Shown here: positions 1 to 64,000 of the stretch, piece after piece | How positions within the stretch are numbered: position 1 is the first letter of the stretch | Layout: every line of letters starts with the position of its first letter | Assembly: GCA_030068145.1 (NCBI GenBank) | Contig: JAPJBO010000974.1 | Coordinates: 18,704-82,703 of the forward strand | Origin: Diplonema papillatum | Lineage: Eukaryota > Euglenozoa > Diplonemea > Diplonemida > Diplonemidae | DNA: 64,000 nucleotides | Reading direction: 5' to 3' | The notes under the pieces: model-generated | What the model was told of the DNA's origin: nothing | Databases searched by the model: none | What the model saw: only the letters and a program-made list of their open reading frames with translations | Program-made: the position numbers and the translations under genes

Positions 1-607
1 TTATTTCGCTTATAGCCACAAAAAACTTTTTATTTAGCTTATACCTACCCCCCCCCGTGTTTAAGATCGCGCCCTCCCCCCCCGTGTATAAGATCGGTTT
101 TTTTGAGAAATGTGGGCGATCTTATACACGGGGGGGGAGTGGGGTGGGGTCCCGCGCAGCGGGAAAGTTTTTTTTTGGGGCATTTTTACTGTGGGGGGGT
201 TTTTTGGCCCCGCGCAGCGGAATCTTTTTTTTTGGGGTACTTTTTCTCTGGGAGGTTCTGGCGGGAAAAATATCTCTTGGACCCCCCAAGGGAGTTACCA
301 TGCAGGGTCAAAACCTTGTCTTTCTTAAACGCTGCCGCGGGGGAAGTTACGGATCCAGTTTGCCGACTTCCCTTACCTACACTGTTCTGTCGGCCAGAGG
401 CTTTTAGCCTAGGAGACCTATTGCGATTAGCGGTACGGCCCGATGCAAGAGAATGAGATCTCCCCTGTTTTTTCCATGCACATCCACAAGACACCCTACT
501 ACACGAAGAAAGTGCAGCTTTCCAGGATAGTTAACCCTGTCCCCGCGTGAAGCGTTTCAAGGGTCAACCCTTCCTTCAAAAAGAGACGACTGCATCATCC
601 GGGGCCT

Positions 608-1128
608 GTGGACATGGTCAACAGGATCGTCAATGTGTCACCACTTCAGATCTCTGCATCCGGGTTGCGGAATGTTCACGCATTCCCTTTCGGCAATCCG
701 ATGCGACTACGAAGTAATGCTCGAGTACATCTGTACATTACCCAGCTTCCCCTCAGGGAAGTATGGGCTTCTCGTAATGGTGGATGGGTACAAGTCGCAC
801 TACAGCATTCCTGTCGTGAAGGAGGCGAGATCGCGGGGCTGGCTGGTGTTCATTATACCTCCGAACACGTCAGGTCACTTGAATGTTGGCGACCAGAGCC
901 TGCAATCTGAAGGTGCGACGACTTCTTCGTTCCAAGTGGATAGACTGGTCCTCGCAACAGCTTGTTGCAGAAAACAGTGCGCCAACCCGTGACGAGGTGT
1001 GCAAGTGGCTCGCGGACTCATACTTGGCAATCACAGATGCAGACATAGATTCTGCCTTCAAAAGTGCTCTGTGGGCAGGCTCGTCTTTGCACCCTGACAT
1101 TCACAAAAGAAAACCCAAACAAACGTAA
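608..1128 (+). pseudogene. DDE_1 (pogo/Tigger-type) transposase remnant
   Basis: In frame from 633 the translation contains LLVMVDGYKSH, which fits the second catalytic Asp block of pogo-type DDE_1 transposases (pattern LLLLDGHxSH). About 20 residues later comes PPNTSGHLNVGDQS, which fits the block with the third catalytic Asp (PPHTSHxxQPLD). After a frameshift near 905 the frame from 883 continues with the expected C-terminal helix region (CKWLADSYLAITDADIDSAF, then a W). The block carrying the first catalytic Asp is not recognisable and no intact ORF remains. The superfamily agrees with the TA target duplication of the enclosing element. Confidence is good for the family and high that it is inactive. 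Confidence 0.72.
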
Positions 1129-1243
1129 GCAACGTTTACCCCTCTGGGAGACACCCCAAAACAGCCCCAAAACCCCACTTACCGTCCGGCTGACAACGAT
1201 GCCGAGTTTTGGGGCCTAAGCATCAGCACTGGGGGGTGGGGGG

Positions 1244-1332
1244 ATTGCAAGAACGTGCTTGGAATGGGTATGTGCTCAACACCGCACTGGTCCCGTCTGC
1301 GCCGTGTTTCGGTCCTCTAAGCCACGGACACA
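1244..1332 (-). repeat. 3' half of the hairpin-rich repeat family
   Basis: The reverse complement of this stretch matches the right-hand half of the copies at 56682-56940 and 60330-60556, including CGGTCC...AAGCCACGGACACA on this strand. It is a truncated copy inserted in the pogo-like element. Confidence 0.6.
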
Positions 1333-2254
1333 CGGGTTCAAGGCCCCGCGCAGCGGAAAAAAAATTTTGGGGTGTTTTTGTCCCCCCCCGTGTTTAAGAT
1401 CGTCCCCCCCCGTGTATAAGATCGGTTTTTTTGGGGGGCGATCTTAAACACGGAAAAACGCGATCTTAAACACGGGGGGGGGTAGGTAGCCACAAAAAAC
1501 TTTTTTATTTTAGCTTATAGCCAGGAGGTCCTGAAACTTTTTTTTTAGCTTATAGCCACCTGGTGTGTGGTGGTGAAAACTTGGTCGAAAAGTTTGGTCA
1601 AATTTTTTTGGTCAAAAACACACAAATAACGCTAAAAAATTGGCCCAAAAATTTGGTCAAAAAAAATCGGTCAAAATTTTTGGCCAAAAATGTTGGTCAA
1701 AAAAAATCGGTCAATAAATTGTGGCTATAAGCTAAATAAAAAGTTTCAGGCCCTCCTGGCTATAAGCTAAATAAAAAGTTTTTTGTGGCTATAAGCTAAA
1801 TAAAAAGTTTCTTGGTGGCTATAAGCTAATTATCCCTTTATTTTTTGATCCGCGTCCCCCGACCCCTGAAAATCTTCCGCGCGCGCGCGCAAAAAAAAAA
1901 AAAAAAAATAGTTTTTTTCCTTGGAACGCTTGGCTGACTGAAGAGTTCGCGAACCTGCCACGGTTGCTGAATCAACTCAAGCCGTTCCTCGGGTTCTCGA
2001 TTGCCAGACGCAAAGCCGGAAAACAGCGTATCGACGAACCCGAGTACGCAGGAAAACACAAACCGACGAACTTCATCCCTCTAGACCTAGCCAGCGAACC
2101 GTCTTCCCGCAACTCGCAGCCCTTGCAACCGCCTAGACCGCTTACAGTCGCCGAACGAGTTACAAGCATCGTCGCTCCAATCACCGTCGCCGCAGCAATC
2201 GCCGCCTTCGCCGCCAACAGAGTAACTACCAGAACAAGGAACCCCAAGACCACG

Positions 2255-3616
2255 ATGCGGCAAACCCTGTCAGCTGTAAATACATGCTATTTACAAGCGG
2301 TACTTAACGTGATCTCGGCCACCAACCTCGCCGAACAGATATCGAAATACGTCACATGTGCAGCACACAGAACAGGGGAATGCACTTTGGCTGCGTACGA
2401 CTGGACACAGCGGATAAGAACACCGGACACCGTCGTTAGACTGCACCAGAACCTGAAACATCCCTTCGAAGCGGGCCAACAACACGACTTTGAGGAAGCA
2501 ATGAGGGTGGTACTCGCGTCAATCGTAGACGAAAACGCAGAACACACATGCTGTCAACCAGGCGAGTCTGACAACTTCGACGCCATACGACACTGGTACT
2601 CGACGACAACGCGTTGTGCCAAATGCAAGCACAACAACACGAACGGTCACTGGAACGACATGGCTGTCATCGCCCCTGTTGCAAGCACGGTACAAGGATG
2701 CCTGGACTTCCACTGTGCCCCACACAAACCGGACACGTACAGATGCGAGTGCGGAACCTCCAATAAGACGACCATGCAACACGGCATCAGCAGGATACAA
2801 GGAAGCCTCGTTCTACGCATAACACGTAATCAGCACACAAGGGAGAATCGCCAAGCGGTTGCAGCTGACCAAACGCTGCTGGTGCCTAACCAGGCACAAC
2901 CGCTGAAGCTCAGAGCAGTTGTTGCCCACGCAGGACGAGACAACGCAGGACACTACACTGTACACGTGTTAAACGATACCCCATACAATGACGCAAGATG
3001 GACACACTTCGACAACGCCAACGTCACGCATTCAGCCAATCGCGGCTACACCGACCAGAGTACGAATGTACTCTTCTATACGTTTGACCCAACAGAACCT
3101 GTACACGAACCGGTTCCCTGCCACCTCGACGACGACGCAATGACAAACTCAACACCGCACGCCGCACTTCAGGCCCCAACGCGCACGGGGAACGAAACCG
3201 CACAACGCAGCTCTCAATCCACCACCGACGTCCCATCATCCGACAAGAGCAGCGGCACTGCCACGCCAACCCAACAAATTCTCGAAGAAATGCGTGGCCT
3301 AGAGCCTACTCCGGGCCACACGCCCGACACGGAGGCACTCCAATGTCCGAACTGCCACACACGAACGACGAAAACTGGCACTGCAATAAAAGGCATTCAC
3401 GGCCTGAGCATCCACCTGCGTTTTTGCAAGAAGAAACTACGACGCACACCACCACGCCACAGCACCACGCCTGCAAGCTCAGCAGGCAAAAGGGAGATTT
3501 GCCCGTACTGTCACAGCGACGGACAGACACCGAACAAACCACAATTTACAAGCCTACGACACCACAAACCGTGGTGCAAAACTAAACACCGCAAACCAGG
3601 AGCTACGACCAGATAA
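2255..3616 (+). CDS. USP-family deubiquitinase-like protein with two C2HC zinc fingers
   Basis: This predicted cysteine peptidase of family C19 would remove ubiquitin or ubiquitin-like proteins. Numbering from the first ATG (2255; 453 aa): Cys box NTCYLQAVL with Cys11, a QDxxEF-like box near residue 79 (QHDFEEAM), zinc-finger cysteines CAKC (121-124) and CEC (164-166), and the His box GHYTVHV with His233. This is followed by WTHFDNANV, where Asn254 stands at the usual Asp/Asn position, and a terminal VLFYTF. The C-terminal tail carries two fingers of the form CPxCH...H-x3-C, a type common in DNA-binding parts of transposon proteins. The frame is open upstream to the TIR without a better ATG (about 97 extra codons, including an Ala/Val-rich hydrophobic stretch), so the start or an upstream exon is uncertain. 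It is the only intact gene in the 1841-6022 element. Family assignment is from motif order, not a search. Confidence 0.72.
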   Translation: MRQTLSAVNTCYLQAVLNVISATNLAEQISKYVTCAAHRTGECTLAAYDWTQRIRTPDTVVRLHQNLKHPFEAGQQHDFEEAMRVVLASIVDENAEHTCCQPGESDNFDAIRHWYSTTTRCAKCKHNNTNGHWNDMAVIAPVASTVQGCLDFHCAPHKPDTYRCECGTSNKTTMQHGISRIQGSLVLRITRNQHTRENRQAVAADQTLLVPNQAQPLKLRAVVAHAGRDNAGHYTVHVLNDTPYNDARWTHFDNANVTHSANRGYTDQSTNVLFYTFDPTEPVHEPVPCHLDDDAMTNSTPHAALQAPTRTGNETAQRSSQSTTDVPSSDKSSGTATPTQQILEEMRGLEPTPGHTPDTEALQCPNCHTRTTKTGTAIKGIHGLSIHLRFCKKKLRRTPPRHSTTPASSAGKREICPYCHSDGQTPNKPQFTSLRHHKPWCKTKHRKPGATTR

Positions 3617-3940
3617 CCAGCCACGATGCCAGAGTGCATTCAGAGTACCTTAACTGCGGAGGACAACAAGCAGTCGCCACTTACGCAAAAAGAAATATTT
3701 TTTTTTTAGCCCTTCACCTTCTCTTTCTACTACCCGACCCTCCCACCGCACGTCCTCCTCAACCCAAAGGAAGTAAGAACGCATATTACAGACCGATACG
3801 AGCTGCATGGCAACCCCTGCTCAACATGCATGCGCGTGGGGGGCCCAAGACTAAATTCAAAGCGAATTTCTTCTTGGTGTCGGTCGCAACACTTACAAAC
3901 ATGGCTAGCCGTATTTAAGCATACCTACTACCCACATACC

Positions 3941-4018
3941 ACCCGCCTCACAGCCTCAATGGTCAACCGGAGACCCTAAAACACCGAACCTCTAAACCAC
4001 AATAAACGCTAAAAAATA
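3941..4018. repeat. Short repeat downstream of the USP gene
   Basis: GGTCAACCGGAGACCCTAAA followed by an ACCGAACCTCTAAAC block and AATAAACGCTAAA recurs nearly unchanged at 28205-28282; part recurs at 28507-28530. It may be the 3' UTR or terminator of the element's transcript. Between the USP stop and here (3617-3940) there is only a T-run and no gene. Confidence 0.65.
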
Positions 4019-4171
4019 GTTTGGCAAGTCACCTGGCCTGTGGGTTCCTGTGGGGAGGGGGTGGTCTTGATGGCAAGCGGTCGGGGGGTGGGGGCCCGGA
4101 GGGGTACGCGTCCCTCACTTTGATTCTTCGGCGACTTTTTGCACTGGGAAATGCCCGTCGTCTGCATGTGC

Positions 4172-5660
4172 TCAGGCTTTTTGTTGTACGGAGGGACCAG
4201 GTGAGCCTTCAGCGTAGAGCTGCTGCCACCGACAGTAGTAGGCGTCTAGTCGTGGGCCTTGCGACTGCCTGGGAGCAACCGTGTTGTTCGGCGTACTCGG
4301 CCAGAATTGGTATCGTACCCACGTTTCGGACGGGACGTGGGCATCGGCCGGAAGCCGCTTCTGCACTTCTTCCATGAGAAGCCGGATGCTTGCGGGGACC
4401 TCAAACGTGAGGCGTGAAACTTCTCCATGACGCCTCTCGTCCACGACAGTACCGCACTTCTCAAGAACGCGGCCCATGGCGTCCCAGTAGCCGTCGTATT
4501 TGGACTGTTTTGACGAGCTTCGGAATGAAACCTCACTGGGGTGAATCAGTTGTGAGGAGTTCAGCCAGGTGGCTTTCGGTTGATGTGCGCAGGGGGTTCA
4601 CATCTCCAGTCACGAACATGTAGTACATCGTCTTGAGGATGGTACGCGGAACACCCCAGACCTCGACGAATTTCATCCTCATGGCCCGGGTGTGGAACCT
4701 TTTCCCCGTCCCGATGCACGACTTGAACGCCTTGACGACATCCTCCTGTAGGCGGCGGTCGCTCGGTGGCAGCTTGAATACCAAGCGCTTGCCCCCCAGC
4801 GTTGTATTTGTGGACACCGAAGGGGAAGCTCGTCTTTACCCCTTGGATCTGCTTGAACCGAGCACGGCGATCGTCAGAGAGGCTGGGCACGGTGTCCAGT
4901 GAAAACGGCTCGAATTGCCTCGGCGAATTGCCCTTCCAGCTCTCCCCAAGAAGAAGACCCCTCCGCTTTCACGATGGACCCCAGTCGCAAACAGGGTTTC
5001 TGGATGGAACTCCCGCACTGCGTTGCTCAGTGCGCTGTTGGTTTTGCGCTTGCTGCGTGACGATACGGGTACACACCACATCTCTCACTTCCTGCAGTTT
5101 CGTGCAGTGGATGCTGAGTTCACCTTGTTGTGGTGCCCTCATACTACTGCAACAGCTGCACAGAAAGTGGGAGCCCATCAAGTTTGAGAAGGGTCTTGGC
5201 CACTTCCTGATAGAACGGATGCCCTTTTTCATCGACCAGGAGGGCCCTGTCGAATTCTTCCTGGACTAGCCTGTTGAACAACACTATCCACGACTTCGTT
5301 TCACCCACTTGCAGCGGCTTCACGCGGGCTTGGCTCTTTTTCATCAGCAGGTCGAAGGCGTTGACAGGTGTTCGAGCTACGGGAACTTTTGCTTCACAAC
5401 GTACCGAACCTCCCGGTACTGCATGGAGTCCATGGCCTGCACAGACAAGCCCCAAGAGAAACATCTCTCCACACACTCCTGCTATCAGCCCTAGCCGACA
5501 CCACCACATCATCATCATACTCGGCAGGCGTCCGGAGGTGACGGTCTTTTATGATCTGCTGAAACATCTCCATGAAGGACAACGACAGGTCGTTGATCTC
5601 AAGGAGGTGTCGACCCTTCACTGCACCAATCTCAACATCGATGGCGCAAAAACACGGCAG
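4172..5660 (-). pseudogene. Decayed second gene of the USP-bearing element
   Basis: The - strand holds successive open stretches in shifting frames. One, at 4533-4817, is charged and protein-like (GGKRLVFKLPPSDRRLQ, VEVWGVPRTILKTMYYMF). Another, at 4172-4477, contains VVDERRHGEVSRLTFEVP and WVRYQFWPSTPNN. A third, near 4880-5080, shares SNAVREFHPETLFATG with 54838-55262. Two frames through 4850-5000 both read plausibly, so the joins are unclear. It may be the element's transposase, but I see no certain catalytic motif and do not recognise the family. The repeated occurrence in a second TIR element supports a real former gene. Confidence 0.5.
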
Positions 5661-6030
5661 TGTCCCTTCCCTTTGCTTGTGCCCTGTTTTTGCATTAGCA
5701 TGCAACACTCACTTAGTCAAGGTGAAATTTGCCGGCGTCACAGCTTTCGTGGTGCTGCAGCAACAGATAGGTCAGGGGGTCAAAACAAATCAGAGATTCA
5801 CAGTGAGCTTCTAATCCGGCGTTCCGCTGACGTGTTGGCCCCACGAGCGGGGGTTGGTGTTTCCGCAGCCGAAGCGCGGACTTCAGTGACCATCTGGAGT
5901 CCCCCCGTGGCACCCTGTTGTGCCCTTCCCACAGCAAAAAAGAAAAAATATTTTTTTTTTCAACTATTTTTTTTTCCACGGTTTCCCAAAATTTTCCGCG
6001 CGCTAGGACGCGGATCAAAAAAAAAAAAAG

Positions 6031-6127
6031 ATAACGCTAACCCAAGCAACTTCCGCCGGCAGAGAAACCTTGCCTAAAGAAACCAACTGCCTTCGGGTAG
6101 GCTAGTCTGACACGAGTTGTCGTCGGG
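6031..6127 (+). ncRNA. Small structured repeat with UUCG hairpin, copy 1
   Basis: About 97 bp begins ATAACGCTAACCC, ends GTCGTCGGG, and is framed by A-runs. It has a near-identical copy at 40531-40625 and diverged relatives at 18515-18605 and perhaps 21262-21345. It contains CTGCC-TTCG-GGTAG, a 5-bp stem closed by a UUCG tetraloop; the 18.5-kb relative keeps the stem with different bases (CCGCC-TTCG-GGTGG). The function is unknown; a tRNA, SINE head or ribozyme are all possible. Confidence 0.5.
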
Positions 6128-6308
6128 AAAAAAAAAAAAAAAAAATAGTCTGCCCTTACCGATAAATAATTTTCTGTTACCGATAAGTAATTTCTGTTAC
6201 CGATACATAATTTCCTGTTACAAGGTCGCAGAAGCACTTTGACGCCCAAGACACACTTCCTAAACAGGAAGACACGAAGAAACAGTGTAGCAAAAGAAGA
6301 TCGCGAAC

Positions 6309-6992
6309 ATGGAAAGGCAACAAGACGCAATTGGAGGAAACCCCTTCCAGCACCACCAGCACCAGCACCAGCAGAACCAGCAGAACCAGCAGCACCTGCA
6401 GCACTAGCAGCATTTTCCGAACCACCCGCAACAGCAGCTGTACCATCCGGGACAGTTTCAACACCAGCCTTACCCGCAGCAGCAGCATTTTCAGCACCAC
6501 CCGCATCAAAATCAGCAGTACCTTGCGCACCCGCAGCAGCACCCGCAGCAGTTTCAGCACCTGCAGCAAATTCCACACCAGCAATTTGCACACCAGCAGC
6601 AGCCTCCGCACCAGCAGCAACACCCACACCAGTATCACCAGCACAACCCGTACTCCTACCCGATGCTCTATCAGGGTTACTGCAACCCGGAGCCCTACTA
6701 CGCCCCCAGACACGTGCAGGTGCAAGCGCTGCACCAGGACGCACCGCAAGCACAAGGAGGAGCCCCACAAGCAGTCCCGGTGCAAGCACTGCACCAGGAG
6801 GCACCGCAGGCACAAGGAGGAGCCCCACAAGCAGGAGCCCCACCGGTGCCAGCGCAGCATCAGGATGCACTGCGCGCCAGGTGGTGCCCCCCCAGCTGCA
6901 GCGCTGCAGGACGTAGCAGCGGACCCGGAAGCCGAACCGATGGGCGGAAGAGATCTTCGGCACCTGGGATGAATGCAGGGAGACTCTTCTGA
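6309..6992 (+). pseudogene. Gln/His-rich ORF with one in-frame amber codon
   Basis: From ATG 6309 the frame encodes a strongly Q/H/P-biased protein with repeated QQ, HQ and HPHQ, then an ALHQDAPQAQGGAPQ-type repeat near the 3' end. A single TAG at 6405-6407 interrupts it where CAG (Gln) would fit, a one-base difference. The opposite strand and other frames are also open here because of the repetitive CAG-like composition, so composition alone could create this ORF. It lies inside the arrays at 6155 and 7500 and could be the cargo of that element. I do not recognise a family. Confidence 0.35.
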
Positions 6993-7200
6993 GCCACGCC
7001 GGTCGGTCTTCTTCGAACGGTAGAACTACAACGCCCTCCCCGCCTCATCATCTACCGATATCCCCGAGAACCCCTCAGGGTCCCTTTTGCTTCCCAAAGC
7101 CAGAGCCTACTACAACGACCCCCCGCAATCTGGTGCATCGTCGTCATTTTTTCCCGCGCTGTTCCGTGGCCATTTTGACCTGCCTTGTACTTCTTTTGGC

Positions 7201-7293
7201 TTGTGCCTGATCAGAGGGAATCGAAACCGCGCGAGGTGACTAGCGAGGCGTGTGCCTGAACTCAGAATGGAATCGAAACCGCGCGAGGTGACT
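7201..7293. repeat. Two-copy short tandem repeat
   Basis: GGAATCGAAACCGCGCGAGG with surrounding bases is present twice (7218-7241 and 7268-7293), each followed by TGACT. The rest of 6993-7500 shows no gene. Confidence 0.6.
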
Positions 7294-7566
7294 TGTGCCA
7301 TTCGTCAGTGCTGCTTGGGAAACAATCTGCGGCCATCTCGGCGACAATACCTTGCTCGGGACGTTTTGCCTTGTCGTAGCACTTCTTACTCCCAGTTCTC
7401 CTAGGCCAAGGCCAGGCTTGAAGCTTGCCAGTGCATATACGAGTGCTTCTGCGGCTTCTCCCGGTACAACTTAAGCATAGCAGGGAAAATAAGGAAGTTG
7501 TTTATCGGTAGTAGCACCAAAATCATATATCGGTAACAGAAATTATTTATCGGTAACAGAATAAGC

Positions 7567-7761
7567 ATTTATTCGGCAAGATAATTTCCGTTTATTTTGT
7601 CGAGGTGTCGGTTTTAGTCCCGAGGGTGGCCCTCGGGGGGGTTTGCAACCCCGAGCCACGAGCGGAGCGAGTGGCGAGGGGTTGCGAATCCCCCCGAGGG
7701 CCTCCCGAGGGACTAAAACCGACACCGAGGCAAAATTGGCGGAAATTATTGCCGAATAAAT
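7567..7761. repeat. 195-bp palindrome (long hairpin), copy 1
   Basis: The outer arms ATTTATTCGGCAA / TTGCCGAATAAAT, a middle GTGTCGGTTTTAGTCCCGAG / CTCGGGACTAAAACCGACAC block and a GGGGTTGC/GCAACCCC inner block are all inverted around GAGCCACGAGCGGAGCGAG. The arms are about 85 bp with few mismatches. A structure this strong at one end of a recombinase unit suggests a recombination or transcription-end site. Confidence 0.85.
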
Positions 7762-7831
7762 GATTTTATTGGGAAAAATAAATTCCCGAGGATGGAAAGA
7801 AAACCATACTGCTTTGCAGTTACGTTGGTGT

Positions 7832-8137
7832 TTACTTCTGGTAATACGTCGATGCCAAGCGAGACAGTATGCTTGCGACGGACGAACCTTTCTGGGACTC
7901 ACGCAACTTGTCAAGATACAGAACAAAGTCCGTTTTCGAAGGTTTCCTCGTTCTAATCTTCGCAAATGTCGTGAATGCTTCCCACTCCGCCTCGTAAACC
8001 AGTGCACTTTTGCGAGGCACTTTTGCGGATTTGAGAATGTCATCTGCGCGCTCGCGCTTCGACGGCATTGGAACTTCGGTTTCTTCCTCTGTCCTTGAGC
8101 TGTTTTCACAGTTGGCAGGATCAGAAAAGGATGTCAT
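7832..8137 (-). pseudogene. Tyrosine recombinase N-terminal (core-binding) fragment
   Basis: The 101-aa ORF contains VYEAEWEAF, then FVLYLDKL and SSVASILSRLASTYYQK, the helix pattern of the SAM-like core-binding domain that precedes the catalytic domain in tyrosine recombinases, most like Crypton-type proteins (Y...W..F..., YL..L, S.L...Y..). It ends in a stop where copy 2 continues, and the catalytic R-H-R-Y domain is absent from the unit, so it is truncated. It is 85-90% identical to copy 2 over the shared part. Assignment is by pattern only. Confidence 0.55.
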
Positions 8138-9570
8138 TGGCTCAAAACGAGCTCAAAAAGCGTGATTTCACTCACCAAAGGGAGAAAAAAAAATTTGCGA
8201 GGGGTCTCCCCTACAGATTTCTCTGTATAACCCCCACGCAAAAATAAACGTTTATTTTTTTCGCGATACGAAATAAATTTCGTTTATTTTTTTCACCTGA
8301 AAATGGCTGGCGGCACGAAATAAATGCTGCCACACGAAATAAATTCCATAAATAAACTCGTTTATTTTTCCGGCCTGCGTAAACACAATGGAATCCTGCC
8401 AAAAATAAACGAAATTTATCGTCACGCTCCGCAAGCCATTTCCACCAGAGGGAATTTATTTTTCCCAATAAAATTATTTATCGGTAACAAGAAATTATTT
8501 AGGGCAAATTATCTTATAGCCACCCGGTATTTTCAATATTCCCTTACAGCCACGGAAAAAGAATTTTATTCCCTTATAGCCACGAACTGACTACAACCGT
8601 TTTTTTTTTTCCCTTATAACCACCACGAAAGAATTTTATTCCCTTATAGCCACGAAAACAGAATTTTATTCCCTTATAGCCACGAAAAAAGAATTTTATT
8701 CCCGCCACGGAAAAAGAATTTTATTCCCTTATAGCCACGGAAAAAGAATTTTATTCCCTTATAGCCACGGAAAAATAATTTTATTCCCTTATAGCCACGG
8801 AAAAAGAATTTTATTCCTGGAAAGCCACCTTCTCCTGTTCGTGTTCGTGGTAGGGTGCCCACCCCTCGCAAGATGAGTCTAAAACTATGTTCCTACCTCC
8901 ACGAGAGTTCTGAGGAGGATACCCCTGTGTCGTCCCCATACATCGTGAGGCTTGCTGCCTGATTTCCGATAAATTTGTCCTTTGCATTTTATCCGAGGGA
9001 GAGGGAGGGGATTCAAAATGCAGATCAGACTGAAATAGAAGGAACACACACTTATCCGTTTCTTGACCTACGATGCCGTGTTATGAAAACTGTTGAGGGG
9101 CCCCTTTACAGGTCTCGCATGATTCGTTCGCCTTGGTAACACTATCCGGTAGTAGGCTTGCAATTGTGCTCTTGCTAGATCATGGCCGAATGGTGGGTGG
9201 CGCGCTCGTGCGCAAGTAAGCACAATGTTACTGCAAGCTGAACCTTAGTTGCTGTAGAGCGTTGTCAAGTCTTCAGGTTTCAGATCCGGATACTGCCTAG
9301 GCAACCAGATAGTTAGAGGTCAACCAATGGATATGTGTGTGCGTCTTTCGAAACGTTTGCGTATCTGAAAAACCCCCTTGAAACCACGACTCAGAGTACC
9401 CTTGCCGTTGATACCTTAAAGCCAGGACTTAGTGTCTGGTGCAACCAGGACTGGTTGACTGGTCTGGTTGGGTGGTTCAGGCTGTCCAGGCTGGTCAGGG
9501 AATAAAATTCTTTTCCCGTGGCTATAAGGGAATAAAATTCTTTTTTCGTGGCTCTAAGGGAATAATAAGC

Positions 9571-9765
9571 ATTTATTCGGCAAGATAATTTCCGTTTATT
9601 TTGCCGAGGTGTCGGTTTTAGTCCCGAGGGAGGCCCGAGGGGGGGTTTGCAACCCCGAGCCACGAGCGGAGCGAGTGGCGAGGGGTTGCAAACCCCCCCG
9701 AGGGCCTCCCGAGGGACTAAAACCGACACCGAGGCAAAATTGGCGGAAATTATTGCCGAATAAAT
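9571..9765. repeat. 195-bp palindrome, copy 2
   Basis: Nearly the same sequence as 7567-7761. In this copy the inner arm reads GGGGTTTGCAACCCC against GGGGTTGCAAACCCC, so the pairing is even better than in copy 1 and the two copies differ while both stay paired. Confidence 0.85.
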
Positions 9766-9835
9766 GATTTTATTGGGAAAACTAAATTCCCGAGGATGGA
9801 AAGAAAACCACACTGCTTTGCAGTTATGTTGGTGT

Positions 9836-10183
9836 CTAGCAGAACGTTGCGTAGCAAATGTGCACTTGCTTCGGCTTCTCGCCGCTGCGGAAGCTGCGCG
9901 CAAGATCGTACAACTCAGGGTACTCAACTGCAAGCTTCTGGCTATACTTTTGGTAGTATGTCGATGCCAAGCGAGAAAGTATACTCGCGACCGACGAGCC
10001 CTTCTGTGACTCGTGCAATTTGTCCAGGTACAGGACAAAGTCAGTTTTTGACGGCTTCCTCGTTTTGATTTTGGCAAACGTTGCGAACGCTTCCCACTCC
10101 GCCTCGTACACAGGTGCACTTTTTGCAGGCACCTTGGCGTTCTTCAGAATGTCATCTGCCTCGCGCTGGCGCTTCGACGGCAT
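9836..10183 (-). pseudogene. Tyrosine recombinase core-binding fragment, longer copy
   Basis: The 115-aa ORF from MPSKRQREADDIL has the same EAEWEAFATFAKIKTRKPSK segment as copy 1. It then extends through KYSQKLAVEYPELYDLARSF, which completes the helical domain in the manner of Crypton-type recombinases (Y..yp.L..ll). It stops before any catalytic residues. The 8137 and 10183 starts share flanking sequence (CAGTTGGCAGGATCAGAAA), so both units descend from one already truncated parent or were truncated at different points. Confidence 0.55.
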
Positions 10184-10977
10184 CGGGATTTTGATTTCTT
10201 CCTCTGTCCTTGGGCTGTTTTCACAGTTGGCAGGATCAGAAAGGATGAATTAGACTCAAAACGAGCTCAAAACACGCGATTTCACTCACCACAGGGAGAA
10301 AAAAAATTTTGCGAGGGGTCTCCCCTACAGATTTCTGCCTACGACCTTATTTTGCGCCGCCAGCTATTTTCAGTCGGAAAAATAAACGAATTTATTTCGC
10401 CGCCAGCTATTTTCAGTCGGAAAAATAAACGAATTTATTTCCCTAGGGACAATAAATTTCATTTATTTGTTTCGACTGAAAATAGCTGGCGGCGCAAAAT
10501 AAATTCCGAGATCGGAAAAAAATAAATTCGTTTATTTGTCCGGCCTGTGTAAACACAACGGAATCCTGTCAAAAAATAAACGAAATTTATCGTCACGCTC
10601 CGCAAGCCATTTCCATCAGAGGGAATTTATTTTTCCCAATAAAATTCTTTTTTCGTGGCTACAAGAGAATTAAAAAACATGTGGTGGCTGTAAGGGAATA
10701 AAAAACATTGACGTGGCTATAAGGGAATAAAATTCTTTTTTCGTGGCTATAAGGGAATAAAAAAAAATCGTGGTGGCTATAAGGGAATAAACCCAATTAT
10801 TTATCGGTAACAAAATAATTATTTATCGGTAACAAAATAATTACTTATCGGTAACAGTTTCCGATAAATAATTTCCCGACTTAAGTGTGTCCGATATGGG
10901 GTTTTCCGTTTTTTTTTTTTTACCGACCACACAGTGACACACTCATCAAACAGGCTCGGGTAGGGCAGACAAAGCGT

Positions 10978-12426
10978 ATGAGCAGAGAATTGTATGGCGG
11001 CGCCAGTCGGGCACCGCGGCCCGAAAGCAAGGAAAGCACCGTTGGCGACCGCTTCGCGGAGCTCACCGGGATGCTGGACGAGATGATCCGGCCGCCCCGG
11101 GCCAAGGGCGAGCCGGCGCAGAGGACGCCCGAGGACAAGCTGCTGGCCCTCGTCGACGGCGCGGCAACCCTCGCGCAGAAGGCGCTCGCCGCCGCCCTCG
11201 CCCCCGACGGCCCGTTCCGGACGAACCGCGAGCTCGAGCGCGGCCTCTCCGCCGCCGTCGCGGCCATCGACGCGGTCAATGCGACCCTCCGCGCGCAGCA
11301 GCAGCGGGGCGAAGACGCCGCCGCCGAGGAAGCCGCGCCGGCCGATTCCCCGGAGGGGGACGACGTTTCGAGCGACAGCGACGACTGCCTGCTGCGGCGC
11401 GGCGTGCTGTCGGACCCTTCGGTGACGCGCCGAAACACCGGGGCTTCCACCGGAAGTGAGGCGGGACTCGGTGGCAAGGAGGAGGGCGAAGCGCCGTCGG
11501 AGGGTACCAGCGGCAGGTCCGCGAAGCGGACTTCTTTTTCGACCGGATACGGCCGCAACGAGCTGTCGAGCTACGGCGACGACGACCTGTCCGACGCGTC
11601 GTCGGAAACTGGGGAGCCCGCGGCGAAGCCGTCGCCCGCGTGGACGAGCGACGAGAACGGCCGCGCGGGGCCCGGACAGACCTTCAGCGACATGGACGCG
11701 GACGTGCCGTCAGCGTGGGGTGGTGCGAGCGACGCCGCCGAGTCCTTCGCCAAGCAGCCACCCCTCTCCCCGCCGGCTCGCTGCCCCGCCGGGACATCCC
11801 CCCGGGCCCCCTCGCTGGCCCGTTCGCTGTCTTCGTCTACCGCCGGCACGTCGCGTTCGTTCATCCCCGTCCGCTCGTCGCAGCTGCCGCACTTCAGCCA
11901 ATCCGCGCATTTCGTCGACGTGAACAGCCGGTTTGGCGTGACCGACGCGTTCGAAAGCGGGATCCTCGGGAAAAACTCGATATCCGCCGAGGCGAAGGTG
12001 TCGGTGACCGTGAAAATCGGCGACGCGCCGCCGTCCGAAGCCGACCGCGCGAAGACCGCGCGGAAGCTGCGGAAGATGGCGGCCGTGCTGCCGCTGACCG
12101 CCGAGACGGTGGTCCTCAACGGGGAGCTGGCGAGGGAGGCGGAGTCGCCGCTGACGCCTGCCTCCGCCTTGTCGCCCGGCGCGTACGCGGCGGGGCGCCG
12201 CAGCGCGTTCGGGTCGTCGGTCAAGACCGACGGCGTCCGCCGGAAGCCGTTCGCCAAGAAGGCGGAAGTGCACCTGCTCCGCATGTTCAACCCGCGGACC
12301 AAACTGCAGCAGCAACAGCAGCAGCAGCTGCAGCAGCAGCAGCTGCAACAACAGCAGCAGCCGCCGGGCGCCGGCGGCATCAAGCCGCTGTACCCGCCCC
12401 GGCCGTCGGTTGAAATGCGCGCGTGA
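10978..12426 (+). CDS. Disordered protein with Gln-rich tail, unknown function
   Basis: 482 aa from ATG 10978. The frame is open a little further upstream, but that part is a T-run. An AG after the T-run (10906-10934) would suit a cis or trans splice acceptor. The protein is Ala/Ser/Pro/Glu-rich. An N-terminal region (residues 20-105) looks helical, with TVGDRFAELTGMLDEMI and SAAVAAIDAVNATLRAQQQR. A serine/acid-rich middle is likely unstructured. Around residues 330-400 there is an ordered-looking piece (AKVSVTVKIGD ... ARKLRKMAAVLPLTAETVVL). A Q/L tract occupies 443-461, then PPGAGGIKPLYPPRP. No known domain is recognised. GC at third positions is very high, unlike the flanks. Pieces of this gene recur at 12674-12733 and, inverted, at 43928-44085. 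Confidence 0.75.
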   Translation: MSRELYGGASRAPRPESKESTVGDRFAELTGMLDEMIRPPRAKGEPAQRTPEDKLLALVDGAATLAQKALAAALAPDGPFRTNRELERGLSAAVAAIDAVNATLRAQQQRGEDAAAEEAAPADSPEGDDVSSDSDDCLLRRGVLSDPSVTRRNTGASTGSEAGLGGKEEGEAPSEGTSGRSAKRTSFSTGYGRNELSSYGDDDLSDASSETGEPAAKPSPAWTSDENGRAGPGQTFSDMDADVPSAWGGASDAAESFAKQPPLSPPARCPAGTSPRAPSLARSLSSSTAGTSRSFIPVRSSQLPHFSQSAHFVDVNSRFGVTDAFESGILGKNSISAEAKVSVTVKIGDAPPSEADRAKTARKLRKMAAVLPLTAETVVLNGELAREAESPLTPASALSPGAYAAGRRSAFGSSVKTDGVRRKPFAKKAEVHLLRMFNPRTKLQQQQQQQLQQQQLQQQQQPPGAGGIKPLYPPRPSVEMRA

Positions 12427-12673
12427 CTCTCGTGCCCCGTGCGAAGCACGCCTCCCCAACAACACAAACACGCGTGTCAAATGGAAAACAACAGGTGATT
12501 CGCGCTTGTTATACGTCCTACCCACGTGTGTTCGTTTTTGAGATTGGAATGGATGCAAGATAAGTCTGCAGCTGGTGACGGAAGGTGCAGCAGTCAAACG
12601 GCATTCCATTTTCGCAGGGTGACGAGGAGTGCCCGTGTGTACCTACCCGGATAGGCTGCATTCGTTAGGAGAT

Positions 12674-12733
12674 GTGCTGCCGCGCTGACCGCCGAGACGG
12701 TGGTCCTCAACGCGGGCTGGCGAGGGAGGCGGC
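12674..12733 (+). repeat. Duplicated fragment of the 10978 gene
   Basis: About 60 bp repeats the gene's 12085-12143 (ACCGCCGAGACGGTGGTCCT) with small changes, 250 bp beyond its stop. It is a gene-fragment duplication, not an exon of anything visible. Confidence 0.75.
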
Positions 12734-13507
12734 GTTGTCAGCTGTCAACAGCACCTCGTGCGTTGCGAGATGGGGGGGATGGGGAGAGATGGTTCCAGCC
12801 ATCTAGGGAAAATAAAGAAAATGAAGAAGAAAATCATGCGAAGGAGGATAGAGAGGTCTTTTTTCACATTTTCGGAAAATTAGAATATGAAGACGAAATC
12901 TGGAATTTGGCCCTTGGGTGGGCTGAAGAACCCGCACGCCATGCGACACTCCACTGCCAGTTGTTGCCCGGTCTCCACTTCACCGCAGATCGTCAGAGAC
13001 CCGGGTACGGCTGAGGAGTTAGCCTTCTAGTGTATGATCCTGGGAGCCAGCACTTGAGCCTCCCTGATAGGGATTGAGGTGCTGCTGGGACACTATACAA
13101 CTATCGATTGCGACCCCACTGCGGTCGAACACACCTTTAGCAAGAAAAGAACCCGCTCGGATCCTCTGCTCTTGTTTAGTTCTCAACCACCAGGAGGCAG
13201 AGGTCTGAAGTTTAGCTGGCCCGGGCTTGTGCGAAAGCCACGCCAGGTCTCGAAACAGAGGGTTTCCGAAACCAGCTGGCGTCCCATACCCGCAAGGCGG
13301 GAAAGCGCCTACCAGAAAGGTGGTGTCGCACTTGCTTTCTCTCCTCCAGCACCGAGCTCCAGCTTCCGAGGCTGGAATTCACGCGCACCTGTATGCGACA
13401 AGTGATCGCCAGCCAGGGAAGCGACGTTCTTGTTGTGGGGCAGTCATGAAAGAGTTGTCACATGACCTGTGGCGGTCGCGAGTCGGAAGTAGTCAAGTGC
13501 AGTAGCC
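12734..13507. other. No gene seen
   Basis: Open frames here are short and show no conserved-looking sequence. The stretch 13190-13500 precedes the 28S-like fragment and might be further, unrecognisable rDNA. Confidence 0.4.
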
Positions 13508-13625
13508 GGTCCGTATCTCCTGGAACAGCGTGGAATTGCTGGCCGCTGTTGATCACGGTGCGCGGATCATCAGGTCCAAGCCTATTCCCTGAAGCTGCAT
13601 AGAATTGCCCCGGAGCTGTCTTGGA
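13508..13625. repeat. Dispersed repeat R1, copy 1
   Basis: ATCTCCTGGAAC...GAATTGC...GCCGCTGTT...ATCACGG, then CAGGTCC and GCTGCAT, shared with 16245-16385 and 27715-27875. On the - strand the copies translate to similar PGNxMQ.LGIG.DL.DR-like strings, but reading frames break between copies. Confidence 0.6.
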
Positions 13626-13629
13626 CGAT

Positions 13630-13907
13630 CTATCACGCCTTAGAGGGATACCTGCCGATTAGCTCAGCATTCCCAAACTGAGCGACTCGTGCTAGCAAGG
13701 AGTTAACCTACATGGCTCGTCGAGGAAATACGGGACTCTCACCCCCATTCCAGGAGACTTACCTCGACGCCAGTTGTGTCCCCTAGCAGCTTGCGCCACA
13801 TTCCGGATCTCCGTAGAACACCGGTTCAGGCTTGGGCTCTGCCCTGATCACTCGCCGTTACTAGGAGCACCGCGGTTGCTTTCTTTTCCTGCGCTGAGTG
13901 ATATGCG
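13630..13907 (-). rRNA. 28S rRNA 5'-region fragment (copy 1)
   Basis: Read on the - strand: GCATATCACTCAGCGCAGGA, CTAGTAACGGCGAGTGA, AGAGCCCAAGCCTGAACC, then GAGAGTCCCGTATTTCCTCG and TTTGGGAATGC followed by CTCTAAGG. These are the conserved landmarks of the first 250-300 nt of eukaryotic LSU rRNA in the right order. It stops before the D2 region, and repeat R1 follows. It is about 90% like the copy at 35545-35795 but extends further 3'. It is most likely an isolated rDNA fragment; an organism with a fragmented LSU could use such pieces, but nothing here shows that. Confidence 0.8.
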
Positions 13908-14766
13908 ACGGTCTGACCAGGAGGGATGGACCGGCAAGTACACTGCACAGCCCTCATCCGCTGACCGTGCCGTGGTCGTCCACTTGTACCGGACCAGCAC
14001 CAATAACAACGACCCCCACTCTCTCTCTTTCTCTCTCGGGAAAGGTCAACGCGGTAGCAGTGACCCACACCCTTTGACTTGTTTTGATGTGTTTTCTCTC
14101 TCTCTCTCTCTTTCTAGACTGCTTCTCTTGGCTTCTGATCTGACGACAACGAACTGAATGCATTCTTCAAAACCCTACTGGGACGCTTGTGTGTGCATCG
14201 ATCGTCGCCCGAAGGCTCCAGCACTTGTTTTCACTTTTTCCTTCTTGTTCGCCAGTGCCCTTTGTTGGGAGCACTCTCATTCTTTGGAAGTGACGTGCAC
14301 ACCATCACAGAAGTCCCTCCTCCTGCCATCATGCGGCACCACCCCCCTTACCGTCTTTCTCCCGACACCGCGCATAAACAACCTCAGCGCGGGTTTACTC
14401 TGAGTCGAAACAAAGTCGATACAACTACAAAGAACACGTGTGTGCGTCGCAAGCAAAACGTCGCAGTTAGGTCGTCCTTTTCTTTCTTTCTTTCGTTTTT
14501 TCAGAATAACACGAAAAGCCTCTCCGTTTTCACATTTCTTTCTCTGACCCCCCCCCCCCCCCCCCCCCGGGGGCGAGAAGAACCGCCTTTGGCAACAAAG
14601 ATCTCTCAAGCGAGCTTTCGCGCTACGCATTTCTTTTGTGTGCGTCTCGGTTGCATCCTCTTCAACTCCACCGTGCATCACCCTGTGGGTTTCTCCTACT
14701 ACCCGGCGGGTACTCGTATAGCATGCAACAAAACTCAGATGGTGTGATCCGCATGCCGGCTGGTTA
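13908..14766. other. No gene seen; TC and poly-C microsatellites
   Basis: TCTC runs at 14015-14035 and 14095-14113 and a C-run of about 18 at 14551-14568. The long frames spanning these are chance products. Confidence 0.45.
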
Positions 14767-14953
14767 CCTACCCCCCGTGTTAGTGTCGCCTACCTAAAGG
14801 CACCTTTTCCTGAAAGGTGACACTAACACGGGAAGCCGTCGGTGAGGATGAGACATTCTTCATGCAAATACAGAGAACCCTATTGAGAACCGTCTTCCCG
14901 TGTTAGTGTCGACAAGGGCTAAACGGAGGCGGCACTAACACGGGGGGGGTAGG
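14767..14953. mobile_element. 187-bp MITE with CCTACCCCC TIRs and TA duplication
   Basis: The ends CCTACCCCCCGTGTTAGTGT and the inverted ACACTAACACGGGGGGGGTAGG are flanked by TA (14765-14766, 14954-14955). Each end is itself a small palindrome (CCGTGTTAGTGTCG...GACACTAACACGG). It shares terminal bases and target with the pogo-like element at 44-1486, so it is probably mobilised by that transposase family. Confidence 0.8.
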
Positions 14954-15160
14954 TAGTAAGAAAGGTGTCATGCCCGGAGCTCGACTGGGTTCGGGCTTGG
15001 TTGGGGCCATTTTCACTGTAGCAACCCCGCGGCTCCTAAGGCGGACCTAAGGGGGAGTCAGCGATTCTTTTTTATTTGCCAAACATGAAATGTTGGAGGA
15101 AATGAGAAGCTCGTCGCCACGAAATGTAGCGTGAGCCTGATTCCAGCTATATACAGTATA

Positions 15161-15384
15161 TTTTTTTTGTATAAGCAACTGCTTTGTAGGAAATACTTGA
15201 GGAGACTGCAGTTGCGAAATCTCAAAGGAGGTAAATGTGCTGCAGCCCACACGAAACACAGGTAAATCTGGGTTTAGTGGCGGGCGTAAGCGTTCAACAA
15301 AAAAGACCCACTTTGTAGTAGTATTGTTTTCTCCCCGTCTAGCCTCCTTCGAAATGAGCACAAGGCAGTCCCTCGAGTTTTTTA
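15161..15384 (-). mobile_element. SINE-like repeat, subfamily A
   Basis: The about 225-bp unit, read on the - strand, starts near AAACTCGAGGGACTGCCTTG and ends GTGCTTATAC followed by an A-run. Other copies: 20607-20850, 30012-30152 (internal deletion), 33914-34134, 36066-36297, 43299-43433, 43517-43725 and 50301-50518. An A-tail and fixed ends without coding capacity suggest a retroposed non-autonomous element. I cannot identify pol III A/B boxes with confidence. Confidence 0.65.
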
Positions 15385-15854
15385 TTAGTCGTATAAGATC
15401 GAAGATCTTAGAAGATTAATACTATTCCGACGAGAACTAACACTTGTACAAAGGTTATTACCCCGTCGCTCTCGAGAAGAACACCGTAATTTTACCCCTC
15501 GCTTGAAGAAGTTCGTGGCATACACACGAGAATCTCTGCATGACCTTTCTACGTTTGTTACGCACCATCAATCTGACATCACGCAGCAGCAAGGACGAGA
15601 GCAGCGAGTACGGAGCAGCGAGACGGGCGAGGAGGAGAGTATTCACCAGCCTGTCCGCATGCGCCCCCAGAGCGACGCAAACCCGGTGAGAATCCGTCAC
15701 ATACCCGGCAAGACGGGACATGAACCTGATCACACCACCAGATGCTGCGCACGTGAACATCGAACAGCGAGAAGGTCGTAAACATTTTGAAAAAGCCCCG
15801 GGGTTTGAAGCTAACTTTATTTATTTTTCTAAAACGTCGTCGAAATGAGCGATC

Positions 15855-16142
15855 CCCCCGGCACCCCCCCCCTTTTGAAGTAAACAGATATAAATAACCT
15901 GGCCTCAGTGGTGCAAGCACCACGCGCTCTTCAAACCCAAGAAACATTCCCCCCCCCCCCCCCCCCCTTTTGAAGTAAACAGAAGCAAACACCCTTCAGG
16001 TCGCGACCGTTTCCTGAACAATCCTTCACTAAATCCGCGGTTAAATAACCTGGCCTCAGTGGTGCAAGCACCACGCGCTCTTCAAACCCAAGAAACTTTT
16101 TCCCCCCTTTTGAAGTAAACAGAAGCAAACACCCTTCAGGTC
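15855..16142 (-). repeat. Duplicated repeat with tRNA-Ala-like segment
   Basis: Two copies of TTTTGAAGTAAACAGA...GGCCTCAGTGGTGCAAGC...GCTCTTCAAACCC. On the - strand GAGCGCGTGGTGCTTGCACC followed by ACTGAGGCC resembles the D-stem to anticodon arm of tRNA-Ala (loop CTTGCAC), but the T arm is degenerate. It is possibly the head of a tRNA-derived SINE. A C-run lies at 15949-15967. Confidence 0.4.
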
Positions 16143-16244
16143 ATCCGCCTTATGCTTACCGCGCCGCTCTGCGCCTTTTCCCAGGCACTTGGCCAGCAGG
16201 GGAGTTGTCTTATGGGGCAGGGCGAAACCGGTGCCAAAGCCGGT

Positions 16245-16385
16245 CCGTCCCTATCTCCTGGAACTGCATCGAATTGCCTGCCGCTGTTTATCACAGGAAT
16301 CACACGGTCTATCAGGTCCATCCCTATCCCCAAGGGCTGCATATAATTGCCAGGAACTGTAATATTCGGTCTGTCACGGTCAACA
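16245..16385. repeat. Dispersed repeat R1, copy 2
   Basis: The best preserved copy (TATCTCCTGGAACTGCATCG ... CACGGTCTATCAGGTCC). A further CACGGTCTATCAGGAGG piece occurs at 16463-16480, after a 75-bp spacer. Confidence 0.6.
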
Positions 16386-16488
16386 AGAGACAACCGCGAC
16401 GCCGGCGATGCACATTATCGCCACAGATTCTTTGCATTCTAATCCAAACCAATTCGAACTATCACGGTCTATCAGGAGGGGTTGACAC

Positions 16489-16775
16489 AACGTTCCCACA
16501 ACGTGGTCAGAATGGCCGCAACATTTATCCACATTATACATTGTTACCATTGCGGCGAGAATCTTTTCCCTCATTGACCCAGGGAAATTGGGGTCCTTCG
16601 TCGCATGATACGCGGGAAAAAGTTCGTGTCGACGGAATTGATTTTAACCCCGGCATTGAGTATTGCCCATTTTTTCAATGGGCCACAAAGGAAAAATATT
16701 CTCACCCACAATAGGCCACAAAACGTATTGTGGGTAAATGCTGTGGCTATTCTGACCACATTGAGGGAAACCGTG
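16489..16775. mobile_element. MITE with about 48-bp imperfect TIRs
   Basis: Left ACGTGGTCAGAATGGCCGCA followed by ACATTTATCCACA is inverted at the right end (TGTGGGTAAATGCTGTGGCT then ATTCTGACCACATT). The arms are about 80% identical as reverse complements. The interior has a second small inversion (CCCATTTTTTCAATGGG). No coding capacity. Confidence 0.7.
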
Positions 16776-17004
16776 GGTGCGCAGTATCTGACCGGACCGG
16801 CTTGCCGGTGCTCGTCTCTCCCTTTCAGAGTTGTGGTCGTGTCTTGCCATCTCTTGTCGCTGCGCTAGCACCCGGCGTTGTGGCAATGCACGCTGCAGCC
16901 GTCGGGTGGTATCGACGAGGTTGGGCTCGCCTCCCGGTGCGGCAGGCGTTTCCTGTAGGCTATGTAGGTAGTATGTGCACTCACCGTCCTCGGGGTGCTG
17001 CTGA

Positions 17005-17645
17005 TGCACCGCTGCATGCCTACGCAGTGTGGTATCTACATACCACCGTATATACTCTATAGCCCCTAGAGGGTGCTATGCGTGTGGGGTGGTATCCTAC
17101 GGGGTAGATACCTCCTCACTTGTGCTCGCAAGCACCACTGCATGCCTACGCAGTATGTGGTATCTACATACCACCGTATACTCTATAGCCCCTAGAGGGT
17201 GCTATGCATGTGGGGTGGTATTCTACAGGGTAGATACCCCCTCCTCACTTATGCTCGCAAGCACCGCTGCATGCCTACGCAGTATGTGGTATCTACATAC
17301 CACCGTATATACTCTATAGCCCCTAGAGGGTGCTATGCGTGTGGGGTGGTATCCTACGGGGTAGATACCTCCTCACTTGTGCTCGCAAGCACCACTGCAT
17401 GCCTACGCAGTATGTGGTATCTACATACCACCGTATACTCTATAGCCCCTAGAGGGTGCTATGCATGTGGGGTGGTATTCTACAGGGTAGATACCCCCTC
17501 CTCACTTATGCTCGCAAGCACCGCTGCATGCCTACGCAGTATGTGGTATCTACATACCACCGTATATACTCTATAGCCCCTAGAGGGTGCTATGCATGTG
17601 GTATTCTACGGGGTAGATACCCCCTCCTCACTTGTGCTCGCAAAA
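17005..17645. repeat. Satellite, about 128-bp monomer in alternating dimer, five units
   Basis: Monomers begin near GGTATCTACATACCACCG and contain three self-complementary pieces: GGTATCTACATACC, CCCCTAGAGGG and GTGCTCGCAAGCAC. Successive monomers alternate between two variants (CCTCCTCACTTGTG and CCCCCTCCTCACTTATG), so the true period is 257 bp. The first unit has TGCTGATGCACC in place of the TGCTCGCAAGCACC hairpin. Frames through it are open by periodicity only. Confidence 0.9.
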
Positions 17646-18514
17646 GGGGAGGGTCGCTGCTGCCAGATCCACCCCGGCCCGATCGCCCTCCCCGTCTAAA
17701 CATTAAACTAAGGTTTCCCCCCGCGCTTTTATACGAAAAAAGAAAACGAAAAGAAGTATACCGTCGACCGCACAAAAAGATTTCTTGCTACACGTTAATT
17801 GTAGCACCCCCACCCGTATTGCAATACGATGTATTTACAGATATTCAACCTGCGCAAACCATAAGCAGCGCAAATTCACGAAAAGAGACGGTCATACGGT
17901 ACCAAGAAGACAGACAGTCACCTACTGCGGCACCATACTGAGGAGGGCCTACCGTAACAATGGCCGAAACCACCAATGACCAACAACCAAGGTACCCACC
18001 GATCCTCTTACCTCGTGTAACCACCACTCTTACGACACTCAGATCACAAAGGATATCTTCCCATTACGACGAAGGTCATCCGGAGACTTTAAACCCCCGG
18101 AGTTTCAAGCGAAACTTTAAAAGCACTCTCAACATATCGGAGTTTCTGCGGCACAACGACCATCAACTCGAGTACGGAAGAACCCTCCAACATCTATCAA
18201 ATACTAACTGACTTTTCCATATGCGACCGAGAAGCAATGAGAAGTGTGTGTCTACGGGTAAATGAACAAGAGCCTGGTGACAAAAGCATCAGAATGGGCC
18301 ACTGGCTGAATTTCTATCTGCAGAAGGGAGTATACTGATCGGTGGGGAGTTCCGGAGATGAATAAGTTGTTGAAAGCAGAAAAATTATAGGGGCCCACAA
18401 GGGAAAACAAGCAAAGCGAAATAAACAAAGTCGCCAGGCATCAGAACGACGTACTTCGTCAACCGCACAGAAAAAAACGAGATACCACAAAGAAACCGAA
18501 ACAGTCTAAAAACT
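17646..18514. other. No gene seen
   Basis: Contains one CCCCCGGAGTTTCAAGCGAA motif (18097) that recurs with variation at 21424, 30738 and 40765. No credible ORF. Confidence 0.4.
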
Positions 18515-18605
18515 CGCCCGCAGCACCCCGGCGGAGAAACCCTGCCAGGAAGTGCCGCCTTCGGGTGGAAGCAGTTGCGACACTTGCTTGCCGTTAAGGG
18601 GGAAG
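18515..18605 (+). ncRNA. Small structured repeat, diverged copy
   Basis: GGCGGAGAAACCCTGCC then GCCGCC-TTCG-GGTGG aligns with the 6031 copy (GGCAGAGAAACCTTGCC, CTGCC-TTCG-GGTAG). The tetraloop stem is kept while the stem bases change. Confidence 0.4.
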
Positions 18606-18921
18606 CAATTCTAAGCGTTCAACGCAAACATTTGGCATATCTCCCTCTCTCTCTCTCTCGCTTGTCCGTTCAGTTTTACGGTAATCAAATCAAGTGAGCA
18701 TCGCCAGTCGAATTCTCTCAGTCGCGGTATCCGTGACTTTATTTAGTAAACAAAAAATCAAAAAAAAGCGGGGGAAAATTGGGGGGAAGAAAGAGAAAAC
18801 AGAACACGAATCATCAATTCAATAAAGTTTTGAGTGACACATTTCTGTCGTCATCAGGCAGCGCTTCCGCGACCCCGAACGAAAACTACGGCGGGTTTTC
18901 AGGGGATTAGCTTCTATATCA

Positions 18922-19146
18922 TGCAGGGTCAAAACCTTGTGTCTTTTTGTTCTTCGCTTACACCACCGTGTGTTGCTTTCTCACTCAGGACTTTGACCTG
19001 TTGTGTTTGTGTGATTTGTCGTGTAGGGGTAGACCCGCATGACCTCACGTCCGTTCAACACGTGGTTCGGTAGTTACAGCACTTGGGATCCCTTCTGTTC
19101 TTTGTCGGGCAGCATCGTCGAGCATTTCCTTTCAAGCTGGCGCTTA
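18922..19146 (-). mobile_element. SINE-like repeat, subfamily B
   Basis: The - strand reads TTACATAAGCGCCAGCTTGA ... GAACGGACGTGAGGTCATGC. It is related to subfamily A at the TATAAGC...GAAATGCTCGA end. Other copies: 23655-23905, 29727-30016, 56155-56410 (split). It is joined here to an ATGCAGGGTCAAAACCTTGT segment that also occurs at 300-320 and, inverted, 19290-19320. Confidence 0.6.
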
Positions 19147-20606
19147 TGTAAAAAAAAAAATTCCGGAAAAAAATTGGGTTTTTCGAATTTTAAAAGTTTG
19201 GAACAAACTCTGCAGTAATTTTTGAGGAATTTGAGCAAGAAATTTTTTTTCCAAAAAAAATTTAGGGCTCCATCGGCCCCGCGGGAGCGTTTTAAAAAGA
19301 CACAAGGTTTTGACCCTGCATGATATCCACATTTGGACTGTCAGTCCAAAGCCGGCGGGGAAAAAAGAAGAAAACAGAAAAGGCGTCGTTGAGCACGTGT
19401 AGCAGGGTTTACCCATTAATCCAATTACGGTAACTAGCGAGTCTGGAGAACGAGTGGCTGAATCGCCGTGAACGCGTGCTATCCTACGATACAAATGTTA
19501 TAAAAGCTCCAGTCATCACCATCGAGCGCCATGGGCTACTGGAAGGAGGACGATAAATGGCGAATCAACAAGTTGAAATTCGTGGTATTAGGGCCGGCGT
19601 AGCTGAATCGCTGCGCGGATGAATCGCTGCCATCGGCGTCCCTCGGTTACGTCGTCGTCGACAACACTGACCTTCACCATCCGCCCGTTCGTTCCGCCTC
19701 ACCTGCTAAACCCTTGCCCTCTGTGATTGTGACCCTGTGTTCTCACTCGAAAAGGCAGGAGGCGGTAATAACCCGTCGATGGTGGACTGGGTGTTGTTGA
19801 AATGCGCGGGGCTTTCGCTGCTCGTCAGCACGCAGCTCCCGGGTGGCTAAGACGTAGCTTAGGGCCATGGCAGTGAAGTTAGTGGTTGGCTGCTGGCCCT
19901 GTCCATGTAAGCCATGCTGTTCTGGGGCACCCGATTCTATCCTAAACAAGCCTGACTACCAAAAGGACGACGACCCTTGAATCGTAGATTTCGTATAGGT
20001 GTGGTGGTGAAGGGTCGAACGTTCACCAACCCCAAAATCAGCCAAAGGCTTCACACCCTTGACAGTTCACCGCTGGTCGGAGTAGTGTTCGAGTCTCTCC
20101 GTTGCCAGTTTCTTGCCATCTTCTTTCATTACTACGCCCCGAGTGGTCGTGAAAGATTTCCAGGGCTTGCCCCCCAGTATGCCAAGTGCACTCAGAATGC
20201 CCGTTTTCATCAGTAAAACGGTCAAGTGTTCACTAATTCTGAGCTGAAAACTTCACTATTTTGACCGCTCGCTAATACAACCCTTCACCACTACCACCCT
20301 TCGCTAATGAACCCATTCCGGTACTTGAGGAGGCTGCCAGTCGCGAAATCTTAAAGGAGGTGTGGTACTCATCAGCATGTCGGTGACTCCCCACTATTGC
20401 AACCCGAGTGACACACATGCACCGCTCCGGACACTAGCGTCTGTTGAGCAAGGGGCACAGCCGTGTCTTAAAGGTGAGACGAGAAGCATCGGCTCACTCT
20501 GTCAAAGGACACCACCACTATTACGGGTCCACCCGCACACGGCAGTCCCCTCGAGTATTGAAGTGGTTCGGAGCACCACGGCTAGCCACAGCGCATACAT
20601 CCCTGA
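19147..20606. other. No gene seen
   Basis: Apart from an inverted ATGCAGGGTCAAAACC copy (19290-19320), a partial subfamily A end (20323-20362) and a segment shared with 52040-52120 (GACACTAGCGTCTGTTGAGC), nothing is recognisable. Confidence 0.4.
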
Positions 20607-20850
20607 TTTTTTTTTTTTTTTTTTTTTGTATAAGCACCTGCTTTGTAGGAATTGCTTGAGGAGACTGCCAGTTGCGATAGATCAAAGGAGGTAAATGTGC
20701 TGTAGCCCACACGAAACAGGTAAATCTGGGTTTAGTGGCGGGCGTAAGCGTTCAACAAAAAGACCCACTTTGTAGTTGTATTGTTTTCTCCCCCTCTAGC
20801 CTCCTTCGAAATGAGCACAAGGCAGTCCCTCGAGTATTTTTGTTTTTTTT
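20607..20850 (-). mobile_element. SINE-like repeat, subfamily A
   Basis: A full-length copy with a 20-bp A-tail (as T at 20607-20627). Confidence 0.7.
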
Positions 20851-21420
20851 TTTTGTTCTAGAAGCGTGGGGGCCTGGTCAACCACATCATCACAACAGGC
20901 GCAAACTTTCTCGACAGTGATTGGACAGTCGGGATGCCGGGGGCGGGTCTCCATGATGAAGAGGAAAGTAAAGCAAGACCTGCCCCCCTGCGCCTGCTGT
21001 CTCCGGCTGCTTCGGCAGACGACACATACTGAAGAAGCTGAAAATCCCCAAAGCATGGTGGTCGCGGAAGCCCTGTCTTACGAGTAAAGGGGGGGCGGGA
21101 ACGAACGCAAGGTGGGCATGTGGCGCACAAAGTCCTTCCACGGGGCACGCTGTGCTGAAGCGCCTCCCCCCGCTGCTTTTCGGTCGCCTGCCGCAAGGAA
21201 TCAACCACTTTAGTGCGGACTTCTTCCGACACTCGAATGAAAAGCACTCGAAAGGAAAAAAAGCCACATCCCAAGCAACACCCGCCGGGTAGGGTAGACC
21301 CGTGCCAAGCGGAATCCTCCGTTCGGGTGGGGCCGGGGGAAACGAAAAGAGTGTGCGTGGGGTTCTGGATAAGGGCACCCGTGCACAAAAAAAAGTTCAC
21401 CCTCGTGTAACCACCACTCT
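20851..21420. other. No certain gene
   Basis: The - strand is open for 180 codons (20858-21400) and includes FIRVSEEVRTKVVDSLRQAT, which could be a relict helix-rich protein, but the rest is arginine/proline-rich and unremarkable. A possible third relative of the UUCG-hairpin repeat lies at 21262-21345. Confidence 0.25.
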
Positions 21421-21690
21421 TAAACCCCGGAGTTCCAAGCGAACTGTCACTCTAAAAACGTGGCCGTCTCGCACAGAGACCTTTCTGAGTACAAGCATCC
21501 GGGGGGGGGAACGAAGTTCGACTGCCAAAAACTTCGGGAGTTTCGAGCGAGCTGCCACTTCAAAGACATGGCACAGAGAGACCTCTCTGAGTACGAGCAC
21601 CCGGGGAAGGCTGGCTCTGGGAACAAAGTCCGACCGCCCAACACGAGTTTCAAGCGAACGTTTCACTCAAAGAGCGTCACTCATCAACCA
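21421..21690. repeat. Diverged tandem repeat, about 115 bp, 2.3 units
   Basis: Units contain CGGAGTTCCAAGCGAACTG or CGGGAGTTTCGAGCGAGCTG, then GAGACCTNTCTGAGTACNAGCACCCGG-like sequence. Single motifs of the same kind are dispersed in the window. Confidence 0.6.
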
Positions 21691-23439
21691 GAAAACGAGA
21701 GCGTGACTTTAGTTGGGTCCAGCGTTGGTACGCGGGGTTGGCTGTTTCGCGCTTCTTTTTCGTTCAACACCCGATGACCTTCGCCTACAGTGCGTGGCTC
21801 GAAGGCCTGACAACCACACTACTGCAACAAATTGTGGGTGGTGACCCCTCCGAACAGCCTCCCTGGCCCTGGCCCACGCCTGATGCTGCAACCCCTTACC
21901 TGGGCGGCGGCGCTTGGCATGAGCCAGGAACCTCAAGGGGAGCAGCGCGAGAGGCGCTCGCCGTTGATCGGGTTCCCACTAGTTTTTCGCACTTAACCAT
22001 GGTTAAGAAGACGAATGAAAGCATAGACACAAAAGATCGCTCAAAGCATCTGCAGAACAACGCGAAAAATCTCTTGGCAAAAAAACCTGTTTTTGCATTT
22101 CTCTTTTTCTGTTTCCATTTCAGGTCAGTAACTCTGATCAACGACCAGGTCACGCCGCGTCTTTTTCATCATCCCCCGCCACGCAATTGTCACCTACCCC
22201 CGTGTCTAAGGTCGGTGGTGCGTACCCTGGACGTGGCATACGATGTACTGCTCCGTGTACGCTTGCAGTAAATGTCCAGTACGTTCGTTTTCCATGTTTA
22301 CCCCTTTGCGGATAGGGAACATATAAATGGGGAAGTCGAATAATGACACTTATTTGACACACGTCTGCTTGTCTAAAAACACACTACCCCTATTCGATCC
22401 TGCTACTGTTCGGCTACCCGGAACTTTTATATTAGCCCCCTTTACCTTATGTTGAAAAAGTTCGAACTCGAGCTGGAGCTCGGACACGCCTCCAGGGTGA
22501 AGACACGTCAAAATGGATCCATGTTTGCTTTCTGTGCATAGTTGTGTAGCGAAACCGAACCAAGAAGCCCCAGGCCACCCATCTTGGAGTCTCAAAGGCT
22601 CCTGAGGTTGACCCCAAGGTTTCCCCGGAAAAAGGCTTTCTGCACCCTGGACTGCCGCAAGGGTTTCCGATCGGGTTGCCCCATGTTTGAATTCGGTTCC
22701 GCCAAAAGCGAACTTTTTTGCATTTTAAACAGTACCGACCTGAAAACCCGGGGGGGGGGGGGGGGGGGGTGGGGATGGGTAAACAGAAGAACAGCAGGTA
22801 CCCGCTTTCCGCGTATTTTCCTTGGCACGCTGGTATCCGTGTGTGTGCAGCTTGCCTCCTTTGTGTCTCACGCGATCATTATCTATCATCTCACCGCCTT
22901 CTTCATGACAGACGCTCGCTTGGCCGTCAAGCAAGCAAACCATATGAATACGAACACCTTTCTTTGAAAGAAACCAAGCGTAAGCTCTCGCGCGGCCAAC
23001 AGCCCGCGCATGTGTCAAAAAGGGGGGGAAAGGAATACAACGAAATCATGCATTAACAGAAACAGGGGATTCGTTTACGTTGCAGATTTTGACCGACCGT
23101 CCACATCCGCACATTGGGGGCAGCCGGGGGAAGGAATAAAAGTTGTCGGAAAAACGTAAATCACAGCATTTCCAGGAAATAGTGATATTTTACAACGGTG
23201 CGCGCGAAGGCGCAGACCCATTGTGCTTCTAAGCCGCGGTTACTTTGGACAAAGTTGCGGAGGTGTGTGTCAGCTCCGCCCCGTGCCACCGTAACGACAG
23301 TGTCGACTAAACGCCCCCAGAACCACTCCCCATGAACGGTCAAGATCTGCAAACCCCAGGAACCTCTGAACTAGTACCCGGAATTGAGAAGAAGGAGAAA
23401 ATAAAAAAAGAAAAAGGCCGCACCGGGTCCAGGAACAGG
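21691..23439. other. No gene seen; G-run
   Basis: CACCTACCCCCGTGTCTAAGG at 22190-22210 is half of a CCTACCCCC-type end without a partner. A G-run of about 18 lies at 22750-22769. No credible ORF. Confidence 0.4.
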
Positions 23440-23640
23440 AACGTGACGGTCAACCACAGCTTGCAAAGCTTGAGTCGGAGGCAGCACAGTGCTACAACCT
23501 GTGGCTGACCGTCTCGACAAGCTTGTGTTCAGCGCGTGCGCCAAGCCCCAAGGTTCGCCACGCCTTGATGCTTTAGTTTAGGAAATCGGTAGCCAATTGA
23601 CCCGTAGGCGTGGCTCTGCAGTACCGCCGAACACGTGAAG
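23440..23640. repeat. Dispersed repeat R2, copy 1
   Basis: GCTTGCAAAGCTTGAGTCGG ... TGGCTGACCGTCTCGAC ... GGAAATCGGTAGCCA, shared with 29285-29480 and in part with 59420-59525. The copy at 29285 carries an extra 17 bases (CCCTTCCGCTCTGCC). Confidence 0.65.
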
Positions 23641-23654
23641 CTTGGCTCCCGTGG

Positions 23655-23905
23655 CTCGACGATGCTGCCCGACAAAGAACCGAAGGGATCCCAAGTGCTG
23701 TAACTAAACTACCGAACCACGTGTTGAACGGACGTGAGGTCATGCGGGTCTACCCCTACACGACAAATCACACAAACACGACAGGTCCACCACCACCTGG
23801 TGTAAGCGAAGAACAAATCAGATTGTGTTTGTATTGTATTTGCCCCTTACCTCTACATTCCCCCCCTTCCATTCGGAGTCGAAGTAGCTACGTCGAGTAT
23901 TTTTT
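23655..23905 (-). mobile_element. SINE-like repeat, subfamily B
   Basis: A copy with a small CCACCACCTGG difference in the middle where other copies read ACACGGTGG. It is followed by unrelated DNA, then a B-type 3' end alone at 24030-24062. Confidence 0.6.
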
Positions 23906-26069
23906 GTGCTGCCGTTGAGTCGGCGTTGACCCAACGACAGCAAGTGTCAAACTACCCCGGAGTTGGTTGATTCCGTTGGTAGGTTGCTTGAATTTGCCTT
24001 ATTTTTTTTCTCTCGTTTCCGGGAAAGCCTGCTACTTTCAAGCTGGCGCTTATGTAAAAAAAGCGACCGCCAAACAAAAAGTCGAACCCACCGCCTGAAC
24101 GAATCAACCGCGTCACTCGTTGTCAGGTTCCCGCAAACGTGGCGGGCTGACGACCACGACTGTTTTTCTAACGAGAGCCACCCTGTTGCCACGTCGAAAT
24201 GACTGTTGGAAGTGTGTGGGAAAGCATGCTAACATTTTCCCAAACATTTTCCCGCACAAAAAAAAAAAAAAAAAAAAAAAAACACAAAAAACACGTGTGC
24301 GTGACTTGTGACTTCTTGGTCCAAAAGCTTTGTGGAAGGGGGCTTTGTCTTTGCTTGTCCGGTCTGAAGGGTATTGGGTTCCACTCCCAAGTGAGCGAAG
24401 CCAAAGACATGAAATCACCGGATCTGTAGAACTCAAAACCGTCTTAAGAAAGTGCTAGTGCAAGAAAGCCCTTCTCAACAAGGGAGATGTGTAGCACGCG
24501 AATCATCATCGGTCGGTTGATGCTGATCGACCGTTGCTTCGTCTTTCTTACTGCAACCTCGGAAGTCTTCTGTCCGGAAAACACGCCGGGAGGACAACCA
24601 TATCCATTGAACCAGTCAAGCGACAAGAAAATGATGGGTTGCGGAAAACCGCGCGGGAAGGGTCACAGCTATCTTATTCACAGCGCGATACCCGCATTTT
24701 GCAACCTTCCTTTCCGGGGCGCCGTGCAGCTATAGAATTCTACAGGTACAGGGTGTGTGTCGGAATCCCTTGTTTCTTCGCTATCCCTACGCATGTGGCG
24801 TAGCTGTTCCGGTATCTCCCAGCAGTTATTGCAGCAGAGCAAAAAGAGAGGCATCCGAAGTCACGGGGAAAAGGTGGGGAACCCAGGTAAACCCGGCTGT
24901 GCGTAAAGAAGAGCCACGTCACTTTTTTGCTTACCCCTCCAATTTCGCTTTTGGCGAGTGGATATGAGGAGTTCGCTCAGAAACGTAAGGATTCCAACTT
25001 GACGCGCCGAAGGCGCTCAAGCAAGCTTGCTAGGTGTGTGGAATCCACGATCCAGTTCCGAGGTTATCTTTTGCTGACATGCTGCAGTCGCTGTTAAGGT
25101 CTATCGGCAGCAAACGGTGAAACGAGAACCAATATAGAGTAGGCACCCGGCGATGGTAAAGCCACCATCAATTCTTGTGCAGGGCCGGGGACGTGTGCGT
25201 GGCGCTGAATTGCTTGCAGCGACGCAAACCTTGTAGGATTTGGCCCGTGTATAAATCTATGCGTGCAGCCAGGGGTGTATCTTGGGGAGCTAACACGGTC
25301 AACCTGACCGAGTTTGTCCTTTGTACAGTACGGTCAAACTCGGTCTAGGTATAGATCCGGAAGGAAAAGGTTGACCAGGCTAGCAGTAGTGGTGTTGGTC
25401 GTAGGGAGGACGGATGGTGGTGAGGGGAGTCCGGGGACGAGCCACTCACACGACACAAGCTGCGAAACAACCTTGTTCGAGCCCTCCTGAACACGCAAGG
25501 TCGTGGTGACCTTGCACTTCCTGACGAACATGATAACAATGTTGACAAATGGAAGGCATCTTCTGCGATGAAGCAGCCATCTCGTTCTACTTGCATGCCT
25601 TCAGCAACACTGACCACAATGGTTTGCTGTCGATAATGGAGGAGTGCACCAGTCTTCGCAAGACCAATAAGCTGTCCTACGTAAAGCCGTTCAGCTTCAG
25701 CCTACAGCCACAGGGGTCCCTGTCAAAGTTGCACCCGAGCTGGAGCCCGACACGACACTGCACCTGCCTCCCGCAGCGCACATTGCCCGCCATGTCATAC
25801 ACGCATGACGACATGGGTTGCGTGCGCTGTGCCTGCAGCAAAATGGCGGGCGTCCAGGGTGGAGTCCAGTTCATTCGCGGGCGGAATGAAATTGTCTCCT
25901 TCTGAGGGATCACTACGTGGGGAAGTTGCGCGCCGGCACCGAGACGTCTTCACGAATCAGGGGGCTGTGCCACCGTGCATGCTGGCACGTTGTGACTCAG
26001 GCTGGCGGTGCCGCCGACATTAGAGTCGTGGCACTCCCGGGCTGGGGCTGCGTGCAGCAGCGGAGGTGA
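23906..26069. other. No certain gene
   Basis: An A-run of about 24 at 24259-24282. A 118-codon frame at 25549-25905 (starts MEGIFCDEAAISFYLHAFSN) is not low-complexity and might be a gene remnant; the +1 frame over its middle also reads plausibly (VKVAPELEPDTTLHLPP), suggesting a frameshifted relic. The family is not recognised. Confidence 0.3.
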
Positions 26070-26280
26070 CCGGATGGATTGTGGCTTCCAAAAGGTCGAT
26101 GAACATGTCATGTGCGTCGGTGATTGAACACTTTGCTGTTTACGACCCCCTCAGCCGTGCTTTTCAAGACACAGGTTGGCAGTGTGGGCCACAAAGGATA
26201 CGAGCACTGACCGCGTGCGTGGTTCATGGTGGCCATATTATGGATCAACTTCACGTGCCCCAACTTTGTTTCGTCGGCAG
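26070..26280. repeat. Duplicated 210-bp segment, copy 1
   Basis: GGATGGATTGTGGCTTCCAA through GCCCCAACTTTGTTTCGTCG recurs at 27415-27625 at about 95% identity. The - strand has a coherent frame across both copies (DETKLGHVKLIHNMATMNHA), so it may be part of a former transposon gene. Its right edge passes directly into a subfamily A SINE end (26274-26311, - strand). Confidence 0.6.
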
Positions 26281-27414
26281 CCTCCTCAAGAATTTCCTAC
26301 AAAGCAGGTGCTCAGGGGATTAGCTTCTATATCCAAATTTGGAAAAGCCGGCGGGGAAAAAGAAGAAAAGAAACGGCACTGCAACACCACCCAGGCCCCC
26401 GGCAGAGGTGGCCACTGTGCAATCCGAGGCACTCAGGGCCCAGCATTGTCGTGAAGATACGGTCGCGCTGTGTTGAGCCCATTCCTAGGTGAGGACGCAA
26501 AAAGCCGTAAGCGGTCCAAATTTGGAAAATGGACCGGAGACCAAGCTAATGCCCTGCAGGTGCTTACAGTGCTCGCGCTAAGAAAAGCCGGTCATTTATG
26601 ACTAAAAAAATCCATCGCTGAAAATTGACCCGTCATTTTTGGGTCAAAAATGACCAGCAGTGTTGCCGTGCCAGGGCGTAGGCCTTACCTGCCTCCCACC
26701 TGACTGTGTTTTCTTCCTGGTGTTACCGGTGTCAGTGGTGTTCCCGATCACTGCACGTGCCCCCTACCTATTTACCGTCCGGAGCCGAAACCCAGCGGCG
26801 TATTTGATCCAGTATGTCTAACATGCTGCTGACCCAGGCCACGGCAGTACTAACGTGATGAAATGAACAACGACCAGCCGTATCTTTATTGGGTCACTTT
26901 GATGTTTTGATTCATGGAATGGGCTGTGCCAACAGGACTCCAGTGGACCAGGGGGAAGGAAAACCGCCGAAAATACTGAAGCAGGCCACTTGGTTGGCAT
27001 GGGCCTGCCGAGACGCCCAGTCACTGTAGAGCCTCCACAAGTTGCGTGTGGTGCGAGCCTTCAAGAGCTGCACGAACCTTGGTCCGTTCAACCCAGATGG
27101 GTCATGCCTGGAATTCTTACCTTTCGCCATTCTGACGAAGCTGGCCCAGCTAGGGGGCTCATCGACTGGTTGCGTCTCGGCCGTATCCGCTGTAGGTACG
27201 CTCCAATGTGTAGGTCGCGGCTGCCTGCTAAGAAACCCCTGGAAGACGAACCCTAGTATCAAAGTCAGTTTTCCAAGTGGACCACTGCTCGTCGCAGTTG
27301 TACCTCGCTCCAAAGGAACTGGGGGAGGGGGGGAGTGTCCGGAGGGGGTGCACAGCTGTAGTGTATGGTCGATCCTTTTAAAGCCTCGGAAACCGTATCC
27401 CCGTGGCACAGTAC
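26281..27414 (-). other. Possible decayed gene on the - strand
   Basis: Between the two copies of the duplicated segment, - strand frames at 26818-27451 contain SWASFVRMAKGKN ... LLKARTTRNLWRLYSDWASR and continue the sequence of the 27.5-kb copy. This is consistent with one relict ORF spanning about 26820-27625. Not recognised. Confidence 0.3.
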
Positions 27415-27625
27415 CGGATGGATTGTGGCTTCCAAAGGTCAATGACCACATGTCATGTGCGTCGGTGATAGAACACTTTGCTGTTTACGACCCCCTCAGC
27501 CGTGCCTTTCAAGGCACAGAATGGCAGTGTGGGCCACAAAGGATACGAGCACTGACCGCGTGCGTGGTTCATGGTGGCCATATTATGGATCAACTTCACG
27601 TGCCCCAACTTTGTTTCGTCGTTGA
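27415..27625. repeat. Duplicated 210-bp segment, copy 2
   Basis: Partner of 26070-26280, direct orientation, 1.35 kb apart. Confidence 0.65.
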
Positions 27626-27714
27626 AAGAAACGCTGGGCAGCTTGCTGGGCTAGTACGCCACGCAGCCCCCGGGGACGCTGAGGTCGTCCACCTTCGGCC
27701 CCGGCCAAGCCGAT

Positions 27715-27875
27715 TCATATCTATCTCCTGGAACTGCATCGAATTGCCTGCCGCTGTTAATCACAGTGAAAGTGAATCACAGTCCACCACGGTCTATCAG
27801 GTCCATCCCTGTCCCCTAGAGCTGTATGGCACTGCCCAGCTGTATTCGGTCTATCGGTCTATCTGAGGGGTTGGA
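27715..27875. repeat. Dispersed repeat R1, copy 3
   Basis: Matches 16245-16385 with an extra AGTGAAAGTGAATCACAGTC insertion after the first CACAG. Confidence 0.6.
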
Positions 27876-28129
27876 CGTGGCGCCCGGACCTTTTGAGGCC
27901 AGTCTCCAGTTCTAGATCCCCAACGGTCAGGGTTTCGAAGGGCCCGTCTTCCACATCAAGGACCAGGCTTCTGAGGTACAGCTGTTCAATTATTGAGCCC
28001 CGTGGACGTGTTCAAGTGTCGGTGAAACAAGCGTAAGCGTCGAAGCTCACTGATTATTGTCACGTCCGAAGGAGAACGATCACCCGCTCTCAATCCCAAG
28101 CCATCCCCCGCCCCCTGGCGTTTTAGGGA

Positions 28130-28282
28130 TGCACCCCAGCAAGACTTCGCGACGGAGTAACAAGTTCACTCGTCACAAACAATGCCTCCCTCTTCTCCAA
28201 ACAATACCGCCCGGCTCCCAGCCTCAACGGTCAACCGGAGACCCTAAAACACCGAACCTCTAAACGACAATAAACGCTAAAC
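28130..28282 (+). pseudogene. Fragment of a second USP-element copy (gene 3' end)
   Basis: Bases 28205-28282 are the same 3' repeat found 0.3 kb after the USP gene. Just upstream a short frame reads KFTRHKQC, comparable with the spacing of the USP gene's last zinc finger (FTSLRHHKPWC). This suggests the tail of a related element, otherwise lost. Confidence 0.4.
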
Positions 28283-29284
28283 ACAGAGGGCGGTCCCTCA
28301 TGGTTTCATTCCTTGCTTACGGAGTCTTGCACTCCCTTATTTTCTGTCTCATTTCGAAGCCAGCATCAAACGTGCAAGAGAGGCAGTCTTCTGTCTAAAC
28401 GTCAAACTTAAGATTTCCCCCTCCTGCCCCCTTCCTTTCTTTTTCACCCTTTCCAATTTCCTTAAAGCTAGATCACCCTACAATTACCCCCACCCCAAGT
28501 CTCTACGGTCAACCGGAGACTTTAGCATACCGCTGCCTGCTACCCTAAAAATGGCTGGAGGAAAAACTGGGTTCATCCTGTCGTGTGGAGTCTAGCGCAG
28601 CCCACTTTCTTTTCATGTACGAAGCAAACGAGCAGGGATTTATAAAGGCTTTCGGAAAACCGCTTGAAACTTGGTCACGTGTTGTTCAGCACTGTGTTTA
28701 CGGCGCACGCGCGTCCGGGGGCTTCTTGCTACCAGGTAAGGGGCACACGGTTGTTGAGCCGGCTTTCGCTTTCCCGTAGAACTCAGCCGCTTACGCAAGT
28801 TGGTACCAACAGCCGTACCAATATTCACGCCGCTGGGTGAGACTATCAAGTTTTCAACAACTACTACGCATTTCTTTCATGTTAACAATACGTTGTTGGG
28901 ACTACAAGTCAGTAGTTCGGCGTACTACATGAACCTTACCCAAGCAGGTGAGTTCCACTAGTGCGCACAAACAAAAGAAAGCGCCTTACTCATCTTTTTT
29001 TGAAATTTGGGCTGACCAAGTTTTTTAGTACTAACAACCTTGCGGGTTGCCCTTCAATGTATTGTGCAGTCTAAAAAGACGTAGGCAGCGTGTTTTGGTG
29101 GTTGATCAGAATTCCTTACCTGAATATACACAGGGTAAATCACAGAACGACGTGGGAAAACGATCACCCGGCACGCACAAAGAAAACGAAGCGCCTGTCT
29201 TTTTTGGCGTTGTATCGAACTTTGGTCAGCTGACCAAGTTTTTTCGGCGTTGTATCGAACTTTGGTCACAGCTGACCAAGTTCA
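28283..29284. other. No gene seen
   Basis: GGTCAACCGGAGACTTTAGC (28508) is one more copy of the motif at 3961. Otherwise AT-leaning DNA with short frames. Confidence 0.4.
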
Positions 29285-29480
29285 CTCAACCGCAGCTTGC
29301 AAAGCTTGAGTCGGAGGCAGCACAGTGCTACAACCCCTTCCGCTCTGCCCTGTGGCTGACCGTCTCGACGAGCTCGTGTTCAGCGCAAGCGCCAAGCCAA
29401 GGTGCGCCACGCCTTGATGCTTTAGTTCGGGAAATCGGTAGCCACTTGACCCGTGGCTATGCAGTACCGCCGATTGCAAG
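29285..29480. repeat. Dispersed repeat R2, copy 2
   Basis: The longest copy. A doubled TTTTTCGGCGTTGTATCGAA plus CTTTGGTCA unit lies immediately upstream (29202-29280). Confidence 0.65.
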
Positions 29481-29726
29481 CATATAAATCCCTGCAAACG
29501 AGGCACACGCATGCAAACAGAGCTGTGCCCTGTGTTGAACATTGAATACGCTTCTGTTCCTGGTTTCCCGTATACCTTTTGCTTTCGAGCGTTTCTGCCT
29601 TCAAGCTACTGTAGCTGGAATCCAGCTAAAATCTACCGTACACCGTGCCAACCACGACCGCCTGGATGGCACGCTGGTGCTCTTCTCATTCGGTAAAGGC
29701 TCCGTTGGTTGGAAGCGGTTTTTATT

Positions 29727-30016
29727 TTACATAAGCGCCAGCTTGACAGGAAACGCTCGACGATGCTGCCCGACAAAGAACAGAAGGATCCCATGTGCTG
29801 TAACTACCGAACCGCGTGTTGAACGGACGTGAGGTCATGCGGGTCTACCCCTACACGACAAGTCACACAAACACAACAGGTCAAAGTCCTGAGTGAGAAA
29901 ACAACACACGGTGGTGTAAGCGAAGAACAAATCAGATTGTGTTTGTATTGTATTGCCCCTTACCTCTATATTTCCTCCCTTCCATTCGGAGTCGAAGCAG
30001 CAACGTCGAGTATTTT
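29727..30016 (-). mobile_element. SINE-like repeat, subfamily B
   Basis: The most complete B copy. At 30012 it runs directly into an internally deleted A copy, so the two overlap at GAGTATTTTTGTAT and look like a template-switch chimera or tandem insertion. Confidence 0.65.
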
Positions 30017-30152
30017 TGTATTAGCACCCGCTAGAGGAGACTGCCAGTTGCGATAGATCAAAGGAGGTAAATGTGCTGTAGCCCACACGAAACACAGGTA
30101 AATCTGGGTTTAGTGTCGAAATGAGCACAAGGCAGTCCCTCGAGTATTTTTT
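30012..30152 (-). mobile_element. SINE-like repeat, subfamily A, internally deleted
   Basis: Lacks about 85 bp between GGGTTTAGTG and TCGAAATGAG compared with full copies. Confidence 0.65.
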
Positions 30153-31232
30153 CCCAGGGCGGACGATCACTCGTTTGATCGCGCTTCCCAGTCCGGCAAC
30201 CCGAAAGATCGGGCCAGACCCGTTTCCCAGTTTCGATGGAAGCCCACAATTCAACAACAACAATCCCCAGGCCCACCCTGCTGGAAAGGGATGAGCCACA
30301 GTTCCGAACCCTAATTCCCACGGGGGGGCAGCTGCTGTCGTCCTATCGACTTGCCATGTTTGCACGCCTGGTGCGCCTCATCCACCCCCGAGATTCTGTA
30401 CGCGCCTGGGCGGTCCAAGCGAGAAATGTGTCCAATGCCAAGGGATGTGGTGACCTGTTTTGAGGTGCGAGAAACGGTGTGAGAAAAGTGCCTGCCTTGG
30501 ACCCCCTTCACAGGAAGTCAGCTTACGTATACCCGCCTAAACGGCCCAGATATATCGGAATCTCAGAGGAAGGTAGGTCACGAGCCCAACACTACTCACC
30601 AGGTAGCCCAACGTGGCGCTTCACCATCCACAAGGTGGCGAAGGCACGCATCACGATCACGGCACAGACCCGTTCTTTCCACTGTCTCTTTTCCAAAAAA
30701 GAGAGCCCATTTAGCAAAGGTCGTCTGAAGACTTCGAGATCCCGGAGTCTCAAGCGAACTTTTCACTCTGACACGGTAAAAAGAATTTTGCAACAACGTT
30801 GTGTTCATCCAAGAAACGACCGTCATGAACTCAGTTCGTTTTCCGTTTGCCAACGAAATGTGCCATCGACAAGAGACGGAGATCAGCGTCGAAGCTTCCT
30901 GCGTATCGCGTCTCTTCCCCTGCTAGCCTTCATCGAAAGCTGGACTCTTAAAAAGCACCGGGCTGCGGCCTATACCGGGTGAGTGTCGACAGGTAAATTA
31001 TAGGGTAAAAACCGTGCACCGCGAGAGTAGGAGAAAGTAGAAAGGGAACCTAGAGTTTTCGTTGACCGCACTACGCTGAACCCCATTTCTGGACGTGATT
31101 TCAGGTGGCAAATTGGCAAATGATTATGATCAGAAGGTCCACACACGTTGCATGTGGCTAAAAATAAAACGTCAAAAAGAAGAAGGAGAAGAAGAAAGGC
31201 ACGAAAAAAAAGAGGTTGGGACAAGGCGCGCG
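30153..31232. other. No gene seen; region upstream of the WH2 gene
   Basis: No credible ORF. TTTCTGGACGTGATTTCAG (31086-31104) looks like a splice acceptor before the reading frame of the next gene, so a 5' UTR exon or trans-splice site may lie here. Confidence 0.35.
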
Positions 31233-33846
31233 ATGCAAGAAAGCGAGGGCGGCGACTTGTTGTCGGGGTTCTTGAGCAAGCTGAAGTGTTTCGAGGGGGA
31301 GGAAGGGAATGCGAGGGCGAAGCTGACGGCGTCGGTGGGCGCCGCGCTGATCGGCGCCACGCTGGGCGGGCAGCTGCTGTACAAGTCGGGCGGCGCGAAG
31401 CGGATTCCGACCGTCGTCAAGGGCAGGCCGACTAGCTCGCACAGCATCGAGGACCTTGATCAGCACACGACGCACCGCCGGCGCGATGGCAAGGCGAAGG
31501 AGGCCGGGGCCGCGTTCGAGATGGACAACAGGGGGTGGGCCGTGCGCTCGCACGCCACCGGCCATATCGAGGTGAAGTCGCTGAAGAAGCAATGGCGCCC
31601 GACCGCGGTCGAGATCCAGCGGTACGCCGCCCTCCGCCTCGAAATCGACTTGGAAGCGGAGGAGGACCCGAGCGAGGTCGTCGACATCATCACCCGGATC
31701 CTCACAGTCGACCAGCCAGCCGCAGCCGCAAGCGACGGCTGGCAGCACTGCGTCCGCCCTGTCGTCGGCGCCCACGCGTACTATTTCAAACCGGCGACGG
31801 GTGAAGTCGCGTGGGAGCTCCCGCAGCTGTTCGGCGGCGTCGACAGCGCGGCGGCGCAGCGCGTTGCCGCGGCGCGGGCATCGAGGGACACTTCGGTCAA
31901 GCAGTTCAACAAGGACATCGCGCACAAGTGGAATTCGGGCGGCCGTTCGCCCGTCAAGCAGCGCAGAAGCTCCGGAGAGCAGCTGCAAGGGTCGCTGCGC
32001 AAGGACTCGAGCCTTCGGTACACCTTCGACGACAAGGTGTCGGTGGCGAAGCAGAAGAACCAGAGGGACCGGGCCCTCGAGCTCTTGAAGCTCTTTGAGT
32101 CGCGGGAGCAGCCGTTCCGCTCGCCGGCGACGAGCAGCGCCGCGACGTTCAACTCGTATGCGGAGGACCCCGCCTTGGGGCAAATGGTGTCGCCGGCTTA
32201 CTCGCCGGTCGCGGCTTCGTCGCCGGTTGCGGTGCACTCGCCGATCGACAACCCGAGGACGGACGCGTACGCCCGGCAGTCGCCGGCTCCGGGGCAGCGG
32301 GGGCCCGAAGCACCCGCTGTGTACGCTGCGCCCCCGCCGCCGCCCCCGCCGTCTTCGGCGCCGCAGCAGCCCCCTCGCGCCGGTCCTTCGCCGCCGAGCG
32401 CTGGTTCGGCGCCGTATGGCGCAGCCCCGCCACCGCCTCCGGCAGCTCCAGCGCCGCCGCCTCCCCCGCCGCCCTTCGGGGCCGCGGCGCCGCAGCAGCC
32501 CCCTCGCGCCGGTCCTTCTCCGCCGAGCGCTGGTTCGGCGCCGTATGGCGCAGCCCCGCCGCCGCCGCCGCCGCCCTGCGGGGCTGATGCGCCGCAGCAG
32601 CCCCCTCGCGCCGGTCCCTCTCCGCCGAGCGCTGGTTCGGCGCCGAATGGAGCAGCCCCGCCGCCGCCGCCGCCGCCTCCGCTGCCGCCCTTCGGGGCCG
32701 CGGCGCCGCAGCAACCCCCTCGCGCTGCTCCCTCTTCGCCGAGCGCCGGCCCGCCGCCGCCTCCGCCGCCTGCCGCCGGGGGGCCGCCGCCGCCGCCGCC
32801 GGCGGGCGGCGCGGCGTTGCCTCCAGCCAGGGGATTCCCGCCGCCGCCGCCGGGCCCGCCGCCGCCGCCGCCGCCGCCGGCGACGCAGCCGCTCATCGGC
32901 AAGCGGATCCCGCCGAGGCAGACGCAGAGGCCGCCGGCGGTGTCCGCCCGCGACGAGCTCATGGCTTCCATCAAGACAGGGGTCAAGCTCCGGCCGGTGC
33001 AGGCGCTGCAGCAGCCGAAGGCGCAGGTGGTGGATCCCCATTCGGCCCTCATGGCCGCCATTCGAAAAGGCACCACGGTATGTACTGAAATGAGGGAAAG
33101 TTGGGGACCTCTCAAGTTTCGCCAGATCATTTGCCACCAGATTATCAACATACCAATCGGTCACTATTCTGTCAGTACGCGGCCAGTGGAGGATCAGCAG
33201 TGACAGCTGCAGTCAGATCATGTAGTGATACCAGTGTAATCACCATCCATTCCGGTTGGCTCTATGAGACTCCGTTCCACTATGTCAGACTTCGGAGGAT
33301 CAGCAGTGACAGCGGCAGTCAAATCATGTAGTGATACCAGTGTAATCACCACCATGCCATTCCGGTCGGCTCTATGAGACTCTGTTCGCACACTGCCAGA
33401 CTACTGTCACTACGCGGCAGCGGCCGTCAAAACATGTAGTGATACCAGTGTACTGACCACCGCTCTCTGAGACTCTGTTCCAGTATGCCAGACTACTGTC
33501 ACTGCGCGCCAGTGGAGGACCAGCAGTGACAGCAGCCAACCCCGGGGCGGGCCCAAGTCTGGCATAGTGGAACGGAGTCTCATGGAGCCATTGAGTTGTT
33601 TTGACGGCTGCTACGCATACGTTGTGAACCGCAAGTGTTATGTGATGTGTGCTACTTGCCGCTAGCCCAGAACCAAGGCAACGTCTAACTCGTGTTTTAA
33701 GCGCTCCTAACCAACAGCTGAACCATGTCAACACCGCCATGATCATGAAGAAGACGGCGGCAGACAAGAAGAAGTTTGCCACAGGCGGCAACGCCCTGCT
33801 GGCAAGTTTGGAGAAAAAGGTGTGCATTGGCTCCGTGCGGTATTGA
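31233..33846 (+). CDS. WW-polyproline-WH2 actin regulator (WASP/WAVE-like), two exons
   Basis: Predicted nucleator-type actin-binding protein of 657 aa, joined 31233-33077 and 33718-33846. Residues 31-50 are a Gly/Ala/Leu hydrophobic stretch. Residues 121-160 plus the WW domain (Trp170 ... YYF ... W194, P197) follow the PTxxEIxxYA-WW layout of CEP164-type WW proteins. Residues 360-560 are long polyproline runs with PQQPPRAGPSPPSAGSAP repeated, expected to bind profilin or SH3 proteins. WH2 motif 1 is ARDELMASIKTGVKLRPV (572-589). WH2 motif 2, SALMAAIRKGTT|LNHV, is completed only after splicing, which fixes the exon junction. The C-terminus lacks an evident acidic Arp2/3-binding tail; GAAAAAGGTGTGC near 33815 could be a further donor. 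ATG 31233 is chosen because GC-rich coding sequence starts there; ATG 31152 is in frame too. Confidence 0.82.
33078..33717 (+). other. Spliceosomal intron of the WH2 gene, with internal tandem repeats
   Basis: Donor GTATGT, acceptor CCAACAG, phase 0, 640 bp, with CTAAC near the 3' end as possible branch site. It contains three to four imperfect repeats of GTAGTGATACCAGTGTAATC, TCCGTTCCACTATG and GCCAGTGGAGGATCAGCAGT (33180-33560), some inverted near 33540-33590. Confidence 0.8.
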
Positions 33847-33913
33847 GGAAACCTTCTTGTGTGCTCTGTGCTCGTGTGCACCCGCCATTGTACCCGCGTT
33901 GCGGATATCGAGG

Positions 33914-34134
33914 AAATACTCGAGGGGCTGCCTTGTGCTTACTTCGAAGGAGGCTAGAGGGGGAGAAACAATACAACTCCAAAGTGGGTCTTTTTTGTTG
34001 AATGCTTACGCCCGCCACTAAACCCAGATTCACCTGTGTTTCGTGTGGGCTACAGCACATTTACCTCCTTTGGTCTTTTGCAGCTGGCAGCCTCCTCAAG
34101 TATTTCCTACAAAGCAGGTGCTTATACAAAAAAA
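33914..34134 (+). mobile_element. SINE-like repeat, subfamily A
   Basis: Full length, on the + strand, ending GTGCTTATACAAAAAAATAA; it lies between the WH2 gene's end and the 18S fragment. Confidence 0.7.
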
Positions 34135-34199
34135 TAATCACCGACAGTCACCCGGAGCCACCGAAACCTCTCCGTAGGCTTGACTTGTTCTTGAACGTA

Positions 34200-34680
34200 C
34201 CACACAAAGGGGCGTAAAAGCTTTTGCTCCGATTATCTTCCTCTTCAGAAGGAGGAATAGAAAGAGCCGATAAACGCTGGATTGACCTTGCAGAGAGACA
34301 GCGTCGGAGCCCTTTCTGCCCTATAAGCTTTGGCGGTAGTGTAGTGGACTACCGTGGCTGTAACGGGTAACGGGGAATTAGGGTTCGATTCCGGAGAGGG
34401 AGCCTCAGAAACGGCTACCACATCTAAGGATGGCAGGTACGCAACTTGCCCAGCAGCAACACTGCTGAGGCAGCGAAGAGAAATAGCCTCGACATGTACT
34501 TAGTACGTTAGAAGCACTGGATGATATTTAAACCTGTCAATGAACACAATTGGTGGCCAAGTCTGGTGCCAGCACCCGCGGTAATTCCAGCACCAATAGC
34601 GTATATTAATGCTGCTGCTGTTGAAAAGCTCGTAGTTGGATGGTCGAAGGATCCTCGTGCGGCTGAATTTCTTATTGAAA
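34200..34680 (+). rRNA. 18S rRNA fragment (5' third, up to V4)
   Basis: In order: TTCTGCCCTATAAGCTTTGG, GGTAGTGTAGTGGACTACCG, ACGGGTAACGGGGAATTAGG, CGGAGAGGGAGCCTCAGAAA, ACGGCTACCACATCTAAGGA, GAGGCAGCGAAGAGAAATAG, AAGTCTGGTGCCAGCACCCG, GTAATTCCAGCACCAATAGC and AAAAGCTCGTAGTTGGATG. The recognised core is 34305-34650; limits are approximate. The changes at invariant places (CACCAATAGC for CTCCAATAGC) and the lack of the gene's ends argue for a decayed fragment. GCACCCGCGG and the GAGGCAGCGAA block are, from memory, typical of Euglenozoa. Confidence 0.88.
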
Positions 34681-35544
34681 GTATGTGGGAAAAACGACGC
34701 ATTTGTGCAACGGAGAACCTGATGTACCCTGAAGAACGGCCGGCCCCTATCGTGACAAGCGAATAATAATGTGCAAGGTAGCAAGAGCCTGAGAAGTGAA
34801 GAATGCATAAAACTGTATTGCACCGGACCAACGGTGCCAATCAACGTACTACGACAAGCACGAGGAATTGACCAGCTTTGACCTCCCTCTCCCTCTGTGA
34901 ATGTGGTCGTCCTTCCATCGTCATCACATTTGATTCCACCAACCGACGATTTGATCGAGTAACCGTGCCTTTCCGGGCCCAGGGTTCCGGACTTCACAAC
35001 GTACGTGCAAACCTGTGTTTCGACGCAGCTTAAATGCATTCCCACTACACAGTTCGCCGGCATGAAAGGAAGGGACGATTCGAGTTCAAGCGACAGTGAC
35101 TTTGACTGACCACGAACGATGCTGCTGCACCGTAGAAAATACAGGTTTTGACCTGTTACCCTCACATCTGTCGGATGACCATGATGGTCCCTGCACTCTA
35201 GCCCGTTTCTCTCTCTCTTCTCTCTCGCTCGCTCTCGCTCTCTCTCTGTCTCTTTTCGTCCATGTCAACAGCTCAGACTCAACTTAAACAGCGTGAGCGC
35301 AGCCCGCAACACCCGCGCAGATAGAAAGTAGATAACAATCGATCGACCAATGCAACTCATGGCGCCCTGCGGAACACGGCAAGTGACCTCCCATGCCATG
35401 TTGCCAGTATGTGCTCGCATATTTGGCGTGATCCAGTGACAACCCTGGGACAACTGGGTGCCAGTTTCTGGAAGCGACTGCGGTGGCTAGTAGGTGCTTG
35501 AACTGCCCAGCTGCCCCGGAACCCCATTTCCCGCGTCTCGCGCC
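34681..35544. other. No gene seen; possible V4 remnant and TC microsatellite
   Basis: The first 150-200 bp could be divergent 18S V4. CTCTCT-rich microsatellite at 35210-35256. Confidence 0.4.
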
Positions 35545-35795
35545 AGCAAGGAGTTAACCAACATGGCTCGTCGAGGAAATACGGGACTCTCACCCTCTGT
35601 GGATACCCCATTCCAGGAGACTTACCTCGACAGTTGTGTCCCCAAGCAGCTTGCGCCACATTCCGGATATCCGTAGAACACCGGTTCAGGCTTGGGCTCT
35701 GCCCTGTTCACTCGCCGTTACTAGGAGCATCGCTGTTGTCTTATTTTCCTGCGCTGAGTGATATGCTTAAGTTTAGCGCGTAGATCTCGCGGAGC
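35545..35795 (-). rRNA. 28S rRNA 5'-end fragment (copy 2)
   Basis: On the - strand: CGCTAAACTTAAGCATATCA, CTCAGCGCAGGAAAATAAGA, CTAGTAACGGCGAGTGAACA, ending after GAGAGTCCCGTATTTCCTCG. This includes the ITS2-28S junction side (GCTAAACTTAAGC for the usual GCTGAACTTAAGC). It is opposite in orientation to the 18S fragment 0.9 kb away, so the two do not form an rDNA unit. Confidence 0.85.
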
Positions 35796-35909
35796 CACCA
35801 ACCCCCTCGGCATGGACACCTAATCCCGGCCCTCCCTGGGGGTCTCAGAAGGTCAAAAAGGGTGGAGGCAACCCAAAAAGTGAAAGTGAAAAGCGTGGCA
35901 GTTAACCAG

Positions 35910-36005
35910 TAGGCCCGCAGCGCAAGCTGCCCCCCGGCTCCTATCCGCCTATCCCGCCCACGTCCAACCGCGCTGGGGCGGGGGGAGGCTCGCCGCCGAA
36001 GCCGT
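35910..36005 (+). repeat. Fragment of the GGHK-family gene
   Basis: CCCGCAGCGCAAGCTGCCCC ... CCCGCCCACGTCCAACCGCG matches 41298-41410 of the gene at 40905 with a few changes and deletions. Confidence 0.75.
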
Positions 36006-36065
36006 GGCTCAGAAAATGTAGGCAGAATGGACTACCTCGCGGCATTTTTATCTGCAAAAAGGGAA

Positions 36066-36297
36066 TAAAATACTCGAGGGACTGCCTTGTGCTCATTTCG
36101 TAGGAGGCTAGAGGGGGAGAAAACAACACAACTACAAAGTGGGTCTTTTTTGTTGAACGCTTACACCCGCCACTAAACCCAGATTTACCTGTGTTTCGTG
36201 TGGGCTACAGCACATTTACCTCCTTTGATCTATCGCAACTGGCAGTCTCCTCAAGCATTTCCTACAAAGCAGGTGCTTATACAAAAAAAAAAAAAAA
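36066..36297 (+). mobile_element. SINE-like repeat, subfamily A
   Basis: Full length on the + strand; its A-tail (36283-36297) directly abuts the 5' edge of the LINE, so the LINE probably inserted into or primed at the A-tail. Confidence 0.7.
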
Positions 36298-36299
36298 CG

Positions 36300-36892
36300 A
36301 GGTGCAGTTGGCTCTGAACCACGCAGGGGTGACAGCTGACGTCGAACTGGTTCCCGCGTACGGGCTGACGAGGACGACAACGACATTTGTGGTGAAGAGA
36401 TTGGACGACGAGGAGGAGGCGCTTTTACAAAGTCTGCAGATCAAGATCGGTGGCAGGGACATACGTTTTGGAAGGCTCGGGGTGATGGTGGGTGCTGGAG
36501 CCGAGTCCGTGCAGTCCCCCGGAACGTATGCCCAAGCAGCAAGTCGCAGCGAGGCCAGCTCAGCGGGAGAAGAAGCCGACGAGGGACTCCTGGGCGGGAA
36601 GGGACAGGAAAGCAGGCCCCTGGGAGTGAATGGAAAGAGCAACGACAAAGCGGCTTCGAAAGGGCGTGGAGCTGGAAAGATGGGCAAGGGAGAGAAAGCA
36701 AAGGGAGGCGGGAGGTCGGCTGCTGTGGAGTACACGGTGGGCGCGAAGCGGAGCCTGGCGCGAGAGGGCGAGGGGTCATTGTCCCCGCCGGCGAAGAGTA
36801 AGCCCGGGGAGCGGGGGGGGGAAGGCGGGATGGAGACATCTCCGCCGGGAACCCCCCGTCCTAGGGTCGACCCCGAGGACGGCTCATATTAG
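36300..36892 (+). CDS. LINE ORF1 protein, N-terminally truncated
   Basis: The frame enters from the SINE A-tail and runs to TAG at 36890-36892. The first about 60 residues look folded (VELVPAYGLTRTTTTFVV, LQIKIGGRDIRFGRLGVMV), in the style of an RRM/GAG-like nucleic-acid-binding domain. The rest is a basic, Gly/Lys/Ser-rich tail (GKGEKAKGGGRS) expected to bind RNA. No CCHC knuckle is visible. There is no genuine start codon in this copy. Confidence 0.6.
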
Positions 36893-39800
36893 CCACGGTG
36901 AACGAGTCAGTGACAAGCAACCCCAACAACTGCTTATCAGCCGCATCAGTCAATCCCTCCCTTTCCATACCTCCCGAATCATCAGTCGTTTCCTCCCAAA
37001 CACACCCGATATCAGCTTCAACCAACTCCTTCCGACCGCAAGAAGCGCACCCGCCGCTAGTCATTCCGCCCCTGAGAGCCCGCCGTTTCCTCCCTCTCGA
37101 CAGGCACTTGATCCTCCTGTCGTGTAATGCCTCCTGTAAGATGTGTTTAGAGAGATTTTTCTCACGCTTGCCGGCTGCCGATGTCCTGGCGGTGAACGAG
37201 ATTGGCCGCGAGCCCACGATCTTCCGCGAATACGCAACCCGTGCCGGATGGACTGTCGTGGTGGTGGGCACTTGCCCCTACGCGGACGGGCACCCCCTGG
37301 CCCGGACGGCGATACTGATCAAGAAGCAATCCCTGATTACAGTATCTCAGTGCTACACCGGTTACGGTGCGTGCAGCGCAGACCTGCAGGTGGCGGGCGA
37401 GACACTAAGGGTAGTGAGTGTGTACGTCCCTTGCCACAAACGCGATTCCCTGACCGACCGACTCGGAGACTGGATAGCGCAGCGGGCGCGGGACTGCATG
37501 ACCGACTTCGCGGTTGTCGGCGACTTTAACCCACGAACTACGCCCCAGGTGGAGCGCCGCATGCGGAGGGAGAATCTGCAGGAATTGGTGCGGTCGCGAA
37601 CAACTTTTTCGAGGTCGAACGCCACGTCGTCGCTGGACAGAGCTTTCGTGCCGAGAAGGTCTCGATGGAGCTTGAGCAGCATTCGATTCACCGGAGGAAG
37701 CGACCATGCTGTTCTGTCCCTACGCTTCGACAAGAGCCTGAAGAGGCCTCCGGCCATGGTGTACCCCACAAAGCGCCAAACCCTCGACCAAGCGACCTTT
37801 TCCCAGATGCTCGACGCCCTCGATGAAACGGGTGCTCGCCCACCCCCTCGACCCAGAAGCACGAAGGTGGCGAGGCTGCAGGATGCCCTATATCGTCGAA
37901 TTATACTCCGAAGCAGCGCCGGCGCACAACTGAAGTCGACCCTAAATGCAGAGATTCGGTCGATCCGAAAGAAATTGGACGCGGCCGGGCAACACCACAA
38001 GTCTCCAAACCTGTCATCACCTTATCAGCCACCGATGCTGGAGAATCCCGCCGTCTTTACGGCGTTCCTCCGGAACAAATACCAATCTGACGCCCTACAC
38101 CCACCGATAATCCTGCCCCGCGACGCCGTACCGATTGCGTTGTCGGCCGAAGACGTCAGCGCGGCGATAGCTGTCATCCGGTCCACTGCTCGAACAGCTG
38201 ACTTCTCACCGAAGTTTTTAAAAACAATGTCAGAGAGAACTCTTGAGTCAACGACAGCTGAGCTCAACAGATGGACTCGTGAGGGCGTACCGGCGCGACA
38301 GCGAGTGTCTTGGATTTTCTTATTCTGGAAGGGGAAGGCGATGCGAACGTCGGATCCGAGGGGGTACCGGCCAATTGCAATAATGCCTCTCTTTGCAAAA
38401 CTGCAGCACTCGGCATTGTATCTGAAAATGAAACCGTTGGTACAGTCATTGGTCCAGATGCACGAGTTCCAGTTCGGATGCGGTAGGCAAAGCGGGGCGG
38501 CGCAGGTGGTCCTCCATGCACGGGAGTGGCTGGAAACAGAGATGGGTTCTGAGGAAGACGACGAGCGCTTGCTGCTCCTGGTAGACGTCCGGGCCGCCTT
38601 CGACTCGATTCCGCACGGAAGGCTGATACAGACAGTAGAGAGGCTGCTTGGCCCCGAATGGGCGAAGACAGTAGCAAGGGTAATCGAGGGCCAGGAGGTG
38701 ACGATTGTTCACTACGACGGGTTTACCCCGCCGGTCGGCTTGGGGCGAGGCGTACTCCAAGGCTCACCCCTCAGCGTACTCCTCTTCGTACTGTACACCT
38801 GCGAGCCCCCCCCGAGGGAAGATACCCGGGCGTACGTCGATGATCTGGTGGCCCGAACAACAAGGTCACGCCTCCCAGCTACTTTTGGGGCGCTCCAATC
38901 GTGGTCGGCGTCGAAAGGGTTGGAGCTGGCTGAAGACAAGATCCTTGTATTGGCGAAGACTCCCTTCGTGTGGAGCACTGAACCTCACCGCGAGACCGTG
39001 AACCGCGCAAAACTGCTGGGTGCCTGCCTGCACGCGGACAGACGAACGAGAGGGTGCGAGAATGACGCGAAGAACTTGGAAAGGCTGGCACGCCTGGTAG
39101 ACTTCACCAACTCCCACGTCTACCGCTCGACAAGACGTAAGTGTGCCTTCTTCCGCAGCCACGTACTGCCCACCCTGTCCATGCACTGCCTATCCTCCTG
39201 CTTCGACCCAAGAGCACCCAAGCTGGTAGCTTCTCACGCAAGTCTCTTCCCGAAGCATCGCCACAGTAGAGGGATTAAGGAATTTGCATGGTGCAAGGAC
39301 GGCTTCGCGTGCCCGAACGTGGAACATTACGCGGCACTTCAACGAACGCGGGCGTACCTGGCTCACCGACCCAACGAAGAAAGGGACGCCCTCCCTGTAG
39401 CAGGCTTCCGTCGAAGGCCCCCCCGACAAACAGCCGTGGGAGAGGACATACTCTCGCAGATCGACGTGATGCTGGGCCGGGAATTCTTGTTGACGCATGA
39501 TGTTGTGGTGGCGAGCGATGGGGGTTTTCTCGAGGACGAATCGCGCGGGTCCGCCGGAGTCAATTTCGGAACGATGTCCTTCGGCTGCCTGCTAAGCGGA
39601 ACCGTGACCTCGAGCACAGAGACCGAACTGGCGGCAATGATGCTGTTGGCAACCGTGCTGAGACGGTGGGATGTCGCCCCCGAGAGGGTTTCGTGGTACA
39701 GCGACAGCGAAGCGGCCATCCTGCGAATCCGCCGAAAGGAGCCCGGTGACCCCGTGGCAGGCGTGGTCGGCGAGTATGAGCAGTGCCTCCGATGGGGTAA

Positions 39801-40398
39801 GGGACACGCCGACAACACCGACATCAACGGCGCAGATGAGGCGGCGACGCGGGCCCTCCAGGAGAGACTTCCGGTTCTGGACGTTGAGCTCCTGTATCGG
39901 AAGAACGGGGTAAGAGCTGTTTGCTGTTACGCCGCAGAGGACTTCCCGCAGCTGGAGAGCCCCATTCGGTACGTGAAGCGCGTGTGGCAGTACAGCCGGA
40001 CAAAGACGGCGACGAGGAGCATACGGGAACTTGCGTCGGCGGAGACAACGAAGGGGAGTACGCTCCGCTCCCTCGAAGCACTGCCCGGCGCCGTGGACCT
40101 CTTGCAAGCGATTATCCGGCGAGCGGTGATGCCGCGAGCCACCCGGATCGCCTGCAAGCGGTGCGCGGCGCTGGCCAACGCGCAACACGTCCTGCTCGCA
40201 GATGATGCGACGCACAACGAAGTGTCCGACATCCGTCACGCATACCCCACCGACCCGCCACAACTGAAGGGACTGCTCGCGGACTTTGCAAAGAAACGAA
40301 GAGACACGATCCGGCACGTGGCGAAACGCGTGAAGGTCCTGTGCGACGACCCGTTAGCGGCACGGTGGTCCTCGCTAGTTTTGAGATATCTCGAGTAA
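36865..40398 (+). CDS. LINE ORF2: endonuclease - reverse transcriptase - RNase H
   Basis: Numbered from GTG 36898 (1166 codons). APE-type endonuclease at about 60-285, with NEIGREP near 100, VVGDFN at 205-210 and GSDHAVLSL near 267. RT at about 410-700: PRGYRPIAIM, VDVRAAFDS, GVLQGSPLS and YVDD at 646-649. RNase H at about 865-985 with catalytic D874 (ASDGG), E910 (STETELA), D939 (YSDSEA) and D980 (GADEAA). A CxxC...H remnant near 1083 is a degraded zinc finger. All catalytic residues are intact. There is no in-frame ATG before 37141, which lies inside the endonuclease; the frame opens at 36865, overlapping ORF1 by 28 bases, so translation would need frameshifting, reinitiation or a non-AUG start. 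Confidence 0.9.
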   Translation, partial: GRPRGRLILATVNESVTSNPNNCLSAASVNPSLSIPPESSVVSSQTHPISASTNSFRPQEAHPPLVIPPLRARRFLPLDRHLILLSCNASCKMCLERFFSRLPAADVLAVNEIGREPTIFREYATRAGWTVVVVGTCPYADGHPLARTAILIKKQSLITVSQCYTGYGACSADLQVAGETLRVVSVYVPCHKRDSLTDRLGDWIAQRARDCMTDFAVVGDFNPRTTPQVERRMRRENLQELVRSRTTFSRSNATSSLDRAFVPRRSRWSLSSIRFTGGSDHAVLSLRFDKSLKRPPAMVYPTKRQTLDQATFSQMLDALDETGARPPPRPRSTKVARLQDALYRRIILRSSAGAQLKSTLNAEIRSIRKKLDAAGQHHKSPNLSSPYQPPMLENPAVFTAFLRNKYQSDALHPPIILPRDAVPIALSAEDVSAAIAVIRSTARTADFSPKFLKTMSERTLESTTAELNRWTREGVPARQRVSWIFLFWKGKAMRTSDPRGYRPIAIMPLFAKLQHSALYLKMKPLVQSLVQMHEFQFGCGRQSGAAQVVLHAREWLETEMGSEEDDERLLLLVDVRAAFDSIPHGRLIQTVERLLGPEWAKTVARVIEGQEVTIVHYDGFTPPVGLGRGVLQGSPLSVLLFVLYTCEPPPREDTRAYVDDLVARTTRSRLPATFGALQSWSASKGLELAEDKILVLAKTPFVWSTEPHRETVNRAKLLGACLHADRRTRGCENDAKNLERLARLVDFTNSHVYRSTRRKCAFFRSHVLPTLSMHCLSSCFDPRAPKLVASHASLFPKHRHSRGIKEFAWCKDGFACPNVEHYAALQRTRAYLAHRPNEERDALPVAGFRRRPPRQTAVGEDILSQIDVMLGREFLLTHDVVVASDGGFLEDESRGSAGVNFGTMSFGCLLSGTVTSSTETELAAMMLLATVLRRWDVAPERVSWYSDSEAAILRIRRKEPGDPVAGVVGEYEQCLRWGKGHADNTDINGADEAATRALQERLPVLDVELLYRKNGVRAVCCYAAEDFPQLESPIRYVKRVWQYSRTKTATRSIRELASAETTKGSTLRSLEALPGAVDLLQAIIRRAVMPRATRIACKRCAALANAQHVLLADDATHNEVSDIRHAYPTDPPQLKGLLADFAKKRRDTIRHVAKRVKVLCDDPLAARWSSLVLRYLE

Positions 40399-40530
40399 AT
40401 CAGCACTGCGTCTTGTGTGGGGGGCAACGGAAGAGGAAGAAGTGGAAAGAGAAGGGATCGGAGCGGTAGGGAAAAGGGAGAGTGAATGACTAACAATATC
40501 AACGGAAGGAGAAAAAAAAAAAAAAAAAAA

Positions 40531-40625
40531 ACGCTAACCCAAACAACTTCCGCCGGTAGAGAAACCTCGCCTAAAGAAATCAACTGCCTTCGGGTAGGCT
40601 AGTCTGACACTAGTTGTCGTCGGGG
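40531..40625 (+). ncRNA. Small structured repeat with UUCG hairpin, copy 2
   Basis: About 93% identical to 6031-6127 and likewise placed directly after an A-run and before another A-run. Being found after the A-tails of two unrelated elements suggests that it is a retroposed RNA or a favoured insertion partner. Confidence 0.5.
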
Positions 40626-40904
40626 AAAAAAAAAAAACGAGTAAGCGTGGTCGGCGAGTGGGGATTAGTCCCCGTTCACCGAAAGGGGAATCGCAATGCT
40701 GGTTGTTTTTTTTAAAAACGAAGTAAAAGGAATCATTTCGACGATGGTCACCCAGATACTTTAAACCCCCGGGTCCTCAAGCGAACACTCACTCTAAATT
40801 GTTCACAAATAACGCTAAAAGCAAAAAAAGGTCCACGAGAGGAACACAAACGAGCAAAGTCGCGAAGACATCAGAACGACGTAAGCCGCCGACCCGTCCA
40901 AAGA

Positions 40905-41618
40905 ATGCCCTTTCGATCCCCGGTCCCCGGCGGCGGGGGGGGGGCAGCGACGACGACCAGCTTCAACGCGTCCTCCACGGCGAGGACTGCCCCGATGTAC
41001 CAGGCCCCCCCGCGGGCGCCGCCTGCGCCGCCGGCACCCGCGTATGCGGCGGGGGGCGGCTCGCCGCCGGCGCGAGTGGCCAGCACGTACGTGCCGGGTC
41101 CGCACGCCGGGGATGACACCTCCTTCAAGCCGAACGTCGGCGGGCACAAGTCGTTCTCGTGGGAGAAGGAGCTGCGCGAGCGGGGGCTGCACGCCAGCGC
41201 GAACGAGCTCGCCCTGCAGGGCGACGCCTTTTTCGAGGGCGTCCAGGGCCAGCCGGCACCCGGGTCCGGGAGCCCGAAGCGAAACCGCGTCTCGCCCAGC
41301 CCGCAGCGCAAGCTGCCCCCCGGCACAGTGCCGCGCGCCGGCTCCTACTCGCCGATCCCGCCCACGTCCAACCGCGCAGGGGGAGGGGCGCCGTCTTTCT
41401 CGCCGCCGAAGCCTCCCGCGTACTCGTCGCCCAAGTACCAAGGGTCGCCTCCTGCCGGACATGCGTCGTCGGCTGGCTACAGTTCGGGGCCGCAGCCGCT
41501 GCCGCCGCCTATGAGTCCCATCCGCAACGTCCACTCCCACGCCTCCGGGATGACGTCCAAGTCGTCTGTCACTTCTTCTTCTTCCATGCACACGCCGAGA
41601 AGCCCGCTTCCTCCTTAG
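40905..41618 (+). CDS. GGHK-module protein, Pro/Ser/Gly-rich (member A)
   Basis: 237 aa, function unknown. The N-terminus is Gly/Ala/Pro low complexity. Residues 72-130 carry the family module: GGHKSFSWEKELRERGLHAS (79-98), ELALQGDAFFEG, then QPAPGSGSPKRNR. The C-terminus is a Pro/Ser-rich tail with YSSPKYQGSPPAGHASSAGY-like repeats. Only the module looks folded (one charged amphipathic helix ELRERG, a second ALQGDAFFEG); the rest is likely disordered, as in scaffold or cortical proteins. High GC, no signal peptide. Downstream (41619-42440) the last exon-like part is copied twice in decayed form. I do not recognise the family. Confidence 0.7.
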   Translation: MPFRSPVPGGGGGAATTTSFNASSTARTAPMYQAPPRAPPAPPAPAYAAGGGSPPARVASTYVPGPHAGDDTSFKPNVGGHKSFSWEKELRERGLHASANELALQGDAFFEGVQGQPAPGSGSPKRNRVSPSPQRKLPPGTVPRAGSYSPIPPTSNRAGGGAPSFSPPKPPAYSSPKYQGSPPAGHASSAGYSSGPQPLPPPMSPIRNVHSHASGMTSKSSVTSSSSMHTPRSPLPP

Positions 41619-42440
41619 GCGTCCATTGTACCGAACAAGCTTGGTTAATGGGTTCGTTCAACTCGAATGCGTTACGCGGGCGGAGGTGGACACCGCGCGT
41701 TGTGTGTTACCGGCGCCAATGCGACTGCCAGTCTCTCTCTCACGCAGCTTCCCTGGCAACTGCGCCGGGGGGCGGCCCCGCCGTCGTTCTCGCCGCCGAA
41801 GCTGCCGCCGTACTCGTCGCCCAAGCACCAAGGGTCGCCGGCCGTCGGGCACGCGTCGTCGGCCGGCTATGCCGCCTATGAGACCCATCCGCAACGTCTC
41901 CCACGCCTCCGGGATGACGTCCAAGTCGTCTGTCACTTCTTCTTCTTATGCGCACGCCGAGAAGCCCGCTTCCTCCTCAGGCCACGCAGCCGTACATTGC
42001 ACCGAACAAGCTTGATGAATGGGGTTCATTCAACTCGAATGCGTTACGCGGGCGGGGGGGTGGGCACCGCGTTATAACCGGCGTCGCATCGACAGTCTCG
42101 CTCACGCAGCTTCCCTAGTAACCGCCCCGGCGTGGGGGGCGGCCCCGCCGTCGTCCTCGCCGCCGCCGTACTCGTCGTCGCCAAGTACCAAGAGTCGCCG
42201 CCCGCCGGGCACGTGTCGTCTCGTCGGCCGGCTACAGTTCGGTGCCCCAGCCGCTGCCGCCGCCCATGAGTCCATGACACGCCGAGAAGCCCGCTTCCCC
42301 CTTAGGCCTACCGAGAGCCACGCAGCCGTCATTGCACCGAACACGCTTGATGAAAGGATTCCGTCAACTCGAATGCGTTACGAGGGCGGCGCGCTATTAC
42401 CGGCGTCGCACCGGCAGTCTCTCTCGTGCAGCTTCCTAAC
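41619..42440 (+). pseudogene. Two decayed tandem copies of the member A 3' end
   Basis: Units at 41770-42118 and 42135-42430 repeat 41395-41765: CCGCCGTCGTTCTCGCCGCC, the CCAAGTACCAAGGGTCGCC block, CGTCGTCGGCCGGCTA, and the post-stop GAATGCGTTACG(C/A)GGGCGG segment. Each copy is shorter and more diverged than the last, and frames are broken. Confidence 0.7.
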
Positions 42441-43298
42441 AGAGAAGCGCAAAGGGATCGAACAATATCGAATGCACGCGCTTCAACACACTCATTATTG
42501 AACCAACGTTGGCGCTACGTATACCTCTCAGTAAAGCAAAACATAACCCGAGCGTGGCTACCAAGGGAATCCGTCCTCGTCAAAGGCGTGCGAAAGCAGC
42601 CAGCAGAGTCGCTACACACACCGGAAGCCGCGGAGTCGGTCAGGCGCCCTGACTTTCTTTCTGAATTCCTCTCTCCCCCCGACAGGGCTTTTCCTGTGCT
42701 CTCGTAGCATGCAACTGCGACGAGCTGGCCACCTGGCGAGCCAGTGCGCGCAGAAGGTCCGCCTATTGTCCAGGTGAGGACCAAAACACGATGACGATCA
42801 GAACACAATTATTGAGCACACACCATCCGAAGCACGTTCCTGCCAACGAGCCGGAGCAACCAACATCGCAATGTTCGCTGACGCGACAACAAGACAAGGC
42901 AGCATTACTGCTTCAAGCCCTCAAACACAGAGAGAAAGGGCTCTTCGGATGCGGTAGTAGTCGATACCCAGCCTGGCTGCCGTGAAGCCCAGCCCGTGTT
43001 GCGTGGCCACTTTTTTCGAAGAAGTAGCGACCCGAACCTACGCATTTCGTAGTTCTCTTTTTTGTTTTAACAGTACATTTGTACGGACGGGAACATTTCC
43101 GGAGCAACGGCTGCACATGAAAGAGAAGATGAAGCCAACAAAAAAGTGCTGATACAGGAAGCACCCCCAGAAGCCTGTACACGAAGAACAAGAACAAGAA
43201 ACTTTTGTCTTATCATTTTCATAACCTTTGGTCAGTTGATGCTGATCGTCCACTACTTCGTTTATCAGTGCAAGCCCCAACTCCCGAAATGCTCTTTC
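42441..43298. other. No gene seen
   Basis: A CCTGTGCTCTCGTAGCATG hairpin at 42693-42713 resembles the stem of the hairpin-rich repeat family (56682). No credible ORF. Confidence 0.35.
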
Positions 43299-43433
43299 TT
43301 TGTATAAGCACCTGTTTTTGTAGGAGATACTTGAGGAGGCTGCCAGTCGCGAAATCTCAGAAGAAGGAAAATGTGCTGCAGCCCACACGGAACACAGTTA
43401 AATCTGGTTTTGTGGCGGGCGTAAGCGTCCAAC
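43299..43433 (-). mobile_element. SINE-like repeat, subfamily A, truncated
   Basis: Only the A-tail-side 135 bp are present; another full copy follows 85 bp later. Confidence 0.6.
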
Positions 43434-43516
43434 CTTTGAGAACGAACCTAGAACGCCTTTCTTCGAGCTTCCATGCTCAACCCTGTTGTACAGTTTATGT
43501 TTCCCCCCTTTTTCTT

Positions 43517-43725
43517 TTGTATAAGCACCTGCTTTGTAGGAAATGCTCGAGGAGACTGCCAGTTGCGATAGATCAAAGGAGGTAAATGTGCTGTAGCCCA
43601 GGTAAATCTGGGTTTAGTGGCGGGCGTAAGCGTTCAACAAAAAAGACCCACTTTGGAGTTGTATTGTTTTCTCCCCCTCTAGCCTCCTTCGAAATGAGCA
43701 CAAGGCAGTCCCTCGAGTATTTTTG
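43517..43725 (-). mobile_element. SINE-like repeat, subfamily A
   Basis: Near full length, lacking a short CACACGAAACA segment after GTAGCCC. Confidence 0.7.
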
Positions 43726-43927
43726 CTTCTTCCTGCCCGCCCCGTGTGTTTGCTTCCTCCTCCTGGCTGTTTTTCCTTGACGAAACTAAAGATTTTGGGG
43801 CTTCTTTTCGTTGACATTCGGTGTGCAAGAGTGCTACTGCAAGCCCCCCGAGAAGGCTGTCATGTGTGAGAGACTAGGCTACCCCAGGAAGTCACTCCAT
43901 CAGACCGTTCGTAATGCTGGAGTTCCT

Positions 43928-44085
43928 CCCCCAAGCTGCTGCGGCAGCTGCTGCGCGCGGAGGGTCGCCTTGACCGCGTCGATGGCCGCGACGGCCGTGC
44001 TCGAGCTCGCGGTTCGTCCGGAACGGGCCGCCGGGGGCGAGGGCGGTGCCGAGCGCCTTCTGCGCGAGGGTTGCCGCGCCGATTC
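43928..44085 (-). pseudogene. Inverted fragment of the 10978 gene
   Basis: The - strand matches 11150-11305 (GCGGCAACCCTCGCGCAGAA ... GTTCCGGACGAACCGCGAGC ... GCCATCGACGCGGTCAA) with a deletion of about 15 bp after the GAGCTCGAGC. It is an isolated gene piece 32 kb away. Confidence 0.8.
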
Positions 44086-44479
44086 TTCGATGAATCGCAA
44101 GACTTGGGTGAAGGTCACACCGTCAGGCGCACAGTGGAGAATAGCTGAGAACGAAAGAAGAGGAGACGGACGCGATCCAAGGATCTCAAAGTCTGGAACA
44201 GTGAGATGGGAATTTCTCCCGAAGGGCTTCACGCACTCAAAGTTCAACTAGTACGCACTCTCAGGTGCAGAATACCCGTGGCAGAGAATGCCATGAGTGC
44301 GCGAGACGTCAGACTCTGCCACCAACGAGTTGCAGGACCAGGCGACCATGAGAGATAGACTAAGGTTCCGCCCCCTCCGAAATACAGACGTCTTCACGTG
44401 ACACAAAACAACCTAATGCCAAAAGTCCAACAGGAAGAACTCCAACCCCCACTCCCCTTTCCTTTTATCATATACCTGT

Positions 44480-44605
44480 CTGCAGACACTCAGGTTCCGC
44501 GCTGATGATGGTCCGCCTTATGTGTCCGTGGCTTAAAGGACCGAAAGACGGCGCAGACGGGATCAGTGCGGTGTTGAGCACATATCCATTTCAAGCACGC
44601 CCCCG
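44480..44605 (+). repeat. Hairpin-rich repeat family, 3' half
   Basis: Starts CTGTCTGCAGACACTCAGG and runs to TGTTGAGCACATATCC. Lacks the 5' half seen at 56682. Confidence 0.65.
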
Positions 44606-44789
44606 TGCATAAGATGGATGAATAATTCGGGTTTTGGCGGTATCCATTTTAAACCCGGGGGCACTGTAGACTACAGTGTAGTCGTACCTCACCCCCGTGT
44701 TTAAGATGGATTGGCATTCTCGCCCGTCATCCATCTTAATCAAGGGGGGGTTTGGCTATCCATCTTATGCACGGGGGGGGGTAGGTATC
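44606..44789. repeat. Cluster of CCCCCGTG...AAGATGGAT palindromes (MITE ends)
   Basis: CCCCCGTGCATAAGATGGAT, ATCCATTTTAAACCCGGGGG, CCCCCGTGTTTAAGATGGAT, ATCCATCTTAATCAAGGGGG and ATCCATCTTATGCACGGGGG alternate in orientation and end in GGGTAGGTA. They share the outer bases with the CCTACCCCC element at 44-1486 but carry a different inner sequence. Probably two nested or tandem MITEs. Confidence 0.65.
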
Positions 44790-45055
44790 ATGATAATCGG
44801 AGGACACAAAAGACGTTTTCGTGGGAGCGCGAGTTCCGGGAGCGGGGCGTGCACGCAAGCGCGAACGAAGTGGCGTCGCAGGGAGACATGTACTTCGAAG
44901 GCCCGCAGGGCACTCCGGCACCAGGGTCGGGGAGCCCGAGGAGAGACAAGCTGAACCCGAGTCCGTCGAGAGGGAGGGACAGGGCGGCTGGCAGCCCGCC
45001 GCCAGGCTGCTCGACCCTCGCCGCAGGGTCCGCCGCAGGGGATCGCCGCCGGTGA
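44790..45055 (+). pseudogene. GGHK-family member B, frameshifted
   Basis: ATCGGAGGACACAAAAGACG shows one extra base relative to members C and D (GGAGGGCACAAGACG), so the GGHK part and the FSWEREFRERGVHASAN part are in different frames. The 5' end is replaced by the MITE cluster. It stops at GDRRR like member C. Confidence 0.7.
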
Positions 45056-45302
45056 TGGGCCACGCGCCCCGTCCGCGTACTACAGCGTCCCGCCCGCCTA
45101 CACACAGTGAGGTCCACACACAGGCGAGGAAGAAAAATAGCACTACCCCCCTGCATGAGGCAGGATGCTGCCCAATGCTAAAAAGCTAAGATTTCACCCA
45201 CAGACGTCTTGAAGTGACACAAAACAAACGCCTATTATCAAAAGTCCACAGGCAGACCTCTAACCCCTACTTCCCTTTCCTTCTCTCGCTCTCGTCTTCA
45301 AG

Positions 45303-45590
45303 ATGGACAACGACCCTACATATGAGCCGATCATTGGAGGGCACAAGACGTTTTCATGGGAGCGCGAGTTCCGGGAGCGGGGCGTGCACGCAAGCGCGAA
45401 TGAAGTGGCGTCGCAGGGAGACATGTACTTCGAAGGCCCGCAGGGCACTCCGGCGCCAGGGTCGGGGAGCCCGAGGAGAGACAAACTGAACCCGAGTCCG
45501 TCGAGAGGGAGGGACAGGGCGGCTGGCAGCCCGCCGCCAGGCTGCTCGACCCTCGCCGCAGGGTCCGCCGCAGGGGATCGCCGCCGGTGA
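45303..45590 (+). CDS. GGHK-family member C, short form
   Basis: 95 aa: MDNDPTYEPIIGGHKTFSWE, then REFRERGVHASANEVASQGD, YFEGPQGTPAPGSG and a basic SPSRGRDRAAG tail, ending GDRRR. Compared with member D it lacks a few G/C bases at GCCGCCGGCGGCGGGGGATC, which shifts the frame to an early stop, so it is a truncated version made only of the module. The pyrimidine tract CCTTCTCTCGCTCTCGTC ends in AAG directly before ATG, a good cis or trans splice acceptor; this upstream block is shared with D. It may be functional as a minimal protein or be a pseudogene. Confidence 0.5.
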   Translation: MDNDPTYEPIIGGHKTFSWEREFRERGVHASANEVASQGDMYFEGPQGTPAPGSGSPRRDKLNPSPSRGRDRAAGSPPPGCSTLAAGSAAGDRRR

Positions 45591-45850
45591 TGGGCCACGC
45601 GCCCCGTCCGCGTACTACAGCGCCCCGCCCGCCTGCACACAGAGAGGTCCACACACAGGCGACGGCAAGAGGAAGAAAAATAGCACTACCCCCCTGCATG
45701 AGGCAGGATCCGCCCGTTGCTAAAAAGCTAAGATTTCACCCCCTCCGAAATACAGACGTCTTGAAGTGACACAAACGCCTATTATCAAAAATCCAACAGG
45801 CAGACCTCTCATCCCCACTTCCCTTTCCTTCTCTCGCTCTCGTCTTCACG

Positions 45851-46936
45851 ATGGACAACGACCCTACATATGAGCCGATCATTGGAGGGCACAAGACGTT
45901 TTCATGGGAGCGCGAGTTCCGGGAGCGGGGCCTGCACGCAAGCGCGAATGAAGTGGCGTCGCAGGGAGACATGTACTTCGAAGGCCCGCAGGGCACTCCG
46001 GCGCCAGGGTCGGGGAGCCCGAGGAGAGACAAGCTGAGCCCGAGTCCGTCGAGAGGGAGGGACAGGGCGGCTGGCAGCCCGCCGCCAGGCTGCTCGACCC
46101 TCGCCGCAGGGTCCGCCGGCGGCGGGGGATCGCCGCCGATGATGGGCCACGCGGGGTCGCACCCCCCGTCGGCGTACTACGGCTCGCCCCCGCAGCCCGC
46201 CTACAGCACGTCTCCGGCCTACCAGGGATCCGGGTACCCCATAAAGCAGCAGCACACCGTCATCAGCACGAAGACGTACGGCGGGAGCCCGGCGGGTAGC
46301 CCCTACAGAGGCGACGGCAGGGCCGGATCCTTCGGCCGCCCGGCCCCCGCGTCTCGCCCCATGTCCACGTCCCCACCGGTGTATATCATCCCCGCAGTGA
46401 CACCAGCCCCGCACACCAGCATTTCGCCGCAGCGGGTCGTCACCACCACCACGTCGACGTACCACAGCGTCGGAGGTCCCGGCGGGCGGCCCTACGACGG
46501 CACTCCCGCATACACCGCGAGCCCGCCGATGGGCGGTGTGTACGGCGCTGGCAGCACCCGCGCATATTCGGGCAGTCCGGGTGGCGGGATATATGGAGGA
46601 AGCCCTCCGTTGGGCCCGTCGTACGTCTCGACCAGCCACAGCGCCCGGCAGAGTGCGAGTCCCGCGGTGAACACGCACGGGGCAGGGGGCGGCGCGGGGG
46701 ACTTCGATCCGGGGTTCGAGCCGATCCTGGGAGGGCACAAGACGCACTCGTGGGAAAAAGAGCTGCGCGAGCGGGGGCTGCACGCGTCGGCGAACGCCAT
46801 CGCGTTCCAAGGGGACGCGTACTTCGAAGGCCCGCAGGGGCAGCCCGCCCCCGGGTCCGGCAGCCCGCGCCGCAACCGAGTGTCAGCGAGCCCGCAACGC
46901 ACGCTGCCCCCCGGCAGCCCGCCGCCCAGAGCGTAG
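45851..46936 (+). CDS. GGHK-family member D, two modules
   Basis: 361 aa, the most complete member. It carries a module at residues 8-60 (GGHK at 12-15, then FSWEREFRERGLHASAN) and a second at 288-345 (GGHKTHSWEKELRERGLHAS, QGDAYFEGPQG, APGSGSPRRNR). Between them about 220 residues are rich in Gly, Pro, Ser and Tyr, with SPPxxAYYGSPP, SPAYQGSGY and AYSGSPGGGIYGGSPP repeats, suggestive of a flexible or phase-separating linker. The ends are PPGSPPPRA. The upstream pyrimidine tract is as in C, but the base before ATG reads CACG rather than CAAG. Its 3' module plus UTR is copied at 47397 and 48152. Unknown function; the two helices in the module may bind a partner or membrane. Confidence 0.75.
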   Translation: MDNDPTYEPIIGGHKTFSWEREFRERGLHASANEVASQGDMYFEGPQGTPAPGSGSPRRDKLSPSPSRGRDRAAGSPPPGCSTLAAGSAGGGGSPPMMGHAGSHPPSAYYGSPPQPAYSTSPAYQGSGYPIKQQHTVISTKTYGGSPAGSPYRGDGRAGSFGRPAPASRPMSTSPPVYIIPAVTPAPHTSISPQRVVTTTTSTYHSVGGPGGRPYDGTPAYTASPPMGGVYGAGSTRAYSGSPGGGIYGGSPPLGPSYVSTSHSARQSASPAVNTHGAGGGAGDFDPGFEPILGGHKTHSWEKELRERGLHASANAIAFQGDAYFEGPQGQPAPGSGSPRRNRVSASPQRTLPPGSPPPRA

Positions 46937-47396
46937 GTGTTGTCCAGGCTGTAGAAAAGGAGAAACGCATTCGACAGCGATACGGGAAGAGTTACCAGCT
47001 AGCTGGCTTCTGGCCTCATCGCACTTGGTCGGCTTGGGTCCACGGTCTTTGCACTCAGGTCTTGGCTTGAGTCTTCAGTCATTGCACTCAGGTCTTGGCT
47101 TGAGTCTTCAGTAATTGCACTCAGGTCTTGGCTTGAGTCTTCGGTCATTGCACTCAGGTCTTGGCTTGAGTCTTCAGTCATTGCACTCAGGTCTTTGCTT
47201 GAGTCTTCGTCATTGCACTCAGGTCTTGGAGTCATTGCACTCAGGTCTTGGCTTGAGTCTTCAGTCATTGCACTCAGGTCTTTGCTTGAGTCTTCAGTCA
47301 TTGCACTCAGGTCTTGGCTTGAGTCTTCTCAGGTCTTGGCTTGAGTCTGGCTTGAGTCTTCAGTCATTGCACTCAGGTCTTGGCTTGAGTCTTTGG

Positions 47397-47600
47397 TCAG
47401 GGAGGGCACAAGACGCACTCGTGGGAAAAAGAGCTACGCGAGCGGGGGCTGCACGCGTCGGCGAACGCCATAGCGTTCCAAAGTACTTCGAAGGCCCGCA
47501 GGGGCAGCCCGCCCCCGGGTCCGGCAGCCCGCGCCGCAACCGAGTGTCAGCGAGCCCGCAACGCACGCTGCCCCCCGGCAGCCTGCCGCCCAGCGCGTAG
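47397..47600 (+). pseudogene. GGHK module copy E, frameshifted
   Basis: Copies 46733-46936 of member D. GCGTTCCAAAGTACTTCGAA lacks eight bases present in D (CAAGGGGACGCGTACTTC), breaking the frame inside the module. No start codon. Confidence 0.8.
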
Positions 47601-48151
47601 GTGTTGTCCAGACTGTAGAAAAGGAGAAACGCATTCCGACAGGGATACGGAAGAGTTACCAGCTAGCTGGCTTCTGGCCTCATCGCACTTGATCGGCTTG
47701 GGTCCACGGTCCTTGCACTCACTGAGTCTTCAGTCATTGCACTCAGGTCTTGGCTTGAGTCTTCGGTCATTGCACTCAGGTCTTGGAGTCATTGCACTCA
47801 GGTCTTGGCTTGAGTTTTCAGTCACTGCACTCAGGTCTTGGCTTGAGTCTTCGGTCATTGCACTCAGGTCTTGGAGTCATTGCACTCAGGTCTTGGCTTG
47901 AGTCTTCAGTCATTGCACTCAGGTCTTGGCTTGAGTCTTCGGTCATTGCACTCAGGTCTTGGAGTCATTGCACTCAGGTCTTGGCTTGAGTCTTCAGTAA
48001 TTGCACTCAGGTCTTGGCTTGAGTCTTCGGTCATTGCACTCAGGTCTTGGCTTGAGTCTTCGGTCATTGCACTCAGGTCTTGGAGTCATTGCACTCAGGT
48101 CTTGGCTTGAGTCTTCAGTCATTGCACTCAGGTCTTGGCTTGAGTCTTTGG

Positions 48152-48358
48152 TCATCAGGAAGGGCACAAGACGCACTCGTGGGAAAAAGAGCTACGCGAG
48201 CGGGGGCTGCACGCGTCGGCGAACGCCATCGCGTTCCAAAGTACTTCGAAGGCCCGCAGGGGCAGCCCGCCCCCGGGGTCCGGCAGCCCGCGCCGCAACC
48301 GAGTGTCAGCGAGCCCGCAACGCACGCTGCCCCCCGGCAGCCTGCCGCCCAGAGCGTA
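48152..48358 (+). pseudogene. GGHK module copy F, frameshifted
   Basis: Carries the same eight-base deletion as copy E, plus an extra G in CCCCCGGGGTCC, so it was copied from E (or its parent) after the deletion. A still more decayed scrap lies at 48855-48912 and another at 60137-60165. Confidence 0.8.
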
Positions 48359-48560
48359 GGTGTTGTCCAGGCTGTAGAAAAGGAGAAACGCATTCCGACA
48401 GGGATACGGAAGAGTTGCCAGCTAGCTGGCTTCTTGCCTCATCGCACTTGATCGGCTTGTCTTTGCACTCAGGTCTTGGCTTGAGTCTTCAGTCATTGCA
48501 CTCAGGTCTTGGCTTGGGTAATCGAGTTCGCCACACCATCTTCAAGTAATTATCCCTCAT

Positions 48561-50300
48561 CGAACAGAGAAGAATTCAGTCTTCGAAGACCCGCAGCTGG
48601 AGTATAAGCTGGAGTTAAAGAAGAAGCGGGTGTCACACCCTCTTTTCGGGTGTGGAGTTACACGCGTTTTGGTTGTAGCCCACCCGCTTTTCTGGCGTGA
48701 CTCGGGCACACTCTCGTTAACTCCAGAGGCTGGACCTTACCGCGTGCCTGAACGCCTATAAGCCAGAACCCGGGCGAGAGGAATGCGCGAGTCACTCAGG
48801 GCACATCGGATCAAGCGTTTTACGACCAGAACCCACCCGCACGCGCCCACGATTGCCATCGCGTTCCAAGGGGGACACGTACTTGAAGTACCCGAAGGCT
48901 TGCAGGGCCCGGATCTGGCAGCCCACGCCCCCTAGGTTAATGCCGGGCAGAAGCGTTTGACTAACATCGATTCCCCGACCTCGCCTTCCCTCCCCGGGCT
49001 TATCGCGCCATCCGGAGTCACGTAGCGAAAAAGGCTGGAGTAGTGTGGCACACAAGCATACCAAAAGCTTGACTTGCAAAGAAGGAAACACACTCATCCC
49101 CACTCGGATAAATGTTGGTTTCGTGCCGGGGTGCCAGCGCTCAACAAATACGATCCTGGAGTTTTATGTCAGCTAAATCCGACCAAAGCCTTCGCGGGCT
49201 TCGCAATTCGACACAAACAGGAGTAATTCTCGCCAAACTGCACGTGCCTTGATCACCAAGCAGTTTGCGAAACGTAGCAGCGCGCAGAACGCCGCGTACG
49301 CGGCCGCCTCGCCTGACGGCTCGCGTCCCAATGCTCTGCCAACCAGTTAAAGGAAGTCCTGTTTGGGAGAATGGGAGTCGGTCATAAAACATAGGTTAAA
49401 TTGACATGAGCCTCTCAAGAGAATTTAACATCTTGTAATTTTTTTTTTTTAATGTTTTTTTTTACCAGGCTATTAGCTTCATTTTTCCTCAGTTTTCCAA
49501 ATTCCGTCTCAATAGCCAATTTGCTTTTTCCGCTCTGAAATCGAGAAGCCTCCGTCCAGGCCACCCGAACCTTCCAAAAGGGGGGGTCCGGGGGGCTCCG
49601 CCCCCCGGCAAACGGTACGGTACATTCAGGTGGAAAAATTAAACATATCGACCAACGTACTGGTCCTCGCCCCGCTCCCCCTGGTGCACACTCCTGAAGC
49701 CAACAGCCCATTTCAAATTCATCCACCACTCAGATACTGTGTGCTGGTAAATCATTGGCATGAGTAGATGCAGACCGGAGATCACACGGAACAAGGCACT
49801 TGTGTCAACTCGGAGAGAATCTGTCAAGAATTCCGGGCTGCTTCTGAGCTTCGACTCTCTCACTCGGCACCCACAGCAGCCCCAAACTTCTGCCAGCCAG
49901 CCCACCATGCCCAGCGGCGACCCACCGATGGCCAGCCCCTGACCGCCAGCCAGCTGGCACAGCTGGCCTAACCCACGCCTCCACCGGACCCCCACGACTT
50001 TTTTCATCGAAGGTCGTTTTTTTGCACTTTTTTTTATATTTTTTAACCGCCCGGATTTCCAAAATCCGTCAGCTGACGGAATTTGGAATGGGAAGCTAAT
50101 GCCCTGTTTTTACCAAACATGAAAGTTTGAGGGAATGACAAGCTCGTCGCCGCAAACCGTGGCGTTTTCACTTGCGTCCTGAATCCAGCTTTACGTAAAA
50201 AACGATCAGGCACTGCGTTCAACGAAAACAACTCTCTCTTCCCGTCATCATTATCATAGGTTTTGTATCAGCCGCGGTTGTGCGAGTGACGAGCTCTTAT
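48561..50300. other. No certain gene; hairpins
   Basis: GCGGGTGTCACACCCTCTTTTCGGGTGTG (48635-48665) and GGGGGGCTCCGCCCCCC (49586-49606) are strong hairpins. 49095-49150 looks like a diverged subfamily A SINE core. A CCAAACATGAAA...GAAGCTCGTCGCC segment at 50113-50195 also precedes the SINE at 15161. Long frames show no family resemblance. Confidence 0.4.
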
Positions 50301-50518
50301 TTTGTATAAGCACCTGCTTTGTAGGAGATACTTGAGGAGGCTGCCAGCTGCAAAAGATCAAAGGAGGTAAATGTGCTGTAGCCCACACGAAACACACGTG
50401 AATCTGGGTTTAGTGGCGGGCGTAAGCGTTCAACAAAAAAGACCCACTTTGGAGTTGTATTGTTTCTCCCCCTCTAACCTCCTTCGAAGTAAGCACAAGG
50501 CAGCCCCTCGAGTATTTC
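50301..50518 (-). mobile_element. SINE-like repeat, subfamily A
   Basis: Full length. Reads CAAAAGATC where most copies have CGATAGATC. Confidence 0.7.
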
Positions 50519-51171
50519 TCCCCCTCCAAACCCAAGAAACGTAAGCTCTCCTCGGAAATGTCCAGGCGGCTCGAGTATCTGTTTTTACTTATTCCTTCTT
50601 GTTCTTTTTTTTCTCGTGCTCGTGAGCAGTCCCGCTGCTCTCTTGTACCGAGTTCCAAGTGTATTCTATCTGTATTTCTCCCCACACTCTTTCCGTGCAG
50701 TTGTCTGGGGAAGAGCCGAACCAATCGAGCAGAGAAACGGTAAAGACCGCGGCCAGACGCGATAACCATGGAGCTGCAGCATCTCGCGGGCGAACCCACG
50801 CGTGTTTGCGGCTGGGACATGATTATTTTTGATTGCTCACTTTGCAAGTGTGTAACGCACGCGTTCACATGGCTTGTTACCTCGCAGACAACAGCTAGCT
50901 GGAGGGTCAGAGAAAGGCCATCGACAGGAAGGGCACAGGGTGGTGAGAATGCACAGAAGCCGATACGGGACCGTGGGAATAACCTTGCTCAACGACCGCG
51001 CGGCCTGAATTCCAACGCATTGGGGGGTCTGGCCGCGTGCCGTGTCTGCGGTAGCGTCGCCGCGAAAAGGGTCCAATCACTCACACAGACTGTGGCCGAC
51101 CCGCGCAAGCAAGCAATTCTTGCGTACGTACGGCCGTCCGCTGCCATCCGTACGTACGGCCGTACGCCCGG
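50519..51171. other. No gene seen
   Basis: Short frames only. CGTACGTACGGCCGT occurs twice at 51124-51165. Confidence 0.4.
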
Positions 51172-53800
51172 TAGTGGTCAAACGATTCGCATACGATAAT
51201 AATTATCGCATTATCCATAGTTGGCAAGCAAAGACGACTTTGCTTAAATTTGCTTTGGAGATTTGCTTCAGATTACGAGCAAATAAAGGCAAATTTAAGC
51301 AAAGAAAAGCAAATTTAAGCAAAGTAGGCATCATGCACTAGGGATTTTGACAACTGAGGAAGTATGCAACGAAGGCAGGAAAAGGCGAACCTGCGGAAAC
51401 GGAGCCTGGACTGCGTTGTACGATAGCCGTGCAGGATGACAAGAATGGTGCCGTTGAAGAAAAGTCTCGCAAGGTTCAACCATTCGTACCGTGTTCCCGG
51501 AACAGAAGGAGAAGGACGATCGAAACCCCCAACATGACACCAGAAAAGCTGAAGAACGACTCGATGTGATCAAGGTTCTGACTCTCATGAGGGCAGGGGG
51601 CGTTAGACATGAACAAGGGCACTCGTTCCTCTACTGTCCGGTGGGTCATGTTCAAAGAACAGGGGGCAGTAGTTGCATGTCAACGAGGTGGGAACATGGC
51701 CGGTCTCAACAAGAGGCCACACCGAACCAGCAGACGTTCGAAGTCGATGTGCACCTACCAAGAGCAGACGGCAAGTAAGGCCGGTGACAAGGTGCGAGCC
51801 GTGCCGCAGCGGCAGGGCTTCGCAAAGCTGTGACCCTGAGCGGCAGGTTTCATCCTACCCGTAGGCCCGGTGGAAGCAAGGAGTCAGGCAAGAGAGAAGA
51901 ACCGCAGAATGAGCGCAGACGCTGGGCAATGCTGTTGAAGAAAGAGTTCAACACCGACAGCCAAACAGACCTTCAGGCAGGGAACAGCCTACGGCGGTGA
52001 AGTAACGAACCTCATCCGAGTGTCGGGTGAAACCCCTTGCTACAACGACTGTAACACACATGCACAATGCCAGACGCTAGCGTCTGTCAAGAGCATGCGT
52101 GACACAGCCGTGTCTTGAAGGTGAGATGGGACCACAAAGAGACCAAGGGAAATCAAAATACCGACCTTCTAATCCACGAAAAGCGTTGGAAAGAGCAGAG
52201 CGAACAAGAGACTGCGGCAAACCGGGAAGTAAGGCAAACGGTTCGAAAAACGACGCTGGGGAAGAACCAGCATAGATGCCGCATTGGCGTTTGTTCGTGG
52301 TTTGCGCGACAACATGACTCTACTCAAGGGACTCAAGGTACAAAGGGGATGGGATTGTGGTCCACTATTTCGGCCACGCGCTGCACATTGGACAAAAGGG
52401 GTACTTCCCTGCAGAATGTCCCATTCGCTATGAAGAACAGTGCCCGCATGCAACGCTGGATTCACCATTCCTGCCGAACTTTGCTTAAATTTGCTTCAAT
52501 TTTGCTTGAGCAAATTTAAGCAAATTTAAGCAAAATTAAGCGAATTTAAGCGAATCTGACGCAAATCTGAAGCAAATCGACTTTGCTTTTTTCGGGGGTC
52601 ACCAACTTTGCTTAAATTTGCTTTGCTTGCCAACTATGATTATCGCGCATAATTATCGCATATTTTCGGCATGCGATAATATGCGATAATTCATAATACT
52701 GTATTTGTACAGAGGATGTACCCCTGTAGGGGTGGGTTCCGGGGGAAAGTTTGTGACTTTCTCTGGGGTTTGTAGCAAGAGTGCTATGAGAACCTTTCTG
52801 TCAACCACATCCAGATTCCGTTGCCGCCCCAATCCCGCCAGCCCAGTAGATCGTGCCAGCTGATACTACGACAGATGAAGTTGTTCAGATGCTCCCCAGA
52901 CGCAAGAAGCATAATATTATGGAGGTCTTCAGAAGACAACAGGACCATGAGCCGGCTTGCACGAAGGCAGTGTCATGCTGGAACTCGACACACAGCCGAA
53001 ACAAGACCAACCATGACTTGTGTACAAGGGAAGACTACTTCGGCGAGCCCCAGTGAAACAGCCGGAACCAGATAAACGCCGTAAGAGATGTCGACGCACC
53101 AGCACTAAAAAGAGACAGGCCATCAGCACTGGTCAGCAACCGTGCAAGCTCTCTTTCATCGTCTTCATCAACGACTTCGGCGTTGCTGACACGGGAGCCT
53201 CAGCCTTCCCGGGAAGTGGCGAGAAGGTGTATGCTCTTACGCTGCCTGGGTACGCCGCAATGCCGGGAACCGCCCACGTTTTGCAGCTGGAAGGAGGACG
53301 AAAGTGATGTTAACCGGCATAGAAGCAGTTTGCTCCAAACCCGTGTATCTGCAGGACGTACCCTTCGCTCAATGGAAACTGAAGTTTCCCATCAAGGCGT
53401 TAGCCGCCGCCGTAGGCCGTGCCAAGGCGGCTCGCGCAAGAAGGGATCGAGCCATGGTAGTTGTCAAGTTAGGTGACACTGGTAGTGGTCGGATGTCAGT
53501 TGCCGAAGCGTCACGGTAGCATGGCGGATGACCGACGCATTCTAGAGGAGTGTACGAGTGAGAAAGGCTCGCAACGAGCTCCGCGGACTCGTTTTCTCAC
53601 TTTCTGCGCCTGTCAAGCCATCCTGCCTCGCTCCGGGTCTCCCAAAGAAGTCTACGATAATGTGCGATAATCGTGCGATAATCATTATCGCACGTGCGAT
53701 AATGTGCGATAATCGTGCGATAATGCGAATGAAAATGCGATAATTGGCGCCAAAATCCCAAATGCGATAATATGCGATAATGCGAATCGTTTGACCACTA
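51172..53800. mobile_element. TIR element with GATAATGCG subterminal repeats
   Basis: TAGTGGTCAAACGATTCGCA (51172-51191) is exactly inverted at 53781-53800. Inside lie multiple ATGCGATAAT / ATTATCGCAT units (51190-51212, 52640-52695, 53655-53780). If the outer TA is a target duplication, the TIR begins GTGGTC and the element is another TA-inserting type. Frames at 52800-53520 (e.g. DEVVQMLPRRKKHNIMEVFR) may be transposase relics; not recognised. Confidence 0.65.
51216..52638. mobile_element. Nested TIR element with GCAAATTTAAGCAAA arrays
   Basis: CATAGTTGGCAAGCAAAG (51216-51233) is inverted at 52621-52638. Just inside are arrays of GCAAATTTAAGCAAA on both sides (51265-51330 and 52480-52620). 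It sits within the 51172-53800 element. The interior is without a convincing ORF. Confidence 0.65.
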
Positions 53801-53918
53801 TGCCTACACGACGCACTTGTTAGCTGTTTTTTTTGGGACATAACTAGTTATATTTCTAACAAGTGATGTAACAAGTGGTCACTTGTTATATAACAAGTGA
53901 TCACTTGTTATATAACAA
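53801..53918. repeat. AACAAGTG/CACTTGTT palindromic repeats
   Basis: TATAACAAGTGATCACTTGT units repeat three times, forming a foldback just outside the 53919 TIR. Confidence 0.7.
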
Positions 53919-55905
53919 GTGATTGCTTGTTATAACAAGTGTTTGGTTGCAATTTCATGAGGAACCTGGGGTTTGTACCTACCTACGAGAGAAAGTCACG
54001 TGATCTGCAAGACACTAGGCTTTTGGCAAACAAACGGTTGCTGTATGCACGCTTGGCATTTGCACACCCGAACCGCTCATTCGGGGTTCTTCTGTGGGTC
54101 GAAGTTTCTTGTCATGTGAAAACCCCCGGGCCGAGGTACCACCACGGCCCAGCCAAACGAGCGTGATTTCGTGTTTTTTGACATTTTCGCCCAAGGCGGT
54201 GACCGTACTCCAGGTATTACACATCACCTCCACTGTGGCATGACACCGAATTTACGGCCAAAAAGCTGCGGAACTGCGTATTTGATGCAACAAAGCCAAA
54301 AAAGGAGGGTTTTCGGCCTGTTAACGAACGTTAACAAAATCAGGGGGCTTTGCCTATTTCGGGGAGCGAGATTGACTGTTACCGTTACGCCTTCCTGAAG
54401 CCCGAGACTGCCAGAAAATTACCCCTACTGGCAGCACACAACATCTGGCGGGCAGAAAAGCACTCAGGGGACCATAATATCCCCCCCAGATGCTCCAGAA
54501 AAGTCCAAGGTCCGTACACTCAGGGTGGTGCACCCAAGAAAGCTGCCATGTTCTAGCAAGAATATTTCCTTGTCGACTTGTTGGAGCACACAGAGAACGA
54601 CATCCAGGGTGGTTACGACCCCAGAACACACCCTCGGATCACAAGACTGGGACACTGGACTCAGAATAGTGTTGAAAACCATCCTATGCCTTCTCAATCA
54701 AGCTGGTCCCGGGTGCGTAACGGTAGCGTAACGGTAGTGTAACGGTAGCGGTAGTGTAACAGCATGCTCAGGTTTTCGGTACCAGGGGTAACCAAAATCC
54801 GCAAGATTACACCAGAACTGCACCTAAAATTGACTGCGTGCAGTCAGAGTACTGCAAGAGTCCGGATGTCAGCCAGCAAAGCGGCACAGAGAAAAGCCGA
54901 AGAATGGTGGCCATCGTGAGCAGCTGCAGCAGGCCAGCACCACCGCACAAATTCGAGGGATGGGCTGAAAAACTGCGTAGCCGAGAGCGGGCGGAACTGA
55001 GCAACGCAGTGCGGGAGTTCCATCCAGAAACCCTGTTTGCGACTGGGAGCAGTCCATCGTGAAAGCGGAGGGGTCTTCTTCTTGGGGAGAGCCGGAAGAG
55101 CAATTCGCCGAGGCAATTCGAGCCGTTTTCACTGGACACCGTGCCCGGCCTCTCTGACGATCGCCGTGCTCGGTTCAAGCAGATCCAAGGGGTAAAGACG
55201 AGCTTCCCCTTCGGTGTCCAAAGTACAACGCTGGGGGGCAAGCGCTTGGTATTCAAGCTGTGATGTCTCGTGCGCACTCTCTCGTCCTTGGTGGTGGCCT
55301 GGGCACGCCACCTCCATGCACTGGGTCTCCGCCGCCCACTAAATTTACCCTCTTCTGCCCTTTCTTGCCGGAGGTGCCGTCTTCGAAGGCGTTCCACCAG
55401 CACGTCCGATCCTTTCCTCCCCATACGTGGAAAATACGTCCATCCCCCAGACCTCATCATTGAAGGCGTGCCTGTTCGTCCCCAACTGCGACTCGAGCAC
55501 GAGCATCGTCTCTGTACCCGCACGACCTCTGGTGGAACGGTTCCTGCTCTCTTTACCGCAGCGGATCCTGTAGCTACCTGTGTCAAAACGTGTCAAACTG
55601 TACCTCCCAGTCTGTCCTTCCTTCTCAGCCTCTATCTTCGTCTTCGGGGCATAACCGAACACGGGACCGCTCTGCGCAAGGTAGGGCCATAATAGCGTAG
55701 CCCCCTCCCCGGCTGCAGGGAAAGTGGTCGTCACAAAGGAAATACCCCGAAACTCCCCGAATTTCCCCGAAACTCCCCGATATTTTTGTCTGGACCAGGT
55801 GGAGCCTTGTGTCTTGCAGATCACTGATTTTCTCTCGTAGGTAGGTGCAAACCCCAGGTTCCTTATGAAATTGCAACCAAACACTTGTTATAACAAGCAA
55901 TCACT
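53919..55905. mobile_element. TIR element with about 102-bp arms
   Basis: Left arm 53919-54020 (AGTGATTGCTTGTTATAACA, GTTTGGTTGCAATTTCATGA, CCTACCTACGAGAGAAA, TGATCTGCAAGACAC) is inverted at 55803-55905 with about 6 mismatches. The interior carries a fragment of the gene also found on the - strand of the USP-bearing element (54838-55262), linking the two elements. Confidence 0.75.
54838..55262 (+). pseudogene. Fragment related to the - strand gene at 4172-5660
   Basis: About 210 bp (55050-55262) match the reverse complement of 4752-4985 closely (AAAGCGGAGGGGTCTTCTTC, GACGATCGCCGTGCTCGG). The upstream part shares AGCAACGCAGTGCGGGAGTT. Homology ends abruptly at 55262. The upstream frame, with KFEGWAEKLRSRERAELSNA, extends the protein beyond what is readable in the other copy. 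Not recognised. Confidence 0.6.
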
Positions 55906-56154
55906 CCGAGTGGGGTACTGAGAATTAATAGTTGGCAGCGTGCTGCATGAACCTTACCAAAGCACGTGGGGTTCCGCTAGTGCGCACGAACAAAGTGTCG
56001 CGCAGTGCTCTCATCCTTGCCAAAATGTCCCTGCTGTGGCTATTCCCATGGCACACGCTCTCTCACACACACACGCGCGCACGCGAGTGTTACCTCCAAA
56101 GAAAGACGGTCGCCTGCCTCCCTGTCACTTGTCGCTATCCTTCTTCCCCCCATT

Positions 56155-56410
56155 CTTTTTACATAAGCGCCAGCTTGAAAGGAAATGCTCGACGATGCTG
56201 CCCGACAAAGAACAGAAGGGATCCCAAGTGCTGTAACTACCGAACCGCGTGTTGAACGGACGTGAGGTCATGCGGGTCTACCCCTACACGACAAATCACA
56301 CAAACACAACAAGTCAAAGTCCCGAGTGAGAAATCAACACACGGTGGTGTAAGCGAAGAACAAATCAGATTGTGTTTGTATTGTATTGCCCCTTACCTCT
56401 ATATTTCCCC
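56155..56410 (-). mobile_element. SINE-like repeat, subfamily B, split by insertion
   Basis: Its last 40 bp (CTTCCATTCGGAGTCGAAGC ... CGTCGAGTATTTC) reappear at 56950-56990. About 540 bp, including a hairpin-rich repeat, separate the two parts at a C-run, so that DNA inserted after the SINE. Confidence 0.7.
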
Positions 56411-56681
56411 CCTCCCCCCGGATCAAACACATGAGAGGCAAGCGCGCTGAACACGAAACTAAGATTTCCCCCCCCCCCCCCCCCCCATTCCAGCAGGATT
56501 ACTTCCTCGCACTCTTTTCCCTTTTGGTACTTCAACCATTGGTGCTGCACACGGCAACCCCATGTCCACTGTGCTCTGCGGAGTTTACTTCGCAGATTGC
56601 CACCGTAAAAAGAAGACAAGTCAGTGCTGCCTAGCGAGTCGCAGTCACAATCAGGGTGAGTGCCCTGAGTTTTTTAACTGA

Positions 56682-56940
56682 TTGCTCAGACACGGTTGTA
56701 GGGGCCTTCTCCCCGTGACGGATTCGCCTGTGCTCTAGTAGCACGGGTGGTCCTGGCTGTGACGAGCTACGAACAGCCGCCTGACAAACCAGACTCACAC
56801 CGCAGTCCTGTCTGCAGACACTCAGGTTCCACGCTGATGATGGTCCGCCTTATGTGTCCGTGGCTTAAAGGACCGAAACACGGCGCAGACGGGACCAGTG
56901 CGGTGTTGAGCACATACCCATTCCAAGCACGTTCTTGCAA
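56682..56940 (+). ncRNA. Hairpin-rich repeat family, full copy 1
   Basis: About 255 bp. In order: CCTGTGCT-CTAGT-AGCACGGG hairpin, GGCTGT-...-ACAGCC hairpin, CTGTCTGCAGACA palindrome, and a TGGTCC...GGACC stem. The copy at 59185 changes both sides of the first stem (CCTGCGCT / AGCGCAGG), keeping 8 pairs. It ends GCACGTTCTTGCAATCC. Structured RNA gene or SINE; class unknown. Confidence 0.5.
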
Positions 56941-56990
56941 TCCCCCCCCCCCTTCCATTCGGAGTCGAAGCAGCTACGTCGAGTATTTCT

Positions 56991-57589
56991 GAGCATTCCG
57001 CTCTTCGCGCCGTTCCTTATTTTTTGTTGTGCCGTCCTGTTGTTGTTTGCACCCTATTTCCCCACCACCACCACCACCACCACCACCCCCTCGCACGTTC
57101 GAAGTGCGTCACCCGCCTTTCCCTTGCCTTTTGACGCGTGTGTACAAAAGAAAACAAGCCCCCCCCCCCGCCCCCAGTGTTATAACGGTGGACCGGTCAT
57201 GGTCATGACCGCATGTTTGACCGGTCAGTTTTTGACCGGTCAGCTGAGAAGGTTATGCGGTCAATGACCGCAACATTGCGGTCATTGAACGCATCCTGTG
57301 GTAAGCCACAAGGATTCCTGCCTTTTTGGGTTGAAAATCACCCGGTCTCGGTCTCTCTCTTTTCTGGTAAACGTGCTTCGGCGTTTCGGGGGTCGGAAAC
57401 GCAGAAGCACGTTTACCAGAAAAGAGCTGGTTGGAGAAAAGGTATGTTGGGTGTCACACACAGGACTTTTTTGTGGGATTTCTGAGGTCACAATCACACG
57501 GTGTGTTCCAGGACCGGGTGAACTGTGCAGTCCATTTTGCGGGTGTCACACCTGCACCTCGATTGTGTAAAGTTTAGATGGCTTCGAAG
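56991..57589. repeat. Microsatellite, GACCGGTCA repeats and a long hairpin
   Basis: (ACC)n at 57063-57088. TTGACCGGTCAG / GGTCATTGACC-type palindromes at 57190-57295. 57358-57425 is a hairpin with CTTTTCTGGTAAACGTGCTTC inverted at the right (GAAGCACGTTTACCAGAAAAG). No gene. Confidence 0.75.
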
Positions 57590-57965
57590 TTGTAGACGTT
57601 GGAGTGCCGCGCGGTCTTGACCAGGACCCTCGCCTGGCCGCTCGCGCTCCGATCTGTGCCAAGCAGTCGGGGCGCGAGCGGAGGCACCAAATTTATGGCC
57701 TCACACGTCAAGAACCTTGTGCGCCCTGGCCGCCCGCTTACTCGAGGTTCTAAGCAGCGCCAGAAACTCGCCCAGAATCTGCGGAGCAGCGCCGTGGTCA
57801 TGGACGGCATCGAAGATCGTCCTGAACTCCTTCACGCCCGGCGCCGTGGGTCCGGCGACTCCTCCTGAGGACAGCCATCATCCTACTCACGCTCTTTCAT
57901 TGAGCGGGTCGTCGAGAACACACGCCGCCGCTTTGTTCTCCGCCAGCACGGACGCCATGATGTTT
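57590..57965 (-). pseudogene. Tyrosine-recombinase-like fragment related to 62320-63425
   Basis: The - strand shares GAACACACGCCGC, GTCCTGAACTCCTTCACGCC and CAAATTTATGGCCT with 62580-62900. The translation KEFRTIFDAV ... GAA parallels KEFRTTFDAIRTTGDYGAA there. Broken by stops. Confidence 0.55.
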
Positions 57966-58173
57966 AGGGGCACCCCATAGGCCCCATTGTCGCCAGGCGA
58001 CCGCCGCCACTGTACATGACTCGACACTTGGCCTGTTGTCGGTGGCTCTCGGAGCTGGGAGCCCCGGGGCTGGTCGGTGCCCGGGGCTCAGCCCCGGAGC
58101 GCTCCAGGAGCCCGACAGACGGGCATAAACACGAATTTGCACAAATTTGAATCGAGGAAAATGCTGGAAAACT

Positions 58174-58253
58174 TGCCGAGGACGGGATTGAACCCCCGAC
58201 CGCTCACCTTGAAACCCAAGGGTGGATGGCTCGACCATCCGGATACCTACGGC
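58174..58253 (-). tRNA. tRNA-like sequence, probably a pseudogene
   Basis: The - strand, 80 nt, starts GCCGTAGG and ends CCTCGGCA, which pair as an acceptor stem with one bulge. It contains GGATGG-TCGAG-CCATCC, then CACCCTT-GGGTTTC-AAGGTG, and a GGGGGTTCAATCCC T-loop-like segment. T-stem pairing is poor and the D arm is not standard, so no amino acid is assigned. Confidence 0.3.
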
Positions 58254-59184
58254 GGAAAAAAAATACTTTTTCGTCCAGCCGGGTCCCGACACTGGACACT
58301 CCTGTTGCTGTTGCTGTTGCTACTAGCCCGTGCATGCGTGCACAGCCCATATCACGGGCCTGTGCACCCCTGCCAGGCGGCCTTGTTCAAACCCTGACCT
58401 TGAGGCAGCTCTCGGTTGATGGACTTCTATGCTGGACAAGCGAAAACTTTGACCACGTGCCAGTCTCTTGCGGACTCGCAGCAAACGAAGGAGGAGAGCG
58501 GGGCGCGTGCGCTTTGACTCAAAGTTTGAGTGCTCAGACAGGAACAACAGCGAAAGGTGGCGTTTGAGTGCACTGCCATGCTCCACGCTGACATGGAGAC
58601 ATCACGTGTCGCGAGCTGACGCCCACGGCGAGCCAAACCCAAAATCGAACCAGCACCCGGAAACCGAACCCGAACCCAGAAGTTCAGGTTCGGTTGGTGG
58701 GGAGTGACGGTGGCAGAACCGAACCCGGAACCGAACCAGTGCCCAATAGGAAAGCTCGGAACCGGTAATTCAACCCGAAACCGAACCAGTGCCCGATAGC
58801 CTCGGATAGGAAACCAAACTCGGAACTGAACCCAGATTTCAGAACTTGTCAGAAGACAGATGGGCCAGAACCGCGGAGAACGGTGGGCTAACAACCCAAG
58901 GTGGCGAGCAAACCGAGGCAGTCGGCAAGCCTCACCGACGTGCATCAGTCACTATGTGATTGGCTCTTCGGTCGTACTGCGCCGTGCTTCAGGCGCTTGC
59001 ACTCATTCGAATTATCGTCTTCGCTTTGAGTTCTGCAATCGCATCAGGGGGTTTGTGGTTCGACAACCGCATCCCGAATTGTTTTGTTGCCACCCGAAGG
59101 GAGGAAGAAGGAAGAGCTGTGGCGATCAGCTCGAACCTCGAAGCTATAGAGCAGCAGGGCGCCCTGACCCCGTTCCGTTTTAGC
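58254..59184. other. No gene seen; (CCGAAC)-type simple repeat
   Basis: GAACCGAACCCG-like repeats at 58650-58830, and GGGGCTGG...CCCCGG inverted pieces just upstream at 58040-58100. Confidence 0.5.
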
Positions 59185-59415
59185 TGATTGCTCAGACACG
59201 GTTGTAGGAGACATCTTCCCCGTGATGGATTCGCCTGCGCTTTAGTAGCGCAGGTGGTCCTGGCTGTGACGAGCTACGAACAGCCGCCTGACAAACCAGA
59301 CTCACATTGCTGTCCTGTCGGCAGACACTCAGGTTCCGCGCTGATGATGGTCCGCCTTATGTGTCCGTGGCTTAAAGGACCCAAACACGGCCCAAGCACG
59401 TTCTTGCAATGACCC
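59185..59415 (+). ncRNA. Hairpin-rich repeat family, copy 2 (3' deletion)
   Basis: The 5' half is intact, including CCTGCGCT-TTAGT-AGCGCAGG. In the 3' half GGACCCAAACACGGCCC is joined to AAGCACGTTCTTGCAATG, deleting about 45 bp. Confidence 0.5.
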
Positions 59416-60329
59416 CGTTCCGCGCTGCCCTTGTAGTTGATCGCCTCCACGGGCTCGTTCTCAGCGCAAGCACCCAGCCTGATGCTTCGGTTTGGGAAAT
59501 CGGTAGCCACTTGACCGTCGACCCGTGGCTCAGACAGACGGACTAGGGCCCCGAAGATGAAGGCTGGCACCTCCCCAGAAATTGTTTCTCCTCCTTTTAC
59601 GGATCCTCTTTCAGTATGAATTGCCGGTCTCGAGCGCAACCAAAACAAGTGAGCTGAAACCAGGCGACGGGGAAATATGAAAAGAAAGACAATGAACCCC
59701 CCCCCCCGGATAAATAAAAAGGAAAGGACGAAGTCTAGAACTGCAAGAAAACGGTGTAATATTGTCTGCTGCCCCCTTCTCTTGTTTTCGCAGCTTTCTT
59801 CCTTTCAGGCGAACCGAATTCGAAGGAAAGTCCCACCAGTTGACCGTCCGTACTCGAAGGGTACTACAAACCCAGCGCTGCCTTCTGCGAGATACAGTCT
59901 AGATCGTAACAAGTGCTTGGAGGGTCGCTTTCCACACCACGCACGCCCAATGCTCTCGAAGAACATGACGACAATGATGACGATCACGACAGGACTCTGT
60001 ATATAGTCGATTGCACATGGGGCTCAAAGTCCGCAAGAAGACACACACAGTGCTCTCGAAGAACATGACGACAAACGCCTCAAGCCCGAGTCATCCAAGT
60101 CGTGCCTATCACCAGAGCGAGCAGAAGGATGCACAAGCCGATCATCGGCGGGCACAAGTCGTTCTCATGCCAAAGCAAAACGAATATCAAAGTATCCCGA
60201 TGATGCCACCGGAACATTCAGTCGCTTCTGAAGGCTGCCCTCGGATTCGATTCTTCCTACGAACAAACGCACAAAATCTGAAAAAAAGCACCTATTTGAC
60301 GAAGGTCTTTGAGCAGGGGCCCCCCAGGT
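59416..60329. other. No gene seen
   Basis: Part of repeat R2 (59420-59525) and a tandem pair around GCTCTCGAAGAACATGACGACAA (59952 and 60050). A GGHK-module scrap GGCGGGCACAAGTCGTTCTC at 60145-60165. Confidence 0.45.
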
Positions 60330-60556
60330 TGAACAGATTCGCCTGTGCTCTGGTAGCACGGGAGACCTGGCTGTGACGAGATACGAACAGCCGCCTGACA
60401 AATCAGACTCACACCGCTGTCCTGCAGACACTCAGGTTCCGCGCTGATGATGGTCCGCCTTATGTGTCCGTGGCTTAAAGGACCGAAACACGGCGCAGAT
60501 GGGACCAGTGCGGTGTTGAGCACATACCCATTCGAAGCGCGTTCTTGCAATCCTCC
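60330..60556 (+). ncRNA. Hairpin-rich repeat family, copy 3
   Basis: Starts within the first hairpin region (GATTCGCCTGTGCTCTGGTAGC) and is complete to GCGCGTTCTTGCAATCC; it lacks the first about 45 bp of copy 1. Confidence 0.5.
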
Positions 60557-60640
60557 AGATTGAACACGGGGGAACTACGGGGAGCTGGCCCACATTCGAC
60601 CACATCACGCAGGCTTCCCGTGTTACTCTAAAGGAAGGGC

Positions 60641-61441
60641 ATGTTGCCCGCCGCGGCGCTCTGCTTCGTCATTGCGAGCGCCAGCGCGAGACGATGTAGC
60701 ACCACCCTGCCGTTGGACCTGCGCGAGGGGGCGTGGGAGCGCGTACGGCCGTCAAAAGAAGTGTTGCTGCTTGATTACGTGGGGTGCGCGGAAGAAAAGG
60801 AGCGAGAGGGTTGTAGCTGGATGAGGAAGGGCACGCGGAGGTACACGAGGGACACAGTCATACCGCAGGGGTTCCCCGTGTTCGCCCCGGAAGGGTGCGC
60901 GCTTGACCAGCTGTCGGAGGACTGGGACTCTGCGTTTCGAAACAGGCTGACGCTAGTCGCAGGGGACAGCGTGTCCGACGGGCACTTCAGCTACCTCGGG
61001 GTGCTGCTGCGGGAAAAGTATGGGGCCGAGGTGGAGGTCATCACGACCGCGGGACTGTGCGCGAACGAGTTAAGAAAACAGAAGCGCGTTCGTCGGACGT
61101 CCCCCCAGTACTGTTTCGCCGTCCGACGGAAGAGCCTGTACTTCTGCCAGGTCCCCGTGCGGAAGGTCGGCACCCAAGGCCGCTTCACGATGCCGCTTTT
61201 CTACGGCTACCTGCGAAACCGCCATCGTTTGACAGAGCCAGAATCGTTGCTGACCCAGGCATCTGCACCAACCGCAAAGGCAGGAAAAGTGCGAAAGGCC
61301 GCTGCTGCTGGTCTCTCGAGCTTTGGCTTCACGGTAGGTAACTATCCGCCAAGAAGACGTGTACTAGAAATTATTCGTCTTTGGGCAGTATGCAGATTTT
61401 TTTTGCATCGTTGCAAGAGGGTCCCGGCCGCCGAGAGTTAG
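60641..61441 (+). CDS. Secreted PC-esterase / TBL-like protein (N-terminal part)
   Basis: Predicted polysaccharide O-acyl-transferase/esterase of the SGNH type acting in the secretory pathway. Residues 1-17 form a signal peptide (MLPAAALCFVIASASA). GCSW (57-60), RYTRDT (67-72) and GCALDQL with W95 follow the PMR5N/DUF231 layout of a Cys-rich region before the catalytic block. LTLVAGDSVSDGHFSYLGVL (103-122) has the GDS motif (109-111 region) of the nucleophile serine. The expected distal DxxH motif is not visible. After about residue 230 the sequence becomes unconvincing; CACG|GTAGGTAAC at 61334 is a possible splice donor, so the real first exon may end at 61333 and the rest lie beyond the repeats. 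ATG 60641 begins the signal peptide directly. Confidence 0.5.
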   Translation: MLPAAALCFVIASASARRCSTTLPLDLREGAWERVRPSKEVLLLDYVGCAEEKEREGCSWMRKGTRRYTRDTVIPQGFPVFAPEGCALDQLSEDWDSAFRNRLTLVAGDSVSDGHFSYLGVLLREKYGAEVEVITTAGLCANELRKQKRVRRTSPQYCFAVRRKSLYFCQVPVRKVGTQGRFTMPLFYGYLRNRHRLTEPESLLTQASAPTAKAGKVRKAAAAGLSSFGFTVGNYPPRRRVLEIIRLWAVCRFFLHRCKRVPAAES

Positions 61442-61444
61442 GGA

Positions 61445-61660
61445 TATGTTAACTTGGCCCCAACCATGGCCAAAATCTGGAAAAATCGGCAAAAACGGCC
61501 CGAAATGGCCAAAATCTGGAAAAATCGGCAAAAACGGCCCAAAATGGCCAAGTTCTGGAAAAATCTGCAAAAACGGCGCGAAATGGCCAAACACTGGAAA
61601 AATCGGCAAAAAGGGCCCAAAATGGCCAAAATCTGGAAAAATTGAAAGTTTTTCGGGTTT
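61445..61660. repeat. Minisatellite of about 39 bp, five units
   Basis: Units built from ATGGCCAAAATCTGGAAAAA then TCGGCAAAAACGGCCC(G/A)AA. Both strands are open as a result. Confidence 0.9.
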
Positions 61661-61708
61661 GCTAAAAAGTTGTAAGTACATCTTCAGGGCAAAAAACAAA
61701 TTTGTTAG

Positions 61709-62044
61709 TTAAATTGCCTCCTTGGAGAGAGTCACTCGGAGCCGTTGTTCCTTCTCCATCCGCCAATTTAACATCCGTTTAATTCATGTCATACCTACCA
61801 AAGGATCATTCACGGTTAGCTCTCCTTAGCTGGCTTGCTGGTACTTTGGGAACGAGCTGACCGGCGAAGTTGGCTGCCCGGCGGCTGCCTCAGTTGGGGA
61901 GATCGGTCCTCCTGGCTACCGCATCAGTCACAGCTCAACTGGCGAAGGCCTGAGTTGGCTTCAATCTAACACAACTGGCTGCGGCGGGCCGGCTCACGAT
62001 GCCTGGCTGCTCGCATTCGCCTCGCGGGACTCTGGGATTATCCC
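61709..62044. repeat. 336-bp direct repeat, left copy
   Basis: Starts TTAAATTGCCTCCTTGG and ends CTGGGATTATCCC. Identical to 63535-63870 without indels; I see one difference (TGGTACTTTGG against TGGTACCTTGG). Internally it has many GCTGGCT/AGCCAGC and CTCAGTTGG / CCTGAGTTGG pieces. Confidence 0.92.
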
Positions 62045-62319
62045 TCCGCCGGTCAAGCTCAGCAAGCCAGGGAGACTAACCTTGATCACTGCGGGGAAGT
62101 GGGGAGAGAAGAACGGGTGGGGCGCGGGGAGCTTCATATGAATCCCGAGGAGGACCGACCTACGAGGGTGCGGCGTAGCAATGAGCTAGGCGCACCGGTT
62201 GTAAAACCTGACCGTCTCCACGCAATATGGATCGCGCGTGTGCTTCTCCCCGTACAACCTCACCACGTCCTCCGACGCTCAGTCCCCCAGCTCGCAAACC
62301 TGCATCACCCCCTCCCCGC

Positions 62320-63425
62320 CTTCAGCAGTGTGCAGCAACCACCGACCCTGGCGCTGCGTCGTGTACGCGGGTCTCCTCCCTGGACTCCCCCGCGGACATC
62401 CCGTTAATAACGGCGAAGAGTCCCCGCCGTGTCCTTGTATCGCAGAGTGCCTCCCTGAATGAGCGGTACCCGCAGTTGGGGCACAGGAGCTGACTTGACC
62501 CGGCCAAGCGCTTCAGGAGGGTGAACACCTCGACGGGCAGAAGCGGATGGAGGACGGTGCCCCCTCCGGCGGGCCGGAAAGCGTGAGCGGAGGCACCAAA
62601 TTGATGGCCTTGAACGTCAAGAACCGCATGCATTCCTCTTGCCCTTCGCCATGCGCCACTCGACCCTGAGCCTTCCTCCATTTAGAGTGACGTCCCCTGC
62701 GCGGATCGCCCAGAATATCAGGGCAGCGCCGTAGTCGCCCGTAGTCCGGATGGCATCAAAGGTCGTCCTGAACTCCTTCACGCCCAGCGGCTCCGCCTGC
62801 TCCGGCGACTCCTTCCCGAGGACGGCCATCATCCTACCCACGATATTCAGCGGATCATCGAGAACACAACCCCGCGGCTTTGTTCTCTGCCATTTGATGT
62901 TCTGGGACGCCCTATAAGCTGCCCCGTCGTCGCCCATCAGCAGCAGGTGACCGCCGAACTCCTCCAACCTCTCCACCGTGGTTGGGAGAGGCTCAACCCC
63001 CATGCTACTACACCACGACACGTCCCCGCCGTGTTCGAGTCGTATGTGGCCTTCGAGCCCACCGTCGTGCAACGGGCCCGCATGGCCCTGCGGGCCACCT
63101 CGGCTGAGTTCCGACTGAGAGACCTCCGCTGCCCTCTGCGGAGTCCGTCTCCTTGCTCGCTGACCGGGCGGAGACTGTCCTTGACACCGTCCCTGCGCAG
63201 GGCGGGACCCCGTTCGCGGAGCCACGCTCCTAGCTCTGCCACCACGCTGCGAAAACGCTTGTCGACTTCCTCGGCCGGCCGCGGCTCAGGAAGCGCCCTG
63301 CACGGCATTACACGGAAGGAGGTCAGGGGCATGCCCTCGTGCAACTCCGCGAGTGAGCGCACCAGAGCTTTCCACTCGTGGCCCGGGACCCCCCTCTCAT
63401 GTCTAACCGTGCAACGTCTCATGTC
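62320..63425 (-). pseudogene. Decayed tyrosine recombinase between direct repeats
   Basis: Reading the - strand with one shift near 63020: SKATYDSNTAGT ... RGVVAW continues as WCSSMGVEPLPTTVERLEEF, GHLLLMG, which matches the SAM-like core-binding domain pattern of integrase-type recombinases (T..Y...W..F..WC...G..PLP). EQAEPLGVKEFRTTFDAI ... YGAALIF ... RLRVEWRMAKGKRN follows the early catalytic domain (pLt..e...l......AL......V..g.l.v...K.KR). A second shift near 62640 leads to LCPNCGYRSF. The catalytic Arg, His-x-x-Arg and Tyr cannot be placed, so it is non-functional. Confidence 0.5.
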
Positions 63426-63534
63426 ATTATTTTCTTCGGGTGGGCGGGCGGGAGAAACAAATGACTGATCCGGTTTGGTGGAGATCCGCGCTCCTGCCGG
63501 GGCTTTGCTCGGGATTAGCTGAATTAAACACCTA

Positions 63535-63870
63535 TTAAATTGCCTCCTTGGAGAGAGTCACTCGGAGCCGTTGTTCCTTCTCCATCCGCCAATTTAACAT
63601 CCGTTTAATTCATGTCATACCTACCAAAGGATCATTCACGGTTAGCTCTCCTTAGCTGGCTTGCTGGTACCTTGGGAACGAGCTGACCGGCGAAGTTGGC
63701 TGCCCGGCGGCTGCCTCAGTTGGGGAGATCGGTCCTCCTGGCTACCGCATCAGTCACAGCTCAACTGGCGAAGGCCTGAGTTGGCTTCAATCTAACACAA
63801 CTGGCTGCGGCGGGCCGGCTCACGATGCCTGGCTGCTCGCATTCGCCTCGCGGGACTCTGGGATTATCCC
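63535..63870. repeat. 336-bp direct repeat, right copy
   Basis: Offset exactly 1826 bp from the left copy. Followed by AATGGCTCTATCCCAATGG, in which TATCCCAATGG is itself a short repeat of the junction. Confidence 0.92.
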
Positions 63871-64000
63871 AATGGCTCTATCCCAATGGACCGACGCAAA
63901 AGAGAAGAGAAGCCAAAGATCAATGCGCAAGAACCAGCAGCCTACGGCACAAGCTGGAGGTGCCCGGGACCAAGAGGTCTGCCGTCGCCTCATCGTTGAA
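63871..64000. other. Window end, no gene called
   Basis: One + frame is open to the edge (starts QWTDAKEKRSQRSMRKNQQP) but is too short to judge. Confidence 0.3.

Follow-up and report, generated by a model that had tools for sequence, protein, structure and literature searches.

Penelope-like elements (PLEs) with an N-terminal endonuclease (EN) are said to include the Chlamys and Naiad clades of Craig et al. 2021, a CxC motif ahead of the reverse transcriptase (RT) reportedly being a criterion, and from that work we know of no C-terminal USP domain in them. Canonical Penelope carries its GIY-YIG domain at the C-terminus and has RT and GIY-YIG in one ORF, pseudo-LTRs and A/T-rich targets (PMC11167929). 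Cysteine proteases of the Ulp1 or OTU kind are described in Ginger1, Mutator and Helentrons, and Ulp1 also in the LINEs NeSL and Utopia (PMC2836005, PMC4640811, PMC6431247). One Trichomonas vaginalis protein with both Transposase_11 and Peptidase C19 domains is also on record (PMC2836005).

Here we describe retrotransposons of Diplonema papillatum, one of them lying in the window (the whole 64,000-nucleotide stretch analysed), which share with Chlamys and Naiad an N-terminal GIY-YIG domain, CxC ahead of the RT, pseudo-LTRs and both 5'-truncated and chimeric copies, but differ in a C-terminal USP, to which families A-C add two C2HC motifs. With canonical Penelope they have in common RT and GIY-YIG in one ORF, pseudo-LTRs and A/T-rich targets, whereas the domain order is reversed and the available part of that source mentions no USP for Penelope (PMC11167929). 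Like the Ulp1/OTU transposons, so far as the available parts of the papers cited above portray them, they fuse a mobile-element protein to a protease of the ubiquitin- or SUMO-cleaving type; the protease here is of class C19, however, and its carrier a Penelope-like retroelement rather than a DNA transposon or LINE. The T. vaginalis protein likewise fuses a C19 domain to a mobile-element enzyme, but, as far as the available text of PMC2836005 goes, that is a DNA transposase and a single example, against retrotransposons of at least six families here. We provisionally regard the elements as PLEs of the N-terminal-EN kind with an added deubiquitinase, both membership and novelty being provisional since the assignment draws on motifs, on the order of the domains and on pseudo-LTRs.

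Two elements at one locus

An earlier note on this DNA read positions 1841-6022 as a single element which owned a USP gene. Its exact 17-bp inverted ends are borne out: TTTTTTGATCCGCGTCC stands at 1841-1857 and 6006-6022, and is no chance repeat because it recurs as a subterminal TIR in other copies. The single element is not: a retrotransposon copy, truncated at its 5' end, sits inside an unrelated TIR transposon (Table 1). The right end of the TIR element, at 6155, reads TAGTCTGCCC and is followed by TTA; a stretch of some 100 extra bp (about 6027-6130) lies ahead of it. From 1919 to about 4015-4026 the window is 99.6-99.8% identical to six further family A copies (L009-L014), whose 3' flanks differ.

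Table 1. Features of the nested locus, in window coordinates
Feature	Position	Strand	Remarks
Host TIR transposon, left end	1838..1918		Subterminal TIR; terminal GGGCAGACTA changed at this copy
Penelope-like retrotransposon, family A, 5'-truncated	1919..4015	+	In A/T-rich tract of TIR transposon
RT C-terminus codons (PWNAWLTEEFANLPRLLNQLKPFLGF), sole RT remnant	1919..1996	+	Aligns with RT end in L013, L018 and L022
USP (peptidase C19) domain	2276..3079	+	Residues 105-372 of 550-aa ORF match Pfam UCH (E 9.8e-17)
Two C2HC zinc-finger-like motifs near C-terminus	3344..3577	+	Kept in families A, B and C
Stop codon of window USP frame	3614-3616	+	
Retrotransposon 3' untranslated part, terminating in CAATAAACGCT(A)	3617..4015	+	3' end identical in six further copies
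Host TIR transposon, remainder	4016..6155		PIF/Harbinger-like by TSD; 91 match rows

The position of the USP ORF between exact inverted ends would suit capture of the gene by the TIR DNA transposon as its own cargo, but this reading is refuted by the empty sites in other TIR-element copies, and we give it practically no chance. In ten of the 11 other fetched copies the site is empty with the TIR-side sequence on its left, which reads GGGCAGACTATTTTTATTTTTTGATCCGCG and continues without an insert; the eleventh (L035), its left TIR lost, is uninterrupted over the junction, and a USP lies inside the TIR element in none of the 11. A genome check of further copies also found the near-identical USP ORF of family A outside the TIR element in 6/6 other fetched copies, and the short pieces of the retrotransposon's 3' end in L034 and L037, 38 and 100 bp long, fall outside it too. 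That the USP could stabilise a transposase of the TIR element, as had been supposed, is not supported either: the carrier is a Penelope-like retrotransposon, with the USP in frame behind the RT. The gene had been placed at 2255-3616, of which the stop at 3616 stands; the frame is, however, open upstream to 1775, taking in the RT C-terminus, and 2255 is only where the earliest ATG in that frame falls.

PIF/Harbinger elements combine TIRs with a 3-bp TWA target-site duplication (TSD). TTA/TAA duplications of 3 bp flank the TIR element on both sides in all four fetched loci in which both exact termini were found and which the TSD check covered (L030, L031, L032 and L038). Other-strand ORFs, taken earlier for a decayed second gene, do lie within the TIR element, but no Harbinger transposase and no other Pfam match over cut-off was obtained for the nine minus-strand ORFs tested. 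The copy at this locus could be decayed, non-coding or non-autonomous; since the TSD fits, yet no transposase is matched and such a copy is possible, we call the element PIF/Harbinger-'like' only.

Domain architecture of the related elements

In longer relatives, assigned by sequence to families A-E, a single frame encodes a Penelope-type RT and then the USP. A separate USP ORF is rejected because the open frames run from RT into USP. The fusion is found in at least six families. Among the matches listed for one RT query, the USP follows the RT 334-628 nt downstream in 85 of 92 rows, the other seven having no USP row among the matches listed. Families B, C, D and E have a GIY-YIG endonuclease N-terminally in the same frame; of the 36 GIY-YIG rows of the D/E type that were checked, 33 have the RT 1088-1174 nt downstream. 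The 2209-aa frame of L018 (family C), with EN at 858-947 and RT at about 1263-1703, matches UCH at 5.7e-14 and GIY-YIG at 5.8e-6, and the 2012-aa frame of L022 (family B) matches UCH at 1.1e-11. As isolated pieces, the GIY-YIG domains of L018 (1.2e-7) and L022 (9.6e-5) exceed the Pfam PF01541 cut-off, as does the domain within the frames of D (1562 aa) and E (1585 aa); scored over the full-length ORFs of L022 and L027, it falls short of the cut-off. The fetched family A copies are all truncated and none reaches the endonuclease, the longest frame (1027 aa) starting inside the RT region.

The RT bears the motifs LYGxxKLHK, GIPMGxNAS and RFIDD (the family E piece begins after the first). Pfam RVT_1 scores under its cut-off for this RT, and a PDB search with the RT profile returned no chain at E up to 10. 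NCBIfam gave nothing above cut-off. Between endonuclease and RT stands a CxC, as CACHRY in L018 and CACRHY in L022. Chlamys elements are not known to have a CCHH motif, and the presence of only one Cys near the L018 GIY-YIG domain is consistent with this. Family C has pseudo-LTRs, at 1-559 and 8938-9505 in L017 (97%) and at 426-956 and 9372-9901 in L018 (99%), which contain an end related to the 3' end of family A. To our knowledge N-terminal-EN PLEs have no canonical hammerhead ribozyme; at the Rfam gathering threshold, loci L013, L017, L018 and L022 gave no family and no hammerhead ribozyme. A pattern scan of viral contigs matched 40 stretches, none of them confirmed. The light-harvesting family PF00504 had no match, which suggests that the host is no photosynthetic alga.

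Two side observations were made. One locus (L010) has a family C 3' end joined to a family A interior. Regular arrays, of 5726 bp on C510 and of 5850 bp on C2819 and C61, belong to GIY-YIG frames, 1448 and 1513 aa long, that may or may not carry RT and USP; the loci of these frames, and of others of 1457, 1544 and 1417 aa, were not seen among the USP matches listed.

The probable deubiquitinase and its C-terminal motifs

The USP-like ORF shows, as had been noticed, its blocks in order: Cys, QHD, CxxC/CxC, GHY and WTHFDN. A profile check agrees, PF00443 matching at 9.8e-17 in family A (61.8 bits against a cut-off of 23.9), 1.9e-13 in B, 5.7e-14 in C, 2.8e-24 in D and 2.1e-22 in E. The apparent absence of UCH from the long L027 ORF is not a real loss, since the isolated L027 domain scores 6.4e-13. 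The catalytic Cys, His and Asp/Asn follow in order in A-E as N[ST]C[YF], GH[YF] and W-x2-[FY][DN], the final residue of the last being Asn in family C. Profile and catalytic motifs together indicate that the domain is probably a C19 deubiquitinase. AlphaFold, run on the single sequence without an alignment, gave a mean pLDDT of 37.9, too low to speak for or against a USP fold. The two C2HC fingers reported earlier are present as motifs common to families A, B and C (C-x2-C-x19-H-x3-C and C-x2-C-x17-H-x3-C), but no Pfam zinc-finger model exceeds its cut-off in the C-terminal region of the window ORF. Of the earlier reading there remains a C19/USP-type domain that is part of a mobile element, is followed at the C-terminus by zinc-finger-like motifs and seems to be conserved.

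Known C19 enzymes cleave after the C-terminal glycine of ubiquitin. This specificity counts against a polyprotein-processing protease that cleaves the product of the long ORF, as does the fact that no ubiquitin-like segment was noticed, by eye only, in the printed ORFs. The placing of the USP in a very long single frame (1562-2762 aa in intact relatives) is as in polyprotein proteases, but we consider such a role improbable.

Selection and recent activity

The USPs of families A-C are only 38-43% identical to one another while retaining their catalytic motifs. USP and linker evolve faster than the RT; between A and C, identity is 42% in the USP and 84% in the RT. This faster evolution, and the possibility of host DNA transduction by PLEs mentioned in the available part of PMC6431247, might point to a functionless passenger: host sequence that was transduced and merely happens to be read through. 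We judge that very improbable: the catalytic motifs are intact in A-C despite such divergence, and also in D and E; the fusion is present in at least six families with nearly constant spacing in D, E and G; and dN is below dS. By NG86, dN and dS in the USP are 0.017 and 0.143 for L022 against L023, and 0.300 and 2.727 for D against E, where synonymous sites are close to saturation. The finger region of the family B pair, at 0.028 and 0.046, counts against our preferred explanation, as does the faster evolution of the USP.

Family C includes four intact ORFs of 6630 bp that differ at 4-8 positions. Among the matches listed, a length of exactly 2210 aa (family C) recurs in 13 of 143 rows, and lengths of 1562, 1585 and 1590 aa (D, E and G) in 13, 14 and 5 of 92. 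Near-identical intact copies of this kind suggest that the USP-bearing retrotransposons were recently active. A tree of ten sequences, seven of element type and three host USPs, falls into three groups: A-C, D-F and the hosts.

A proposed role in copying

The observations are best explained jointly, with a probability of roughly 0.8, by a nested retrotransposon with an RT-USP fusion (and GIY-YIG in B-E) whose USP acts in cis during copying. The element protein would bind its own RNA, the GIY-YIG domain would nick A/T-rich DNA, and the RNA would be copied at the nick, often incompletely; incomplete copying would account for 5'-truncated copies such as that in the window. The USP, tethered in cis, most likely deubiquitinates the element's own protein or host proteins at the nicked site, which would spare the complex from degradation or clearance before copying is complete. 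The C-terminal fingers may keep the protein on nucleic acid.

It is possible, though we think it unlikely, that the targets are instead chromatin or repair factors, such as ubiquitinated histones, PCNA or similar, whose deubiquitination would open the site or steer repair. Fusion of the USP to RT and endonuclease, with zinc-finger-like motifs behind it in A-C, would suit such a role, and a repair function for transposon Ulp1/OTU domains is proposed in the available part of the Ginger paper (PMC2836005); sequence alone, however, cannot separate action on chromatin from self-protection.

We suggest tentatively, at odds slightly short of even, that a whole lineage of these Penelope-like retrotransposons is organised around a deubiquitinase whose capture predates the split of families A-E and G. 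Selection would have retained it, and the elements would depend on it to retrotranspose efficiently or to evade host control that works through ubiquitin. The locus carries a caution, that an intact 'gene' flanked by inverted repeats may be a nested fragment of another element. The USP fusion is an added domain architecture for Penelope-like elements. The role of Ulp1/OTU proteases in DNA transposons and LINEs is unsettled, and a lineage that unites USP, RT and endonuclease in many near-identical intact copies offers a clean system for asking whether ubiquitin is removed as a step of transposition or in defence against host control.

A retrotransposon nested in a TIR element

The open reading frame described in the earlier note as resembling a ubiquitin-specific protease (USP) lies on the + strand and clearly matches the Pfam UCH family (E 9.8e-17), and the exact inverted ends reported around it are confirmed, 1841-1857 and 6006-6022 being identical as inverted repeats. 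The accompanying proposal that the USP is part of the TIR element did not survive comparison with other copies, in which the two parts occur separately. Window 1500-6500 was aligned against twenty retrieved loci. Six near-identical copies (L009-L014, family A in our grouping by sequence) match at 99.6-99.8% over window 1919 to about 4015-4026, plus short scattered repeat matches, and their 3' flanks differ. Window 4030-6030, used as its own query, gave 91 match rows in the genome, from which twelve loci were retrieved, the window itself being one. The two window flanks were then joined, with the retrotransposon removed, and aligned to the eleven other loci: ten (L030-L034, L036-L040) contain the empty junction with TIR-side sequence on its left, and the eleventh, L035, is uninterrupted across the junction, its left TIR being lost. 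These loci run through the junction uninterrupted, so the retrotransposon inserted into an older TIR element. No clear target duplication is discernible for it because the empty site is a repeated A/T tract.

The TIR element has the termini GGGCAGACTA/TAGTCTGCCC and TTA or TAA duplications in L030, L031, L032 and L038, which we take to be PIF/Harbinger-like; the window copy of this element ends on the right at 6155 and has altered left terminal bases. Short retrotransposon 3'-end pieces lie outside the TIR element in L034 (38 bp) and L037 (100 bp).

Domain architecture and identity

Of the reverse transcriptase (RT), the retrotransposon copy in the window retains 26 codons; it is a dead fragment. 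All domains are carried by a single open frame of 2209 aa in L018, a family C locus (see table), and the order is the same in L022 of family B (2012 aa). The GIY-YIG match in the whole L022 ORF (0.0053) is under the Pfam cut-off; the piece alone is barely over it (23.0 bits against 22.6). In family A, which includes the window copy, the retrieved copies go no further than the RT region (L018 residue 1230 onward), so that the endonuclease of this family is deduced from those of B and C.

Features of the L018 frame (residues) and of other loci (nucleotides)
Feature	Location	Match or comment
Long low-complexity region	L018, most N-terminal
GIY-YIG	L018 858-947	E 5.8e-6
CxC (CACHRY)	L018, between GIY-YIG and RT
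RT	L018, after CxC, before UCH
UCH	L018 1796-2065	E 5.7e-14
Two C2HC motifs	L018, C-terminal to UCH
Second retrotransposon 3'-end fragment, 78 bp	window 28204-28281	93.6% identical to window 3936-4013
1166-aa ORF	window 36898-40398	RVT_1 E 1.6e-13; looks like a LINE-type retrotransposon protein
259-aa ORF	window 54807-55586	overlaps the TIR-body fragment
TIR element body fragment, opposite strand	window 54996-55260	96.6%
Family C 3' end joined directly to family A interior	L010 3278-3358 (reverse-complemented reading)	a chimera of the sort that template jumping or partial tandems would give
Three GIY-YIG matches (58.6, 46.6, 44.3 bits)	contigs C121:266697-267430 and C1026:23891-24121	outscore those in retrotransposon frames; possibly host nucleases

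The RT contains LYGxxKLHK, GIPMGGNAS and RFIDD, motifs seen in Penelope-like elements (PLEs). It is divergent, since it falls under the Pfam RVT_1 cut-off and a five-family RT profile retrieved zero PDB chains up to E 10. Pseudo-LTRs were found in family C copies; an Rfam search of four loci gave no family, hammerhead included, at gathering score. Judged by sequence, the retrotransposon fits the PLEs with an N-terminal endonuclease (Chlamys/Naiad). In the family B loci L020, L021, L023 and L024, the 5' half of the long ORF, ahead of the conserved domains, holds direct repeats offset by ~190 nt (~64 aa).

Spread of the RT-USP fusion

Searched against the 271-Mb assembly, which includes the window, the window ORF gave 92 match rows: 40 from family A (91-100% identity), 51 from B and C (41-46%) and one further row at 56%. 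The longest open frames around them reach 2762 aa, as do those of family B. A USP query from C gave at least 143 rows spanning C, A and B.

A PF00443 genome search scored 149 matches out of 935 candidates; those listed include USPs resembling host enzymes and two additional groups of high copy number, D and E. One copy of each (L041 and L042) has an RT followed by an in-frame USP with more canonical motifs (GLPNLGNTCF, QHDAHE, GHF/GHY, FDD). The RTs of A-C are about 36-39% identical to those of D/E, and the USPs of A and D share 24% identity. An RT search with the D query gave 92 rows, all of which were compared with D/E-like USP rows from part of the listed USP matches. Among those listed, a same-strand USP lies 334-628 nt downstream in 85 rows (one copy on contig C23 accounting for two) and seven have no partner. 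The RT is 1088-1174 nt downstream of GIY-YIG in 33 of 36 tested D/E-type rows (from 150 GIY-YIG rows listed). Group G, known by position only, comprises 1590-aa frames with an RT 78% identical to D and a USP 79% identical to E, on shared contigs. In all, RT and USP occur together in at least six families (A-E and G).

A further D-type USP, L046, is known from its USP sequence alone. Further high-copy GIY-YIG frames of 1448, 1513, 1457, 1544 and 1417 aa (C510, C2819, C61 and other contigs) are known from GIY-YIG matches alone; some are evenly spaced on a contig, at 5726 or 5850 bp.

Conservation and origin of the USP

The USP catalytic boxes are intact in families A-E, and family C includes four intact 6630-bp ORFs differing at 4-8 positions. 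A and C share 42% identity in the USP and 84% in the RT. Between two B subfamilies dN/dS (NG86) is 0.017/0.143 for the USP and 0.006/0.198 for the RT; the finger region of this pair gives 0.028/0.046, so that constraint on the fingers is not evident in it. For D against E, with synonymous sites near saturation, the values are 0.300/2.727 (USP), 0.142/3.478 (RT) and 0.737/1.244 (linker). Active elements that make use of their USP would be expected to show this pattern, and it is very unlikely that the USP is a passenger. Matches between the element USPs and three host USPs are weak, and the USP tree is compatible with a single capture or several.

Comparison with known elements and possible role

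Ginger1, Mutator, Helentron, NeSL and Utopia elements are documented carriers of Ulp1 and OTU proteases, and in one T. vaginalis protein Transposase_11 is fused to a C19 domain (PMC2836005, PMC4640811, PMC6431247). An Ectocarpus paper (PMC12477816) describes Chlamys PLEs from a stramenopile; its main text nowhere uses the word "ubiquitin". A literature search of titles and abstract openings, with most subscription journals outside its coverage, found no report of a USP in a PLE, which we provisionally regard as new, as a variant on known elements.

Domain order, linkage, motif conservation, truncation and insertion at an A/T tract are observed; by analogy with a Penelope element of Anolis studied in vitro (PMC11167929), the element protein would nick DNA and then copy by target priming. 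The USP might act on chromatin or repair proteins at the insertion site, a role we rate as somewhat less likely than our first choice below. Given a single frame carrying all domains, it might instead process its own ORF product, which is unlikely. Our first choice, at a probability of about 0.45, is that the USP would shield the element protein from ubiquitin-dependent removal.
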